Shown piece after piece: positions 1-48,478 of a DNA stretch of 48,478 nucleotides. This stretch comes from an uncultured Bacilli bacterium (lineage in GTDB: Bacteria > Bacillota_I > Bacilli_A > RF39 > UBA660). The notes below the pieces were generated by a model that worked only from the letters and a program-made list of their open reading frames with translations, was not told the origin of the DNA and made no database searches. Each line of letters starts with the position of its first letter. Within the stretch, counting starts at the first letter, position 1. Position numbers and translations under genes: made by a program. Location of the stretch: assembly GCA_947623935.1 (NCBI GenBank), contig CANQIE010000005.1:1-48478 (forward strand). The letters run 5' to 3'.

Positions 1-33
1 AAACAAATGTAATTTGTAAGTGAGGTGTAGAGT

Positions 34-273
34 TTGAAGAAAAAAATAATTATAACTTTAGTAGTAATTATTCTATTAGTATTATTGTTTCCAATTAGAA
101 ATCAATTAAAAGATGGTGGTACAATAGAATATAAATCATTGGTTTATAAAATATCAAAAGTTAAAAGATTAACTATTGAAGAAAAAGAGGAAGAAGATAA
201 GAAAATAAAAGAATACGAACAAGGAATTATTATAGAAATACTTGGATTTGAAATTTATAACAATGTTAAATAA
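34..273 (+). CDS. Small single-pass membrane protein, unknown function
   Basis: A 79-residue protein. A TTG start is used here because it follows GAGGTG and begins with a lysine run and a strongly hydrophobic stretch (about residues 4-21), which looks like a membrane anchor with the charged C-terminal part outside. The rest is rich in Lys and Glu. I do not recognise a family. It is the first of three small co-directional genes, each followed by a copy of a roughly 37-base intergenic repeat, and no separate promoter is visible between them. The window starts just upstream, so an upstream partner may be missing. Confidence 0.6.
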   Translation: MKKKIIITLVVIILLVLLFPIRNQLKDGGTIEYKSLVYKISKVKRLTIEEKEEEDKKIKEYEQGIIIEILGFEIYNNVK

Positions 274-308
274 ATTACAATTTGTGATAGTAAGATAAAT
301 AGTAATTT
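272..308 (+). repeat. Intergenic cassette-like repeat, copy 1
   Basis: Begins AAATTAC and ends GTAATTT, a perfect 7-base inverted repeat, with the interior TTTGTGATAGTAAGATAAAT. A related unit follows the next two genes (628-664 and 908-935) and the second TfoX gene (4572-4606). It lies between a stop codon and the next ribosome site, so it would be transcribed and could fold. Similarity of the copies is read by eye. Confidence 0.6.
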
Positions 309-323
309 GGAGGAGTTGATATA

Positions 324-623
324 ATGGCTACTACAAAAGAATATAAAGATTTTATATTAGAACAATTAAGTTTATTAGATAATATTACTTGTAAATCCAT
401 GATGGGAGAATATTTACTTTATTATAATGGAATATTATTTGGTGGAATATATGATGATAGATTACTTGTTAAAATAGTAGATAGTAATAAAAAATATAAT
501 ATGCAGAAATCTATTCCTTATGAAAGTGCTAAACCTATGTATTTAGTTGATGATGTAGATAACAAAGAAACATTAAAAGATATAGTATTAGATACTTGCA
601 AAGATTTACCAAGTAAAAAGTAA
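324..623 (+). CDS. TfoX N-terminal domain protein, copy 1
   Basis: A 99-residue protein consisting of the TfoX/Sxy N-terminal domain alone, a small alpha/beta domain. The conserved features are the N-terminal helix, the KSMMGEYLLYYNG segment (about residues 24-36) with a following FGGIYDDRLLVK strand, and the AKPMYLVDDVD segment (about 69-79). The TfoX C-terminal domain is absent, as is usual for these Bacillota proteins. In proteobacteria TfoX controls competence through CRP, but the role of these stand-alone domains is unknown and no competence gene is nearby. A second copy at 4271-4570 differs at about 11 positions. The start follows GGAGG with normal spacing. Confidence 0.85.
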   Translation: MATTKEYKDFILEQLSLLDNITCKSMMGEYLLYYNGILFGGIYDDRLLVKIVDSNKKYNMQKSIPYESAKPMYLVDDVDNKETLKDIVLDTCKDLPSKK

Positions 624-627
624 TACC

Positions 628-664
628 AATTACAAGTTTGTATTAGTAAAATAAATAGTAATTT
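628..664 (+). repeat. Intergenic cassette-like repeat, copy 2
   Basis: Starts AATTAC and ends GTAATTT, with an interior TTAGTAAAATAAATA nearly the same as in copy 1 at 272-308. It fills the gap between the first TfoX gene and the next small gene. Confidence 0.6.
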
Positions 665-683
665 GTAGGAGTGGAGGAATATT

Positions 684-908
684 ATGAATAATTTTCTAGG
701 ATTAGGTATTGGATTTGGAAGGTTCATTGTAATTTTGATATGCGCTTACTTTATAATAAAATGGGCAGTAAAAAATGGAATTGAAGAAGCATATAGAGAT
801 ATTACGGGCAAAGAAACATATGAAGATAAGGAAGCAAAGAAACTTCTTGGTGAATATGCTGATGGATTTGATGAAACAAAAAAAACGAAAAAAAAGAATA
901 ATAAATGA
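684..908 (+). CDS. Small membrane protein, unknown function
   Basis: A 74-residue protein. One hydrophobic segment spans about residues 4-28 (glycine-rich, then isoleucine-rich), followed by a charged cytoplasmic-looking tail ending in a Lys/Asn-rich stretch. The start follows AGGAGTGGAGG. It is the third gene of the small-gene run and is followed by a partial copy of the shared intergenic repeat. No family recognised. Confidence 0.6.
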   Translation: MNNFLGLGIGFGRFIVILICAYFIIKWAVKNGIEEAYRDITGKETYEDKEAKKLLGEYADGFDETKKTKKKNNK

Positions 909-935
909 ATTACAATTTGTATGAGTAAGATTAGC
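908..935 (+). repeat. Intergenic cassette-like repeat, copy 3 (diverged 3' end)
   Basis: AATTACAATTTGT followed by ATGAGTAAGATTA. The first half matches the copies at 272 and 628. The second half matches the copy at 4572 better and runs straight into the tandem direct repeat at 944. Confidence 0.55.
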
Positions 936-943
936 AACTAAAA

Positions 944-972
944 TTTTAGGTAGCATTTAGGTAGCAAAATTT
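944..972 (+). repeat. Tandem 11-base direct repeat, copy R1
   Basis: Two adjacent copies of TTTAGGTAGCA, flanked by AAATTTT on the left and AAAATTT on the right, which form an outer inverted repeat. Diverged relatives stand at 1174, 3064 and 4703. In each of those three, a GNRA- or A-rich-loop hairpin terminator lies a short way upstream. Confidence 0.65.
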
Positions 973-1173
973 AAAATAAATAAAATTATTTTTTAAATTA
1001 TTTTAATTAAAAAAGGAAAAATTTGTTTTATTTTAAAGAAAAAAATGTTAGTAAGATACATAAAGGACTAAAATTTAATAGCCCCCTGAAGAGAGAGCGA
1101 AAGCTCTCTCATTTTTGTGTATTACTAAGTTTTATAAGAATTTATAGGGATTAAATAAAAACTTTAAATTAAA
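973..1173. other. AT-rich non-coding spacer
   Basis: Part of a gene-free stretch from 909 to 1285. Apart from the repeats and the terminator listed separately, it holds only A/T-rich sequence with no convincing open frame on either strand. Confidence 0.6.
1082..1117 (+). terminator. Hairpin terminator T1 (GAAA loop)
   Basis: Stem GAGAGAGC/GCTCTCTC (1091-1098 and 1103-1110) with a GAAA tetraloop, followed by ATTTTTG. It is preceded by CCCCCTGAA. The same block, with a shorter stem, recurs at 3002-3033, and a diverged one at 4655-4690. Confidence 0.75.
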
Positions 1174-1202
1174 TTTTAGGTAATATTTAGGTAATAAATT
1201 TT
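1174..1202 (+). repeat. Tandem 11-base direct repeat, copy R2
   Basis: Two copies of TTTAGGTAATA, flanked by A/T-rich inverted ends (AAATTT). Compared with R1 at 944, both halves carry the same change (GTAGC to GTAAT), so the two halves vary together. It lies just upstream of the nuclease gene promoter region (TATAAT at 1257-1262). Confidence 0.65.
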
Positions 1203-1285
1203 AAACGAAAAATGTTAAACTTTATTAAATTGATACAAGAATTATTATTTATTTGTTATAATATATCATACAAAGGAGATGAATT

Positions 1286-2293
1286 ATGATAGACAAATCA
1301 TTTCAAGAAGTAGCAAATAGGATTAAAAAGGCAATAACTAACACGCAGTTTGAAATTATGAGTGATGCAAATAAAAAGTTGGTTAATTTATATTATAATA
1401 TTGGTAAAACTTTAGAAGAAAATAGTAATTGGGGAAATAAATTTATTGATAACGTTGCAATAGAGTTAAAAATATCTTTTCCTAATTTAAAAGGGTTTTC
1501 GGTTCGTAATTTAAAATATATGAAATCTTTTTATAATGAATATAAAGATGATAATGATGAATTTGTGCAACTGGTTGCACAATTACCTTGGAAACATAAT
1601 ATTACTTTAATGCAAAAAGTTAAAGATAAGGAAATACGTAAATGGTATATGCATAAATGTCTTGAAGAAGGATGGTCAGATAGTATTTTAATTTATCAAA
1701 TAGATACGAATTTATATAATAGGCAAGAAAAAGCAATTAAGCATAATAACTTTAGTATGACTTTAAAAAAGAATAGTGATCTTGCAAGTAATATAATGAA
1801 AGAACCTTATGTTTTTGATTTGATTGAATTAACAGAAAACTATAAAGAAAAAGAACTAGAAAATAAAATGTTAGAAAAATTAAAAAATGTATTATTAGAA
1901 TTAGGTTCAGGTTTTTCATTTGTTGGTAATCAATATAAGATAACTATTGATAATCAAGATTTTTATATTGATTTACTTTTTTACCATATAAAATTAAAAT
2001 GCTATATAGCAGTAGAACTTAAAGTAACAGAATTTAAAACAGAATTTGCCAGTAAAATGGGATTTTATTTAACAGCACTTGATGAAGAAGTGAAAGATGA
2101 AACTGATAATCCTTCAATTGGACTAATATTATGTCAAAATAAAAGCAATAAAATAGTGGATTATACTTTAAAATTTATAAACAAGCCAGTAGGTATAAGC
2201 GAATATAAAATATTTGATAAATTATCAAAAGAAATACAAAGTAAGTTACCAAATGCAAATGATATAAGTAGTCATTTGGATATTATGGAGTAA
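1286..2293 (+). CDS. YhcG-type PD-(D/E)XK nuclease (DUF1016)
   Basis: A 335-residue protein of the YhcG/DUF1016 family. The N-terminal part (about 1-150) is the helical YhcG N domain, with LYYNIGKTLEE near residue 35 and the FSVRNLKYMKSFY segment near 71-83. The C-terminal part is a PD-(D/E)XK-type nuclease with Asp229 in the FYIDLLF strand and Glu244-x-Lys246 in AVELK, all catalytic residues present. Members are often found beside restriction-modification genes and on mobile elements, and a DNA-cleaving defence role is suspected but not firmly shown. It is followed after 3 bases by a DUF2441-like gene, so the two form an operon. The ribosome site is AAAGGAG. Confidence 0.88.
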   Translation: MIDKSFQEVANRIKKAITNTQFEIMSDANKKLVNLYYNIGKTLEENSNWGNKFIDNVAIELKISFPNLKGFSVRNLKYMKSFYNEYKDDNDEFVQLVAQLPWKHNITLMQKVKDKEIRKWYMHKCLEEGWSDSILIYQIDTNLYNRQEKAIKHNNFSMTLKKNSDLASNIMKEPYVFDLIELTENYKEKELENKMLEKLKNVLLELGSGFSFVGNQYKITIDNQDFYIDLLFYHIKLKCYIAVELKVTEFKTEFASKMGFYLTALDEEVKDETDNPSIGLILCQNKSNKIVDYTLKFINKPVGISEYKIFDKLSKEIQSKLPNANDISSHLDIME

Positions 2294-2296
2294 AAA

Positions 2297-2878
2297 ATGA
2301 AAAAAAGTAAAATATTTTATCATATACATAAAAATGGAGTTCATGATGATAAATGGCAAATAGGTAGTGTTTTGGAAACAACAAAAAATGAATTCACTAA
2401 ATTTTCTTTTAATTATGCACCATATTTAGATATATATGATCAAACCAATGTTCCTTTAATAAATGCTATTGAACATGCACAACAAATAAGAGATGTATTA
2501 GGTCAAATAAACTTATTATCAGAAGCAAAAAGTTGTATCAATGAATATCAAATATTAATAAGAGAGTTGGCATTTGAAGATATAAGAAAAAAAGAATTTC
2601 AAAATTTACCAAGTAGATGCAATTGTATTTATTTGTGTAGGAGCGATCAAATTGAGTATTGGAAAAAACGACTTGGTTTTCAAAATTATGTAGTTTATAA
2701 AATAGAAATATATAATGAACCATTTAAAAGTCGTGATAAATTATTACCTAATTCTCATGAATCTTATAATTCTATTTGTGAGAAAGCAAAAGTTTATTGG
2801 CAATATAATAATAGTAAAAATTTTGAAGACGATGAATATTTGTATGAAGGAAAATTTAAAATTTTAGGTAATAATTAG
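2297..2878 (+). CDS. DUF2441-like protein, operon partner of the nuclease
   Basis: A 193-residue protein that I place tentatively with DUF2441. It opens with IFYHIHKNG, and has a WQIGSVLETT segment (about 20-29) and an ENLPSRxxCIYLCR-like block near 103-115 (here LPSRCNCIYLCR). The 'FYH...W..G' opening and the later 'PSR..C.YL' strand resemble small ADP-ribosyltransferase-like folds, but that is an inference. It starts 3 bases after the nuclease stop and so is translated from the same message. A terminator and the next tandem repeat follow it. The function is unknown. Confidence 0.5.
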   Translation: MKKSKIFYHIHKNGVHDDKWQIGSVLETTKNEFTKFSFNYAPYLDIYDQTNVPLINAIEHAQQIRDVLGQINLLSEAKSCINEYQILIRELAFEDIRKKEFQNLPSRCNCIYLCRSDQIEYWKKRLGFQNYVVYKIEIYNEPFKSRDKLLPNSHESYNSICEKAKVYWQYNNSKNFEDDEYLYEGKFKILGNN

Positions 2879-3001
2879 ATATTAAAATTTTAGATTTTTA
2901 ATAAACTGTTTTAATTTTTTCTAATTTGAAATAAATAAAAACAAATGAAAAATAAGGGAAAAAGTGAAATTTTAAACAAAAAAAGATTTGAAAAAATTTC
3001 G

Positions 3002-3033
3002 CCCCCTGAAGAGAGCGAAAGCTCTCATTTTTG
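3002..3033 (+). terminator. Hairpin terminator T2 (GAAA loop)
   Basis: Stem GAGAGC/GCTCTC (3011-3016 and 3021-3026) with a GAAA loop, then ATTTTTG. It is preceded by the same CCCCCTGAA as T1 at 1082, so the two blocks are clearly copies of one element. Confidence 0.75.
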
Positions 3034-3063
3034 TTTGTTTTAAAGGGTTTTTGCGATATGAAA

Positions 3064-3094
3064 TTTTGTCTAGGCGACATTTAGGCGACAAAAT
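3064..3094 (+). repeat. Tandem direct repeat, copy R3
   Basis: Two adjacent TAGGCGACA units (TAGGCGACATT and TAGGCGACAAA), flanked by TTTTGTC and GACAAAA, a perfect 7-base inverted repeat. Same layout as R1 and R2 but with GGCGAC in both halves, again changing in step. Confidence 0.65.
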
Positions 3095-3212
3095 ATATAA
3101 AACCTTGTTTAAGAAAAATAAAAGATATTTTAAATAAATGATATAATCATTTTTGAAATAGATAGCTGTTTATAGAATATTGAAATTTAAATTACTTGAG
3201 GAGACGTATCTT

Positions 3213-3707
3213 ATGAATAAACAAGAAATATACGATTTTATAAAAAGTAAAAATATATGGTATGAAATTACAGAGCATAAGGCCGTCTATAATATGCAGG
3301 ACCTAAATGATATAGATTTACCCTATAAGGATGCAGATGGAAAAAATCTATTTGTTAGAGATGATAAAAAAAGAAATTATTATTTAATAACGCTTAAAGG
3401 AGATAAAAAACTAGATTTAAAATCGTTTAGTCATCATTATCATACACGTCGTTTAAGTTTTGCTAGTGAAAAGGACTTAATCAATATTTTAAATTTAAAA
3501 CCAGGATCTGTGACACCATTCGGATTATTAAATGATAAGTATTTAAAAGTAGTATTCTATTTAGATGAAGATTTTTTTAATGATCAAGGTATCATTGGCG
3601 TTCATCCTAATGATAATACAGCAACTATTTGGTTAAGCGCTTTAGATTTAGTAAATATTATTAAGGAACATGGAAATCAAGTAAATGTAATAAAAATAGA
3701 AACATGA
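3213..3707 (+). CDS. Prolyl-tRNA editing protein, ProX/YbaK-type deacylase
   Basis: A 164-residue YbaK/aminoacyl-tRNA editing-domain protein of the ProX type, which hydrolyses mischarged alanyl-tRNA(Pro) in trans. Visible signs are the N-terminal helix with WYEITEHKAVYNM, the LFVRDDKKRNYYLI strand region (about 47-60), the conserved LKPGSVTPFGLLND segment (about 105-118) and the C-terminal HPNDNTATIWLS block. The start is ATG 3213 because GAGGAG lies 9 bases upstream, although the frame is open further back. It heads a three-gene run with the kinase and second TfoX gene, between two tandem-repeat modules. It is a common passenger gene in Bacillota accessory regions. Confidence 0.88.
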   Translation: MNKQEIYDFIKSKNIWYEITEHKAVYNMQDLNDIDLPYKDADGKNLFVRDDKKRNYYLITLKGDKKLDLKSFSHHYHTRRLSFASEKDLINILNLKPGSVTPFGLLNDKYLKVVFYLDEDFFNDQGIIGVHPNDNTATIWLSALDLVNIIKEHGNQVNVIKIET

Positions 3708-3738
3708 AATATAAATAGGATTTTATAGGAGGAAAGAA

Positions 3739-4230
3739 ATGATGAGTAAAGTTATCGCCATAAGTGGAAAAGTTGGTTCAGGTAAGACCTATTATGCCAA
3801 GAAAATAATGGAAAAACAGAAGGTCATTCTTTTATCAAATGATGAATTAATCCATGATGTATTTCCTAATACGCACCCCAATGATCAGCAACCATTGATG
3901 GCGAACATTAATAGGTATTTAATAAAAAAAGCAACTGAAATAGTTCAAAATGGGTGTGATGTCATTTTAGATTGGGGCTTCTGGAAAAAAGAAGAAAGAG
4001 TAAAACTTACACAGTACTTTCAAGAAAGAAACATTTTCATTGAATGGTATTATATTTCTTTAGATGATGAAACATGGAAGAAAAATATAGAGATAAGAAA
4101 TAAAATGGTAAAAGAACAGGATGATGGTTCATCATTTTCTTTAAATGACGAAATTTTAGAAAGAGCAAATAAATTATTTGAAGTACCATTGAAAGACGAA
4201 AATATGATTATTATAGAAGCAAATCATTAA
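3739..4230 (+). CDS. P-loop kinase (AAA_33 type)
   Basis: A 163-residue P-loop protein with Walker A GKVGSGKT at residues 10-17, an LLSNDELIHDVFP segment after the first strand-helix unit and VILDWGFWKKEER near residue 75 (a Walker B-like Asp followed by basic residues). This arrangement matches the AAA_33/zeta-toxin-like kinase group, small enzymes that phosphorylate nucleosides, aminoglycosides or similar small molecules. The substrate cannot be read from the sequence. AGGAGG stands 6 bases before the first ATG; a second ATG follows directly. It sits between the ProX gene and the second TfoX gene, all in one direction with short gaps. Confidence 0.75.
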   Translation: MMSKVIAISGKVGSGKTYYAKKIMEKQKVILLSNDELIHDVFPNTHPNDQQPLMANINRYLIKKATEIVQNGCDVILDWGFWKKEERVKLTQYFQERNIFIEWYYISLDDETWKKNIEIRNKMVKEQDDGSSFSLNDEILERANKLFEVPLKDENMIIIEANH

Positions 4231-4270
4231 AAAAGAATGAAAGATGATTATCCTTTAGGAGTGTGATTAT

Positions 4271-4570
4271 ATGGCTACAACAAAAGAGTATAGAGATTTT
4301 GTATTGGAACAGTTAAATTCATTAGATACTATTACTTGTAAATCAATGATGGGAGAATATTTACTTTATTATAATGGAATATTATTTGGTGGAATCTATG
4401 ACGACAGGTTACTTGTTAAAATAGTAGATAGTAATAAAAAGTACAATATGAGAGAATCGATTCCTTATGAAAGTGCTAAACCTATGTATTTAGTTGATGA
4501 TGTAGATAATCCCGAAACATTAAGAGATATCGTATTAGATACTTGCAAGGATTTATCAATTAAAAAGTAA
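4271..4570 (+). CDS. TfoX N-terminal domain protein, copy 2
   Basis: A 99-residue TfoX N-terminal domain protein, same length as the gene at 324-623 and differing at about 11 residues, clustered at the N-terminus, around residues 61-62 and at the C-terminus. The core from about residue 21 to 60 is identical in both. Long stretches also match at the DNA level, which points to duplication or two captures of one cassette. It is followed by a copy of the same intergenic repeat family as its twin. The start follows AGGAGTG. Confidence 0.85.
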   Translation: MATTKEYRDFVLEQLNSLDTITCKSMMGEYLLYYNGILFGGIYDDRLLVKIVDSNKKYNMRESIPYESAKPMYLVDDVDNPETLRDIVLDTCKDLSIKK

Positions 4571-4571
4571 T

Positions 4572-4606
4572 AAATTATCCTTTGTATAAGTAAGATTATC
4601 AAGTAA
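4572..4606 (+). repeat. Intergenic cassette-like repeat, copy 4
   Basis: Contains TTTGTATAAGTAAGATTA and then TCAAGTAAAAATTTAG. It matches the copy at 908-947 over about 35 bases with few changes. Both therefore represent the same boundary type, which precedes a terminator and tandem-repeat module. Confidence 0.55.
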
Positions 4607-4654
4607 AAATTTAGTCTAAAATAAAAAAAATAATACAGGTACACAACATTGATG

Positions 4655-4690
4655 TTCCGTGAAGAGAAAGTAAATGCTTTCTCATTTTTG
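4655..4690 (+). terminator. Hairpin terminator T3
   Basis: Stem GAGAAAG/CTTTCTC (4664-4670 and 4677-4683) with an A-rich loop, then ATTTTTG. The flanks (CGTGAA before, ATTTTTGTTTATTA after) match those of T1 and T2, so it belongs to the same family. Confidence 0.7.
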
Positions 4691-4702
4691 TTTATTATTA
4701 AA

Positions 4703-4729
4703 TTTTAAGTAATATTTAGATAATAAACG
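4703..4729 (+). repeat. Tandem direct repeat, copy R4 (degenerate)
   Basis: TTTTAAGTAATA followed by TTTAGATAATA: the same layout as R2 at 1174 with one or two changes per half. It lies 13 bases after a terminator and upstream of the fic promoter. Confidence 0.55.
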
Positions 4730-4823
4730 CTAAAATAAAGTTATTAGAAATATATAAAAAGTTCTGTTAAAGATGCATTTTATGATAATTGTAGATAATA
4801 AAGTAATTTTTAACACAATTATA

Positions 4824-4889
4824 AAATATGTTAAAAAAATTAAAAAAATTTAACATATTTCTTGTATATGTTAAAAAAAGGTGTAATAT
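4824..4889 (+). promoter_or_regulatory. fic promoter with repeated ATATGTTAAA operator
   Basis: A perfect 12-base inverted repeat, AAATATGTTAAA (4824-4835) and TTTAACATATTT (4849-4860), sits just upstream of TTGTAT (4862-4867) and TAATAT (4884-4889). A third half-site ATATGTTAAA lies between those two boxes. The downstream Fic protein ends in a winged-helix-like domain, so autoregulation is a reasonable inference. Confidence 0.6.
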
Positions 4890-4912
4890 TATATATGAGG
4901 AGATGACTAACT

Positions 4913-5968
4913 ATGAAGTTATTGCCATTTAATGATTATGATTTAAAAACACCAAGAATACTTGAAGCATTAAATGAAGCTTCAAGATCGCTTGCGGAAT
5001 TAAAAGGTTTTGCTAATTCAATTCCAAATCAACATGTTTTAATTAACGCGATAACTATTAATGAAGCAAAGGATAGTAGTGCGATAGAAAATATTGTGAC
5101 TACACATGATCGTATTTATAAAGTATTAACAGAAAGTGGATTTAAAGATGAATCTGCTAAAGAAGTTGTTGATTATAGGAGTGCTATTTGGCGTGGATAT
5201 GAAATTATAAAAGAAAAAGGATTTATTTCAACGAATGTTTTAGTAGAACTTCAAGGAATGATTGAACATAATAATGCTGGTGTAAGAAAAAATCCTGGTA
5301 CTAAATTAATTAATAGTAAAACTGGAAAAGTAATTTATGTTCCACCACAAGATGAAAAGGAAATTAGAGATTTACTTCAAAATCTTGAAGATTATATTAA
5401 TGAAAATGATGACGAGGTAGATCCATTGATTAAAATGGCTTTAATTCATTATCAATTTGAAACGATTCATCCATTTTACGATGGAAATGGAAGAACTGGA
5501 AGAATATTAAATGTTTTATATTTAGTATTAAATAAGCTATTAGATAGTCCCATTCTTTATTTGAGTAATTATATTAATAAAAATAAAGATCAATATTATA
5601 AATTGTTCACTGAATTTAGAGAAAATAATAACTATGAAGATTGGATTATATATATATTAAAAGGAATTGAAGAGACATCTAAAAATACTATTGAGTTAAT
5701 TAAACAAATTCAAAATGAGATGGAGTCGTATAAGGAAGAATTTATGGCAAAATTACCTAAAATATATTCTGATGAATTATTAGATTCTTTATTCTTTGAA
5801 GTTTATACTAGAATTAATTATGTTGAAAAAAGATGTGATGTAACAAGACAAACGGCTACTACCTATTTAAATAGTTTAGTAGATGCTGGATTACTTGAAT
5901 TTGAAAAAGTAGGAAGAGAAAGTATATATAAAAATACAAGATTAATTAATTTACTAAGTAAATTTTAA
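4913..5968 (+). CDS. Fic family protein with C-terminal HTH domain
   Basis: A 351-residue Fic-domain protein, predicted to transfer AMP to target proteins. The catalytic motif HPFYDGNGRTGR stands at residues 186-197, complete with His186, Asp190 and the closing Arg197. An inhibitory helix motif SSAIEN (residues 55-60) fits the [S/T]xxxE[G/N] rule, placing it in the class with an N-terminal inhibitory segment in the same chain. The C-terminal part (about 290-345) has a helix-turn-helix look, RCDVTRQTATTYLNSLVDAG followed by a wing. This architecture is common in Bacillota. An operator-like repeat covers the promoter. AGGAG precedes the ATG. Confidence 0.92.
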   Translation: MKLLPFNDYDLKTPRILEALNEASRSLAELKGFANSIPNQHVLINAITINEAKDSSAIENIVTTHDRIYKVLTESGFKDESAKEVVDYRSAIWRGYEIIKEKGFISTNVLVELQGMIEHNNAGVRKNPGTKLINSKTGKVIYVPPQDEKEIRDLLQNLEDYINENDDEVDPLIKMALIHYQFETIHPFYDGNGRTGRILNVLYLVLNKLLDSPILYLSNYINKNKDQYYKLFTEFRENNNYEDWIIYILKGIEETSKNTIELIKQIQNEMESYKEEFMAKLPKIYSDELLDSLFFEVYTRINYVEKRCDVTRQTATTYLNSLVDAGLLEFEKVGRESIYKNTRLINLLSKF

Positions 5969-6110
5969 ATAATGATGTCCATAATGATATAACCGTAAAA
6001 TATTGAGAATGATTAAGTATTTATATGAAAAAAATTTAAATGCAACTAAAAGTTGATAGTTTAAAATTACTTTCACCTTTATAATTTATTGTGAAAGAGA
6101 GGCACTCTAA

Positions 6111-7031
6111 ATGAAATTTGGAGATAATTTAAAAAAAATAAGAATTTTGAAAAAACTATCACAAGAAGATTTAGCCGAAAAAGTAAATGTATCTAGACAA
6201 TCCATTAGTAAATGGGAAACAGGAGACGCTTATCCAACTATGAACAATTTATTAGAACTATGTAAAATTTTCCATTGTAAAGTTAGTGATTTAGTAAACG
6301 ATCATATCATTGATATGGATTCACTTGGGGATGAGGTTAAAACCAAAGTTGTCAGTTTAAAAAAAGAAGAACAAAAGAAAATGAAAGTTTTAAGTAAAAT
6401 CATTTCTATTATATCTAAAATAGGAAAAATTTTTTGTTATATTGCGATTCCTTTTCTAAGTTTAATTTTAATTGTTTCGCCTTATTTAATTGATAAAGTC
6501 GAGATAGAAGAGCATAATTTAACTTTGAATTTGTCCGATTATAATATTAATGTTTTAGAAGAAAACGATAAAATAGTCTTAAAAGTGGGCTCATTTGTTT
6601 TAGCTGATGCAGATAAAGAATTTTTAAATACTAAAGTAATATCGATATTTGAAAATAATAGTAAAGCCAAAATCATCGGTTATGTTGAAACCGGTTTTGC
6701 TGTTCTTTTAGTCACCATTATTTTGACCTCTATTATATTCAAACATTTAGAAACTTTATTTGATAATATCAATCAAGGTGAAACACCATTTACTTTAGAA
6801 AATGTTCGTTTAATAAAGAAAATTGCCTGGAAAATGATTATTATCATCCTAATGAGTAATATTGGTGGAGGTATGTTTGAACTACTATTAAACACCGATT
6901 TAAATATTGAATTTGAAACTTATGATTTGGTAGAAATATTATTCTTATTTAGTTTGTCCTATATATTTGAATATGGAAGATTATTAGGACTTGAAACAAA
7001 AGGTCAAATGTATAGTGATAGCTATGAATAA
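6111..7031 (+). CDS. XRE-family regulator with DUF2975-like membrane domain
   Basis: A 306-residue protein. Residues 1-65 are an XRE/Cro-type helix-turn-helix domain with LSQEDLAEKVNVSRQSISKW, the common Bacillota form. A basic linker follows, then about four membrane segments (near 103-128, 190-212, 240-262 and 268-290). The stretch LFDNINQGETPFTLENVRLI (about 220-239) is typical of DUF2975 membrane proteins. DUF2975 proteins normally pair with a separate small XRE regulator, so this is the fused form, probably a membrane-tethered repressor responding to envelope or solvent stress. That role is inferred. AGAGAGG precedes the start. Confidence 0.8.
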   Translation: MKFGDNLKKIRILKKLSQEDLAEKVNVSRQSISKWETGDAYPTMNNLLELCKIFHCKVSDLVNDHIIDMDSLGDEVKTKVVSLKKEEQKKMKVLSKIISIISKIGKIFCYIAIPFLSLILIVSPYLIDKVEIEEHNLTLNLSDYNINVLEENDKIVLKVGSFVLADADKEFLNTKVISIFENNSKAKIIGYVETGFAVLLVTIILTSIIFKHLETLFDNINQGETPFTLENVRLIKKIAWKMIIIILMSNIGGGMFELLLNTDLNIEFETYDLVEILFLFSLSYIFEYGRLLGLETKGQMYSDSYE

Positions 7032-7194
7032 AGATAAAATAATCAGTGAATTAATAATTAAATTAGCTATTAATTATTTATTGTCTACTTATGCTTTTGT
7101 TATTTCTTGTAAAGCAATAATATTTTAGGATTTAAATTTCACACTATTGTGATAGAATTATACTAGAAGGATTTCCAAAAAAGTAGGTGGTAAT

Positions 7195-8313
7195 ATGGAT
7201 AATTTAAACAATGGAAGCGTTGTTGATTTTAGTCAAATTAAAGATTATCAACAAGCTGCAAAAGATTTTGCTGAAGGAAATAGGGAATTAGAACAGTTAT
7301 TGTTAAACTGTTTTAGTAGAGGAATTAAAACTACTGCTTGTTGTGGAGGACATGAAGATAAAAAAAGAAAACCATATATTTCATTTCTATATTCTCCTGA
7401 AAATGAACAATTAATTTATGCCCTATTAGCTAAACTAAAAGATAATGAATTTGATTTTAGATACAATAAATTATTAAACGGGAAATCTTTTTTTTTCATT
7501 AGTGAAGGGCGAATGTTTGATTTTAATAGTGCTTCTACATTATTTAATGATATAAATAGTGTTATTGACTCTTTTGATATCGGAAAAGATTATTATGCAG
7601 AACTTCCTATAGATTTACAAAAGTATGGTTTACTTATTAAAAATGCGGAAAATGATGAATTTTTAAAAGTTGATGGAAGATCAGGTTATTTTCAAATGTG
7701 TTATGAAAGTGTTCCTGATGGATATGAATATGCCATGTTTACAACCGATTCATACTATAATAGTGCTGCAGAAAAAGGAAAGTTTATAAGAAATTCAATG
7801 GGAGTATTTCCTAGTTATAATTTGAAAGTTCCTAGTCGTGAAATGGCAATTCAAGGATTAAATAGTATTGCTATGAATATTCAAACTACTGAAATGAAAC
7901 CACCAGAAGAAACTCCTATTCAACCATATCAACCAACAAAAGCAAAAGAAGAGGAGTTAGAAATTGACTTTGAATACGATGAAAGAACTAAAAGTAATTC
8001 ACTTACAAATCATTTGAAGGTAAATCCTGGTGATACTATTGAAATGGTTGCTCAAAAACTTAATGCTTGTAGAGCGAAAGGAATAAATGCTTTTGCGGTA
8101 TTTAATGGCGTTGAAGTAAACAATTATAAAAGTGATGATCCACAGCAAATTATAGATGCATTTGGGCAGAATTTGGCAGCTCAAAAAAAAGCCTATGAAC
8201 ATTTTACTCAAATGCGTGATGCTCAAAGACAACAAGATCAGTTAATTAGACAACAACAATTAGGACAATCATCTCAAAAAGATACACCACAAATAGGGGG
8301 TATGGGTAAATAG
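7195..8313 (+). CDS. Unknown protein with N-terminal Cys-Cys-Gly-Gly-His motif
   Basis: A 372-residue soluble protein with no family I can name with confidence. The N-terminal third contains GIKTTACCGGHEDKKRKPYI (about residues 43-62), suggesting a metal or substrate site. The middle is mixed alpha/beta. Residues about 235-260 are a Pro/Glu/Lys-rich linker, and the C-terminus is a Gln-rich coil (many QQ pairs after residue 335). The C-terminal third before the coil has a small alpha/beta module with TIEMVAQKLNACRAKGINAF. It overlaps the following short gene by one base (stop TAG, start GTG), so the two are translated together. GTAGGTGG precedes the ATG. Confidence 0.6.
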   Translation: MDNLNNGSVVDFSQIKDYQQAAKDFAEGNRELEQLLLNCFSRGIKTTACCGGHEDKKRKPYISFLYSPENEQLIYALLAKLKDNEFDFRYNKLLNGKSFFFISEGRMFDFNSASTLFNDINSVIDSFDIGKDYYAELPIDLQKYGLLIKNAENDEFLKVDGRSGYFQMCYESVPDGYEYAMFTTDSYYNSAAEKGKFIRNSMGVFPSYNLKVPSREMAIQGLNSIAMNIQTTEMKPPEETPIQPYQPTKAKEEELEIDFEYDERTKSNSLTNHLKVNPGDTIEMVAQKLNACRAKGINAFAVFNGVEVNNYKSDDPQQIIDAFGQNLAAQKKAYEHFTQMRDAQRQQDQLIRQQQLGQSSQKDTPQIGGMGK

Positions 8314-8585
8314 TGAATGAGGAATTTAAAAATGCTTATAAAGCATTGACTGTAAACGAAAAGAGAAACCAATTAAGTAATGAATTGATGTTAATTGGCG
8401 AATTAATCAAAAATGTGGAAAGTTCATTTAACATACAATCCATATTAAACGTTAAAAATTACGATTCACAAAAAGATTCTAATTTATCGGAAAATGAAAT
8501 GTTAGATTTTATATATGAAGATGTCTATAATATTGAAAGAGAATTAATAACTGTTCTTTCTGCTATTTCTTCAAAAAATATATAA
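8313..8585 (+). CDS. Small helical protein, unknown
   Basis: A 90-residue protein predicted to be nearly all helix, acidic in the second half and without membrane segments. The GTG start overlaps the stop of the preceding gene by one base, showing translational coupling. Such coupled small proteins often act as partners of the upstream product. No family recognised. Confidence 0.5.
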   Translation: MNEEFKNAYKALTVNEKRNQLSNELMLIGELIKNVESSFNIQSILNVKNYDSQKDSNLSENEMLDFIYEDVYNIERELITVLSAISSKNI

Positions 8586-8610
8586 AACTCTAAAAAGTGA
8601 AATATTTTGT

Positions 8611-8640
8611 CCTTTGAAGGAGCCGGAAGGCTCCACCATA
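8611..8640 (+). terminator. Hairpin with GGAA loop (T4)
   Basis: Stem GGAGCC/GGCTCC (8619-8624 and 8629-8634) with a GGAA tetraloop, preceded by CCTTTGAA. It resembles the T1-T3 hairpins of the island but has no run of T after it, so termination is uncertain. Confidence 0.45.
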
Positions 8641-8698
8641 ACACCTGATGAAACAGCAAGTATATATGATACGAAACCATTCTAACTAGTACTGATAA

Positions 8699-9172
8699 AG
8701 TATAGTATTAAAAGATGCTACCGAAACAAAAAATCATTTTACTTTGTTTAAGTATATGCTGGATACTATTGATGATAAACTTTCTATAGATATGATAAAA
8801 AAGTTTCATTTCATTTTAAAAGATGGAACCTTAACGGATAGTGAAAAAGAATGGGTTAACGTTGGAGAATATAAAGCGAAGAAAAATTTCGTTGGAAATA
8901 TTGTGACCTCTTCACCTAGTAATGTAGCAAGCGATATGAATGATTTATTAGAATGGTATCATAAAATAACTAAAAAAACGTTAGAAGATATTATTGAATT
9001 TCATGTTCGTTTTGAGCAGATTCATCCTTTTCAAGATGGGAATGGTCGAATAGGAAGAATGATTATGTTTAGAGAATGTTTATATAATGATATTATGCCG
9101 TTTTTTATTGAGGACCGAAATAAAGATTTTTATATAAGAGGTATTAAAGAATATCAAACAAATGGTGAATAG
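8699..9172 (+). pseudogene. Truncated fic gene (both ends missing)
   Basis: The reading frame is open from 8699, after an in-frame TAA at 8696-8698. From 8714 it reads like the inside of a Fic protein (DATETKNHFTLFKYMLDTID), not like an N-terminus. The Fic motif HPFQDGNGRIGR is intact near 9027-9062. The C-terminus stops with TAG after KEYQTNGE, shortly after the last Fic helix, where relatives usually continue 20-30 residues. The normal N-terminus, usually about 60-100 residues with the inhibitory motif, is missing and there is no ribosome site. It could still be translated from ATG 8756, but I read it as a decayed remnant, unrelated in detail to the intact fic gene at 4913. Confidence 0.75.
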
Positions 9173-9294
9173 TGAATCCTTTGCTTGAAAGGATTTTCCT
9201 ACTTAAAAAATAAAGAGATTAAGAATATAAGTAGGTGTATTATTAAGTTTTAGATTATTGAATAATGATATAGCAAATGAAAGAGAGAAAGATT

Positions 9295-9768
9295 ATGAAG
9301 AAAATGAGTAAAGTATTTTTAATGTTATTTGTTCTTATTTTAATGACGGGATGTGGAAGTGGGGATAAAGAGGAAAAATTAGTTTGTACCACGGTTGAAA
9401 ATGAAGATGAGATGACGATTGAACAAGTCATTTCTATGACCTATAAAAATGATCAATTAAATCACATGACGATGGAAGTAAATTCGAAGATTACCGATGC
9501 TACCATCCAAGAAAATTGGGAAGCCTTTAAAGAATTTATGGATAAAGATAACCAAGAATTGGATAAAGAGGGTGTTCGTTTAAAAGTAGAAGCAGATGAT
9601 CAAAACTATGAATATAGAACGATTTTAGATATTGATGTTTTAAATGCCAGCGAAGAAGTATTAGAAGAACAAGGATTTGAAGGCTTGAAAGAAGATAATA
9701 GTACTTTAGAAGAAAGTAAAAAAATAGCTGAACAAGATGGAGCTATTTGCAAAATACAAGAAAATTAA
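9295..9768 (+). CDS. Small lipoprotein, YehR/DUF1307-like
   Basis: A 157-residue lipoprotein. The signal peptide has a Lys-rich start, a hydrophobic core and the lipobox LMTGC with the modified Cys at residue 20. The mature part is acidic and resembles YehR/DUF1307-type small lipoproteins, with CTTVENEDEMTIEQVISMTY near its beginning and a second Cys near the C-terminus (AICKI). ATG 9295 is chosen over an in-frame ATG at 9277 because GAGAGAAAG stands right before 9295 and gives a normal signal peptide. The function is unknown. A strong terminator follows. Confidence 0.75.
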   Translation: MKKMSKVFLMLFVLILMTGCGSGDKEEKLVCTTVENEDEMTIEQVISMTYKNDQLNHMTMEVNSKITDATIQENWEAFKEFMDKDNQELDKEGVRLKVEADDQNYEYRTILDIDVLNASEEVLEEQGFEGLKEDNSTLEESKKIAEQDGAICKIQEN

Positions 9769-9778
9769 TAAATTATAG

Positions 9779-9808
9779 AAGAGAACTATATTCGAGGTTC
9801 TCTTTTTT
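9779..9808 (+). terminator. Rho-independent terminator
   Basis: Stem AAGAGAAC/GTTCTCTT with a 10-base loop, followed by TTTTTT. It closes the lipoprotein gene. Confidence 0.8.
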
Positions 9809-9873
9809 ATGCTATAATAAATTTAAGCAATCTTTTCATTGTAATTAATATAGTTACCAGGGAGTGTATCAAA

Positions 9874-10722
9874 ATGTTAAAAGGAAAACCATTTGTTAAA
9901 TGGGCTGGTGGTAAACGGTCTATTATCGATAAACTTATTAAATTATCTCCAGATAATTTCAATACTTATTATGAACCTTTTGTTGGTGGAGGTGCTATGT
10001 TATTTGAATTATCTCCACGAAAGGCCGTAATAAATGATTATAACGAAGAATTGATGAATGTTTATAGATGTATTAAAGATGAAAATAAATTTACTTCTAT
10101 GTGTTGTGAGTTAAATAAACATGAGAAAAATCATTCTGAAACATATTATTATAAAGTAAGAGATATAGATAAAAACAAAAACAAATTTCATAAACTTGCA
10201 GACTATAAGAGGGCAGCTAGAACAATCTATTTAAATAAAGCTTGCTTTAATGGCTTGTATAGAGTTAATAGTAAAAATGAATTTAATGTACCTTCTGGAA
10301 AAAAGTCTAAAATTAATACTTATGATGGTATTAATTTAGGCATTATTTATTCTTTTCTCAATTTCAATGATATAAAGATTTTATCTACAGATTTTGAAGA
10401 AGCTGTAAAAGATGCTAAAAAAGGAGATTTTATCTATTTTGATCCACCTTATGACTCAGATACTTCTACTTTTAATAGCTATACTGAAAATGGATTTGGA
10501 AAAGAAGAACAAAAAAGATTATCCAAAGTGTTTAAAGAATTGGATAAAAGAGGTTGTTATGTCATGTTATCAAACTACAATACTTCATTGATTAAAGAAT
10601 TATATAAAAATTATAAATTTAATTATATCGAGGCACAAAGAAATATCGGTGCTAAAGCAAAAGACAGAGGTTTGGTAGAAGAAGTGATTATTACCAATTT
10701 TGAGAATAAAAGAGACATTTAA
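9874..10722 (+). CDS. DNA adenine methyltransferase, Dam/DpnM (D12) class
   Basis: A 282-residue N6-adenine methyltransferase of the alpha (D12) class. It has FVKWAGGK at residues 7-14, the AdoMet motif EPFVGGGAML at 34-43, YLNKACFNGLYRVN at 119-132 and the catalytic DPPY at 190-193. This set is typical of the GATC-specific Dam, DpnM and M.MboIA enzymes, so GATC is the likely target. A second, beta-class methyltransferase follows at once. That is the DpnII/MboI arrangement in which the first enzyme methylates duplex DNA and the second also works on single strands. GGGAG precedes the start. Confidence 0.92.
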   Translation: MLKGKPFVKWAGGKRSIIDKLIKLSPDNFNTYYEPFVGGGAMLFELSPRKAVINDYNEELMNVYRCIKDENKFTSMCCELNKHEKNHSETYYYKVRDIDKNKNKFHKLADYKRAARTIYLNKACFNGLYRVNSKNEFNVPSGKKSKINTYDGINLGIIYSFLNFNDIKILSTDFEEAVKDAKKGDFIYFDPPYDSDTSTFNSYTENGFGKEEQKRLSKVFKELDKRGCYVMLSNYNTSLIKELYKNYKFNYIEAQRNIGAKAKDRGLVEEVIITNFENKRDI

Positions 10723-10759
10723 CATAAAAGAAGATAATTCATATAAGGAGAATTTGTCA

Positions 10760-11521
10760 GTGAAAAAGGAATATTATTATAAAGATGATAATTTTAAATT
10801 GATCTTAGGTGACTCTTTAAAAGAATTAAAAAAAATAGAACCTAAGAGCATTGATATGATATTTGCTGATCCTCCTTACTTTTTATCCGGAGATGGCATT
10901 TCTTGTAGTGGTGGGAAAATGGTTTCTGTAAATAAAGGAAAATGGGATAAAAAAATAGGTATTACTGAAAAACATAAATTTAATCGAAAATGGATTAAAT
11001 TATGCTATCAAGTTTTAAAAGATGATGGAACCATTTGGATTAGTGGAACCTTACATAACATTTATTCTATTGGTATGGCCTTAGAACAAGAAGGTTTTAA
11101 AATTATTAACAATATTACTTGGAAAAAGTTAAATCCGCCTCCTAATATCAGTTGTAGATATTTTGTGCATTCGACAGAAACGATTCTGTGGGCAAAAAAA
11201 GATTTAAAAAAAGCAAAGCATAAGTTTAATTATAATTTAATGCGTGAACTAAATGGAGGAAAACAAGCAAAAGATGTTTGGGAATCTGCTCTTACTAAAC
11301 CCAGTGAAAAGAAATGTGGAAAACATCCTACCCAAAAACCTATAGAAATATTAGAAAAATTGATTCTTGCATCTACTGATGAAGGTGATTTGGTATTAGA
11401 TCCTTTTAATGGTAGTGGGACTACAGGAATTGTTGCTTATAAATTAAAAAGGAGATATATTGGCATTGATTTAGAAAAAGAATATTTAGATTTAACTATA
11501 AGGAGGAAAGAAAGTATATGA
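10760..11521 (+). CDS. DpnA-like adenine methyltransferase (beta class)
   Basis: A 253-residue N6-adenine/N4-cytosine methyltransferase with the catalytic DPPY motif first (residues 37-40, FADPPYFLSGDG) and the AdoMet-binding DPFNGSGTTG near the C-terminus, the beta-class order. The closest named type is DpnA/M.MboIB, the second methylase of GATC systems. GTG 10760 is taken as the start because AAGGAG lies 9 bases before it; an upstream TTG at 10700 in the same frame overlaps the dam gene and has no ribosome site. The stop codon overlaps the next start by 4 bases (ATGA). Confidence 0.88.
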   Translation: MKKEYYYKDDNFKLILGDSLKELKKIEPKSIDMIFADPPYFLSGDGISCSGGKMVSVNKGKWDKKIGITEKHKFNRKWIKLCYQVLKDDGTIWISGTLHNIYSIGMALEQEGFKIINNITWKKLNPPPNISCRYFVHSTETILWAKKDLKKAKHKFNYNLMRELNGGKQAKDVWESALTKPSEKKCGKHPTQKPIEILEKLILASTDEGDLVLDPFNGSGTTGIVAYKLKRRYIGIDLEKEYLDLTIRRKESI

Positions 11522-12060
11522 TCATTAGTAAAGGTACTAAAAAAAGTAAAAAAGATGGAAAAGTATCAACCTCTATCATAGATATTGATTTTGATAATAA
11601 ATATACTATATATGTTTTTCAGGGTAGAATAAGTAAAAATGATATTATTATTAAATATGCTGAAAACAAAAAAAGAATGAGGACTCCTAAACATATTCAT
11701 TGGGCAGTCGATCTATTGTTAAAATTACAAGTGAAAAAAGAATTAACAAGAGAATTTATTAACGTAATACAACAAGAATGGAAAAATTGTAGACCGTTAG
11801 AAAATAATGATTATGATACCTTAACGACATTAATTAACCACTCGGTTAAAGAGACCAATATTGCAAAATACCAGGAACTAAACAACTATGGAGAATATGA
11901 TGTAGCATTTTTAATTGTTTTAATGACCCTTTTAATGACTCAAGAAAAAACTAATAGGGAAGATGCCTATATGTTTGGTGACGTTCTACAAGAACTGTTG
12001 AAAGATAAGTTGGATATATTTGCTATCATGTCTGTAGCGGGATTTGGAGGAAGATTCTAA
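11518..12060 (+). CDS. Unknown third protein of the adenine methyltransferase operon
   Basis: A 180-residue protein that I do not recognise. Its start overlaps the upstream methylase stop (ATGA) and AAGGAGGAAAG precedes it, so it is made together with the two methylases. In DpnII-type loci this place is taken by an endonuclease of about 280 residues, but this protein is much shorter and shows no visible PD-(D/E)XK or HNH motif. It has a beta-rich N-terminus (about 1-50), then KKRMRTPKHIHWAVDLLLKL near 58-77 and a helical C-terminal half ending GFGGRF. It may be a new short nuclease, a control protein or an unrelated partner. Confidence 0.6.
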   Translation: MIISKGTKKSKKDGKVSTSIIDIDFDNKYTIYVFQGRISKNDIIIKYAENKKRMRTPKHIHWAVDLLLKLQVKKELTREFINVIQQEWKNCRPLENNDYDTLTTLINHSVKETNIAKYQELNNYGEYDVAFLIVLMTLLMTQEKTNREDAYMFGDVLQELLKDKLDIFAIMSVAGFGGRF

Positions 12061-12100
12061 CTAACAAGGACTTTCATTCGGTAAGAGTTGTATACCAATA

Positions 12101-12139
12101 GAAATACACATTATTTTGAAATTGTTGTGTATTTTTTAT
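12101..12139 (+). terminator. Rho-independent terminator
   Basis: Stem AAATACACA/TGTGTATTT (12102-12110 and 12126-12134) followed by T-rich sequence. It ends the methylase operon. Confidence 0.75.
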
Positions 12140-12274
12140 TTATGAAAAAATAGAAAATTGATAAAAATTATAAGTCACTTTTTAAAAAAGGAGGTATAAT
12201 AAGTTACTAGAAATTTATATATTTTGGTTTTAAAAAGATAAAACAAAGAGTAGGCATATAGAGGAGGTAAAAAT

Positions 12275-15200
12275 ATGAGAAAAATAACCGATTTTATGGT
12301 GAAGGGACGTTATGTCTTTTTAGCTTTATTCTTTATGATGGCGCTTTTTAGTTTATATTTATCGACGAAAGTGACCATTAATGAAGATATGATGAAGTAT
12401 CTTCCAGCTTCTTCAGAAGTAAAAATTGGAAATGATCTCATGGAAGAAAAATTTCCGGAACAAAAGTCTTCGATACTCAATGTGATGTTTAAAGACTTAA
12501 AAAGTGAAGAAAAAATGGAAATGAAGGAAAAATTACAACAAGTGGAGGGCGTAAGTTCGGTCGATTATGAAGATACTTCTGATTACAATCAAGAAGCATA
12601 TACGTTGTATGTTTTAAACGTGGATGATTATGATCACTCGAGTACCTCAACTAAGGTTTATAATTATGTAAAAAATCATTTTGATGCTGTTGGTATGAGT
12701 GGTTCTATTTACGATGAAAACAAACCGATTTTACCTTTGTGGATTGTTCTTTTAGCAATTGCCTGTGCCATGGTTATTTTAATTACATTAAGTGACTCTT
12801 ATCTTGAGCCTTGGCTCTATTTAATTTCCATAGGAGTTGCGGTCTTTATCAATAAGGGCACCAATATTATTTTTGATAATGTTTCATCGATTACCAATTC
12901 TATTGTAGCCATTTTACAACTTGCTTTATCAATGGATTATTCGATTATGTTATCAAATCGTTATAAACAAGAGAAAAAGAATCATACCAATAAAGTGGAA
13001 GCTATGAAGGAAGCTTTATATCACTCGTTTAAATCCATTTTTAGTAGTTCTCTTACGACCGTGGTCGGCTTAGTGGCCTTGGTATTTATGAGTTTTACCA
13101 TTGGAAGAGATTTAGGTTTTGTTCTTGCCAAAGGAGTGTTACTTAGTTTAATTAGTATTTTCTTTTGCCTACCAGCTTTACTTTTAATTTTCGATAACTT
13201 GATTACTAAGACCAAGAAGAAAACGATTAAATTCAATTTGACGAAGTTAGGTCATTTTGTCTATAAAACACGATATCCTCAACTCGTATTTATCGTAATA
13301 CTATTTATTGCGGCTTACTTTTTAAAGGGAAATATTGGAATCCTCTACACGGGTTCAGAGCAAGATGAGGTAGGGAAGGTGTTTCCTGCCACCAATCAAA
13401 TAGCCCTTGTCTACAACAATAAGTACGAAGAAGAAATCGCTTCTTATTGTAAAGAATTAGAAAAAGATAATAAAATAGATGAAGTATTATGTTACTCCAA
13501 TACGATCAACGAAAAACTAGCTTACGATGAGTTCAATCAAAAACTTAAAGACTTAGGTCAAGATGTGCAAATAGAAGATTATTTACTTAAACTCGTCTAC
13601 TATCACTATTATAATAAAGATGAAAATAATAAAATGACTTTGGAAGAATTTACGTCTTTTATTAAATCGGACATCTATCATAATGAAGATTTTTCAAATA
13701 CTTTAGATGAGGCTACGAAAGAGCAAGTGGATTTATTAGAAAACTTTACCTCTTCCTCTTTAATCTATAAGCAGAGAACACCTAGAGAAATCGCACGCTT
13801 ACTTAATATGAGTGAAAAAGATGCACAAGATATTTTGCTTTATTACAATAGTAAAAATATTAGTACCCAAATGACGATAAAAGAATTTATAGATTTTATG
13901 TTGAATGAAGTTACTAAAGAAGAAGCTTATGCTAAGGAAATGGATGTTAAGACTACCCAAAAGTTAAAACAATTACAAACTTTCACCAACTTAGAAAACA
14001 TTCATAAAAAGATGAATGCCCATGAGATTTCGCTTCTTTTTGGAATCGATGAAAATGTAGTAGAGCAGTTGTGTTTGCTTTATAGAATTACAAATGAAAG
14101 TACTACCCAAATGACTTTAAATGATTTTGCTACGTTTGCTTTAAAACTTTCTAAAGAGGAAACTTATAAGGACTTATTTAGTGATGAGACGACGTCCTCT
14201 TTACTTTCGTTACAAAGATTAAGTGATGATACTGTTATCGAAGAAACACTTAATCCAGAAGAAATGAAAAATGCACTTTCTCATCTTGGTTTAGCTATCG
14301 ATGATGAAAATTTATCACTTCTATATACTATTTATACGGGATATAGCTCCAGTTCTGAATTGACCTTAAACGAATTTGCTACTCTTGCTTTAGAAATAAG
14401 TAAGATAGAAGATTATCAGTCTTATTTTAGTGAAGATGTCCTAAAGTCGTTACAAATGTTAATCTCCCTAAATACGTATTACGATCAAAAAATGTCTAAT
14501 ACCGATTTATATCAATTGTTTGGAATCGATGAAGGGACCTCTACCTTACTCAATTTTATTCTTACCAATAAAGTGGATGGTACTTTTACTCTAACTCCAT
14601 TAGAATTTGTTGATACGCTCTTAAACAATAGCATCATTGCTCCCAATTTGAGTAGTAGTCAATCTGCTTCTTTAAAACTTGCTCAATATATTATGAATAA
14701 CACGCTTACTACTTATCGCGTGGATGAGTTATCGAATGCTTTATCACAAGATAAAATAATCGTTAGTTTCGTCTATGGAATTAAGGATATTCAAAATAAT
14801 CAAATGAAAGCGATGTCTTTGAAAGATTTCATTAACTTTTTATACCTACATCAAGAAAATAGTCTTTTAACTTCACGTATTCTGTCTTTTAAAGAAATGT
14901 TAGATTTCGCTGATACTGTGGTAAATAACACTAAGACTTTATATTCGTATAATGAAATTAGTACGATTACAAAAATGAATCCAGATACGATCAAGCAACT
15001 ATTTGGCATCTATGATTATACTTATGAGGAAACTTTCTTGACACCGGTTCAATTCACAGATTTTCTTTTAAATAATCAAGAACATCCTTTGTTAAAAGAT
15101 AAAATTTCAAACCAAGATTTTGCTTCTTTAACTCTTGTTCATCAAATCATGACGGGAGCGATAACCAAAGAAAAATATACTTCTAGTAAAATGAGTTCAC

Positions 15201-16360
15201 TTTTAAATATAGACGTTCATTCTATGAATCTTTTATTTAGTTTGTATGATGCTAAACATGTAAATCTAAATCCTATGATTTCTTTAAAAGATTTTGTTTG
15301 TTTTATAGTGAAGGAAGTCATGAATGATCCGAATTATGCTTCAAAGTTCGATCAAAACAAAAAGGGAAAATTGACGACTGCTCATACTATTATTACAAGT
15401 TCGCTACAAAAAGTAAAATATACTTCGACTGATGTGTTTTCTTTATTAAAGGTTTTAAATAATGATGTGGATAAGTCTTTAATTGATTTAGTCTACTTGT
15501 ATTATGGAAGTTGTAAGGAATTTGATTCTTCTTGGAAAATGACGATTGAAGAAGTATCTTCTTATTTAAATTCGGATATTATTACGGATACCAGATTTGA
15601 TGACTTTATCGATGAAGAAAAAAGAAATACGATTTTGGACTCTAAAGAGACGATTCGTGATGCTAAAGAATTATTGGTATCTGACACCTATTCAAGAGCG
15701 GTCTTAAATACGAAATATGCTTTTGAAGGTGAAGAGACGTATCCATTTATCCATAGGCTTCAAGAAGAAGTAGGGAATAAAGAAGATATCTATGTAGTAG
15801 GAAATTCTCCTATGGCACTAGAATTGAATCAAACTTTTGATAATGAACTAAATAAGATTACTTTATTAACCATGATCTTTATCTTTGCTGTGGTGGCTTT
15901 CACCTTTAAAGATTTGATTATTCCACTGGTTTTAGTTCTTATTATTCAAACAGCGGTGTACTTAACCATGAGTGTGATTTCACTTACCGGAGGATCTGTT
16001 TACTTTATTTCATTATTGATTGTGCAAGCTATCTTGATGGGCGCCACCATCGACTATGCGATTGTCTATACTTCGTATTATAGGGAATCAAGACTTACGA
16101 TGAAAGTAAAAGACTCCATCATCAATGCTTACAACAAATCGATTCATACCATTATTAGCTCGTCTACCATTTTAATTATAGTTACTTTGGTTGTAGCCTC
16201 TTGTGCTTCGGAGATTGCAGCTAAAATATGTGAAACGATTTCTCAAGGTACCCTTGCTTCTGCTATTTTAATTCTCTTTGTTTTGCCGGGAGTGCTAGCT
16301 GCAACAGATAAGCTAATTTGTAGAAATGGCTACTATAAAGATAAAAAAGGAAACGCATAA
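12275..16360 (+). CDS. MMPL/RND-type transporter with giant repeat-filled outer domain
   Basis: A 1361-residue MMPL-family membrane protein, much longer than the usual 700-1000. It has the normal two-half plan. A first membrane segment (about 11-29) is followed by an outer segment, a five-helix bundle around 155-310 with MDYSIMLSNRYKQEKKN, and later a second bundle from about 1190 to the end with the matching DYAIVYTSYYRESRL. The second outer region (roughly 370-1180) is enlarged by about eight or nine degenerate repeats of 70-80 residues. Each contains a MTLxEFxxF-like helix start and an LxxLFGIDxxxxxxLxxLY-like segment. It probably exports a lipid or peptide. AGGAGG precedes the ATG, and a terminator overlaps the end. 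Confidence 0.88.
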   Translation: MRKITDFMVKGRYVFLALFFMMALFSLYLSTKVTINEDMMKYLPASSEVKIGNDLMEEKFPEQKSSILNVMFKDLKSEEKMEMKEKLQQVEGVSSVDYEDTSDYNQEAYTLYVLNVDDYDHSSTSTKVYNYVKNHFDAVGMSGSIYDENKPILPLWIVLLAIACAMVILITLSDSYLEPWLYLISIGVAVFINKGTNIIFDNVSSITNSIVAILQLALSMDYSIMLSNRYKQEKKNHTNKVEAMKEALYHSFKSIFSSSLTTVVGLVALVFMSFTIGRDLGFVLAKGVLLSLISIFFCLPALLLIFDNLITKTKKKTIKFNLTKLGHFVYKTRYPQLVFIVILFIAAYFLKGNIGILYTGSEQDEVGKVFPATNQIALVYNNKYEEEIASYCKELEKDNKIDEVLCYSNTINEKLAYDEFNQKLKDLGQDVQIEDYLLKLVYYHYYNKDENNKMTLEEFTSFIKSDIYHNEDFSNTLDEATKEQVDLLENFTSSSLIYKQRTPREIARLLNMSEKDAQDILLYYNSKNISTQMTIKEFIDFMLNEVTKEEAYAKEMDVKTTQKLKQLQTFTNLENIHKKMNAHEISLLFGIDENVVEQLCLLYRITNESTTQMTLNDFATFALKLSKEETYKDLFSDETTSSLLSLQRLSDDTVIEETLNPEEMKNALSHLGLAIDDENLSLLYTIYTGYSSSSELTLNEFATLALEISKIEDYQSYFSEDVLKSLQMLISLNTYYDQKMSNTDLYQLFGIDEGTSTLLNFILTNKVDGTFTLTPLEFVDTLLNNSIIAPNLSSSQSASLKLAQYIMNNTLTTYRVDELSNALSQDKIIVSFVYGIKDIQNNQMKAMSLKDFINFLYLHQENSLLTSRILSFKEMLDFADTVVNNTKTLYSYNEISTITKMNPDTIKQLFGIYDYTYEETFLTPVQFTDFLLNNQEHPLLKDKISNQDFASLTLVHQIMTGAITKEKYTSSKMSSLLNIDVHSMNLLFSLYDAKHVNLNPMISLKDFVCFIVKEVMNDPNYASKFDQNKKGKLTTAHTIITSSLQKVKYTSTDVFSLLKVLNNDVDKSLIDLVYLYYGSCKEFDSSWKMTIEEVSSYLNSDIITDTRFDDFIDEEKRNTILDSKETIRDAKELLVSDTYSRAVLNTKYAFEGEETYPFIHRLQEEVGNKEDIYVVGNSPMALELNQTFDNELNKITLLTMIFIFAVVAFTFKDLIIPLVLVLIIQTAVYLTMSVISLTGGSVYFISLLIVQAILMGATIDYAIVYTSYYRESRLTMKVKDSIINAYNKSIHTIISSSTILIIVTLVVASCASEIAAKICETISQGTLASAILILFVLPGVLAATDKLICRNGYYKDKKGNA

Positions 16361-16376
16361 TGAGATGCGTTTTTCT
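16351..16376 (+). terminator. Terminator overlapping the MMPL stop
   Basis: Stem AAACGCAT/ATGCGTTT (16351-16358 and 16365-16372), then T's. The left arm lies in the last codons of the coding region. Confidence 0.75.
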
Positions 16377-16406
16377 GTGGTATAATAAAAAGTATAAGGA
16401 GTTAAA

Positions 16407-17126
16407 ATGGATAAGATAGAACAGTTAAATAAATGGATTAAAGAATGCCAAAATATTGTTTTCTTTGGTGGAGCAGGAGTTTCTACTGAAAGTGGGATTC
16501 CGGACTTTAGAAGTAAAGATGGACTTTACAATCAACAATATGAATATCCTCCGGAAGAAATCTTAAGTCATACGTTTTTTATGAGAAATCCTCAAGCTTT
16601 TTATCAATTTTATAAAGATAAAATGAACAGTTTAAAGTATGCACCCAATATTACACATAAAAAATTAGTCGAACTCGAAAAAGAAGGAAAATTAAAAGCC
16701 ATTGTAACACAAAATATCGATGGCTTACATCAGAAGGCAGGATCTAAAACCGTTTATGAGTTACACGGAAGCATTTTAAGAAATTACTGTATGAAGTGTC
16801 ATACGTTTTATGATGCCGAAACAGTTTTTAAAAGCAAAGATATTCCTTTCTGTACTTGTGGGGGTATCATTAAACCCGATGTAGTACTTTATGAAGAGGG
16901 ACTTGATGAAAAAACGTTAACGAATGCTATTAAGGCCATTCAAAATGCTGATATGTTAATTGTTGCAGGAACTTCTTTAACCGTTTATCCAGCAAGTGGG
17001 TTAATTCGTTACTTTAAAGGAAAATACTTAGTTTTAATCAATAGAGATCCTACCACTTATGATGCTCTAGCTAGTTTAGTCATTCATGAAAATTTAGGTG
17101 ATGTCTTTTCTAAAATCAATAATTAA
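16407..17126 (+). CDS. cobB: NAD-dependent protein deacylase (sirtuin)
   Basis: A 239-residue Sir2-family enzyme that removes acyl groups from lysine using NAD. Motifs: FGGAGVSTESGIPDFRS (about residues 20-36, NAD binding), TQNIDGLHQKAG (101-112), the catalytic His120 in YELHGS, a zinc site Cys128, Cys131, Cys149 and Cys151, and VAGTSLTVYPASG near the C-terminal part (second NAD-binding segment). The length is normal for bacterial sirtuins. The symbol is used for the family. AAGGAG precedes the start. No clear operon partner. Confidence 0.95.
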   Translation: MDKIEQLNKWIKECQNIVFFGGAGVSTESGIPDFRSKDGLYNQQYEYPPEEILSHTFFMRNPQAFYQFYKDKMNSLKYAPNITHKKLVELEKEGKLKAIVTQNIDGLHQKAGSKTVYELHGSILRNYCMKCHTFYDAETVFKSKDIPFCTCGGIIKPDVVLYEEGLDEKTLTNAIKAIQNADMLIVAGTSLTVYPASGLIRYFKGKYLVLINRDPTTYDALASLVIHENLGDVFSKINN

Positions 17127-17142
17127 CTATTAGTTGACATAG

Positions 17143-17170
17143 GAAGAAGATAAAAATCTTTTTCTTTTTT
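17143..17170 (+). terminator. Weak terminator after the sirtuin gene
   Basis: Stem GAAGAAGAT/ATCTTTTTC, with one G-T pair and an AAAA loop, followed by T's. Confidence 0.55.
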
Positions 17171-17228
17171 TAGTTACTTTAATGCTATGGTATAATAATA
17201 TTATCTAAATAATTAGGAGAAAAGGAAA

Positions 17229-17840
17229 ATGAAATTAAATAGTAAAGAAGCACTAAATTTATTAAATGCGTGTAGAGGAAAAGCAATTAATGATGATTGG
17301 ATTTTACATTCCATTTGTATTGGCAATACAGCGAGTGTTATAGCAAAACATTTAAATTTAGATGAAGATTATGCTAAGACCTTGGGCTATATTCACGATA
17401 TTGGAAAAAGAGAAGGATGGAATCAGTATGAAGGGGTCCTTCCGCATGCTATAAAAGGATATAATTATATAAAATCCTTAGGCTATGATGATGATTATGC
17501 AGAAATATGTATTAAGCACTCTTTTTTGAATCATGATATCAATTGTCTTGCAAACGATCGAGACTATACGGATTCAAAAGATTCTCGTTATGAATTCATA
17601 AAACAAATTGTTCAAAAGGAAGATTCCATTTACGATAAAATTATTAATTTATGTGATTTAATGTGTTCTACAAAGTTAGATTTTATGGAAAAAAGACTAA
17701 TGGATTTATTGATTAGACATGGTGTTTATAAAAATACGCATTACCATTTACTTGAAGCACGTAAATTAAAAACTCAAATGGATGATTTATTGGGATACAA
17801 TCTGTATGATTTGTTTCCAGAATTAAGAGCGAATATTTAG
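17229..17840 (+). CDS. HD-domain phosphohydrolase
   Basis: A 203-residue HD-superfamily protein. The metal-binding pattern is His27 (WILHSI), the HD pair at 56-57 (GYIHDIGKREG) and a later His near 73 (LPHAIKG), followed by a helix with KHSF. These proteins hydrolyse phosphate monoesters or nucleotides; the substrate is not evident. It stands alone in front of the bile salt hydrolase gene with a gap of about 30 bases, so the two may be cotranscribed. TATAAT lies at about 17,191 and AGGAG before the start. Confidence 0.85.
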   Translation: MKLNSKEALNLLNACRGKAINDDWILHSICIGNTASVIAKHLNLDEDYAKTLGYIHDIGKREGWNQYEGVLPHAIKGYNYIKSLGYDDDYAEICIKHSFLNHDINCLANDRDYTDSKDSRYEFIKQIVQKEDSIYDKIINLCDLMCSTKLDFMEKRLMDLLIRHGVYKNTHYHLLEARKLKTQMDDLLGYNLYDLFPELRANI

Positions 17841-17869
17841 AAAAATTAATTGAAAGGATGATATAAATT

Positions 17870-18847
17870 ATGTGTACAGCAATTACTTACAATACGAAAG
17901 ATCATTATTTTGGAAGGAGTCTTGACTATGAATTTTCCTATCATGAGACGGTAACCATTACGCCAAGGAATTATCCATTTCAATTTCGATGTGGAAAAAA
18001 TATAGGTAAACATTATGCTCTTATTGGGATGGCTTATGTTTCGGATAACTATCCTCTTTATTACGATGCTGTTAATGAAAAAGGATTAGGTATGGCAGGA
18101 TTAAACTTTCCAGGAAATGCCTTTTATCATGAAATGCAAGAAGGAAAAGATAATGTTGCACCTTTTGAGTTTATTCCTTGGATTTTGTCTCAATGTAGCA
18201 ATGTTTCGGAAGCAAAAGCGTTATTAAATAACATGAATATTGTGGCCATTAACTTTAGTGAACAATTACCTGCATCACCTCTACACTGGATTATATCCGA
18301 TAAGGAACAATCAATTACCGTTGAAAGTGTCAAAGAGGGTTTAAAAATTTACGATAATCCGGTAGGCATTTTAACTAATAATCCTACTTTTGATAGGCAG
18401 ATGTTTAATCTCAATAACTATATGAGCTTGTCTCCTGATCAGCCGGTAAATCATTTTTCAGATAAACTTCATTTTGATATTTATAGTCGTGGTATGGGTG
18501 CTTTAGGTTTACCTGGAGATTTGTCTTCCGCTTCTAGATTTGTTAAAGCAACTTTTACTAAGATGAATTCTCTATCGGGAGATTCGGAGTCTGAAAGTAT
18601 CAGTCAATTCTTCCATATTTTAGGCTCTGTTGAACAACAAAGAGGATGTGTTCATTTAGGGGATGGTAAGTACGAGATTACCATTTATAGTTCTTGTGTC
18701 AACATGGATAAAGGAATCTACTATTATACGACTTATGAAAATAGTCAAATCACCGGTGTCGATATGTATAAAGAAGATTTAGAAGGATCTACGTTAGTCA
18801 ATTATGATCTGGTTAAAGGTCAACATATTTTAATGCAAAATGAATAA
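17870..18847 (+). CDS. Choloylglycine hydrolase family enzyme (bile salt hydrolase-type)
   Basis: A 325-residue Ntn-hydrolase. Met1 is removed to expose the catalytic Cys2 (MCTAITYNT). Arg16 (GRSLDY) and Asp19 occupy the usual active-site places, with LTNNPTFDRQ around residue 164-173 and the GALGLPGDLSSASRFVKATF segment (about 214-233) carrying the conserved Arg. These match bile salt hydrolases of gut Bacillota more than penicillin V acylases, but substrate choice cannot be settled by eye. The enzyme acts in the cytoplasm and has no signal peptide. It overlaps the next gene by 8 bases. AAAGGATG precedes the start. Confidence 0.9.
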   Translation: MCTAITYNTKDHYFGRSLDYEFSYHETVTITPRNYPFQFRCGKNIGKHYALIGMAYVSDNYPLYYDAVNEKGLGMAGLNFPGNAFYHEMQEGKDNVAPFEFIPWILSQCSNVSEAKALLNNMNIVAINFSEQLPASPLHWIISDKEQSITVESVKEGLKIYDNPVGILTNNPTFDRQMFNLNNYMSLSPDQPVNHFSDKLHFDIYSRGMGALGLPGDLSSASRFVKATFTKMNSLSGDSESESISQFFHILGSVEQQRGCVHLGDGKYEITIYSSCVNMDKGIYYYTTYENSQITGVDMYKEDLEGSTLVNYDLVKGQHILMQNE

Positions 18848-19298
18848 GCAAAAGAAGTCACTTTTAATCATAGGATTTTTAATCTTAATTTTAATGGTCG
18901 TTCTCTTAGGAATCTATTTCATTTTACCAAGAGCAAATAAAAGGGAGGAGGGGACTTTTATGATGAACGAAGTCAAAGTCATTATTGAAAATAAAACCTA
19001 TTCTGTTACCTTAGAAGAAAATGAGACTGTCGAAGCGTGGCTTTCCTTATTACCACAAGAATATTCTATGACAGAATTAAATGGTACTGAAAAATATGTC
19101 TATCTAGAAAATAGTTTACCTACTAAAAGTTATTCTCCTCAACATATTGAAAAAGGGGACCTCATGCTCTATGGAGATGATTGTCTAGTCGTATTTTACA
19201 AATCATTTGACACTTCTTATAGTTATACCAAAATAGGGCATATCGAAGGACTAGATGATTTAGGAAATGAAGATATAATGGTGCAATTTGAAAAATAA
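18840..19298 (+). CDS. Membrane-anchored cyclophilin-like fold protein
   Basis: A 152-residue protein with an N-terminal membrane anchor (about residues 7-29) and an outer domain that matches the cyclophilin-like family (PF18050). It has EAWLSLLPQEYSMTELNGTE (about 62-81), KYVYLENSLPT, GDLMLYGDDCLVVFYKSF (about 106-123) and YSYTKIGHIE, the usual series of strands. Members are often lipoproteins or membrane proteins beside flavodoxin or oxidoreductase genes; their function is unclear. Here it starts inside the last codons of the bile salt hydrolase gene, so the two are coupled, an unusual partner. A terminator follows the stop. Confidence 0.82.
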   Translation: MNKQKKSLLIIGFLILILMVVLLGIYFILPRANKREEGTFMMNEVKVIIENKTYSVTLEENETVEAWLSLLPQEYSMTELNGTEKYVYLENSLPTKSYSPQHIEKGDLMLYGDDCLVVFYKSFDTSYSYTKIGHIEGLDDLGNEDIMVQFEK

Positions 19299-19321
19299 GA
19301 AAGAGCATTCTTTCTTTTTTC
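19297..19321 (+). terminator. Terminator
   Basis: Stem AAGAAAGA/TCTTTCTT (19297-19304 and 19309-19316) with a 4-base loop, then T's. Confidence 0.75.
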
Positions 19322-19490
19322 TTGGGAACTTATTTCAAAAAATGGAATATATAATTAAAGAACTGCTTTACACAAAATACCATATTTGTTTTCGCTAAAT
19401 CCATAGCCTTTAAGTAGATAATTTGCTATAATATTAATGTTCGTTTATAAATACCCTTTGAAAGTAAAAAGGGGAAAGGAGACTAAAACC

Positions 19491-21251
19491 TTGTTAAAAC
19501 TTTTTAAGAATTTAAAGAAAAAAGATTGGATCCATATTTTTATTGGATTTTTATTAATTGCCTCTCAAGTATGGCTTGAGTTAAAGATGCCCGATTATAT
19601 GTCAGAAATAACACAGTTAGTGCAAACAGAAGGAAGCAAGATGGAAGATATCCTGGTAAACGGAGGCTATATGCTTTTGTGTGCCTTTGCCTCTTTAGTT
19701 TGTGCTGTTATTACAGGCTATCTCATTGCCAATGTTTCAGCACGTTTTTCTAGAAATGTTCGAAAAAAACTATTTAATAAAGCCCTTTCGTTATCGACTG
19801 CTGAAATTAAAGACTTTTCAACGAGTAGTTTAATTACTAGAACCACGAACGATATTACGCAAGTGCAAATGTTTATTGCTATGGGTTTGCAAATGTTAAT
19901 TAAAGCACCTCTTACCGCGATATGGGCAGTAACCAAGATTTTAAATAAGAGTTGGCAATGGAGTAGCCTAACCGCCCTTGCGGTAGTGATCTTGTTATCG
20001 ATGATTGCGATTATTTTAGTGATTGTCTTACCACGATTCAAGATTGTTCAAAAGTTAATTGATAAAGTCAACAATGTTACAAGAGAAAACCTAACCGGTA
20101 TCAGGGTAATTCGTGCTTTTAATGCGGAAAAATATCAAGAAGATAAATTTGAAGAAGTCAATAATAAACTTACTCGAACTCAACTCTTTAACCAAAGAAC
20201 CTTTGCCGTCATGGAACCACTTATGTTTTTGGTTATGAATGCGTTAACTTTATCCATCTATGTGGTTGGGGTCTACCTCATCAGGGATAGTGCACTTGCA
20301 GGAAAGATTACCTTATTTGGTGATATGGTTGTCTATTCTTCTTACTCGATGCAAGTCATTATGTCGTTCTTGATGCTTGCTATGATCTTTATGATTTTAC
20401 CACGGGCCAATGTTTCTGCTAATCGTATCAATGAAGTTATGGATAAAGAGGTATCGATTAAAAATGGTACTTTAAAAGAAGTGCCTACGAAAGAAGTAGG
20501 AACGATCGAATTTAAGCATGTATTCTTTAAATATCCCGATGCAGAAGAGTACTTGTTAGAAGATGTATCTTTTAAAGTTAAAAGAGGAGAGACCGTTGCC
20601 TTTATTGGCTCTACCGGAAGTGGTAAATCGACGCTTATCAATTTGATTCCACGGTTTTACGATGCTTCTAGTGGTGAAATTTTAATCGATGGAGTTAATG
20701 TAAAAGAATATGACCTCGCTTATTTGTACAATAAATTAGGCTATGTCCCTCAAAAAGCCGTTCTATTTAACGACACCGTAACAGGCAATGTTACCTATGG
20801 GGATAATGGTAAAGAAAAAACGAAAGAATTAGTTACTAAAGCTCTGGAAGTAGCACAAGCCAAAGAATTTGTAGACAAAATGGAACAAAAAGAAGATTCC
20901 CTTATTGCTCAAGGTGGAACCAATATTTCAGGAGGACAAAAACAACGCTTATCGATTGCAAGAGCCATTGCAAGAGAACCGGAAATCTATATTTTTGACG
21001 ACTCTTTTTCCGCTTTAGACTATAAAACGGATGCCACCTTAAGACATGAATTAAAGAAATATACGAAGGATGCCACTTGTCTCATTGTGGCTCAAAGAAT
21101 TGGTACCATTATGAATGCAGATCAAATCGTGGTTTTAGATAAAGGAAAATGTGTGGGTTTAGGAACACATAAAGAACTACTTAAAAAATGTGAAGTTTAT
21201 CGTCAAATTGCTTTATCACAATTATCAGAGGAGGAGTTAGAAAATGCCTAG
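19491..21251 (+). CDS. ABC exporter half, degenerate-site subunit
   Basis: A 586-residue half-transporter: six membrane helices (about 15-300) and an ATPase domain. Walker A is IGSTGSGKS, the signature is ISGGQKQ and Walker B reads IYIFDDSFSALD, with Asp in place of the catalytic Glu. Loss of that Glu in one partner is the mark of heterodimeric exporters such as TM287/288, LmrCD and BmrCD. The start is TTG 19491, preceded by AAAGGAG. An in-frame ATG at 19437 is rejected because TATAAT at 19427-19432 puts it at the transcription start. It overlaps the partner gene by 8 bases. Confidence 0.92.
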   Translation: MLKLFKNLKKKDWIHIFIGFLLIASQVWLELKMPDYMSEITQLVQTEGSKMEDILVNGGYMLLCAFASLVCAVITGYLIANVSARFSRNVRKKLFNKALSLSTAEIKDFSTSSLITRTTNDITQVQMFIAMGLQMLIKAPLTAIWAVTKILNKSWQWSSLTALAVVILLSMIAIILVIVLPRFKIVQKLIDKVNNVTRENLTGIRVIRAFNAEKYQEDKFEEVNNKLTRTQLFNQRTFAVMEPLMFLVMNALTLSIYVVGVYLIRDSALAGKITLFGDMVVYSSYSMQVIMSFLMLAMIFMILPRANVSANRINEVMDKEVSIKNGTLKEVPTKEVGTIEFKHVFFKYPDAEEYLLEDVSFKVKRGETVAFIGSTGSGKSTLINLIPRFYDASSGEILIDGVNVKEYDLAYLYNKLGYVPQKAVLFNDTVTGNVTYGDNGKEKTKELVTKALEVAQAKEFVDKMEQKEDSLIAQGGTNISGGQKQRLSIARAIAREPEIYIFDDSFSALDYKTDATLRHELKKYTKDATCLIVAQRIGTIMNADQIVVLDKGKCVGLGTHKELLKKCEVYRQIALSQLSEEELENA

Positions 21252-23568
21252 AAGACCTGTTCGAGGAGAGAAAGCAAAAGACTTTAAAGGGGCTATTAAA
21301 AGACTCTTTAAGGAACTTGCTTCTTTCAAAGTATTATTGATTTTAGGATTGACGCTTGCTGCTTTTGGCTCTATTTTATCGATTACGGCTCCTAACCGTC
21401 TTTCTGATTTAATCGATAAAATATCCGAAGGATTAGTGGTAAACACCGAGAACTTAGAAAAATTAACAGCTCATGTGCAAGAAAGTCTTTCCGAAGAAAA
21501 ATTAAAAGAAGAACTTCCTCTTTTATTAAACTTAAATCTAAATCAAGAAACACTTCTTGAAATCAATACTTCGACTAGTATTACGAATGAAGAAAAACAA
21601 GTTTTCCAACAATTCTTAATGGGAATGGATCCAAATGCTCCAGAAGAACTTATGCAAAAAATAGGTTCTTTACCAGAAAGCGTTTTAAATCTTCTTTTAA
21701 AACCCTCTACTTATAAAGGGATAATGATTTCGACCGAAGATAAATTATTTCTTTTAAATACTATGAATATGGAAGATAAAGAAAATCTTTCTAATCTTGT
21801 TCTTCCAGAATCCCTTGTTCAAGTTCTCTTTAGTGATGTTACGATTGATGATGTAACCATAACAGCAAAGGAGCAAGGAGAATTCCTTCAAGTGATGAGT
21901 ACATTAGATCAAGATGCAGATGCTTCTCTTCTTTATCAAAAATTAGATACCATGCCTTCTTCCATTCAAACGATTGTAGAGCCTCAATTTGATATGGAAG
22001 GTATTAAAAATATCATTTTATTCTTAGTGGGACTTTATCTTTTATCGGCATTGTTTACTTTTATTGAATCCCTTTCTATGACGACCGTATCCAATCGTTT
22101 TGCTAAGAAATTAAGAAGTAGTATTTCGCAAAAAATCAATAAACTTCCGCTCAAATATTTTGATAAGAATCAAACGGGAGATGTATTGTCTCGGGTTACC
22201 AACGATGTGGATACGATTGCTCAAAGTATGAACCAATCCTTTGCTACTTTAGTAAGTGCTTCTACTTTGTTCGTGGGAACTGTTATCATGATGTTTATCA
22301 CCAACTGGGTGATGGCTTTTACAGCGATTGGTGCTAGTGTCATTGGTTTCTTCTTCATGTTTAAAGTGTTAGGTAAATCACAAAAATATTTTATTCAAAG
22401 ACAAAAGTATTTAGGCGATATCAACAGTCATATTGAAGAAGTTTATTCAGGACTTAATGTGGTCAAAGTATATAACGGAAATGAGATTGCCAATGAAAAG
22501 TTTGATGTTTTAAATGAAAAAGTGTATGAAGCCAATCGTAAGAGTCAATTCTTATCTGGACTCATGATGCCCATGATGAACTTTATTGGTAACTTTGGTT
22601 ATGTTGCCGTTTGTATTGTGGGAGCACTTCTTACCATGAATCATGTCATTACTTTTGGAGTAATTGTTGCCTTTATGACCTATGTTCGTTTATTTACTTC
22701 TCCTTTATCCCAAATAGGGCAAGCCATGACTTCGTTGCAGACGACGGCAGCAGCCAGTGAAAGAGTATTTGAATTTGTAGACGAAGAAGAAATGGCTAGT
22801 CAAGAACACATTACGAAAGTTCTAGATAAGAGTAAAGTAAAAGGAAATATCGAGTTTTCCAATGTTCAATTTACGTATGCAGGTAATAAGTATCCTACGA
22901 TTAAGAATTTTAGTGCTCATGCTAGTGCAGGAGAAAAGATTGCGATTGTTGGACCTACGGGTGCTGGAAAAACGACGATGGTCAACCTCTTAATGAAATT
23001 CTACGATATCGACAAAGGGGATATTAAAATCGATGGGGTGTCGACTAAAGAACTTTCAAGAGAAAACATACATGACCTCTTTACGATGGTATTACAAGAT
23101 ACCTGGTTATTTGAAGGAACGGTAAGAGAAAACATTACCTATAATCGACCTAATATTTCTCTAGAAAGAGTTAAAGAAGTATCCGAAATTGTAGGACTTG
23201 ATCACTTTATTAAGACCCTTCCTCATGGCTATGATTCAATGATTACCGAAAACGATAATGTTTCAGCAGGCCAACGGCAACTTTTGACCATTGCTCGAGG
23301 TATGATTGAAGATTCCCCATTCTTAATCTTAGATGAAGCCACTAGTAATGTTGATACTAGAACGGAAGAATTAGTCCAAAAAGCGATGGACAAATTAACG
23401 GAAGGAAGAACCTCTTTCATTATTGCACATCGTCTATCGACTATTAAAAATGCTGATTTGATTCTAGTGATGAAAGGCGGCAACATTGTAGAACAAGGAA
23501 CGCATGAAGAATTAATGCAAAAGAATGGTTTCTATGCCGACTTATACAATTCTCAATTTGAATTATAA
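21244..23568 (+). CDS. ABC exporter half with repeat-containing outer domain
   Basis: A 774-residue half-transporter, about 190 longer than usual. The extra part lies between membrane helices 1 and 2 (roughly residues 50-255) and should face outside. It holds three similar helical units (about 113-160, 162-205 and 206-248), each ending in a PxSxxxx-type segment. The ATPase part has Walker A VGPTGAGKT, an atypical signature VSAGQRQ and an intact Walker B with Glu (LILDEATSNVD). So this subunit provides the catalytic Glu and the partner provides the good signature, the typical asymmetric pair. BmrD of Bacillus also has an outer domain at this place. A terminator follows. Confidence 0.92.
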   Translation: MPRRPVRGEKAKDFKGAIKRLFKELASFKVLLILGLTLAAFGSILSITAPNRLSDLIDKISEGLVVNTENLEKLTAHVQESLSEEKLKEELPLLLNLNLNQETLLEINTSTSITNEEKQVFQQFLMGMDPNAPEELMQKIGSLPESVLNLLLKPSTYKGIMISTEDKLFLLNTMNMEDKENLSNLVLPESLVQVLFSDVTIDDVTITAKEQGEFLQVMSTLDQDADASLLYQKLDTMPSSIQTIVEPQFDMEGIKNIILFLVGLYLLSALFTFIESLSMTTVSNRFAKKLRSSISQKINKLPLKYFDKNQTGDVLSRVTNDVDTIAQSMNQSFATLVSASTLFVGTVIMMFITNWVMAFTAIGASVIGFFFMFKVLGKSQKYFIQRQKYLGDINSHIEEVYSGLNVVKVYNGNEIANEKFDVLNEKVYEANRKSQFLSGLMMPMMNFIGNFGYVAVCIVGALLTMNHVITFGVIVAFMTYVRLFTSPLSQIGQAMTSLQTTAAASERVFEFVDEEEMASQEHITKVLDKSKVKGNIEFSNVQFTYAGNKYPTIKNFSAHASAGEKIAIVGPTGAGKTTMVNLLMKFYDIDKGDIKIDGVSTKELSRENIHDLFTMVLQDTWLFEGTVRENITYNRPNISLERVKEVSEIVGLDHFIKTLPHGYDSMITENDNVSAGQRQLLTIARGMIEDSPFLILDEATSNVDTRTEELVQKAMDKLTEGRTSFIIAHRLSTIKNADLILVMKGGNIVEQGTHEELMQKNGFYADLYNSQFEL

Positions 23569-23574
23569 TTTTTT

Positions 23575-23606
23575 AAAAGGCGTCTTTTAGGATGCCTTTT
23601 TAGTTT
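23575..23606 (+). terminator. Terminator after the ABC exporter pair
   Basis: Stem AAAAGGCGTC/GATGCCTTTT (23575-23584 and 23591-23600), with one G-T pair, then T. Confidence 0.75.
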
Positions 23607-23680
23607 ATAAAGATTGATTTTAGAAGGTGTTTGTGGTAGGATAAAAAGCATTAAGAATTAGATTTAAGGAGTGAATAAAA

Positions 23681-24133
23681 ATGAATAGACAAGATGCTAC
23701 GAGTTTCGTTAAAACGATTTTAAAAAATGGAGTCGATCATAATTTAAAAGTAAATGTGGTTAAAAAATCCATTCTCGATTATGCCAAGTATTTAAATAAC
23801 AATGAGATGGCTAGTAGAGAAGATATTGAGTATATTATAGGCTTAAGTAATATTACTTCAAGATTGTTAAAATTATTTAAGACTTCTTCTGATTTTGATG
23901 CGGTTTTTGATACTTTGACTGAAGTTAAACCAAAGAAACGGACTGCTTCTAACAATAGACCTTCATCTGTTGTTAGTAGATTTTTAGAAGATTATGATTG
24001 TGGACCAAGTCGTTCGTCAAGTCATGATTCTTGTGGTACTTCCATTGTAGATCATCGTAGTAGTTCTAGTACGGCCTATACTTACACCTCATCTTCCTGT
24101 GATAGCCCTAGATCAGGTGGTAGAAATTGCTAA
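23681..24133 (+). CDS. Ser/Cys-rich small protein, candidate RiPP precursor
   Basis: A 150-residue protein that I do not recognise. Residues 1-80 are an ordinary charged helical domain. From about residue 88 to the end the sequence is low in hydrophobics, with 15 Ser in residues 101-150 and four Cys at 107, 118, 140 and 150. Two are in CG pairs, and the C-terminus is SGGRNC. The stop lies inside the start region of a radical SAM gene (7-base overlap), and a second radical SAM gene follows. A leader-like N-terminus and a Cys/Ser-rich tail next to such enzymes suggest a ribosomally made, modified peptide, but this is inferred. It could also be a coat-type structural protein. AAGGAG precedes the start. 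Confidence 0.6.
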   Translation: MNRQDATSFVKTILKNGVDHNLKVNVVKKSILDYAKYLNNNEMASREDIEYIIGLSNITSRLLKLFKTSSDFDAVFDTLTEVKPKKRTASNNRPSSVVSRFLEDYDCGPSRSSSHDSCGTSIVDHRSSSSTAYTYTSSSCDSPRSGGRNC

Positions 24134-25425
24134 TTAAAGAATACTTTAAAAATGCTCAAGCAAATGCCCTTTGTAATACTTCGTATCCTTTAAGTGTATC
24201 CAATTGGGAAGAATATAAGAATTCTTCTATCGACTTATTTCAAGATGAAAAAGATCTTTGTTTCTATATCCATGTTCCTTTCTGTAAGAGGCTTTGTGCT
24301 TTTTGTGAGTATGTCAAATATCGGATACGTGATATTGAAAGTCAAAAGGTGTATCTAGCCCATTTAGAAAATGAAGTGATGCACTTTTTAGATACGCATC
24401 CTAATATTATGTTATATGGGTTTGATATTGGAGGAGGAACTCCTACCTCATTAGATGACGAAGTTTTTCAAGCACTTTTAGAACTTTATCAAAAAATACT
24501 TACGAAGTGTAGCGTAGTAGAAGATTTTGAACCCAGTATAGAAACTACATTTGATACTTTAACTAAAAATAAAATAAAGATGATTAAATCTTCTGGAATT
24601 GATCGAATTTCTTTAGGTATACAAACAACCAATTCTAAGATTTTAAAAAAGAATAATCGTATCTATGCTTCTTTAACGAAAATGCAAGAAGTCCTTTCTT
24701 TAATTAAAGAAGAAGGAATTTCCAAGGTCAATTTAGATCTCATGTATGGACTTAAAGACCAAACGAAAAAAGACTTACAAGATACGTTAAAAACGATTGC
24801 TATATTAAATCCTGAACAGGTCACATTATATGAAATGCGTTACAATATGGTCTCTTCTAAAAGAAATATTGATAGGCGAAAGATGTATACCTTTTATAAA
24901 TACTTATATAAACAGTTAAGAAAAATGGGGTATTATGCAACTTTCTCTCAAAATACGTTTAGTAAAGATTCTGTGGATAAAGGATTGTCTTCTTATTTGC
25001 GGTATCGCATGATTGAAAATATTTCTTATAAAGGATTTGGGATTTCTGCTCAATCAAAGTCTAGGATAGGTATCAGTTACAATATTGGAAAAACTAGAAA
25101 AAGTTTTAATGATTGTGTGAAAGATCCTTCTTTTAAAGTAGAAGATAATTATGTTTTACCTAAAGAAGAATTGTTTAGTAAATATGTTTCTATTAGCCTT
25201 TACTATGGCAGAATGAAGAAAAAAGTTATAAAGGAAATACTAGGAACTGAAATGGAAAAAGCTTATAAGGAAGAAATGGAGTTTCTACATAAAAAGAAAC
25301 TAATCAGGGAGAATGATGAAGAAATCTATCTTACTCCAAAAGGTTTTTTCTATTATGGGGCGATTGCATCTCTCTTTTATGCTCCTAAAGTGAAAGCGTG
25401 GTTAATCGAAAATGGAAATAAGTAA
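24127..25425 (+). CDS. HemN/HemW-like radical SAM enzyme
   Basis: A 432-residue radical SAM protein. The cluster motif is Cys53-x3-Cys57-x2-Cys60 (HVPFCKRLCAFCEY), with the AdoMet-binding GGGTPTS at 102-108, as in coproporphyrinogen dehydrogenase/HemW-type proteins. The C-terminal part ends in a HemN-like winged helix (KKLIRENDEEIYLTPKG). No other haem synthesis genes are present, so haem-related work is doubtful. It starts with TTG inside the end of the Ser/Cys-rich gene (weak GGTGG upstream) and so depends on coupling. It overlaps the next radical SAM gene by 14 bases. HemN-like enzymes also act as methyl transferases on peptides. Confidence 0.85.
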   Translation: MLIKEYFKNAQANALCNTSYPLSVSNWEEYKNSSIDLFQDEKDLCFYIHVPFCKRLCAFCEYVKYRIRDIESQKVYLAHLENEVMHFLDTHPNIMLYGFDIGGGTPTSLDDEVFQALLELYQKILTKCSVVEDFEPSIETTFDTLTKNKIKMIKSSGIDRISLGIQTTNSKILKKNNRIYASLTKMQEVLSLIKEEGISKVNLDLMYGLKDQTKKDLQDTLKTIAILNPEQVTLYEMRYNMVSSKRNIDRRKMYTFYKYLYKQLRKMGYYATFSQNTFSKDSVDKGLSSYLRYRMIENISYKGFGISAQSKSRIGISYNIGKTRKSFNDCVKDPSFKVEDNYVLPKEELFSKYVSISLYYGRMKKKVIKEILGTEMEKAYKEEMEFLHKKKLIRENDEEIYLTPKGFFYYGAIASLFYAPKVKAWLIENGNK

Positions 25426-26335
25426 CATGAAATTGTATGAAGAGTTAACTTTATTTGGGAAAAAGGTGCCAGTTAAACATTATCTTTGTACTGATGACCC
25501 CAATCGTGTTCTTCCCAAGTCTTTAAAACTTAATCTTTATATTAAAATCAATGATGCCTGTAATGGACTTTGTGCCTTTTGTAGTAACAGAGGACATGAG
25601 GACGGTGGCAAACTCGATTTAGCAAAATTAAAAGAAGTGCTTCTTTATTTAAAAGAGCGTAATCTTTTGAATCGTGTTTCCGTGACGGGTGGAGAACCTT
25701 TATTAAATATGGAGTTATTAAATGACGTACTTAATTTAATCTTTGAAGTGGGTAAAGATTTGAAAGTTACTTTTAATACCAATGGTTTTCGTATAAAAGA
25801 GATAATAGGTCTTGACTCTATTCATCAAATAGAAGGCATCCATATTAGTAGACATCATTATTTAGATGACGTGAACAACTGTATTTTTGGAACCGAAGCC
25901 GCCTCTTCCTCTGACATACTGGATACGATGAATAGTTTGGATAATAAGCATTTACTTCGTCTTAACTGTCTCTTGATGAAAGACTATATCGATTCACCTC
26001 TTGAAGTTCAAAAATATTTAGAAAGTGCTGCTAGGTTAAATATCTTTAGAGTAGGGTTTGTCTCACTTATGAAAGTAAATCCTTATTGTGAGGCTCATTT
26101 TGTAGACTTTAATACCATATTTGAAAAGATGCATTTGAATAATCTAAATACAGCACATGCTTATGACCAACATCTTTGTGAATGTTTAAATGGAGTCTAT
26201 GTATCGGAACAGGGAAAGTTTATCGAATACTATGCACGAATGACTAAGAATGCTCCTTGTAATTATGCAAGACAATTTGTTTATACTTCGGATAATAAGC
26301 TCTTGGCAGGCTTTGGGCAGGAAAGTATTATTTAA
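25412..26335 (+). CDS. Second radical SAM enzyme, compact
   Basis: A 307-residue radical SAM protein. Cluster motif Cys50-x3-Cys54-x2-Cys57 (DACNGLCAFCSN), followed by SVTGGEPLLN near residue 90-99. Near the C-terminus a CEC pair (in HLCECLNG) and a later Cys (APCNYARQ) could bind an extra cluster, as in peptide-modifying enzymes. It overlaps the preceding HemN-like gene by 14 bases, or follows by one base if ATG 25427 is used; neither has a strong ribosome site. The three genes 23681-26335 therefore act as one unit. The substrate is not known. Confidence 0.82.
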   Translation: MEISNMKLYEELTLFGKKVPVKHYLCTDDPNRVLPKSLKLNLYIKINDACNGLCAFCSNRGHEDGGKLDLAKLKEVLLYLKERNLLNRVSVTGGEPLLNMELLNDVLNLIFEVGKDLKVTFNTNGFRIKEIIGLDSIHQIEGIHISRHHYLDDVNNCIFGTEAASSSDILDTMNSLDNKHLLRLNCLLMKDYIDSPLEVQKYLESAARLNIFRVGFVSLMKVNPYCEAHFVDFNTIFEKMHLNNLNTAHAYDQHLCECLNGVYVSEQGKFIEYYARMTKNAPCNYARQFVYTSDNKLLAGFGQESII

Positions 26336-26348
26336 CTTTCTTTTTTTG

Positions 26349-26377
26349 TTGAAAAATATCGAAAAATGTGTTATATT
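26349..26377 (+). promoter_or_regulatory. Promoter of the CmpB-like gene
   Basis: TTGAAA, 17 bases, TATATT: a good vegetative promoter. It rules out the upstream ATG at 26366, which lies inside the spacer. Confidence 0.7.
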
Positions 26378-26407
26378 ATGCAACAAGAAAGAGAAGTAGT
26401 GGGGTAT

Positions 26408-27070
26408 ATGGAAAAAGAAGAAAGAAAGGTACTATTTCAAAAGGTCGTATTTATCTTTGTTGTTGGATGTGTGCTTGGAACTTACTATGAAGAAATTTTG
26501 CATGTCGTTAAAAACTTATTAGCACATGGAACTTTTTCTTGGGTTTCAAGAAGAGGACTTCTTTATGGACCTTTTAGTCCTATTTATGGTATTGCTTTTG
26601 TTTTAGTTTATTTGCTCTTTTGTCTTAAAAAGAGAAAGTGGTATGTCAATTTTATTTATGGATCGCTTCTTGGTGGATTCTATGAATATAGTATGAGTTA
26701 TCTACAGGAAAAACTTTGGGGAACCATTTCCTGGGATTACTCCCATCACTTTTTAAATATTGGTGGAAGAACGACGATTCCTTTTATGTTCTTTTGGGGA
26801 GTGGTAGTTTTACTTTTCATCTATGTACTTTATCCCATTATTAATCATATTTATGAAAAAATACCTGCGCATTTTGCACAAAAACTGGCGACGTTCTTAT
26901 TTGTCTTCTTAATGTTTGATGCCTCGATTTCGCTCGTTGCTGTCAGTCGTCAAACGATGCGTCATAAAGGAATTGAACCCAAGACGGCCTTGGGAGAGTT
27001 CTGCGATGAACATTATACCGATGATTATTTAAGAAAGATTTACGATAATTCAATCGATGTGAATCCTTAA
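26408..27070 (+). CDS. CmpB-like membrane protein (PF06541)
   Basis: A 220-residue protein with about five membrane segments. It matches the family called putative ABC transporter permease (ABC_trans_CmpB) by SRRGLLYGPFSPIYGIAF (about 46-63), FYEYSMSYLQEKLWG and FLNIGGRTTIPF. The family name is misleading: no ATPase partner lies here and transport has not been shown in general. ATG 26408 follows GTAGTGGGG and lies 24 bases after the likely transcription start. A terminator follows. Confidence 0.8.
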   Translation: MEKEERKVLFQKVVFIFVVGCVLGTYYEEILHVVKNLLAHGTFSWVSRRGLLYGPFSPIYGIAFVLVYLLFCLKKRKWYVNFIYGSLLGGFYEYSMSYLQEKLWGTISWDYSHHFLNIGGRTTIPFMFFWGVVVLLFIYVLYPIINHIYEKIPAHFAQKLATFLFVFLMFDASISLVAVSRQTMRHKGIEPKTALGEFCDEHYTDDYLRKIYDNSIDVNP

Positions 27071-27098
27071 GCAAATCCTTTGCGATTTGCTTTTTTTA
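27069..27098 (+). terminator. Terminator
   Basis: Stem AAGCAAATC/GATTTGCTT (27069-27077 and 27084-27092), then T's. Confidence 0.82.
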
Positions 27099-27128
27099 TG
27101 CTATAATAAAAAATAGAGGGTGAAGCCG

Positions 27129-28133
27129 ATGAACGATGATGAAATTTTAGATCTAGAAGAAAATGATGCTAAGACAGAAGAAGTATTGGATACCAGTGAA
27201 GTCCCATCGTATGTTAGAAAAGATGCGTTTGGAAACAATACTTTTAGTATGGTTGAACGATATGGCGAAAACTACTGTAAAAAAGAATATATTACGAATC
27301 CGGCCATAGGACGTGATCGAGAAATTAAAGAGTTAATTTTGATTTTATTGACACCTGAGAAGAGTGCTATTTTAACCGGTAAACCCGGTATAGGTAAAAC
27401 CAGTATAGTAGAAGGCCTTGCTTATCGAATTCAGAAAAACGAAGTACCAGAAGCTTTACAAGGATATGACATTATCAATATTAAAACACCTTCTTTACTA
27501 GGAACGATGCCTAATGGAGAATCTCGAATTCAGACTTTAATCGATGAACTTAAACAAATGGAAAAAGTGATCCTTTTTATCGATGAAATTCACATGTTAA
27601 TTGGTGCTACTGATCAATCGTCTTTGGATTTTGCGAACATCTTCAAGGAAGGTTTAGGAAGAGGTAGTATCAAAGTGGTGGGTGCTACTACGACCGAAGA
27701 GTACGAACGTTATATTTTACGTGATAAAGCTTTCACCAGACGTTTTCAAAAAATAGAAGTGTTGGAACCTACTCGTGAAGAGACCATCGATATCATGATG
27801 GGAACTCTTCCTAAGATTGAACACCAAACGGGCTGCAAACTTAAATATTCATCTTTCAAACAATCACAAATCATGGGCTTTATTGTCGATTTAACTTCCG
27901 AGTATAAAAGAGTCTATGAGATTGGATCCCGTTACCCGGATATTGCGCTTACTTTATTGAAACAGGCTTTCTCGTATGCTGTTTTCGATAACCGAAACCA
28001 AGTAAATATCTTTGATATTAGGTCTGCTGTACAAGATAGTAAAAATGTCTATCCCGATGTCATCGAAAAAGAATTAGTGCATTTTGATGAGATGTTTAAA
28101 GATTTAATGCAAGAAGAAAAAGAAGCTCAATAA
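27129..28133 (+). CDS. Single-module Clp/Hsp100-like AAA+ ATPase
   Basis: A 334-residue protein made of one AAA+ module resembling the first ATPase domain of ClpA/B/C. It has NPAIGRDREIKELILIL (about 57-73), Walker A LTGKPGIGKTS (about 81-91), Walker B ILFIDEIHMLIGA (about 145-157), sensor VVGATTTEEY and the arginine finger region AFTRRFQ. The Clp N-domain, middle coil and second ATPase domain are absent, replaced by a short acidic N-terminus. Such stand-alone modules may move proteins or act as adaptors; the role is unknown. ATG 27129 is chosen over GTG 27120 because AGAGGG is then at correct spacing. Confidence 0.82.
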   Translation: MNDDEILDLEENDAKTEEVLDTSEVPSYVRKDAFGNNTFSMVERYGENYCKKEYITNPAIGRDREIKELILILLTPEKSAILTGKPGIGKTSIVEGLAYRIQKNEVPEALQGYDIINIKTPSLLGTMPNGESRIQTLIDELKQMEKVILFIDEIHMLIGATDQSSLDFANIFKEGLGRGSIKVVGATTTEEYERYILRDKAFTRRFQKIEVLEPTREETIDIMMGTLPKIEHQTGCKLKYSSFKQSQIMGFIVDLTSEYKRVYEIGSRYPDIALTLLKQAFSYAVFDNRNQVNIFDIRSAVQDSKNVYPDVIEKELVHFDEMFKDLMQEEKEAQ

Positions 28134-28180
28134 AAGAGTTTTTTTGTAAAAAAATACTTTCTTTATTTGAACTTGTCCGT

Positions 28181-28306
28181 TATAATAAAAATGAAATTTA
28201 AAACGAAGGGAGAGAATCGGTAAAGATACGGTTTTATAGAAAAATAGTTAAACGGTATCAAGTGGGAATTTAGCAGTAGGCAGTAAAATGAAAGGAATTT
28301 AGTAAA
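28181..28306 (+). promoter_or_regulatory. Promoter and about 115-base leader
   Basis: TATAAT at 28181-28186 is followed by a leader with several GATAC and GTATC-like segments that could pair. I do not recognise a known riboswitch. Confidence 0.35.
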
Positions 28307-28663
28307 ATGTTTGAAAAAAGAAGTAAAGCACTATTTGTTTGTGCTATTCTGGCAACTATTTATGCTTTGTATCTTATAATTCACTTTGGTAGTTCTACAG
28401 TAAGCGAAGATGCTGCTGAAGCCCTTGGTGGTGCTATTGCAACCGCTATTGTTACACCGCATATGGTCGTTGTTTCGTTAGGAGCCATTTTCTTTTGGCT
28501 AGGCTTTTTCTTAAGAAAAGCATGGGCTGCTTTAGTAGGAGCGATTCTCTATTGCGTAGGAGCACTCATATTTTTGATGTATGCTGTATTGTGTATTCCG
28601 ATGATTGTTTTAGGATTTGTCGGATTTGCAAAACAAAAAAATTTAATGGGGGATAATGTTTAA
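28307..28663 (+). CDS. Small four-helix membrane protein, unknown
   Basis: A 118-residue protein with about four hydrophobic segments (near 8-27, 36-50, 53-68 and 75-108) and a basic C-terminal end. It is followed by a DUF4352-type lipoprotein gene with a gap of only 10 bases to the chosen start, and such pairs occur together in gut Bacillota. AAAGGAATTTAG precedes the ATG. No function assigned. Confidence 0.65.
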   Translation: MFEKRSKALFVCAILATIYALYLIIHFGSSTVSEDAAEALGGAIATAIVTPHMVVVSLGAIFFWLGFFLRKAWAALVGAILYCVGALIFLMYAVLCIPMIVLGFVGFAKQKNLMGDNV

Positions 28664-28673
28664 AGAGGTATAT

Positions 28674-29159
28674 ATGAAAAAAAATAAATTATTGTTAATT
28701 GCTGTAATGTTTTTCGTATCATTATTTGTTATTACTGGTTGTTCTTCTTCGGATGATATCGATAATTCAAAAAGTAAGATTTATGGGTTAGGAGAAACTT
28801 TTCAATTTGATGATTTAGAAATTACCTTAGGAAAGGATATTGCTTTTACTACACTTGATAATGAATTTGCTGAAGAATATGGAAAAACGGTTATAAAACT
28901 ACCGATCACGGTAAAGAATCTTAAGGAAGAAACACATTCTTTAAATATGTTTTATTATTCGGTATTTGGTGCCGATGGCACACAATTAAATTCCCTAGCA
29001 AGTTATTATGATGATAGTGTGGATTATGCAGGAGACTTAAGAAGTGGAGCCTCTTATACGAAGTATCTTTATTTCATCTATGATAAAGATGGTACCTATG
29101 CTATTGAATTTGATGATTGGACTACTCAATTAACAGTAGAGTTTGAAGTTAAAAAGTAG
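28674..29159 (+). CDS. DUF4352 lipoprotein
   Basis: A 161-residue lipoprotein with the lipobox VITGC (Cys23), a Ser/Asp linker and one immunoglobulin-like DUF4352 domain. Visible are LGETFQFDDLEITLGKDI, KLPITVKNLKEETHSLNMFY and a late LRSGASYTKYLYFIYD strand pair. Domains of this kind are found on cell-surface proteins and may bind envelope parts; the function is unclear. ATG 28674 is used, with AAAGAGG upstream, in preference to an in-frame ATG at 28656 that overlaps the previous gene. A terminator follows. Confidence 0.8.
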   Translation: MKKNKLLLIAVMFFVSLFVITGCSSSDDIDNSKSKIYGLGETFQFDDLEITLGKDIAFTTLDNEFAEEYGKTVIKLPITVKNLKEETHSLNMFYYSVFGADGTQLNSLASYYDDSVDYAGDLRSGASYTKYLYFIYDKDGTYAIEFDDWTTQLTVEFEVKK

Positions 29160-29162
29160 TAG

Positions 29163-29190
29163 AAAAAGACGATCGACTCGTCTTTTTTCT
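29163..29190 (+). terminator. Terminator
   Basis: Stem AAAAAGACGA/TCGTCTTTTT (29163-29172 and 29178-29187) with a 5-base loop, then T's. Confidence 0.85.
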
Positions 29191-29196
29191 TACTCA

Positions 29197-29225
29197 TTGA
29201 AATTACTTGTATGAAGTGCTATAAT
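29197..29225 (+). promoter_or_regulatory. Promoter of the LTA synthase operon
   Basis: TTGAAA, 17 bases, TATAAT, directly after the terminator at 29163. The in-frame ATG at 29211 lies inside this promoter and is therefore not used. Confidence 0.8.
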
Positions 29226-29246
29226 CATAATAAGAGAGGTTCGGCT

Positions 29247-31364
29247 ATGAAAAGAAAGATGAATCAATTTTTCAAGCGTATCAAAAAAGAATGGAATTCG
29301 CTTAGGAAACATCCCAAAGAATATTGGACAATGATTCTAACATGCATTCGTGAATATATAAAAAATAATTCCTTATTTTTTATTTTTGTCGTTGTTAATA
29401 CGTTCAATGCACTTTTACTTCGATATTTTACGATTCATACGGTCGAGAACCTTTTATACTTTGCTCCATTGCTTCTAGATTTTGCTATTGTGCTACTTAT
29501 TGGAGCTTTTAGTTATTTGTTGAAACCCAAGAACCGATTTCTCTATTTGTTTATTGTAACTGGTATTATGACGGCCATTTGTATTATCAATGCAAGTTAC
29601 TACGGTTTTTATAATTCATTTACCTCGATTTCTTTCTTATCCATGACGGTCTATATTAGTGATGTGGGAGATGCAGTTGCTAAACAAGTCATTCATCCAC
29701 AAGATTGGATTTACTTGTGGGCACCTCTTGCCTTATTAATTACGTATTTGCGCTTACGTCTTACTTCTAAATACCATTTAGAAGAGACCAAAGAAGATAA
29801 AAACAAAAGTCAGTTTATGCATACTTTTGCCGTTGCGTTAGTAAGTGCACTTGTGTTCTGTACAAGTCTTACTCCTGCCAAATGTAGTCGTTTTGGAAAT
29901 CAATGGAATCGGGAATATATCGTCATGAGTTTTGGTATTTACATGTACCATGTGAATGATTTAATCAAAAGTGTCGAGCCTCAAATCACAACGCTTTTTG
30001 GTTACGATAATGCGATGAAAATCTTTAATGATTATTATGATAAAGTACCTGATACGAATGAAGAGACCAATGAGTACACCAATATTTTTAAAGGCAAGAA
30101 TGTAATTGCTATTCATGCTGAGAGTATGCAGACCAACAATATGACCTTAAGTTTTAATGGAGAACCTTTAACACCTAATTTAAATAAACTAGCAAGTGAA
30201 GGTATTTTCTTCGATAACTTCTATTCTCAGGTAAGTGTTGGAACATCAAGTGATACGGAGTTTACCTATAACACTTCGCTTATGCCTACCAACAATGGAA
30301 CGGCCTTTGTCAGTTATTTTAATAGAACCTATGTTACTATTCCTAAACTTTTAAAAGAGCAAGGCTATTATACTTTTTCGATGCACGCCAATAAGGCCAA
30401 TTACTGGAATCGTGATTTAATGCATCAATCCCTTGGCTATGACCGTTTTTATAGTAAAGAGGATTACGAGATTGATGAAGTTATTGGACTAGGACTATCC
30501 GATAAATCGTTCTTTAAACAATCTGTTCAAAAAATAAAAGAAATTAATGCTAGTGGTAAACCTTACTATGGAGTTGTTATCATGCTTACCAATCATACCC
30601 CATTTGATCAAGTAGATCTTTATGGGGACTATGATGTCGATATCAAAGAAGTAGTTAAAGATAAAAAAGGAAATGAAACATTAAAACGTTACCCGTACAT
30701 GGAAGGTACCCTTTTAGGAAATTATTTTAAAGCAGTACATTATGCAGATGAAGCGTTAGGAGAATTCTTTGCTTCTTTAGAAAAAGAAGGACTTCTAGAC
30801 AATACGGTTATTGTACTCTATGGTGATCATGATGCAAGAATTGGTATGGAAGAGTATCAACGGCTTTATAATTACGATAAAGAAACCAATGGTATTCTTG
30901 ATCCAAGTGATCCTGATTATAGGGAATTTGATTACTACCAATACGAATTAAATCGCAAAGTGCCATTAATTATTTGGAGTAAAGAAACGAAAGAAAATCT
31001 TCATACAACGGTCTCTACCGCTATGGGTATGATCGATGTTATGCCAACCCTTGGAAATATGTTTGGTTTTTATAACAAGTACCAATTAGGACACGATATT
31101 TTTAATCATTTAGACGATAATATTGTGGTATTTCCTAATGGAAACTGGTTAAGTAATCGTGTTTACTATAATGCGCAAAAGAATGAATATTTGCCTTTAA
31201 CTGATTCTGCTATCAGCAATAACTATATCGAAAAAGGAACAGAGCAAGCGGATAAGTTATTACAAGTGTCTAACTCGCTTATTGTCTTCGATTTAATTCA
31301 AAAAGTACAAGAGTTAAAAGAATCGAATAGTAGTTATATAAATGAAAGGGATGTAGCCAAATGA
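29247..31364 (+). CDS. ltaS: Lipoteichoic acid synthase family protein
   Basis: A 705-residue LtaS-like enzyme, which adds glycerol phosphate units to a lipid anchor outside the membrane. It has five N-terminal membrane helices (about 40-210) and an outer sulfatase-type domain. Visible are VIAIHAESMQ (metal-binding Glu), the catalytic Thr in SVGTSSDTEF, MHANKANYWNRD, LTNHTPFD and VLYGDHDARIG. It shares a promoter with the next gene, which overlaps its stop by 4 bases. The C-terminal 60 residues are helical. GAGAGG precedes ATG 29247. Confidence 0.92.
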   Translation: MKRKMNQFFKRIKKEWNSLRKHPKEYWTMILTCIREYIKNNSLFFIFVVVNTFNALLLRYFTIHTVENLLYFAPLLLDFAIVLLIGAFSYLLKPKNRFLYLFIVTGIMTAICIINASYYGFYNSFTSISFLSMTVYISDVGDAVAKQVIHPQDWIYLWAPLALLITYLRLRLTSKYHLEETKEDKNKSQFMHTFAVALVSALVFCTSLTPAKCSRFGNQWNREYIVMSFGIYMYHVNDLIKSVEPQITTLFGYDNAMKIFNDYYDKVPDTNEETNEYTNIFKGKNVIAIHAESMQTNNMTLSFNGEPLTPNLNKLASEGIFFDNFYSQVSVGTSSDTEFTYNTSLMPTNNGTAFVSYFNRTYVTIPKLLKEQGYYTFSMHANKANYWNRDLMHQSLGYDRFYSKEDYEIDEVIGLGLSDKSFFKQSVQKIKEINASGKPYYGVVIMLTNHTPFDQVDLYGDYDVDIKEVVKDKKGNETLKRYPYMEGTLLGNYFKAVHYADEALGEFFASLEKEGLLDNTVIVLYGDHDARIGMEEYQRLYNYDKETNGILDPSDPDYREFDYYQYELNRKVPLIIWSKETKENLHTTVSTAMGMIDVMPTLGNMFGFYNKYQLGHDIFNHLDDNIVVFPNGNWLSNRVYYNAQKNEYLPLTDSAISNNYIEKGTEQADKLLQVSNSLIVFDLIQKVQELKESNSSYINERDVAK

Positions 31365-31981
31365 AAAAGAACAAATTAAAAGTAAAGAATGTAATCTATG
31401 TAGTGGTTGCTCTAATCGTCGTTGTAACGGTAGTCATGTGGGCACTTTCTACTAAACAAGAAAAAATACCGGAACAAGAGACGGTCGAAAATAAAATCGA
31501 TGACTATGGCTATGTTCTAACCAATAGACAAACGGATTTATTTAAGTCTTACTTCAAAGAATTAGAAAGTGTTTTAAATGAAGAAGAAATCGATGAAGAA
31601 AAAGAAGTTTCTCTTTTAGCTAAATTATTTATAGCCGATTTTTATAATTTAGATAACAAATGGACCAATACCGATATTGGAGGAGTACAGTTTGTGCATA
31701 GCAAAGTGAAAGATAATTTCATTTTGAATGCAACCAATACTTTATATCTAACAGTAGAGAATAATCTTTATGGGGAAAGGAAGCAAACGCTTCCGATCGT
31801 TAAAGATGTAGAAGTTGTATCCGTTACTAAAGATAGTTATAAATACTTAGAAGAAGAGGATAAAGAAGCGTATACCGTTTTTCTTGAATGGAGTTATCAA
31901 GAGGATTTAGGATACGATACTTCGAAAGAACTTATCTTTGTTCACGAAGATAACAAATTATCCTTAGTAGAAATGAAATAA
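31361..31981 (+). CDS. Membrane-anchored outer protein coupled to LTA synthase
   Basis: A 206-residue protein with one membrane anchor near the N-terminus (about 10-29) and an outer mixed domain of about 150 residues. It begins within the last codons of the LTA synthase gene (ATGA overlap), suggesting a role in teichoic acid or envelope building. No family recognised; the anchor-and-fold plan recalls small secreted NTF2-like proteins, but I cannot confirm this. A strong terminator follows. Confidence 0.6.
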   Translation: MKKNKLKVKNVIYVVVALIVVVTVVMWALSTKQEKIPEQETVENKIDDYGYVLTNRQTDLFKSYFKELESVLNEEEIDEEKEVSLLAKLFIADFYNLDNKWTNTDIGGVQFVHSKVKDNFILNATNTLYLTVENNLYGERKQTLPIVKDVEVVSVTKDSYKYLEEEDKEAYTVFLEWSYQEDLGYDTSKELIFVHEDNKLSLVEMK

Positions 31982-32008
31982 AGTAGGGGGAACCTACTTT
32001 TTTCTTTT
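31980..32008 (+). terminator. Terminator
   Basis: Stem AAAGTAGG/CCTACTTT (31980-31987 and 31993-32000) with a GGGAA loop, then T's. Confidence 0.82.
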
Positions 32009-32034
32009 GTCCAAAGTTGTCAAATTTACATCTC

Positions 32035-32086
32035 CTTTACTGTAAAGTTAACAAAATATTGACCTGGGGGGGGGTAGTTTTATAAT
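32035..32086 (+). promoter_or_regulatory. Promoter with poly-G tract, predicted phase-variable
   Basis: TTGACC (32059-32064) and TATAAT (32081-32086) are separated by 16 bases that include nine consecutive G (32066-32074). Adding one G gives the optimal spacing of 17. A palindrome CTTTACTGTAAAG (32035-32047) lies just upstream as a possible operator. In DNA this AT-rich, such a G run in a promoter spacer is hardly accidental. The start codon is about 110 bases downstream. Confidence 0.7.
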
Positions 32087-32196
32087 GAAATTGTAAATAT
32101 AGAATAAAAATAGTTTCTTTTTAGTTAATTTTAAAGTTTTAATAATAAAAACAAACTATAATGGAAACTATAAATAATAAAAGGAGAAGTGAAGTT

Positions 32197-34215
32197 ATGG
32201 AAGAGAAAAGAAATATGAAAGGTTTAGCTGCTGTATGCCTATTGGTATTAGCTTTAGTCCTCATTACCGTAGGAACCACTTTTGCTTTCTTTCAATATTC
32301 AAGACAAGGAGATACAGAAAATAAGATTGAAACAGGAACTTTAACTTTTCTTTATGATGAAAGTAAAAGTAAAGATGGAGGAGTATCTATAGAGAATGCT
32401 TTTCCAATGAGTGATGAAGATGGAGAAGTCTTAGATCAAGCGAATAAAGATGTCTTTGACTTTGATGTAAGGGCAACAACCAAAGGAGCAGCTATTAATT
32501 ATGAAATATATGTAACTAAAGAAAATATTTCTACTTTACCAGAACAAGTAGTAAAAACTTATTTAAGAGTTGTAAAGGATGGAGCAGAAAGTGACCCCGA
32601 AACAAAGGGATTACCAACAGGAAATAATTTAAATTTATATAGTGAATTATATGATAGTAAAGTACCAAGTCTATTAAAAGATACAAGTATATCAAAAGCA
32701 AAGACATTATATAGAGAAGAAATTCCGGATGGTCAAAGCAATTATGAAAAAACATTCCGGTATAGAATGTGGATCGATGAAAAAGCGAATCAAGTAGTAA
32801 ATGGAAGTTGGATATATAATAATATGACTTTCTCTGTAAAAGTAAATGTATATGCACAGAATGGAGCAATAGATGATCCAACAGCACCTTCAACAAATCC
32901 ATATCAAGAGTCACAAGATAAAAGTGGAGCCAATGTACCTGCTTTAGTAGAAGGGTTAATACCAGTGGTTTATGATGGAGCACAACAAAAGTGGGTAAAG
33001 GCAGGATATGCTGGATGGTATAATTATGACAAACAGGAATGGGCGAATGCAGTAACGGTTACTGCAACACATAGAAATGCATATCAAGAAGCAGAACCAG
33101 GAATAGAAATACCCATGGAAGATATCAATACAATGTGGGTCTGGATACCAAGATATGAATATAATTATGTAACAATTGCAGATTATGCAGGAGGGGAAGA
33201 TGCCAATCATCCTGGAGCAATAGATATTAACTTTATCAATGGAGTTAATGATACACCAAGTGATTCAGTAAATTATAAAGTACATCCAGCCTTTAACTTT
33301 GGAGATGACAAATTAACAGGATTCTGGTATGGAAAGTTTGAAACAAGTAGTAAAGAAACCTGTACTGCAGCAAGTGATTCAGTAAATACTGGTTGTGATA
33401 AAGACACTTTTACTCCACAAATAAAACCAGGAGTAACTTCATGGGGAGGAATAAGATTATCTACCATGTTTACAGTATCCCGCAAGATGGAAGTGAATAC
33501 AAATGAATATGGATTTACTGGTGGAAATATAGATACCCATATGAGTAAGAATAGTGAATGGGGTTCAGTTGCCTACTTATCCCAAAGTAAGTATGGAAAA
33601 TATGGAAATATTTTATATACCGATATTTATAAAGAAATATATCAAAATAAGTCTGACAAGTTTATTACCGGAAGTAGTAATGGAACACCCCCTCAGTCAA
33701 ATGCTCGAGAAGAGCAGTATGCATACAATGATATGATCAATTTAGGGGAAGGTCACGGGATAGGTGGACCAGGTGCATCTACTACTGGAAACATCACAGG
33801 AGTCTATGATATGAATGGAGGAAGGCCGGAATATGTAATGGGTGCACTAAAAGATGATAATACAGATAAACCAGCAATCAACAATTCTGGATTTACTGAT
33901 GATAGTATTGAACATACAAAAATACCAGATGCCAAGTATTATGACTTATATACAAGCACTAATCATAGTTCCAATGATGGAAGATTATCTGCGACTGCAT
34001 GTAATGGAGGAGTATGTTATGGACATGCATTATCAGAAACAATAGGATGGTATAGTGATAGATGGCTTTTTCCAATGCCTTCGTCTTCATGGATCGTCCG
34101 TGGCGGCCACTACTCCTATGGTGTAGATTCCGGAGTGTTCCGTTTCGGCAGTTATGATGGGAATAGTGTTTTCCAATACTCGTTCCGCTTAGCGCTTGCC
34201 CCTACTGGAGTGTAA
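32197..34215 (+). CDS. SipW-type secreted protein with DGR-like variable C-terminus
   Basis: A 672-residue secreted or pilin-like protein. Residues 1-33 form a signal/membrane segment of the SipW/TasA (camelysin) type, ending TVGTTFAFFQYSRQGDT, followed by a beta-rich domain to about 230. From about 245 to the end lies a C-type-lectin/formylglycine-enzyme-like domain (MWVWIPRYEYNYV, WYGKFETSS, SEWGSVAYLSQSKYG). The last part (WIVRGGHYSYGVDSGVFRF and onward, residues 632-665) matches the variable-region pattern of DGR targets. ATG 32197 follows AAAGGAG; an in-frame ATG at 32161 lacks one. No reverse transcriptase lies in the window. Expected role: a surface binding protein with changeable specificity. 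Confidence 0.82.
   Translation: MEEKRNMKGLAAVCLLVLALVLITVGTTFAFFQYSRQGDTENKIETGTLTFLYDESKSKDGGVSIENAFPMSDEDGEVLDQANKDVFDFDVRATTKGAAINYEIYVTKENISTLPEQVVKTYLRVVKDGAESDPETKGLPTGNNLNLYSELYDSKVPSLLKDTSISKAKTLYREEIPDGQSNYEKTFRYRMWIDEKANQVVNGSWIYNNMTFSVKVNVYAQNGAIDDPTAPSTNPYQESQDKSGANVPALVEGLIPVVYDGAQQKWVKAGYAGWYNYDKQEWANAVTVTATHRNAYQEAEPGIEIPMEDINTMWVWIPRYEYNYVTIADYAGGEDANHPGAIDINFINGVNDTPSDSVNYKVHPAFNFGDDKLTGFWYGKFETSSKETCTAASDSVNTGCDKDTFTPQIKPGVTSWGGIRLSTMFTVSRKMEVNTNEYGFTGGNIDTHMSKNSEWGSVAYLSQSKYGKYGNILYTDIYKEIYQNKSDKFITGSSNGTPPQSNAREEQYAYNDMINLGEGHGIGGPGASTTGNITGVYDMNGGRPEYVMGALKDDNTDKPAINNSGFTDDSIEHTKIPDAKYYDLYTSTNHSSNDGRLSATACNGGVCYGHALSETIGWYSDRWLFPMPSSSWIVRGGHYSYGVDSGVFRFGSYDGNSVFQYSFRLALAPTGV
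34078..34200 (+). other. Putative DGR variable region (VR)
   Basis: About 50% GC, against roughly 35% in the rest of the gene. Of 17 codons at the positions that vary in known DGR targets, 16 end in C or T (for example CAC, TCC, GAT, CGT, AGT, TTC), as expected when AAC/AAT codons of a template are rewritten at their A residues. The rest of the gene prefers A-ending codons. The region ends just before the stop. Confidence 0.72.
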
Positions 34216-34243
34216 GTATTTTAAATTATTACATTAACTTTGT

Positions 34244-34292
34244 ATAGAAAGTAGGCTTCCTACTTTCTATTCTTTTTTAATTTTTTTTACAT
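34244..34292 (+). terminator. Terminator behind the variable region
   Basis: Perfect 12-base stem ATAGAAAGTAGG/CCTACTTTCTAT with a CTT loop, then T-rich sequence. Hairpins just after the variable region help retrohoming in known DGRs, so a second role is possible. Confidence 0.8.
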
Positions 34293-34313
34293 AGAATAAA
34301 TTAGGTGAAATGT

Positions 34314-34544
34314 ATGCGTTTATCCGACTTACAAAATAAAAATGTAGTGAATATTAATGATGGTAGAAATATTGGTAATATTATCGATGTGAAAATCGAT
34401 CAAGAAAAGGGAAGTATTACTTCTTTTGTGATTGAACCGAATAAAAACTTTCGTTTTATGGGAAGAGGCCAAAATACAGAAATTGATTGGAACTCTATTA
34501 CAAAGATAGGGGAAGATGTGATTTTAGTTAAAATTACTTTATAA
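34314..34544 (+). CDS. YlmC/YmxH family PRC-barrel protein
   Basis: A 76-residue PRC-barrel protein of the YlmC/YmxH type found in spore formers. It starts MRLSDLQNKNVVNINDGRN and has the typical IGNIIDVKID and IDWNSITKIGEDVILV strands. The function is not settled; the genes are linked with sporulation and cell division clusters. ATG 34314 follows TTAGGTG; an upstream in-frame GTG at 34305 has no ribosome site. Confidence 0.85.
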   Translation: MRLSDLQNKNVVNINDGRNIGNIIDVKIDQEKGSITSFVIEPNKNFRFMGRGQNTEIDWNSITKIGEDVILVKITL

Positions 34545-34587
34545 AAAGTTTAAAATCAAGTATAATATGCTTGAGGAAGAACTTGGA

Positions 34588-36840
34588 ATGAAAAAAATTG
34601 AATTATTATCTCCCGTAGGAGATGAAAAATCACTCTATCAAGCTATTCATAATGGATGTGACGCGTTATATTTAAGTGGCACTTCTTTTGGTGCTAGGAA
34701 ATATGCTCCTAATTTTACCAATGAGGCTTTGGAGAAAGCGACTAAGTATTGTCATCTTTATGGTGTTAAGATTTATGTAACTGTTAATACGTTGATTAAA
34801 GACAGTGAAATGGAAGAGTTAACTACTTATATTGACTTTTTATATCGTATTGGTGTCGATGCTTTAATTATGCAAGATTTAGGAGCGATTGCTTTCGTTC
34901 GAAAAAGATATCCTGATTTTGAAATCCATGCCTCCACTCAATTACATAACCACAATATAGAAGATTTAAAACTCTTAAAAAAATTAGGTGTAAAAAGGTG
35001 CGTTTTAGCAAGAGAATTATCGCTTGAAGAGATTAAAGACTTAGGGGATATCATCGATTTAGAAGTTTTTGTACATGGAGCCTTGTGTATTTCTTATTCA
35101 GGGCAATGCCTCTTCAGTAGTAAAATACTAGATCGTAGTGGAAATCGTGGCAGTTGTGCAGGTTTTTGTAGACTTCCTTATACCTTAGAAGAAAATGGAC
35201 AAGTAGTAAAAGGGATTGATTCCTATCTTTTAAGTCCAAGAGAATTAAATACGCTTCCTAAATTGAATGAATTATTAGCGTTAGACAATGTTACTAGTTT
35301 TAAAATTGAAGGAAGAATGAAAAGTCCTGAGTATGTTGGATTTGTAACAAGACTTTATCGAAAAGCGATCGATTCATATTATTTAGGAAAAATAAAGAAC
35401 TTTTCTTCTGAAGATGAAAAACATTTAGAAGTACTCTATAACCGTACTTTTACATTAGGACATCTTTTTCATGCTAAGAAAGATTTGCTTATGAATGGAA
35501 AGACTCCTAATCATATAGGAATACCTCTAGGAAAAGTCATTGAAGTAAATCCTAGAAAGATTAAGATTTTACTAGAGGATGAGTTAAATCAAAACGATGG
35601 CGTACGGTTTCCGAACGATGAAGGCATGATCGCGAACTTTATCTATAATAAAGAAGGAAAACTTATTTCTTCGGCTAAGGAGCATGAAGTCATTTCTTTA
35701 GATAATAAAGTAGGCTTAGTACAACTTGGCGAAGTACGAAAAACTTTAGATCAAAAACTACTTACGGAACTTGATCATTATGAAGAAAAGAAAATTCCTG
35801 TTGAAGGAAAAATTATTGTTAAAGTAGGAGAAAAGTTACAATTAGAACTTACGGATGGTCTTTATACGGTTCAAGTAGAAGGATCTCTTGTCGAAGAGGC
35901 AAAGACTGCTCCTTTATCGGAAGAGCGTATTAAGACGCAGATGAATAAAATTCAAGATACTCCTTTTGTGTTTACTACTTTGTTAGTTATGACCGATCAT
36001 GCATTTGTTCCTATGAGTGCTTTAAATGAAATAAGAAGAGAGGCTATTACTAAACTAGTTACCTTACGAGAAGGGAAGAAAAGAGAAAAAGTTCCTTGTG
36101 AAGTAAAAGAACATCTTTCTTTTGAAGAAGAAAATAAAGTATCTTTAAGTGTTTCTGTTCGTACTAAGGAACAGTATGAAATAGTAAAAAGGTTAGGAAT
36201 AGATCGTATCTATGTAAGTGATGAAGTACTTTACAACGAAGAAAGAGATGTGGAAAATGTTTATTTAAGACTCAGTCGTGTTAAAGATTGTTATCAAGAC
36301 TATCAAAATGAACGTTTGTTGATAGGGGAGATTGGAGGACTACATTTAACAAGTCATAACCAAGTGATTACGGATTACTTTACCAATGCTTATAATGCAA
36401 AAACAGTTTCTTTCTTCTTATCTCAAGGAGTTCAAAAAGTGACTTTATCGGTTGAGTTAAAGAAAGAAGAAATTTCATCTTTAATTGATAATTTTAAAAA
36501 AGAGCATCAAAAGAATCCTCCTTTAGAAACCGTTATTTATGGAAGAATTGAACTCATGATTATGAAACATTGCCCTGTTTCTACCGCTTTAGTAAAGAGT
36601 GGACCTTGTTCTTTGTGTAAACAAAATAAATATGCTTTAATTGATCGAAATCAAAAGAAGTATCCTCTTATTATGGAATGCCCTTATACCCATATCTTCC
36701 ATCATGAAATAGAAAATCATTTACAAGATATTCCTTTCTATTTGGAAAAAGGAATTAAAAACTTTCGTGTTGAACTATTTGATGAAAAGGAAGAAGAAAT
36801 AACCCATCTTCTTTCGGAACTTAAAAAAATGTTGGGATAA
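34588..36840 (+). CDS. U32 family peptidase / RlhA-like protein
   Basis: A 750-residue U32-family protein. The first 300 residues form the U32 barrel, with IELLSPVGDEKSLYQAIHNG, DALIMQDLGAI, FEIHASTQLH, VFVHGALCISYSGQC and a Cys-rich stretch (SGNRGSCAGFCRLPY). The C-terminal half is the DUF3656-like extension, with further Cys near the end (KHCPVS, GPCSLCKQ, MECPY) that could bind a cluster. In E. coli the long form, RlhA, hydroxylates 23S rRNA C2501, so an rRNA-modifying role is likely rather than proteolysis. ATG 34588 is used because TATAAT at 34561-34566 lies directly before the in-frame ATG at 34567. Confidence 0.88.
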   Translation: MKKIELLSPVGDEKSLYQAIHNGCDALYLSGTSFGARKYAPNFTNEALEKATKYCHLYGVKIYVTVNTLIKDSEMEELTTYIDFLYRIGVDALIMQDLGAIAFVRKRYPDFEIHASTQLHNHNIEDLKLLKKLGVKRCVLARELSLEEIKDLGDIIDLEVFVHGALCISYSGQCLFSSKILDRSGNRGSCAGFCRLPYTLEENGQVVKGIDSYLLSPRELNTLPKLNELLALDNVTSFKIEGRMKSPEYVGFVTRLYRKAIDSYYLGKIKNFSSEDEKHLEVLYNRTFTLGHLFHAKKDLLMNGKTPNHIGIPLGKVIEVNPRKIKILLEDELNQNDGVRFPNDEGMIANFIYNKEGKLISSAKEHEVISLDNKVGLVQLGEVRKTLDQKLLTELDHYEEKKIPVEGKIIVKVGEKLQLELTDGLYTVQVEGSLVEEAKTAPLSEERIKTQMNKIQDTPFVFTTLLVMTDHAFVPMSALNEIRREAITKLVTLREGKKREKVPCEVKEHLSFEEENKVSLSVSVRTKEQYEIVKRLGIDRIYVSDEVLYNEERDVENVYLRLSRVKDCYQDYQNERLLIGEIGGLHLTSHNQVITDYFTNAYNAKTVSFFLSQGVQKVTLSVELKKEEISSLIDNFKKEHQKNPPLETVIYGRIELMIMKHCPVSTALVKSGPCSLCKQNKYALIDRNQKKYPLIMECPYTHIFHHEIENHLQDIPFYLEKGIKNFRVELFDEKEEEITHLLSELKKMLG

Positions 36841-36890
36841 AGTACATACAAAGCAAAAAAATTATGTTAAAATAAGAATAGGAGGCGCTT

Positions 36891-37427
36891 ATGAAGACAA
36901 AAAAAGAAAGAGAACGAATCGAAAAAAAAGACCGTTTTATACGTTACTTAGAATTAGTACTTATTTTTGCTTTAACCATTGTATTCATGTTAGGACTTAG
37001 AATCTTTTATTTAAACGATCAAAACTATCAAAAGACGATTCCTATTATGCGTGATGTTTTATTTGAAATTAGAGCTAGTGAAGTTGAAAACTTTGTCAAT
37101 GAAAAACAAGATGCCATTCTCTATGTTGGAACTTCAGCCAATGATGCGTCTCGTACTTTTGAAAAAGATTTTAAACCGTATGTTGAAGAAAATCATTTGG
37201 AAGATGTGATTACGTATTTAAATTTGAGTGATGCTAATGTAGACGATTTTTATACTACTTTTAATAATCAATATAACTATAGTACGTCTTGGTCTTATCC
37301 TGCTTTTATTGTTTTTGAAGATGGAAAAGTAAAAAATATTTTAGCTTCTACTAAGAGTAAAACTTTTGATATTAATGAAGTGGATTGGTTCTTAAGAGAT
37401 AATGGTTTGGGAGTGTATTTAAAATGA
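36891..37427 (+). CDS. Membrane-anchored thioredoxin-fold-like protein
   Basis: A 178-residue protein with a basic N-terminus, one membrane segment (about 20-42) and an outer domain that looks like a thioredoxin fold. It has AILYVGTSANDASRTFEKDF where a CxxC would normally follow the first strand, and YPAFIVFEDGKV with the cis-Pro position. No Cys is present, so redox work is excluded. The stop overlaps the start of the trmL gene by 4 bases. TAGGAGGCGC precedes the start. Confidence 0.65.
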   Translation: MKTKKERERIEKKDRFIRYLELVLIFALTIVFMLGLRIFYLNDQNYQKTIPIMRDVLFEIRASEVENFVNEKQDAILYVGTSANDASRTFEKDFKPYVEENHLEDVITYLNLSDANVDDFYTTFNNQYNYSTSWSYPAFIVFEDGKVKNILASTKSKTFDINEVDWFLRDNGLGVYLK

Positions 37428-37945
37428 TTCACATTGTATTATACGAACCTGAAATTCCTGAAAATACTGGAAACATTATGCGTACTTGTGTAGCGACTGG
37501 AACAAAGTTACATTTAATTGGACCTTTAGGTTTTTCGCTTTCTTCGAATCATTTAAAACGAAGTGGAGTCAATTATATTGATAAGTTATGGTATAAAGTG
37601 TACGATGATTTTGAAGATTTTAAAAATCAAAATAAGGGAACGTATTACTATTTTACTAGGTATGGAAAAAAGCCTCATTCTTCTTTTGATTTTTCGAATA
37701 AAGAGGAAGAAATCTACTTGATATTTGGAAAAGAGTCCACGGGGATTCCTAAAGAAATTTTAAAAGAGGATCTAGATCATTGTGTACGTATTCCCATGAG
37801 TGAAGATGTGCGAGCACTCAATTTATCCAATTGTTGTGCGGTTGCGCTATACGAAGTTTTAAGGCAACAAGATTATCTGGATTTATTTCGAGAGGAACCA
37901 GATGTAGGAGAAGGACACAAAGGAAAAGATTATTTAGAAAACTAA
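37424..37945 (+). CDS. trmL: tRNA (cytidine/uridine-34 2'-O)-methyltransferase
   Basis: A 173-residue SPOUT (knotted) methyltransferase that methylates the ribose at the wobble base of tRNA-Leu. Signs: VLYEPEIPENTGNIMRTC (about residues 5-22), LHLIGPLGFSLSSNHLKRSG, LIFGKESTGIPKEIL (about 99-113) and RIPMSEDVRALNLSNCCAVA (about 123-142), which forms the knot. The length is typical. It overlaps the preceding gene by 4 bases and is followed by a terminator. Confidence 0.95.
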   Translation: MIHIVLYEPEIPENTGNIMRTCVATGTKLHLIGPLGFSLSSNHLKRSGVNYIDKLWYKVYDDFEDFKNQNKGTYYYFTRYGKKPHSSFDFSNKEEEIYLIFGKESTGIPKEILKEDLDHCVRIPMSEDVRALNLSNCCAVALYEVLRQQDYLDLFREEPDVGEGHKGKDYLEN

Positions 37946-37948
37946 ATT

Positions 37949-37980
37949 AAAGCTATGAAAATTTTTTCATGGCTTTTTTG
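37949..37980 (+). terminator. Terminator
   Basis: 13-base stem (37949-37961 and 37964-37976), AAAGCTATGAAAA with TTTTCATGGCTTT, containing one T-G pair; followed by T's. Confidence 0.8.
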
Positions 37981-38037
37981 TGTGCAAAATAAGCATGTTT
38001 CTATAACTTAAACATAATAATGAAATAGGAGGAAACG

Positions 38038-39228
38038 ATGAAAAAGGTTAGTTATTTATTATTGTGTTTAGGTCTCTTTTTAATACCTGTTTTTCCGGTT
38101 TTAGCACTTGGAAATGATGATATTATGTTAATTAATGAGACGGGAAGTGAGGCTACTACCTTGATTCCCAACGCTAAGAGTGGTCTTCTAATGGAAGCTT
38201 CTACGGGGAAAATTCTATTTGAAAAAAATATCGATGAACAAATTAGCGTGGCTTCGATGACCAAGATGATGAGTCAAATTTTAATTTTAGAAGAAAATGA
38301 AAGAGGAAATCTTCCGTGGGATGAAAAAGTTACGGTTAGTAGCAATGCTTCCGGTATGGGTGGAAGTCAGATTTGGCTTGAGACCGGTGAAGTCATGAGT
38401 ATCCGAGATCTTATGAAAGGCTTATCGATGGCCAGTGCTAATGATGCCACGGTGGCTTTAGCAGAAAGAGTTGCAGGAACTGAAGCGGCTTTTGTGGAAC
38501 GGATGAATGAAAAAGCCAAAGAATTAGGTCTTACTAATACGCATTTTATGAATAGTACCGGGTTAGATGAAGAAAACCATTATTCATCTGCACGCGATAT
38601 GGCCATCATTGTAAAAGAATTATTAAAGCACGAGCAGATTTTTGATTTTTCTTCGGTTTATGAAGATTATTTGAGAGTAGATACGCCTAATAAATTTTGG
38701 CTTGTAAATACCAATAAATTAATTCGTACGTATCCTGGAGCCGATGGTCTTAAAACAGGACATACGGATAATGCTCTATATTGTATGGCGGTAACAGCTA
38801 AAAAAGATAATCTTCGTCTTGTTGCATTGGTCTTTGGTGAAGAAAACAGTAAGGTGCGAAATAGTGAGACAGCAGCTCTTTTGGATTATGGATTTAATCT
38901 CTATAAGATGCAACTATTAAAACAAAAAGGAGAAGTGTTGTCTGATATTGAAATGGATCTTTCGGATAAAGGAAAAGTTTCCATTGTTGCTATGGACGAT
39001 ATAGGTGTTGTTACCAAGAAAAGTGAGAAGATGGAGAACGTGACAACGGAACTTGAAATGTTTTCTTTAGATCTTCCACTTAAACCAGGAGATGTCGTTG
39101 GGAAAGTAATTTTAAAACAGAATAATGAAATTTTAGGAGAATATCCGGTTACGGTACAAGAAGAAATTAATCGGATTGGATTCTTTTCTCTTTTTGGTAG
39201 AGTTCTTAAAGGCATGTTTTCATTTTAA
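38038..39228 (+). CDS. dacF: D-alanyl-D-alanine carboxypeptidase (DacF/PBP5 type)
   Basis: A 396-residue low-molecular-weight penicillin-binding protein, which trims peptidoglycan stem peptides. It has a signal peptide (residues 1-24), the active-site SxxK at 73-76 (SMTK), SAN at 133-135, KTG at 239-241, and the usual C-terminal beta domain with a final amphipathic helix (LFGRVLKGMFSF) for membrane attachment. The symbol is chosen for sporulation context; dacA or dacB types cannot be ruled out. GGAGG precedes the ATG. Confidence 0.88.
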   Translation: MKKVSYLLLCLGLFLIPVFPVLALGNDDIMLINETGSEATTLIPNAKSGLLMEASTGKILFEKNIDEQISVASMTKMMSQILILEENERGNLPWDEKVTVSSNASGMGGSQIWLETGEVMSIRDLMKGLSMASANDATVALAERVAGTEAAFVERMNEKAKELGLTNTHFMNSTGLDEENHYSSARDMAIIVKELLKHEQIFDFSSVYEDYLRVDTPNKFWLVNTNKLIRTYPGADGLKTGHTDNALYCMAVTAKKDNLRLVALVFGEENSKVRNSETAALLDYGFNLYKMQLLKQKGEVLSDIEMDLSDKGKVSIVAMDDIGVVTKKSEKMENVTTELEMFSLDLPLKPGDVVGKVILKQNNEILGEYPVTVQEEINRIGFFSLFGRVLKGMFSF

Positions 39229-39244
39229 CAAAGCATGCTTTTTT

Positions 39245-39287
39245 CTTAGGAAATTTGTTAGGAAATTTCCTAAGAAAATGATATACT
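39245..39287 (+). promoter_or_regulatory. Palindromic operator at the regulator's promoter
   Basis: Perfect 16-base palindrome TTAGGAAATTTCCTAA (39258-39273), with an additional CTTAGGAAATTT half-site just before (39245-39256). TATACT at 39282-39287 is a likely -10 box, so a protein bound here would block it. The encoded protein has a C-terminal HTH. Confidence 0.65.
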
Positions 39288-39316
39288 TGTCTTAGAGTGA
39301 AAAAAGAAGGTGTGCT

Positions 39317-40225
39317 ATGAAGACAAGTGAAAAAGATTTAAGAGAGCTTCTTTCTCCTAGACAAGACTTATCGTTTACTGATTTAAAAATCTATTACACA
39401 GAGAAAGGATACGATGTAGGTTCTAACTTTGAACGTCAATTAGACTTTTTTACAACGAATGGGAGTTATAACTTTACTTCCTATCTTTTTTCAGATCATA
39501 ACGACTTGTCGATTCAAGTCATTAAACATAGTGATAAAGAAGAAGTCTATGAGTTTGGACATTGTTCTATTATTCAGGCAACTTACCGCATTTTAGAGAA
39601 ATTACGAATGGAAAATAAGAACAATTTTTCCTACCATCCTGAAAATGATTCTCTTTACGACTATGAAGTGGTTCGTGAAGTCGTTATCAATGCTATGATT
39701 CATAACGATTGGACTATTTCTTCTCCTATCTTTCATCTTTATCCTGACCACTTAGAAATTGAATCTTTTGCTAAAATAGAGGAAGAGAAGCAAGAAGATT
39801 TTTTCTTAGGGAATCTAGTTCCAATCAATCGCGACATTATGCGCATTTTTAAAGATTTATATCTTGCTTCTCATCTAGGGACAGGCCTTCGTAAAATCTT
39901 GAAGAAATATAGTCGCAATATCTATTCTTTTACACCTACTTCTATCCAAGTAGTGATTCCTTATTATTCTAGTTTGTATACAATGAACACACCTCATAAT
40001 AAAAAAAGTTTGTACCGAGTGACCAATATTTCTTCTATTCAATCTTCAATTCTTAAACTGATGGAAGATAAACCTGGGATTACGCAAGATGAAATGGCCC
40101 TTCTTTTAAATGTTACGGCTAGAACTGTACGGAATCACATCAAGTATTTAATGGATGAAAACTATGTGGAAAGAAGAGGGGCTACTAAAAAAGGGGAATG
40201 GCAAGTTTTGAAGCACGAAAAATAA
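39317..40225 (+). CDS. HATPase_c_4-type regulator without AlbA domain
   Basis: A 302-residue protein resembling COG2865-type regulators. The middle (about 85-230) looks like the HATPase_c_4 region, with YDYEVVREVVINAMIHNDW (about 115-133, resembling the Asn-containing N-box) and HLGTGLRKILKKY. The C-terminal part is a helix-turn-helix (MALLLNVTARTVRNHIKYLM, about 264-283). The usual AlbA_2/Schlafen domain is missing or much changed. A perfect palindrome covers its promoter, suggesting self-control. It ends without a strong terminator. Confidence 0.7.
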   Translation: MKTSEKDLRELLSPRQDLSFTDLKIYYTEKGYDVGSNFERQLDFFTTNGSYNFTSYLFSDHNDLSIQVIKHSDKEEVYEFGHCSIIQATYRILEKLRMENKNNFSYHPENDSLYDYEVVREVVINAMIHNDWTISSPIFHLYPDHLEIESFAKIEEEKQEDFFLGNLVPINRDIMRIFKDLYLASHLGTGLRKILKKYSRNIYSFTPTSIQVVIPYYSSLYTMNTPHNKKSLYRVTNISSIQSSILKLMEDKPGITQDEMALLLNVTARTVRNHIKYLMDENYVERRGATKKGEWQVLKHEK

Positions 40226-40294
40226 CTTTTACTTGCGTTTTTTTCACTTTTGTAGTATAATTAAGAAACCTAATGAAAGGAGGATAATCGAACA

Positions 40295-40819
40295 ATGACA
40301 GAGAATCTATTTATGCATTCGATTTCGATTATAAAACCGAGTAGTAATTTAAGTACTTTTGAAGTAGCCACTTACGAAAAAGGAATGCCTTTAGATAATG
40401 GAATACCTTTTTCCTTACATATTTACGCTTTCAATGATTTCTTTCGTAAAAATCAGCTTGATGGACCAATTATTGAAAACAGTGAAGAAGCCTATAAAAT
40501 GATTATTCAAATTGCTTATTTAGTTGATCACAACTATAGTGTATTTTGTGATTTGGATTCCTCTTCAATTCTTGCTTTACCACATCAAGACAAAATACCT
40601 AACGCACTTTATAGAAAAATATTAATGGATAGTAGTGCACTTAATCGTTTTGATATGGTAAGTGTGGGGGCTTTTTCCTATCGTGGAAAAGAAGATTTAC
40701 CCGAAGTTATGCCATTAGTGGACTTTGAACCTAAAGTAGAGGGACTTGCTCCTTTTGAGAAAGCTTTGACTCTTTACATGAAACCACATAACAGTATCAA
40801 GAATGTTTCGATAGCCTAA
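40295..40819 (+). CDS. Unknown 174-residue protein
   Basis: A soluble mixed alpha/beta protein with no family I recognise. The ATG follows GAAAGGAGG at a slightly long spacing of about 12 bases. It is a single gene, preceded by TAGTATAAT at about 40,253-40,261. Neighbours give no lead on function. Confidence 0.6.
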   Translation: MTENLFMHSISIIKPSSNLSTFEVATYEKGMPLDNGIPFSLHIYAFNDFFRKNQLDGPIIENSEEAYKMIIQIAYLVDHNYSVFCDLDSSSILALPHQDKIPNALYRKILMDSSALNRFDMVSVGAFSYRGKEDLPEVMPLVDFEPKVEGLAPFEKALTLYMKPHNSIKNVSIA

Positions 40820-40883
40820 AAAAGATGCTTTTAGTTAGCACCTTTTTCTTTGCGTAATTTTTTTGTCTTTTAAGTGTCAATTG

Positions 40884-40916
40884 AGGCTTTAAAGATTGAT
40901 AACGAAAGCCTATAAT
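40884..40916 (+). promoter_or_regulatory. prs promoter with AGGCTTT/AAAGCCT inverted repeat
   Basis: AGGCTTT (40884-40890) and AAAGCCT (40905-40911) form a perfect 7-base inverted repeat with 14 bases between, ending at TATAAT (40911-40916). It overlaps the promoter and may be an operator. Confidence 0.45.
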
Positions 40917-40948
40917 GATAAAATAGATGTGGAGGGATGGAAGGAAGT

Positions 40949-42070
40949 ATGAGCAGTAAAGAAAGTAATTTAAGACTTATCATCATGCCTAATATTGTTA
41001 CCTTTGGAAACCTAGTAGGCAAAAAACTCAAGACGATAAGACATGAAGAATACTCGAGTATTGTAAACATTAAACTAGACCGCTTTAGCAATGGAGAAGG
41101 GAAGGCTACTTTACTCGATTCAGTAAGAGGAAAAGATGTATTCTTGCTATCCGATATTGGAAACTACGGAATTGAGTCCTCTTATACTTCTAGAAATCGA
41201 ACTTATTTTAAAAGTCCCGATGATCACTTTCAAGATATTAAACGTGTTATTTCAGCCATGAATGGTAAAGAAAACAGTTTACATGTCATCATGCCTCTTT
41301 TGTACCAATCTAGACAAGATAAAAGAAAAGGATGTGAATCCTTAGATTGTGCCGATGCCTTAAGAGAGTTAGAATCTAGGGGCGTCGATGGCATCATTAC
41401 CTTTGATGTCCATAATCCAGGTATTGAAAATGCGCTTAAAAATTGTTCTTTTGATAACTTGTATCCAACGTATTCCATTTTAAGTCGTTTTATTAAAGAT
41501 GAAGAATATGATCCGGATCGTTTGATGATTGTAGCTCCAGATACGGGTGCGATGGATCGTGCCATTTACTATGCTAGTGCTTTAGGAGTCGATGTGGGAG
41601 CCTTCTACAAAAGACGTGATTTCTCCAAAGTTATCGATGGTAAAAATCCGATTGTAGAACATCGTTTTTTAGGTTCATCCGTCGAAGGAAAAGACCTCTT
41701 AATTACCGATGATATGATTGCTTCTGGTTCTTCGATTTTGGAAGTAGCTAGTGATATGAAAGAACGAGGGGCTAACAAAAGCTATCTAATTGCGACGTTT
41801 CCTCTTTTTACGGAAGGAGCAAAAAGTATTGCTGCCTTTGATGATGCCTATAAAAAAGGAGTTTTCGAAAAACTCTATACCACCAACGTTACCTATGTTC
41901 CAGAAGAGATCAAAAATAAACCATGGTATAAAGAAGTCGATTGTTCTAAATATCTAGCTCGTATTATCAATGCCATGTACGAAAAAGAATCTATTCGTTC
42001 TTATCAAGAGGGAAGAGCCAAGATTGCGTCCAAGATGAAAGAACTTGGAAAATACCCCAATAGAAGTTAG
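40949..42070 (+). CDS. prs: Ribose-phosphate pyrophosphokinase (PRPP synthetase)
   Basis: A 373-residue PRPP synthetase, longer than the common 310-320. It has DVFLLSDIGNYG, HVIMPLLYQSRQDKRKGCES (catalytic loop region), GIITFDVHNPGI, IVAPDTGAMDRAI and the PRPP-binding loop LLITDDMIASGSSILEVA. This longer type is common in related Bacilli. ATG 40949 is used, but 40937 in the same frame is also possible. A GAAA-loop terminator follows. The product feeds purine, pyrimidine and NAD synthesis. Confidence 0.9.
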   Translation: MSSKESNLRLIIMPNIVTFGNLVGKKLKTIRHEEYSSIVNIKLDRFSNGEGKATLLDSVRGKDVFLLSDIGNYGIESSYTSRNRTYFKSPDDHFQDIKRVISAMNGKENSLHVIMPLLYQSRQDKRKGCESLDCADALRELESRGVDGIITFDVHNPGIENALKNCSFDNLYPTYSILSRFIKDEEYDPDRLMIVAPDTGAMDRAIYYASALGVDVGAFYKRRDFSKVIDGKNPIVEHRFLGSSVEGKDLLITDDMIASGSSILEVASDMKERGANKSYLIATFPLFTEGAKSIAAFDDAYKKGVFEKLYTTNVTYVPEEIKNKPWYKEVDCSKYLARIINAMYEKESIRSYQEGRAKIASKMKELGKYPNRS

Positions 42071-42092
42071 AAAGCGAAAGCTTTCTTTTTTT
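42069..42092 (+). terminator. Terminator with GAAA loop
   Basis: Stem AGAAAGC/GCTTTCT (42069-42075 and 42080-42086) with a GAAA tetraloop, then T's. Same loop type as T1 and T2 of the island. Confidence 0.85.
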
Positions 42093-42188
42093 GTCGACTT
42101 TGTTTTTTAGCTAGTTTTGTCGAAAGACTATTTCTTTTTCCAAAAACATTTTATAGTTAAGACAAGCAGTAAAAAGAAAGGAGAAAAG

Positions 42189-42851
42189 ATGCAAAGGGAT
42201 GCTGTAGTAGAGGATTATGAACGACTGGTATACTCGATTATTAAAAAATTTACTCCATATTACGATAAGGAGGACTTGTATCAAGCAGGGATGTTAGGGC
42301 TATCGAAAGCTTTGAAAAAGTATGATCAAACTTATAACAATACCTTTTCTACCTATGCGTATAAACACATCTTAGGAGAAGTATTAAGTTTCATTAGAGA
42401 AGATAAAAACATCAAGGTAAGCAAAGACTTGATACGCTTATCTAGAAAGATGGATGAAGCAAGAGAAGTGTTATCCCAAAAGATGGCAAGAAATCCTTCG
42501 CTTACGGAGTTATCTTTATTTCTAGAGATACCAGAAGATGTATTAGTAGAAGCCGAACAATCAAAGATTTTTGTACAAAGTCTAGATCAAGCTTTGATGG
42601 AGGATGAGGAAAAAGATCTTACCTTGTACGATGCTATTCCATTTGAAGAAAAAGGATATGACTCCGATATTCAAGATTTACGAAGAGAACTCGAACGTTT
42701 ACCAGAAGAAGAAAGGAGATTAATTGAGGAACGTTACTTCCAAGATAAAACGCAAAGTGAAGCGTCTAAGGAGTTGGGAATGTCGCAAGTTCAAGTATCT
42801 AGATGTGAAGCAAAAATCTTAACGAAATTACAACAACGTCTAACTGCATAA
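42189..42851 (+). CDS. sigF: Sporulation sigma factor (SigF/SigG type)
   Basis: A 220-residue sigma-70 family factor with region 2 (YSIIKKFTPYYDKEDLYQAGMLGLSKAL, here quoted in parts: KEDLYQAGMLGL and KYDQTYNNTFSTYAYKHI), region 3 and region 4 ending SQVQVSRCEAKILTKL. The adjacent spoVAC-D-E genes and the length point to SigF or SigG. In Bacillus, sigF lies behind spoIIAA and spoIIAB and in front of spoVA, so SigF is favoured, but the anti-sigma genes are not here. ATG 42189 follows AAAGGAG; the frame is open further upstream. Confidence 0.82.
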   Translation: MQRDAVVEDYERLVYSIIKKFTPYYDKEDLYQAGMLGLSKALKKYDQTYNNTFSTYAYKHILGEVLSFIREDKNIKVSKDLIRLSRKMDEAREVLSQKMARNPSLTELSLFLEIPEDVLVEAEQSKIFVQSLDQALMEDEEKDLTLYDAIPFEEKGYDSDIQDLRRELERLPEEERRLIEERYFQDKTQSEASKELGMSQVQVSRCEAKILTKLQQRLTA

Positions 42852-42854
42852 TAA

Positions 42855-42882
42855 AAAAGGGAATCACGAGATTCTCTTTTGT
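42855..42882 (+). terminator. Weak terminator between sigF and spoVAC
   Basis: Stem AAAAGGGAATC/GATTCTCTTTT with an ACGA loop and one G-T pair. The T run is part of the stem, so partial read-through is likely. Confidence 0.6.
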
Positions 42883-42936
42883 TTTGAGTAAAAAGTGTAT
42901 AGAAATAAAGAAAAGTTTCCATACTAGGAACAGGTG

Positions 42937-43383
42937 ATGATGATGGAAAAGAAAAAATACGAAGAAATTGTAAACAAACATAAACCAAAAGAAACGCGGG
43001 TACAAAATGCATTTATTGCGTTTGTTACGGGTGGTTTAGTAGGGGTACTAGGACAGTTTTTAGTGGACTTTTATTCGTGGTGGTTACACATTAGTTCAAA
43101 GGATGCTTCTACCTTTATGATTATTACGTTAATCTTTTTAGCCTCTTTATTTACAGCTTTAGGCTTCTTTGATAAATGGGTAACTTTTGCTAGGTGTGGA
43201 TTAATCATTCCTATTACGGGTTTTGCTCATTCGATGACCAGTGCTGGAATGGAATATCGTAGAGAAGGACCGATTTATGGTATTGGAAGTAACATCTTTA
43301 AGTTAGCTGGAAGCGTTATCCTTTATGGGGTCGTCTCCGCTTGGTTCTTTGGTTTGCTGCGCATGATTATTATGGGAGGGTAG
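42937..43383 (+). CDS. spoVAC: Stage V sporulation protein AC
   Basis: A 148-residue membrane protein with four to five membrane segments. It has the SpoVAC signature FVTGGLVGVLGQFLVDFY (about 28-45), GFFDKWVTFARCGLIIPITG and FAHSMTSAGMEYRREG. It takes part in dipicolinic acid uptake into the forespore and acts as a mechanosensitive channel in germination. The start is uncertain within a GTG-ATG-ATG-ATG run. It is followed after 3 bases by spoVAD. Confidence 0.95.
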   Translation: MMMEKKKYEEIVNKHKPKETRVQNAFIAFVTGGLVGVLGQFLVDFYSWWLHISSKDASTFMIITLIFLASLFTALGFFDKWVTFARCGLIIPITGFAHSMTSAGMEYRREGPIYGIGSNIFKLAGSVILYGVVSAWFFGLLRMIIMGG

Positions 43384-43386
43384 ATT

Positions 43387-44382
43387 ATGACACAACGATA
43401 TAAAAATGTATATGTACAAGATACGGCAACTGTATCTGGTCCTTATGAAGCAAAAGGACCTTTAGGAAAATACTTTGATAAGAGTTACGATGACTTATAC
43501 ACAGGCGAAAAAAGTTGGGAGTTATCGGAAGTACATCTTTTAACTGATAGTTTAGAGATTTTGCTTCATAAGACGCATCTTAAAAAAGAAGATATCAATC
43601 TCATGATTTCAGGAGATTTACTTAATCAGATAACTTCTTCTTGTTATGCAGCGGAACCTTTTAAAGTACCTTTCTTAGGTATTTATAGTGCATGTGCAAC
43701 TTCGTTGGAAGGTGCTATCATCGGTGCTAATTACGTTGAAAATGGGGAAGCCGAAAGAGTGATATGCTCTACTTCAAGCCACAATATGGGAAGTGAAAAA
43801 CAATTCCGTAATCCAACCGAGTATGGAGCACCTAAACCAGGGACGGCTACGTTTACGGCGACCGGTGGAGCAAGTTTGTTACTTTCTTCTAAAAAAAGTA
43901 CTATTCGTCTTGAAAGTTCCACGATTGGTATCATCCAAGATTTAGAGCAAAAAGATCCTCTCAATATGGGTGCCGTGATGGCACCAGCAGCAGCGGACAC
44001 CATCTACCGTCATTTAACAGATTTAAAAAGAGATCCTTCTTATTACGATTTAATCTTAACAGGAGACTTAGGTATCTACGGAAAAGAAATCTTAAAAGAC
44101 TATATGAAAACGGAATATGGTATCAGTCTAGACGCTAACTATAACGATTGTGGAGTCATGCTTTATAACCTACAAGATCAAAAAGAAGTTTTAGCAGGAG
44201 GAAGCGGTCCTGTCTGCAGTGCACTTGTAAACTATGGATACGTGATGAAACTCTTAAAAAAGAAAGAATTAAAAAGAGTACTGTTGGTCGCAACCGGAGC
44301 TTTATTTTCGCCCACCTTCTCTTATCAGCATCAGTCTATCTTAAGTATTGCTCATGCCATTAGTTTGGAGGTGGTAGAATGA
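43387..44382 (+). CDS. spoVAD: Stage V sporulation protein AD
   Basis: A 331-residue soluble protein of thiolase-like fold that binds dipicolinic acid. It has NVYVQDTATVSGPYEAKGPL at the N-terminus, then IYSACATSLEGAIIGANY, the conserved GSEKQFRNPTEYGAPKPG and TATGGASLLLSS. It is the middle gene of spoVAC-D-E and overlaps spoVAE by 4 bases. Confidence 0.97.
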   Translation: MTQRYKNVYVQDTATVSGPYEAKGPLGKYFDKSYDDLYTGEKSWELSEVHLLTDSLEILLHKTHLKKEDINLMISGDLLNQITSSCYAAEPFKVPFLGIYSACATSLEGAIIGANYVENGEAERVICSTSSHNMGSEKQFRNPTEYGAPKPGTATFTATGGASLLLSSKKSTIRLESSTIGIIQDLEQKDPLNMGAVMAPAAADTIYRHLTDLKRDPSYYDLILTGDLGIYGKEILKDYMKTEYGISLDANYNDCGVMLYNLQDQKEVLAGGSGPVCSALVNYGYVMKLLKKKELKRVLLVATGALFSPTFSYQHQSILSIAHAISLEVVE

Positions 44383-44735
44383 GTCTTACCTATCTCTATT
44401 CGTTTCTCTTTGCAGGATTCATCTGTTTGATTGCTCAAATCATTTTGGATAATACCAAATTAACAGCAGGCCACATCACTTCGATTTTTGTTATTGTAGG
44501 AGCCTTTCTTGATACTTTTAGTATCTATGATAAGATCGTCAACTTTGTAGGAGCAGGAGCCTTAGTTCCTATCACTAGTTTTGGTCACTTATTAACCCAT
44601 GGAGCGATGGCTAAAGCTGCAGACTTTGGTATTATTGGTCTTACGATGGGAATGTTCGATCTATCTTCTTCAGGAATCGTTGCTGCTATTGTCTTTACTT
44701 TCATATTTACTTTGTTTTTTAAACCGAAAGACTAG
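44379..44735 (+). CDS. spoVAE: Stage V sporulation protein AE (AEb type)
   Basis: A 118-residue membrane protein with four hydrophobic segments. It contains FAGFICLIAQIILDNTKLTA and GAGALVPITSFGHLLTHGAM, like SpoVAC in its topology. The short AEa gene of Bacillus is absent. The stop codon overlaps a terminator. Confidence 0.95.
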   Translation: MSLTYLYSFLFAGFICLIAQIILDNTKLTAGHITSIFVIVGAFLDTFSIYDKIVNFVGAGALVPITSFGHLLTHGAMAKAADFGIIGLTMGMFDLSSSGIVAAIVFTFIFTLFFKPKD

Positions 44736-44757
44736 TTTAGTCTTTTTCTTTTTATAT
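44727..44757 (+). terminator. Terminator of the spoVA operon
   Basis: Stem AAAGACTA/TAGTCTTT (44727-44734 and 44738-44745) with a GTT loop, then T's. The left arm contains the spoVAE stop codon. Confidence 0.85.
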
Positions 44758-44952
44758 TTTTTTAAAAAACTTAACATTTTAAAAATTCAAACTTTTTTTC
44801 TCTGGAAAACTTAAATTTCCTCTTAAGTGAAATCTAAAAAAGTTTCTAAGGGAACCTTTTCAAAACTTAAAAAGTGCGATTTGCAATCTATTTTTCTTCT
44901 TGTTATAGTGAAATTGTTCATGAACGAAACCGAATAGCAAAGGAGATTTTAA

Positions 44953-46074
44953 ATGGATTTAAACATTGAATATAAAACCAGTATTAAAGAGATTATAAAA
45001 AAGATTAAAGAAGGAAAGGAACTAGTCATACCAGGATCAGAAGATGCCGTATTTAAAACGCTTTTAGAAAACTGTCATGGCTTTTTAGCTTTAATTATTG
45101 AAGAGATCACCGGTATTCCCTATGATGTGGTATTAGATACACTAGAGGTAAAAAATACTGAATTACCTATTGACCAGTATGAGGAGAAAAGAAAAAGAAG
45201 TGATCTCATCATCGAAATTGAAAAAGGAACTATTATTCTAGAGATGAATCGCGAATACTATGATGGCCTTTTACAAAAGAATTTATCCTATTTAGAGAAA
45301 ATAAATGTTCAAGAGGTTAAGAGAGGAGAACCGTATAAAGGGGAAAATCGAAAACATATTTTAATTAATTTAGATGTAGATTTGAATAAGAGTTTTCCAG
45401 AAGCATATCAAAAGAAAGAAAAATTGGTATTTGAATTACAAGAGAGGACGCATCATTTTCCCTATGGAGTATCTTTACAAATCTATCATATAAGTCTTTT
45501 CAATATCTTTCATAAGTATTATAATAAAGATAGCAAAGAGTTAACGAGGTTTATCAAATCGATGTTATTTTTAGTAACGTCGAATAAACATAAACTAGAA
45601 GAGTTAAGTAAGGGAGAAAAAGATATGGAAGAAGCGAAGAGATGCTTAGAGAGTTTATCGGCGAATGAACCGATTATATCTGCCTATGAATATGAATTAT
45701 TAGATCGTTTTGAAGAGCGAGCAAAAGCAGCATACCGTGAAAAAGTGGCACAAGAGAAAGCAGAGAAAGCAGTTCAAAAAAAAGAACAAGCAGTTCAAAA
45801 AAAAGAACAAGCAATTCAAGAAAAAGAAGAAGCAATTCAAGAAAAAGAACAAATAATTCAAGAAAAAGAGCAAGTAATTCAAAAAAAGGAGCAAGTAATT
45901 CAAGAAAAAGAGCAAGCAGTAGAGCAAAGAGAAAAAGCCATGGAAGAAAAAATGGAAAAGGCTACAAAAGATATTGTTCAAAATATGTTAAAAGATAAGT
46001 TAGACATCAATGCAATCATGAGATATACCCATCTTTCAAAAGAAGAGATCAATACTATCAAAGAAACAATGTAA
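44953..46074 (+). CDS. Rpn-family PD-(D/E)XK nuclease / transposase-like protein
   Basis: A 373-residue protein of the Rpn/PDDEXK-transposase type, seen in many Bacillota. The nuclease part (about 1-210) includes PGSEDAVFKTLLEN (about 27-40), RSDLIIEIEKGTIILEMNRE (about 76-95), in which the D...ExN pattern replaces the canonical D...ExK, and an HILINLD strand. From about 260 to 325 runs a coiled coil of exact seven-residue repeats (AVQKKEQ, AIQEKEE). The end is NMLKDKLDINAIMRYTHL, common to the family. Rpn proteins nick DNA and raise recombination. Nearby copies of the family are expected elsewhere in the genome. AAAGGAG precedes the start. Confidence 0.82.
   Translation: MDLNIEYKTSIKEIIKKIKEGKELVIPGSEDAVFKTLLENCHGFLALIIEEITGIPYDVVLDTLEVKNTELPIDQYEEKRKRSDLIIEIEKGTIILEMNREYYDGLLQKNLSYLEKINVQEVKRGEPYKGENRKHILINLDVDLNKSFPEAYQKKEKLVFELQERTHHFPYGVSLQIYHISLFNIFHKYYNKDSKELTRFIKSMLFLVTSNKHKLEELSKGEKDMEEAKRCLESLSANEPIISAYEYELLDRFEERAKAAYREKVAQEKAEKAVQKKEQAVQKKEQAIQEKEEAIQEKEQIIQEKEQVIQKKEQVIQEKEQAVEQREKAMEEKMEKATKDIVQNMLKDKLDINAIMRYTHLSKEEINTIKETM
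45769..45936 (+). repeat. 21-base tandem repeat in the Rpn gene
   Basis: Eight in-frame units of 21 bases, each coding seven residues of the form (A/V/I)(V/I)Q(K/E)KE(Q/E). The first two units are identical; the eighth is diverged. The repeat number can vary without shifting the frame. Confidence 0.85.
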
Positions 46075-46104
46075 AAGGGGACTCCGTTGGGAGTTCCCTT
46101 TATT
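46074..46104. terminator. Bidirectional terminator between converging genes
   Basis: Stem AAAGGGGACTCC/GGAGTTCCCTTT (46074-46085 and 46090-46101), with one G-T pair. The right arm overlaps the last codon of the minus-strand RNHCP gene. Confidence 0.75.
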
Positions 46105-46402
46105 CATTTCTTGATAGTTCAATAATTAAATCCATGTTATCATCCGTGGCCATAATGTTTTTGTGTTTCTTTCCACATTTCTCACAAACATAGAGAATCT
46201 TATACGTATCTTTATGTTTCTCAATCCCAATCGGTTTTAATAATCCATGACAAGGATTACTTCTATCGCCAGGTAAGTTATCCACATGAAGCGAGTAGAG
46301 GCAACAAGGGCAGTGATCCCTCGACGTATAATTTAATTTAGTTACTTCTTTTCCACAATGAAGGCAAGTAAATTCTTCATCGCGTCTTGTAAAACGTTTC
46401 AT
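46100..46402 (-). CDS. RNHCP-domain zinc-binding protein
   Basis: A 100-residue protein with the RNHCP signature, here as RDHCPCCLYSLHVD (about residues 28-41), and three CxxC zinc sites: CLHCGK (about 13-18), CPCC and CEKCGKKH near residue 74. Members are small zinc proteins of unknown role, perhaps RNA or DNA binding. It lies on the minus strand, with GGAGGCC before the ATG. Confidence 0.88.
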   Translation of the reverse strand: MKRFTRRDEEFTCLHCGKEVTKLNYTSRDHCPCCLYSLHVDNLPGDRSNPCHGLLKPIGIEKHKDTYKILYVCEKCGKKHKNIMATDDNMDLIIELSRNE

Positions 46403-46417
46403 GTAGGCCTCCTTATT

Positions 46418-46443
46418 AAAAAAAGTCCTCTTTCTTAGGACTT
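46418..46443 (-). terminator. Terminator of the tRNA-Ser gene
   Basis: Read on the minus strand: AAGTCCT/AGGACTT stem (46423-46443) followed by T's (46418-46424). Confidence 0.75.
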
Positions 46444-46454
46444 ATATACACCTA

Positions 46455-46544
46455 TGGCGGAGAGTTAGGGATTCGAACCCTAGGAACGCACAAACGTTCA
46501 CAGCATTTCGAGTGCTGCACTTTCGACCACTCAGACAACTCTCC
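46455..46544 (-). tRNA. tRNA-Ser (anticodon CGA)
   Basis: Read on the minus strand: acceptor stem GGAGAGT/ACTCTCC, D-arm with the usual TGAGTGGTCGAAAG, anticodon stem-loop CAGCA-CTCGAAA-TGCTG giving CGA, a long class II variable arm and the T-loop GGTTCGAATCC. CCA is encoded at 46455-46457. TATAAT on the minus strand is present at 46557-46562. Confidence 0.95.
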
Positions 46545-46604
46545 ATCGACCGTTTTATTATAACCCTAAACTTTACGAAAAGTAAATAAGTTTACAGTCA
46601 CTTT

Positions 46605-47675
46605 TGACCGCTCCCTAAAAGTTGGACTAAATATTCACATTAATTTGCATACTTTAATCGGTACTTTATAGGAGATAATCCATTTAATCTCTCTTTTATT
46701 CTATCATAATTATAATAATTAATATAGTCTTTAATTGCTAAAATTAATTCATCTATATTCTTATATAAATCTTCTTTATGATAAAATATTTCCTTTTTTA
46801 ATAGACCAAAGAAATTTTCCATTAAACCATTATCTAGGCTATTTCCTTTTCTAGACATACTTTGTTTAATACCTTCTTCTTTTAATCTGATTTGATAAGA
46901 GAAGTGTTGGTATTGCCAACCTTGATCACTATGAAAGATAAGACCTGTTAGATCTTTATTTAAAAAAGCTTTATTTAACATATCATGAATCTGTATTAAA
47001 TTAGGTGTTTTTGAAATATTGTATGAAATGACTTCACCATTAAAACCATCTAAAATAGGGGAGAGATAAATCTTTTCTCCTCTTAAATTAAATTCAGTTA
47101 CATCCGTATACCATTTCTTATTGGGTTCTTCTGCTATAAAGTCACGATTAATCAGATTGCTTGCAATCTTACCAATCGTTCCTTTATAAGAAGAATACTT
47201 ATGTTTTTTCTTTTTATTTCCGTTTAATTTTAATTTATTCATTAAACGATAAACTTTTTTATGATTTACTATATAACCTTGATTCCTTAATTCCAACGTA
47301 ATACGTCTATAACCATAACACTTTTTATGACTTAAAAAGATTTCTTCTATTTTATCCATTAAAAAACGATTTTTATCTTCTTTATTTTCTTTATCTAAAT
47401 TATAATAATATGTAGACTTGCTTAAACTTGCTACTTGTAATAGATGATTTAAAGGGTAGGAGAAGGATAATTCTTTTACAATATAGGTTTTTTCTTCATT
47501 GGATACGTCTTTTATATTTAAATTGTAATCTTCAACTTTCTTTAAATAAGATAATTCTGCATTTAAACATAAATTCTTTTTCTTTAATTCTTTCAATTTT
47601 TCTTTGGTCATAAAAGTGACCCCCTTAACTTATCGATTGTTAAACTTCGCTTTTTTGTCTAAAAAACGGGGTTCA
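46605..47675 (-). mobile_element. IS3-family (IS150-like) element lacking orfA
   Basis: The left end begins TGACCGCTCCCTAAAAG and contains GTTGGAC, typical of this IS group. The other end, read on the minus strand, begins TGAACCCCG and reaches TTTTTTAGAC. The ends match each other only in part. Between them is one gene, for OrfB. Only 64 bases lie between the end and that gene, so orfA has no room. No clear target duplication. Confidence 0.65.
46640..47611 (-). CDS. IS3-family transposase OrfB (DDE integrase)
   Basis: A 323-residue rve-type integrase with the catalytic triad Asp170 (WYTDVTEF), Asp229 (FHSDQGWQY) and Glu265 (NGLMENFFG), preceded by the HTH_21 segment KKCYGYRRITLELRNQGY (about 96-113). 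The N-terminus, MTKEKLKELKKKN, looks like the coiled coil that normally ends OrfA, so this gene may have arisen by loss of the first part of OrfA. AAGGGGG precedes the ATG. Without OrfA's DNA-binding domain the element may not move. Confidence 0.9.
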   Translation of the reverse strand: MTKEKLKELKKKNLCLNAELSYLKKVEDYNLNIKDVSNEEKTYIVKELSFSYPLNHLLQVASLSKSTYYYNLDKENKEDKNRFLMDKIEEIFLSHKKCYGYRRITLELRNQGYIVNHKKVYRLMNKLKLNGNKKKKHKYSSYKGTIGKIASNLINRDFIAEEPNKKWYTDVTEFNLRGEKIYLSPILDGFNGEVISYNISKTPNLIQIHDMLNKAFLNKDLTGLIFHSDQGWQYQHFSYQIRLKEEGIKQSMSRKGNSLDNGLMENFFGLLKKEIFYHKEDLYKNIDELILAIKDYINYYNYDRIKERLNGLSPIKYRLKYAN

Positions 47676-48036
47676 TATCAGATTAGTTAACTATTATAAC
47701 GAAAAAGATCTTAAAAAGAAATAATTAATTTTTAAATAAAAAAAAGATAAAAGCATAGACTTTTAGTGAAATAATTAGTAAAATTTAACTATAAATTTAC
47801 AATTAATGGTAAAAAGGTAAAATATTCCTAAAAAAAATGAAAAATTCTCTTTATTTTTTCAAAAACCATGTTATAATAGAATTGTAAATTTTTATCGGAA
47901 TGTGGGTAAATTCTGCAGTTCGATTTTGAGAGGGGTGAAGCATAGTAAAATAATTTACATGATTTATATTAATGATAGATTATCCTATTATTAATATAAA
48001 CAAAAAAACTTACAAACTATAGAAAGGAGTATATAT
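47676..48036 (+). promoter_or_regulatory. Long leader region before a surface protein
   Basis: A gene-free stretch of about 360 bases. It includes an extended -10 box TGTTATAAT (47869-47877) and a leader of about 150 bases with G-rich segments (GGAATGTGGGTAAA and GAGAGGGGTGAAGC). I do not recognise a riboswitch class. AGAAAGGAG lies before the start. Confidence 0.45.
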
Positions 48037-48478
48037 ATGGATAATAAAACATCAAAGAATTCTAATAAAACTTTGATTGGTGTCATCGTTGCATTAGTAG
48101 TCTTAGCTGTTGTTATCTTCTTCTTAGTTAGAGGATGTGCCTCAAATCAATATACCGTTACATTTGATACTGATGGTGGATCTAGTATTTCATCTGTAAA
48201 AGTAGATAAAGATAATGCTATCTCTAAACCTGCTGATCCTACAAAGGACGGATATTTATTCGATGGTTGGTACCTTAACAATGAAGAATATGATTTCAAT
48301 AGTAAAGTTACTGGCGATGTCACATTAAAAGCTCATTGGTTAGCTAATAAGATTGGTCTAGATGAAACAAGCTTAACATTAACAGTCAATGGTACAAAGA
48401 AGATTAATATCTCTTTATTACCTGATGGTGTTTCCCTTGATGACCTAGAATGGATCTCTAGTGATACCTCTGTTGCTA
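48037..48478 (+). CDS. Surface protein with InlB-type repeat and Ig-like domain (partial)
   Basis: The start of a larger protein cut by the window end; 147 codons are seen. A membrane anchor (about residues 12-31, ending FFLVRGCA; not a typical lipobox) is followed by a Listeria-Bacteroides (InlB B-repeat) unit, YTVTFDTDGGSSISSVKV to GYLFDGWYLNNEEYDF and VTLKAHW. A bacterial Ig-like (BIG2) domain then starts (LDETSLTLTVNGTKKI, WISSDTSVA). It should be exposed on the cell surface and used in adhesion, which is inferred. Confidence 0.85.
   Translation, partial: MDNKTSKNSNKTLIGVIVALVVLAVVIFFLVRGCASNQYTVTFDTDGGSSISSVKVDKDNAISKPADPTKDGYLFDGWYLNNEEYDFNSKVTGDVTLKAHWLANKIGLDETSLTLTVNGTKKINISLLPDGVSLDDLEWISSDTSVA

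Follow-up and report, generated by a model that had tools for sequence, protein, structure and literature searches.

The stretch of DNA analyzed here (the window) is a whole contig of 48,478 nt, C5 of an uncultured Bacilli MAG designated G000 (50 contigs, 1.15 Mb, 93% complete). By protein search, the nearest named relatives are MAGs recorded as “uncultured Bacilli bacterium” with the label Lapin, names that make rabbit gut their probable origin. The locus considered is a gene for a putative DGR target protein, with the following features:

32059–32064, + strand: -35 box, TTGACC, read directly from the sequence; TTGAC[ACG] is common to 35 class-1 promoters of the genome
32066–32074, + strand: tract of nine G (G9) in the promoter spacer, a putative slippage switch, read directly from the sequence
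32081–32086, + strand: -10 box, TATAAT, following a 16-bp spacer, read directly from the sequence
32157–32162, + strand: second TATAAT-like box in a long leader, a possible alternative promoter; kept in long-leader paralogs, missing from the short-leader majority
32182–32186, + strand: ribosome-binding site, AGGAG, read directly from the sequence
32197–34215, + strand: coding sequence of the DGR target protein, 672 aa, supported by 25 aligned paralogs
32323–32862, + strand: N-terminal beta domain, TasA-fibre-like, from an AlphaFold model with best PDB match 8aur_A (TasA fibre, E 3.6e-4)
32944–34212, + strand: C-terminal domain with the DGR variable-protein fold, from a model with pTM 0.83 and best PDB match 5vf4 (TaqVP)
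34087–34203, + strand: variable region (VR) with an IMH-like stretch at its 3' end, recognized by a gap-free match to a template repeat and adenine-biased mismatches

The spacer between the boxes consists of a T (32065), the G9 tract, and TAGTTT (32075–32080), exactly 16 bp, so the coordinates bear out a preliminary description of TTGACC and TATAAT boxes separated by 16 bases that include nine G. The window as a whole is 31% GC and has no G or C runs of 6–8 nt; the only run of 9 is the promoter tract. The ATG at 32197 has a good ribosome site, whose position makes it the preferred start over 32161, where an alternative longer ORF begins.

The second TATAAT-like box, of which the preliminary description had warned, is present. 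The window (32087–32180) shares with the other long-leader paralogs an extra element of ~50 bp with inverted ends (ATAGTTT...AAACTAT) and this second TATAAT; the element resembles an insertion in which the -10 region was partly duplicated. Predicted folding of the leader RNA is no more stable than that of shuffled sequences (z -0.48). Since the second TATAAT is common to the long-leader paralogs, it is less certain that the window gene depends on the tract than that the short-leader majority does. Transcription of the window gene mainly from 32157–32162, with the tract mattering only for short-leader paralogs, would fit the conservation of the box among long-leader paralogs, but there is no good -35 box at the right distance, the box itself may be just the partial -10 copy of an insertion, and most paralogs do without it; this start is considered quite unlikely.

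Searches of Pfam, PHROGs, and NCBIfam with the whole protein gave no usable match, TasA models included. Neither the protein nor the full alignment had a match in a PDB sequence search, and the C-terminal profile had only TaqVP, at E 0.93. AlphaFold models were built from paralog alignments. The C-terminal one (m307bc4c6c196) matches 5vf4 TaqVP with E 1.1e-5 and probability 1.00, and thus has a C-type-lectin-type fold. The N-terminal model (m25991ea0a52b) has a whole-model mean pLDDT of 52, higher in the beta domain. The resemblance to the TasA/SipW system consists of the match of this low-confidence model to 8aur_A and of a SipW-like peptidase gene elsewhere in the genome, with no HMM match for the protein. 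That gene is found on C1 (positions 22000–28000, locus L079) in a run with three TasA-like genes that have no DGR tip, among them genes with poly-G promoters of a second class; the peptidase scores above the cut-off for TIGR02228 and below that for the Bacillus SipW model. Compared with TasA, the window protein lacks any Pfam or NCBIfam TasA match and adds a DGR tip and a poly-G promoter. An N-terminal hydrophobic helix and the nature of its relatives suggest that the target proteins are located at the cell surface.

The 117-nt VR of the window gene aligns without gaps to an AAY-rich template repeat (TR) of the same length, within positions 58863–58994 of contig C2. Mismatches fall at 20 of the 31 adenines in the TR, as compared with 28 of its 86 remaining positions (Fisher p = 0.002); when the count is limited to codon positions 1 and 2, the figures are 19 of 30 and 10 of 48 (p = 0.0002). 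Family-wide, among equal-length VRs from 30 loci, mismatch to the TR is 65% at adenine cells versus 38, 28, and 23% at C, G, and T, and the adenine bias is also present at codon positions 1 and 2 and between pairs of paralogs. VRs and TR are 52% GC, their flanks 36%. The window gene therefore has what marks a DGR target, a 3' VR related to an AAY-rich TR with mismatches at template adenines, and together with the TaqVP fold this confirms the variable region first suggested from the sequence. Selection on exposed residues could account for part of the adenine contrast, which is why the DGR cassette of a sister genome matters. With only codon positions 1 and 2 counted, the VRs of G000 also depart from the TR at 3–9 of the 22 non-adenine sites in the VR core, so that homing from the C2 TR was not recent. 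The TR of the sister genome, tried as a second template for these non-adenine changes, fits no better.

That sister, G002, has an intact cassette (locus L245) in the order TR, MutS_I-like ORF (msl), Avd, RT, on a contig of 3.1 kb. Its Avd matches PF22296 at 3.6e-20 and is above the cut-off for NF033474; the PDB entry nearest its RT is 8ub7 (2.1e-47), the BPP-1 DGR RT. In G000, 93% complete, an RVT_1 search gave no RT match, and a search with the sister msl, Avd, and RT proteins found neither RT nor Avd, only a decayed msl start that follows a target gene on C18. The C2 TR is intact but stands without the cassette. The RT may be absent from the bin or lost from G000; because the MAG is incomplete, the species may still have both RT and Avd.

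One reading of these results is that the DGR of this species is dead: the targets would be leftovers in which duplication, drift, and recombination are now the only sources of change, with phase variation still going on. The missing RT and Avd, the TR without its cassette, the decayed msl start, and the non-adenine drift in the VRs would all follow, and there is a precedent in Treponema denticola, some isolates of which still carry targets although RT and TR are gone (PMC4891356). Set against this are the state of the MAG, at 93% completeness in 50 contigs and broken at these very repeats, the short contig bearing the sister cassette, of a size easily lost in binning, and the intactness of the remaining TR. 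A dead DGR is a serious if somewhat doubtful possibility; on the reading preferred here, homing would be continuing in G000.

The window protein has 61 matches within its own genome, among them 42 copies of the C-terminal domain, 10 of which begin beyond a contig end and 32 on a contig. A tract of at least six G lies just upstream of 28 of these 32 VR genes; another two are the 3' parts of genes that are split, with the tract in front of the 5' parts (the pairing of parts was read from within-genome protein matches). The exceptions without a tract are C35:2390 and C4:20651. The latter has the promoter TTGACG-17 bp-TATACT and a VR nearest of all to the template; as one case, it agrees with the idea that a spacing of 17 bp works well. 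The preliminary description placed both mechanisms in one surface protein. Both features are there, but the protein is one of ~42 copies rather than a single one. A phage origin of the targets was considered and dropped, as there is no PHROG match and they are spread over the chromosome. The C-terminal domain also has distant relatives, their variable ends of the RGG type, in a Patescibacteria MAG, Candidatus Nomurabacteria (L221, L222, and L225).

G-runs of at least 8 nt number about 40 distinct examples in G000, where an order-2 composition model predicts 0.37 per genome; in DNA of 31% GC, the tract is therefore not due to chance. All but one of them (39 of about 40) sit inside TTGAC-Gn-TATAAT promoters, and the genes downstream are nearly all paralogs of the window gene. 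The same G9 promoter also precedes a gene for an SPFH/Band 7 protein of 426 aa that has a SHOCT tail and lies outside the DGR target family (L009 on C4, promoter at 37173–37200).

Tract lengths were compared between paralogs and genomes as consensus sequence. The 35 class-1 promoters of G000 comprise 29 with G9, four with G10, and two with G8, and their spacers are 16 bp in 31 cases, 17 in two, 15 in one, and 10 in one. Near-identical promoters of paralogs differ by one G, giving spacers of 15, 16, and 17 bp; two G10 tracts, on the other hand, arose by a T-to-G change that leaves the spacer at 16 bp. Spacers are 17–19 bp in the second promoter class, which is found before short TasA-like genes. 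In the sister genome, 17 promoters have 16 bp, five 15, one 17, and one 14. As in porA-type promoters, then, there is a homopolymer between -35 and -10 beyond chance expectation, with single-unit length differences between paralogs (8, 9, and 10 G), while lengths cluster tightly at 9 G, more so than might be expected of a tract under fast neutral slippage. Housekeeping -35/-10 spacing was sought from consensus matches in the genome; these showed no enrichment over control and so are silent on whether 16 or 17 bp is the optimum.

Poly-G tracts recur in different promoter sequences in G001, G013, G014, G016, and CANQIL, and those of G016 span 9 to 14 G. In other relatives they lie at coding starts, where length sets the reading frame. 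Three G10 paralogs in CANQOV stop after 12 residues and one G9 paralog is open; in CANQWY a G9 tract is open for 635 aa; and in G018 G8 is open and G9 closed. As read from consensus sequences, which do not record switching events, this is a contingency-gene arrangement. Windows of nine G were also counted in relatives with few or no members of the target family, which shows that the tract occurs outside this family as well. Two further sets of genes may be mentioned here. The G016 promoters L265–L270 (TTGACA-AATAT[AG]C-Gn-TAT[CT]CT, n = 9 to 14) precede another surface-type family, ending in VRPVVYLKS-like motifs, and in G005 a G10 run lies upstream of two prepilin-type proteins (L273, which has an N_methyl motif, and L276), possibly phase-variable pilins.

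These comparisons bear on two other explanations of the tract. It could be a fixed, selected promoter element, either a site for a regulator or a spacer tuned to 16 bp, which was duplicated with the family and does not switch. A spacer of exactly 16 bp in 31 of 35 class-1 promoters, preserved even in the two G10 tracts with a T-to-G change, is what such an element would look like; it is at odds with the one-G differences between paralogs and with the 9–14 G range in G016, and leaves unexplained the length-dependent reading frame of the coding-start tracts. On balance, a fixed element appears unlikely. The tracts, or their uniform length, might also be an assembly artefact of repeated promoters, given that many contigs end within ~200 bp of such promoters and that only consensus sequence is at hand, but recurrence in separate assemblies, different species, and different sequence contexts makes this very improbable.

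The interpretation retained is that the window gene is probably one of ~42 dispersed DGR targets, each switched by slippage and each with a tip diversified by the DGR. Evidence from sequence, from comparison, and from folds supports both halves of it, the poly-G spacer promoter and the DGR variable region. Each target would comprise a secreted stalk, which in the largest subgroup resembles the TasA fibre, and a C-type-lectin-like tip expected to bind a ligand; the last ~117 bp of the tip would descend from the AAY-rich TR via adenine-directed mutagenic homing. Slipped-strand changes of one G in living cells would set the spacer at 15, 16, or 17 bp and so each gene independently low or high, with the ON state presumably at about 10 G (17 bp). 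Cells would then hold a repertoire of silent and expressed lectins with tips that could also be rewritten.

Parts of this scheme have counterparts elsewhere. The Neisseria porA, opc, and fetA promoters have a homopolymer between -35 and -10 (PMC2791445) and, like those here, place a G or C run in the sigma-70-type promoter spacer of a surface protein gene. The preliminary description drew this comparison, which fits as to mechanism but missed the scale of a whole gene family: the Neisseria examples are single genes in pathogens, whereas here there is a ~40-copy family of DGR targets, putatively switched, in an uncultured commensal. In T. denticola one TR serves several remote surface-protein targets with C-terminal VRs, at most 7 (PMC4891356). 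The dispersed targets on one TR are similar, but G000 has 42 VR domains, and no poly-G switch is described in that paper. Thiohalocapsa PB-PSB1 also has many targets, 15 from nine DGR loci with some diversified in trans (PMC10907252), but these are conflict-system proteins rather than surface fibres. In family scale the system is like vlhA of Mycoplasma gallisepticum, whose small genome holds surface protein genes by the dozen, every one of them under a promoter controlled by a repeat of its own (PMC6258824), although there the repeats are GAA and upstream of the promoter, not G runs inside the spacer, and no DGR is involved.

In the literature covered (few subscription journals, no bioRxiv preprints), no paper was found that joins DGRs with slipped-strand mispairing or pairs a DGR with RF39, and DGR, homopolymer, and phase variation together gave only a general phage-defence review. 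The earlier suggestion that the coupling is a new arrangement stands provisionally on this basis; taken overall, the preliminary interpretation from sequence is partly supported.

Descriptions of phase variation and of DGR mutagenesis are normally separate; here the two are apparently stacked on one gene family, with a number of targets (42 VR domains) above the 7 of T. denticola and the 15 from nine DGRs of Thiohalocapsa. Within this clade of uncultured gut Bacilli, putative poly-G switches arise repeatedly. A broader picture, offered tentatively as possible rather than probable, is of a two-tier repertoire: ~42 lectin-tipped fibre genes, most of them self-switched, with one retroelement rewriting their tips in trans. 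Silent members would perhaps be diversified while hidden and then exposed by a single-base slip, and related lineages would have arrived at this coupling too, their switches lying in other promoters or at the coding start. Homing in silent targets becomes directly testable in this family. Stacking the two mechanisms would separate which gene is displayed from what its tip recognizes, akin to immune repertoires.
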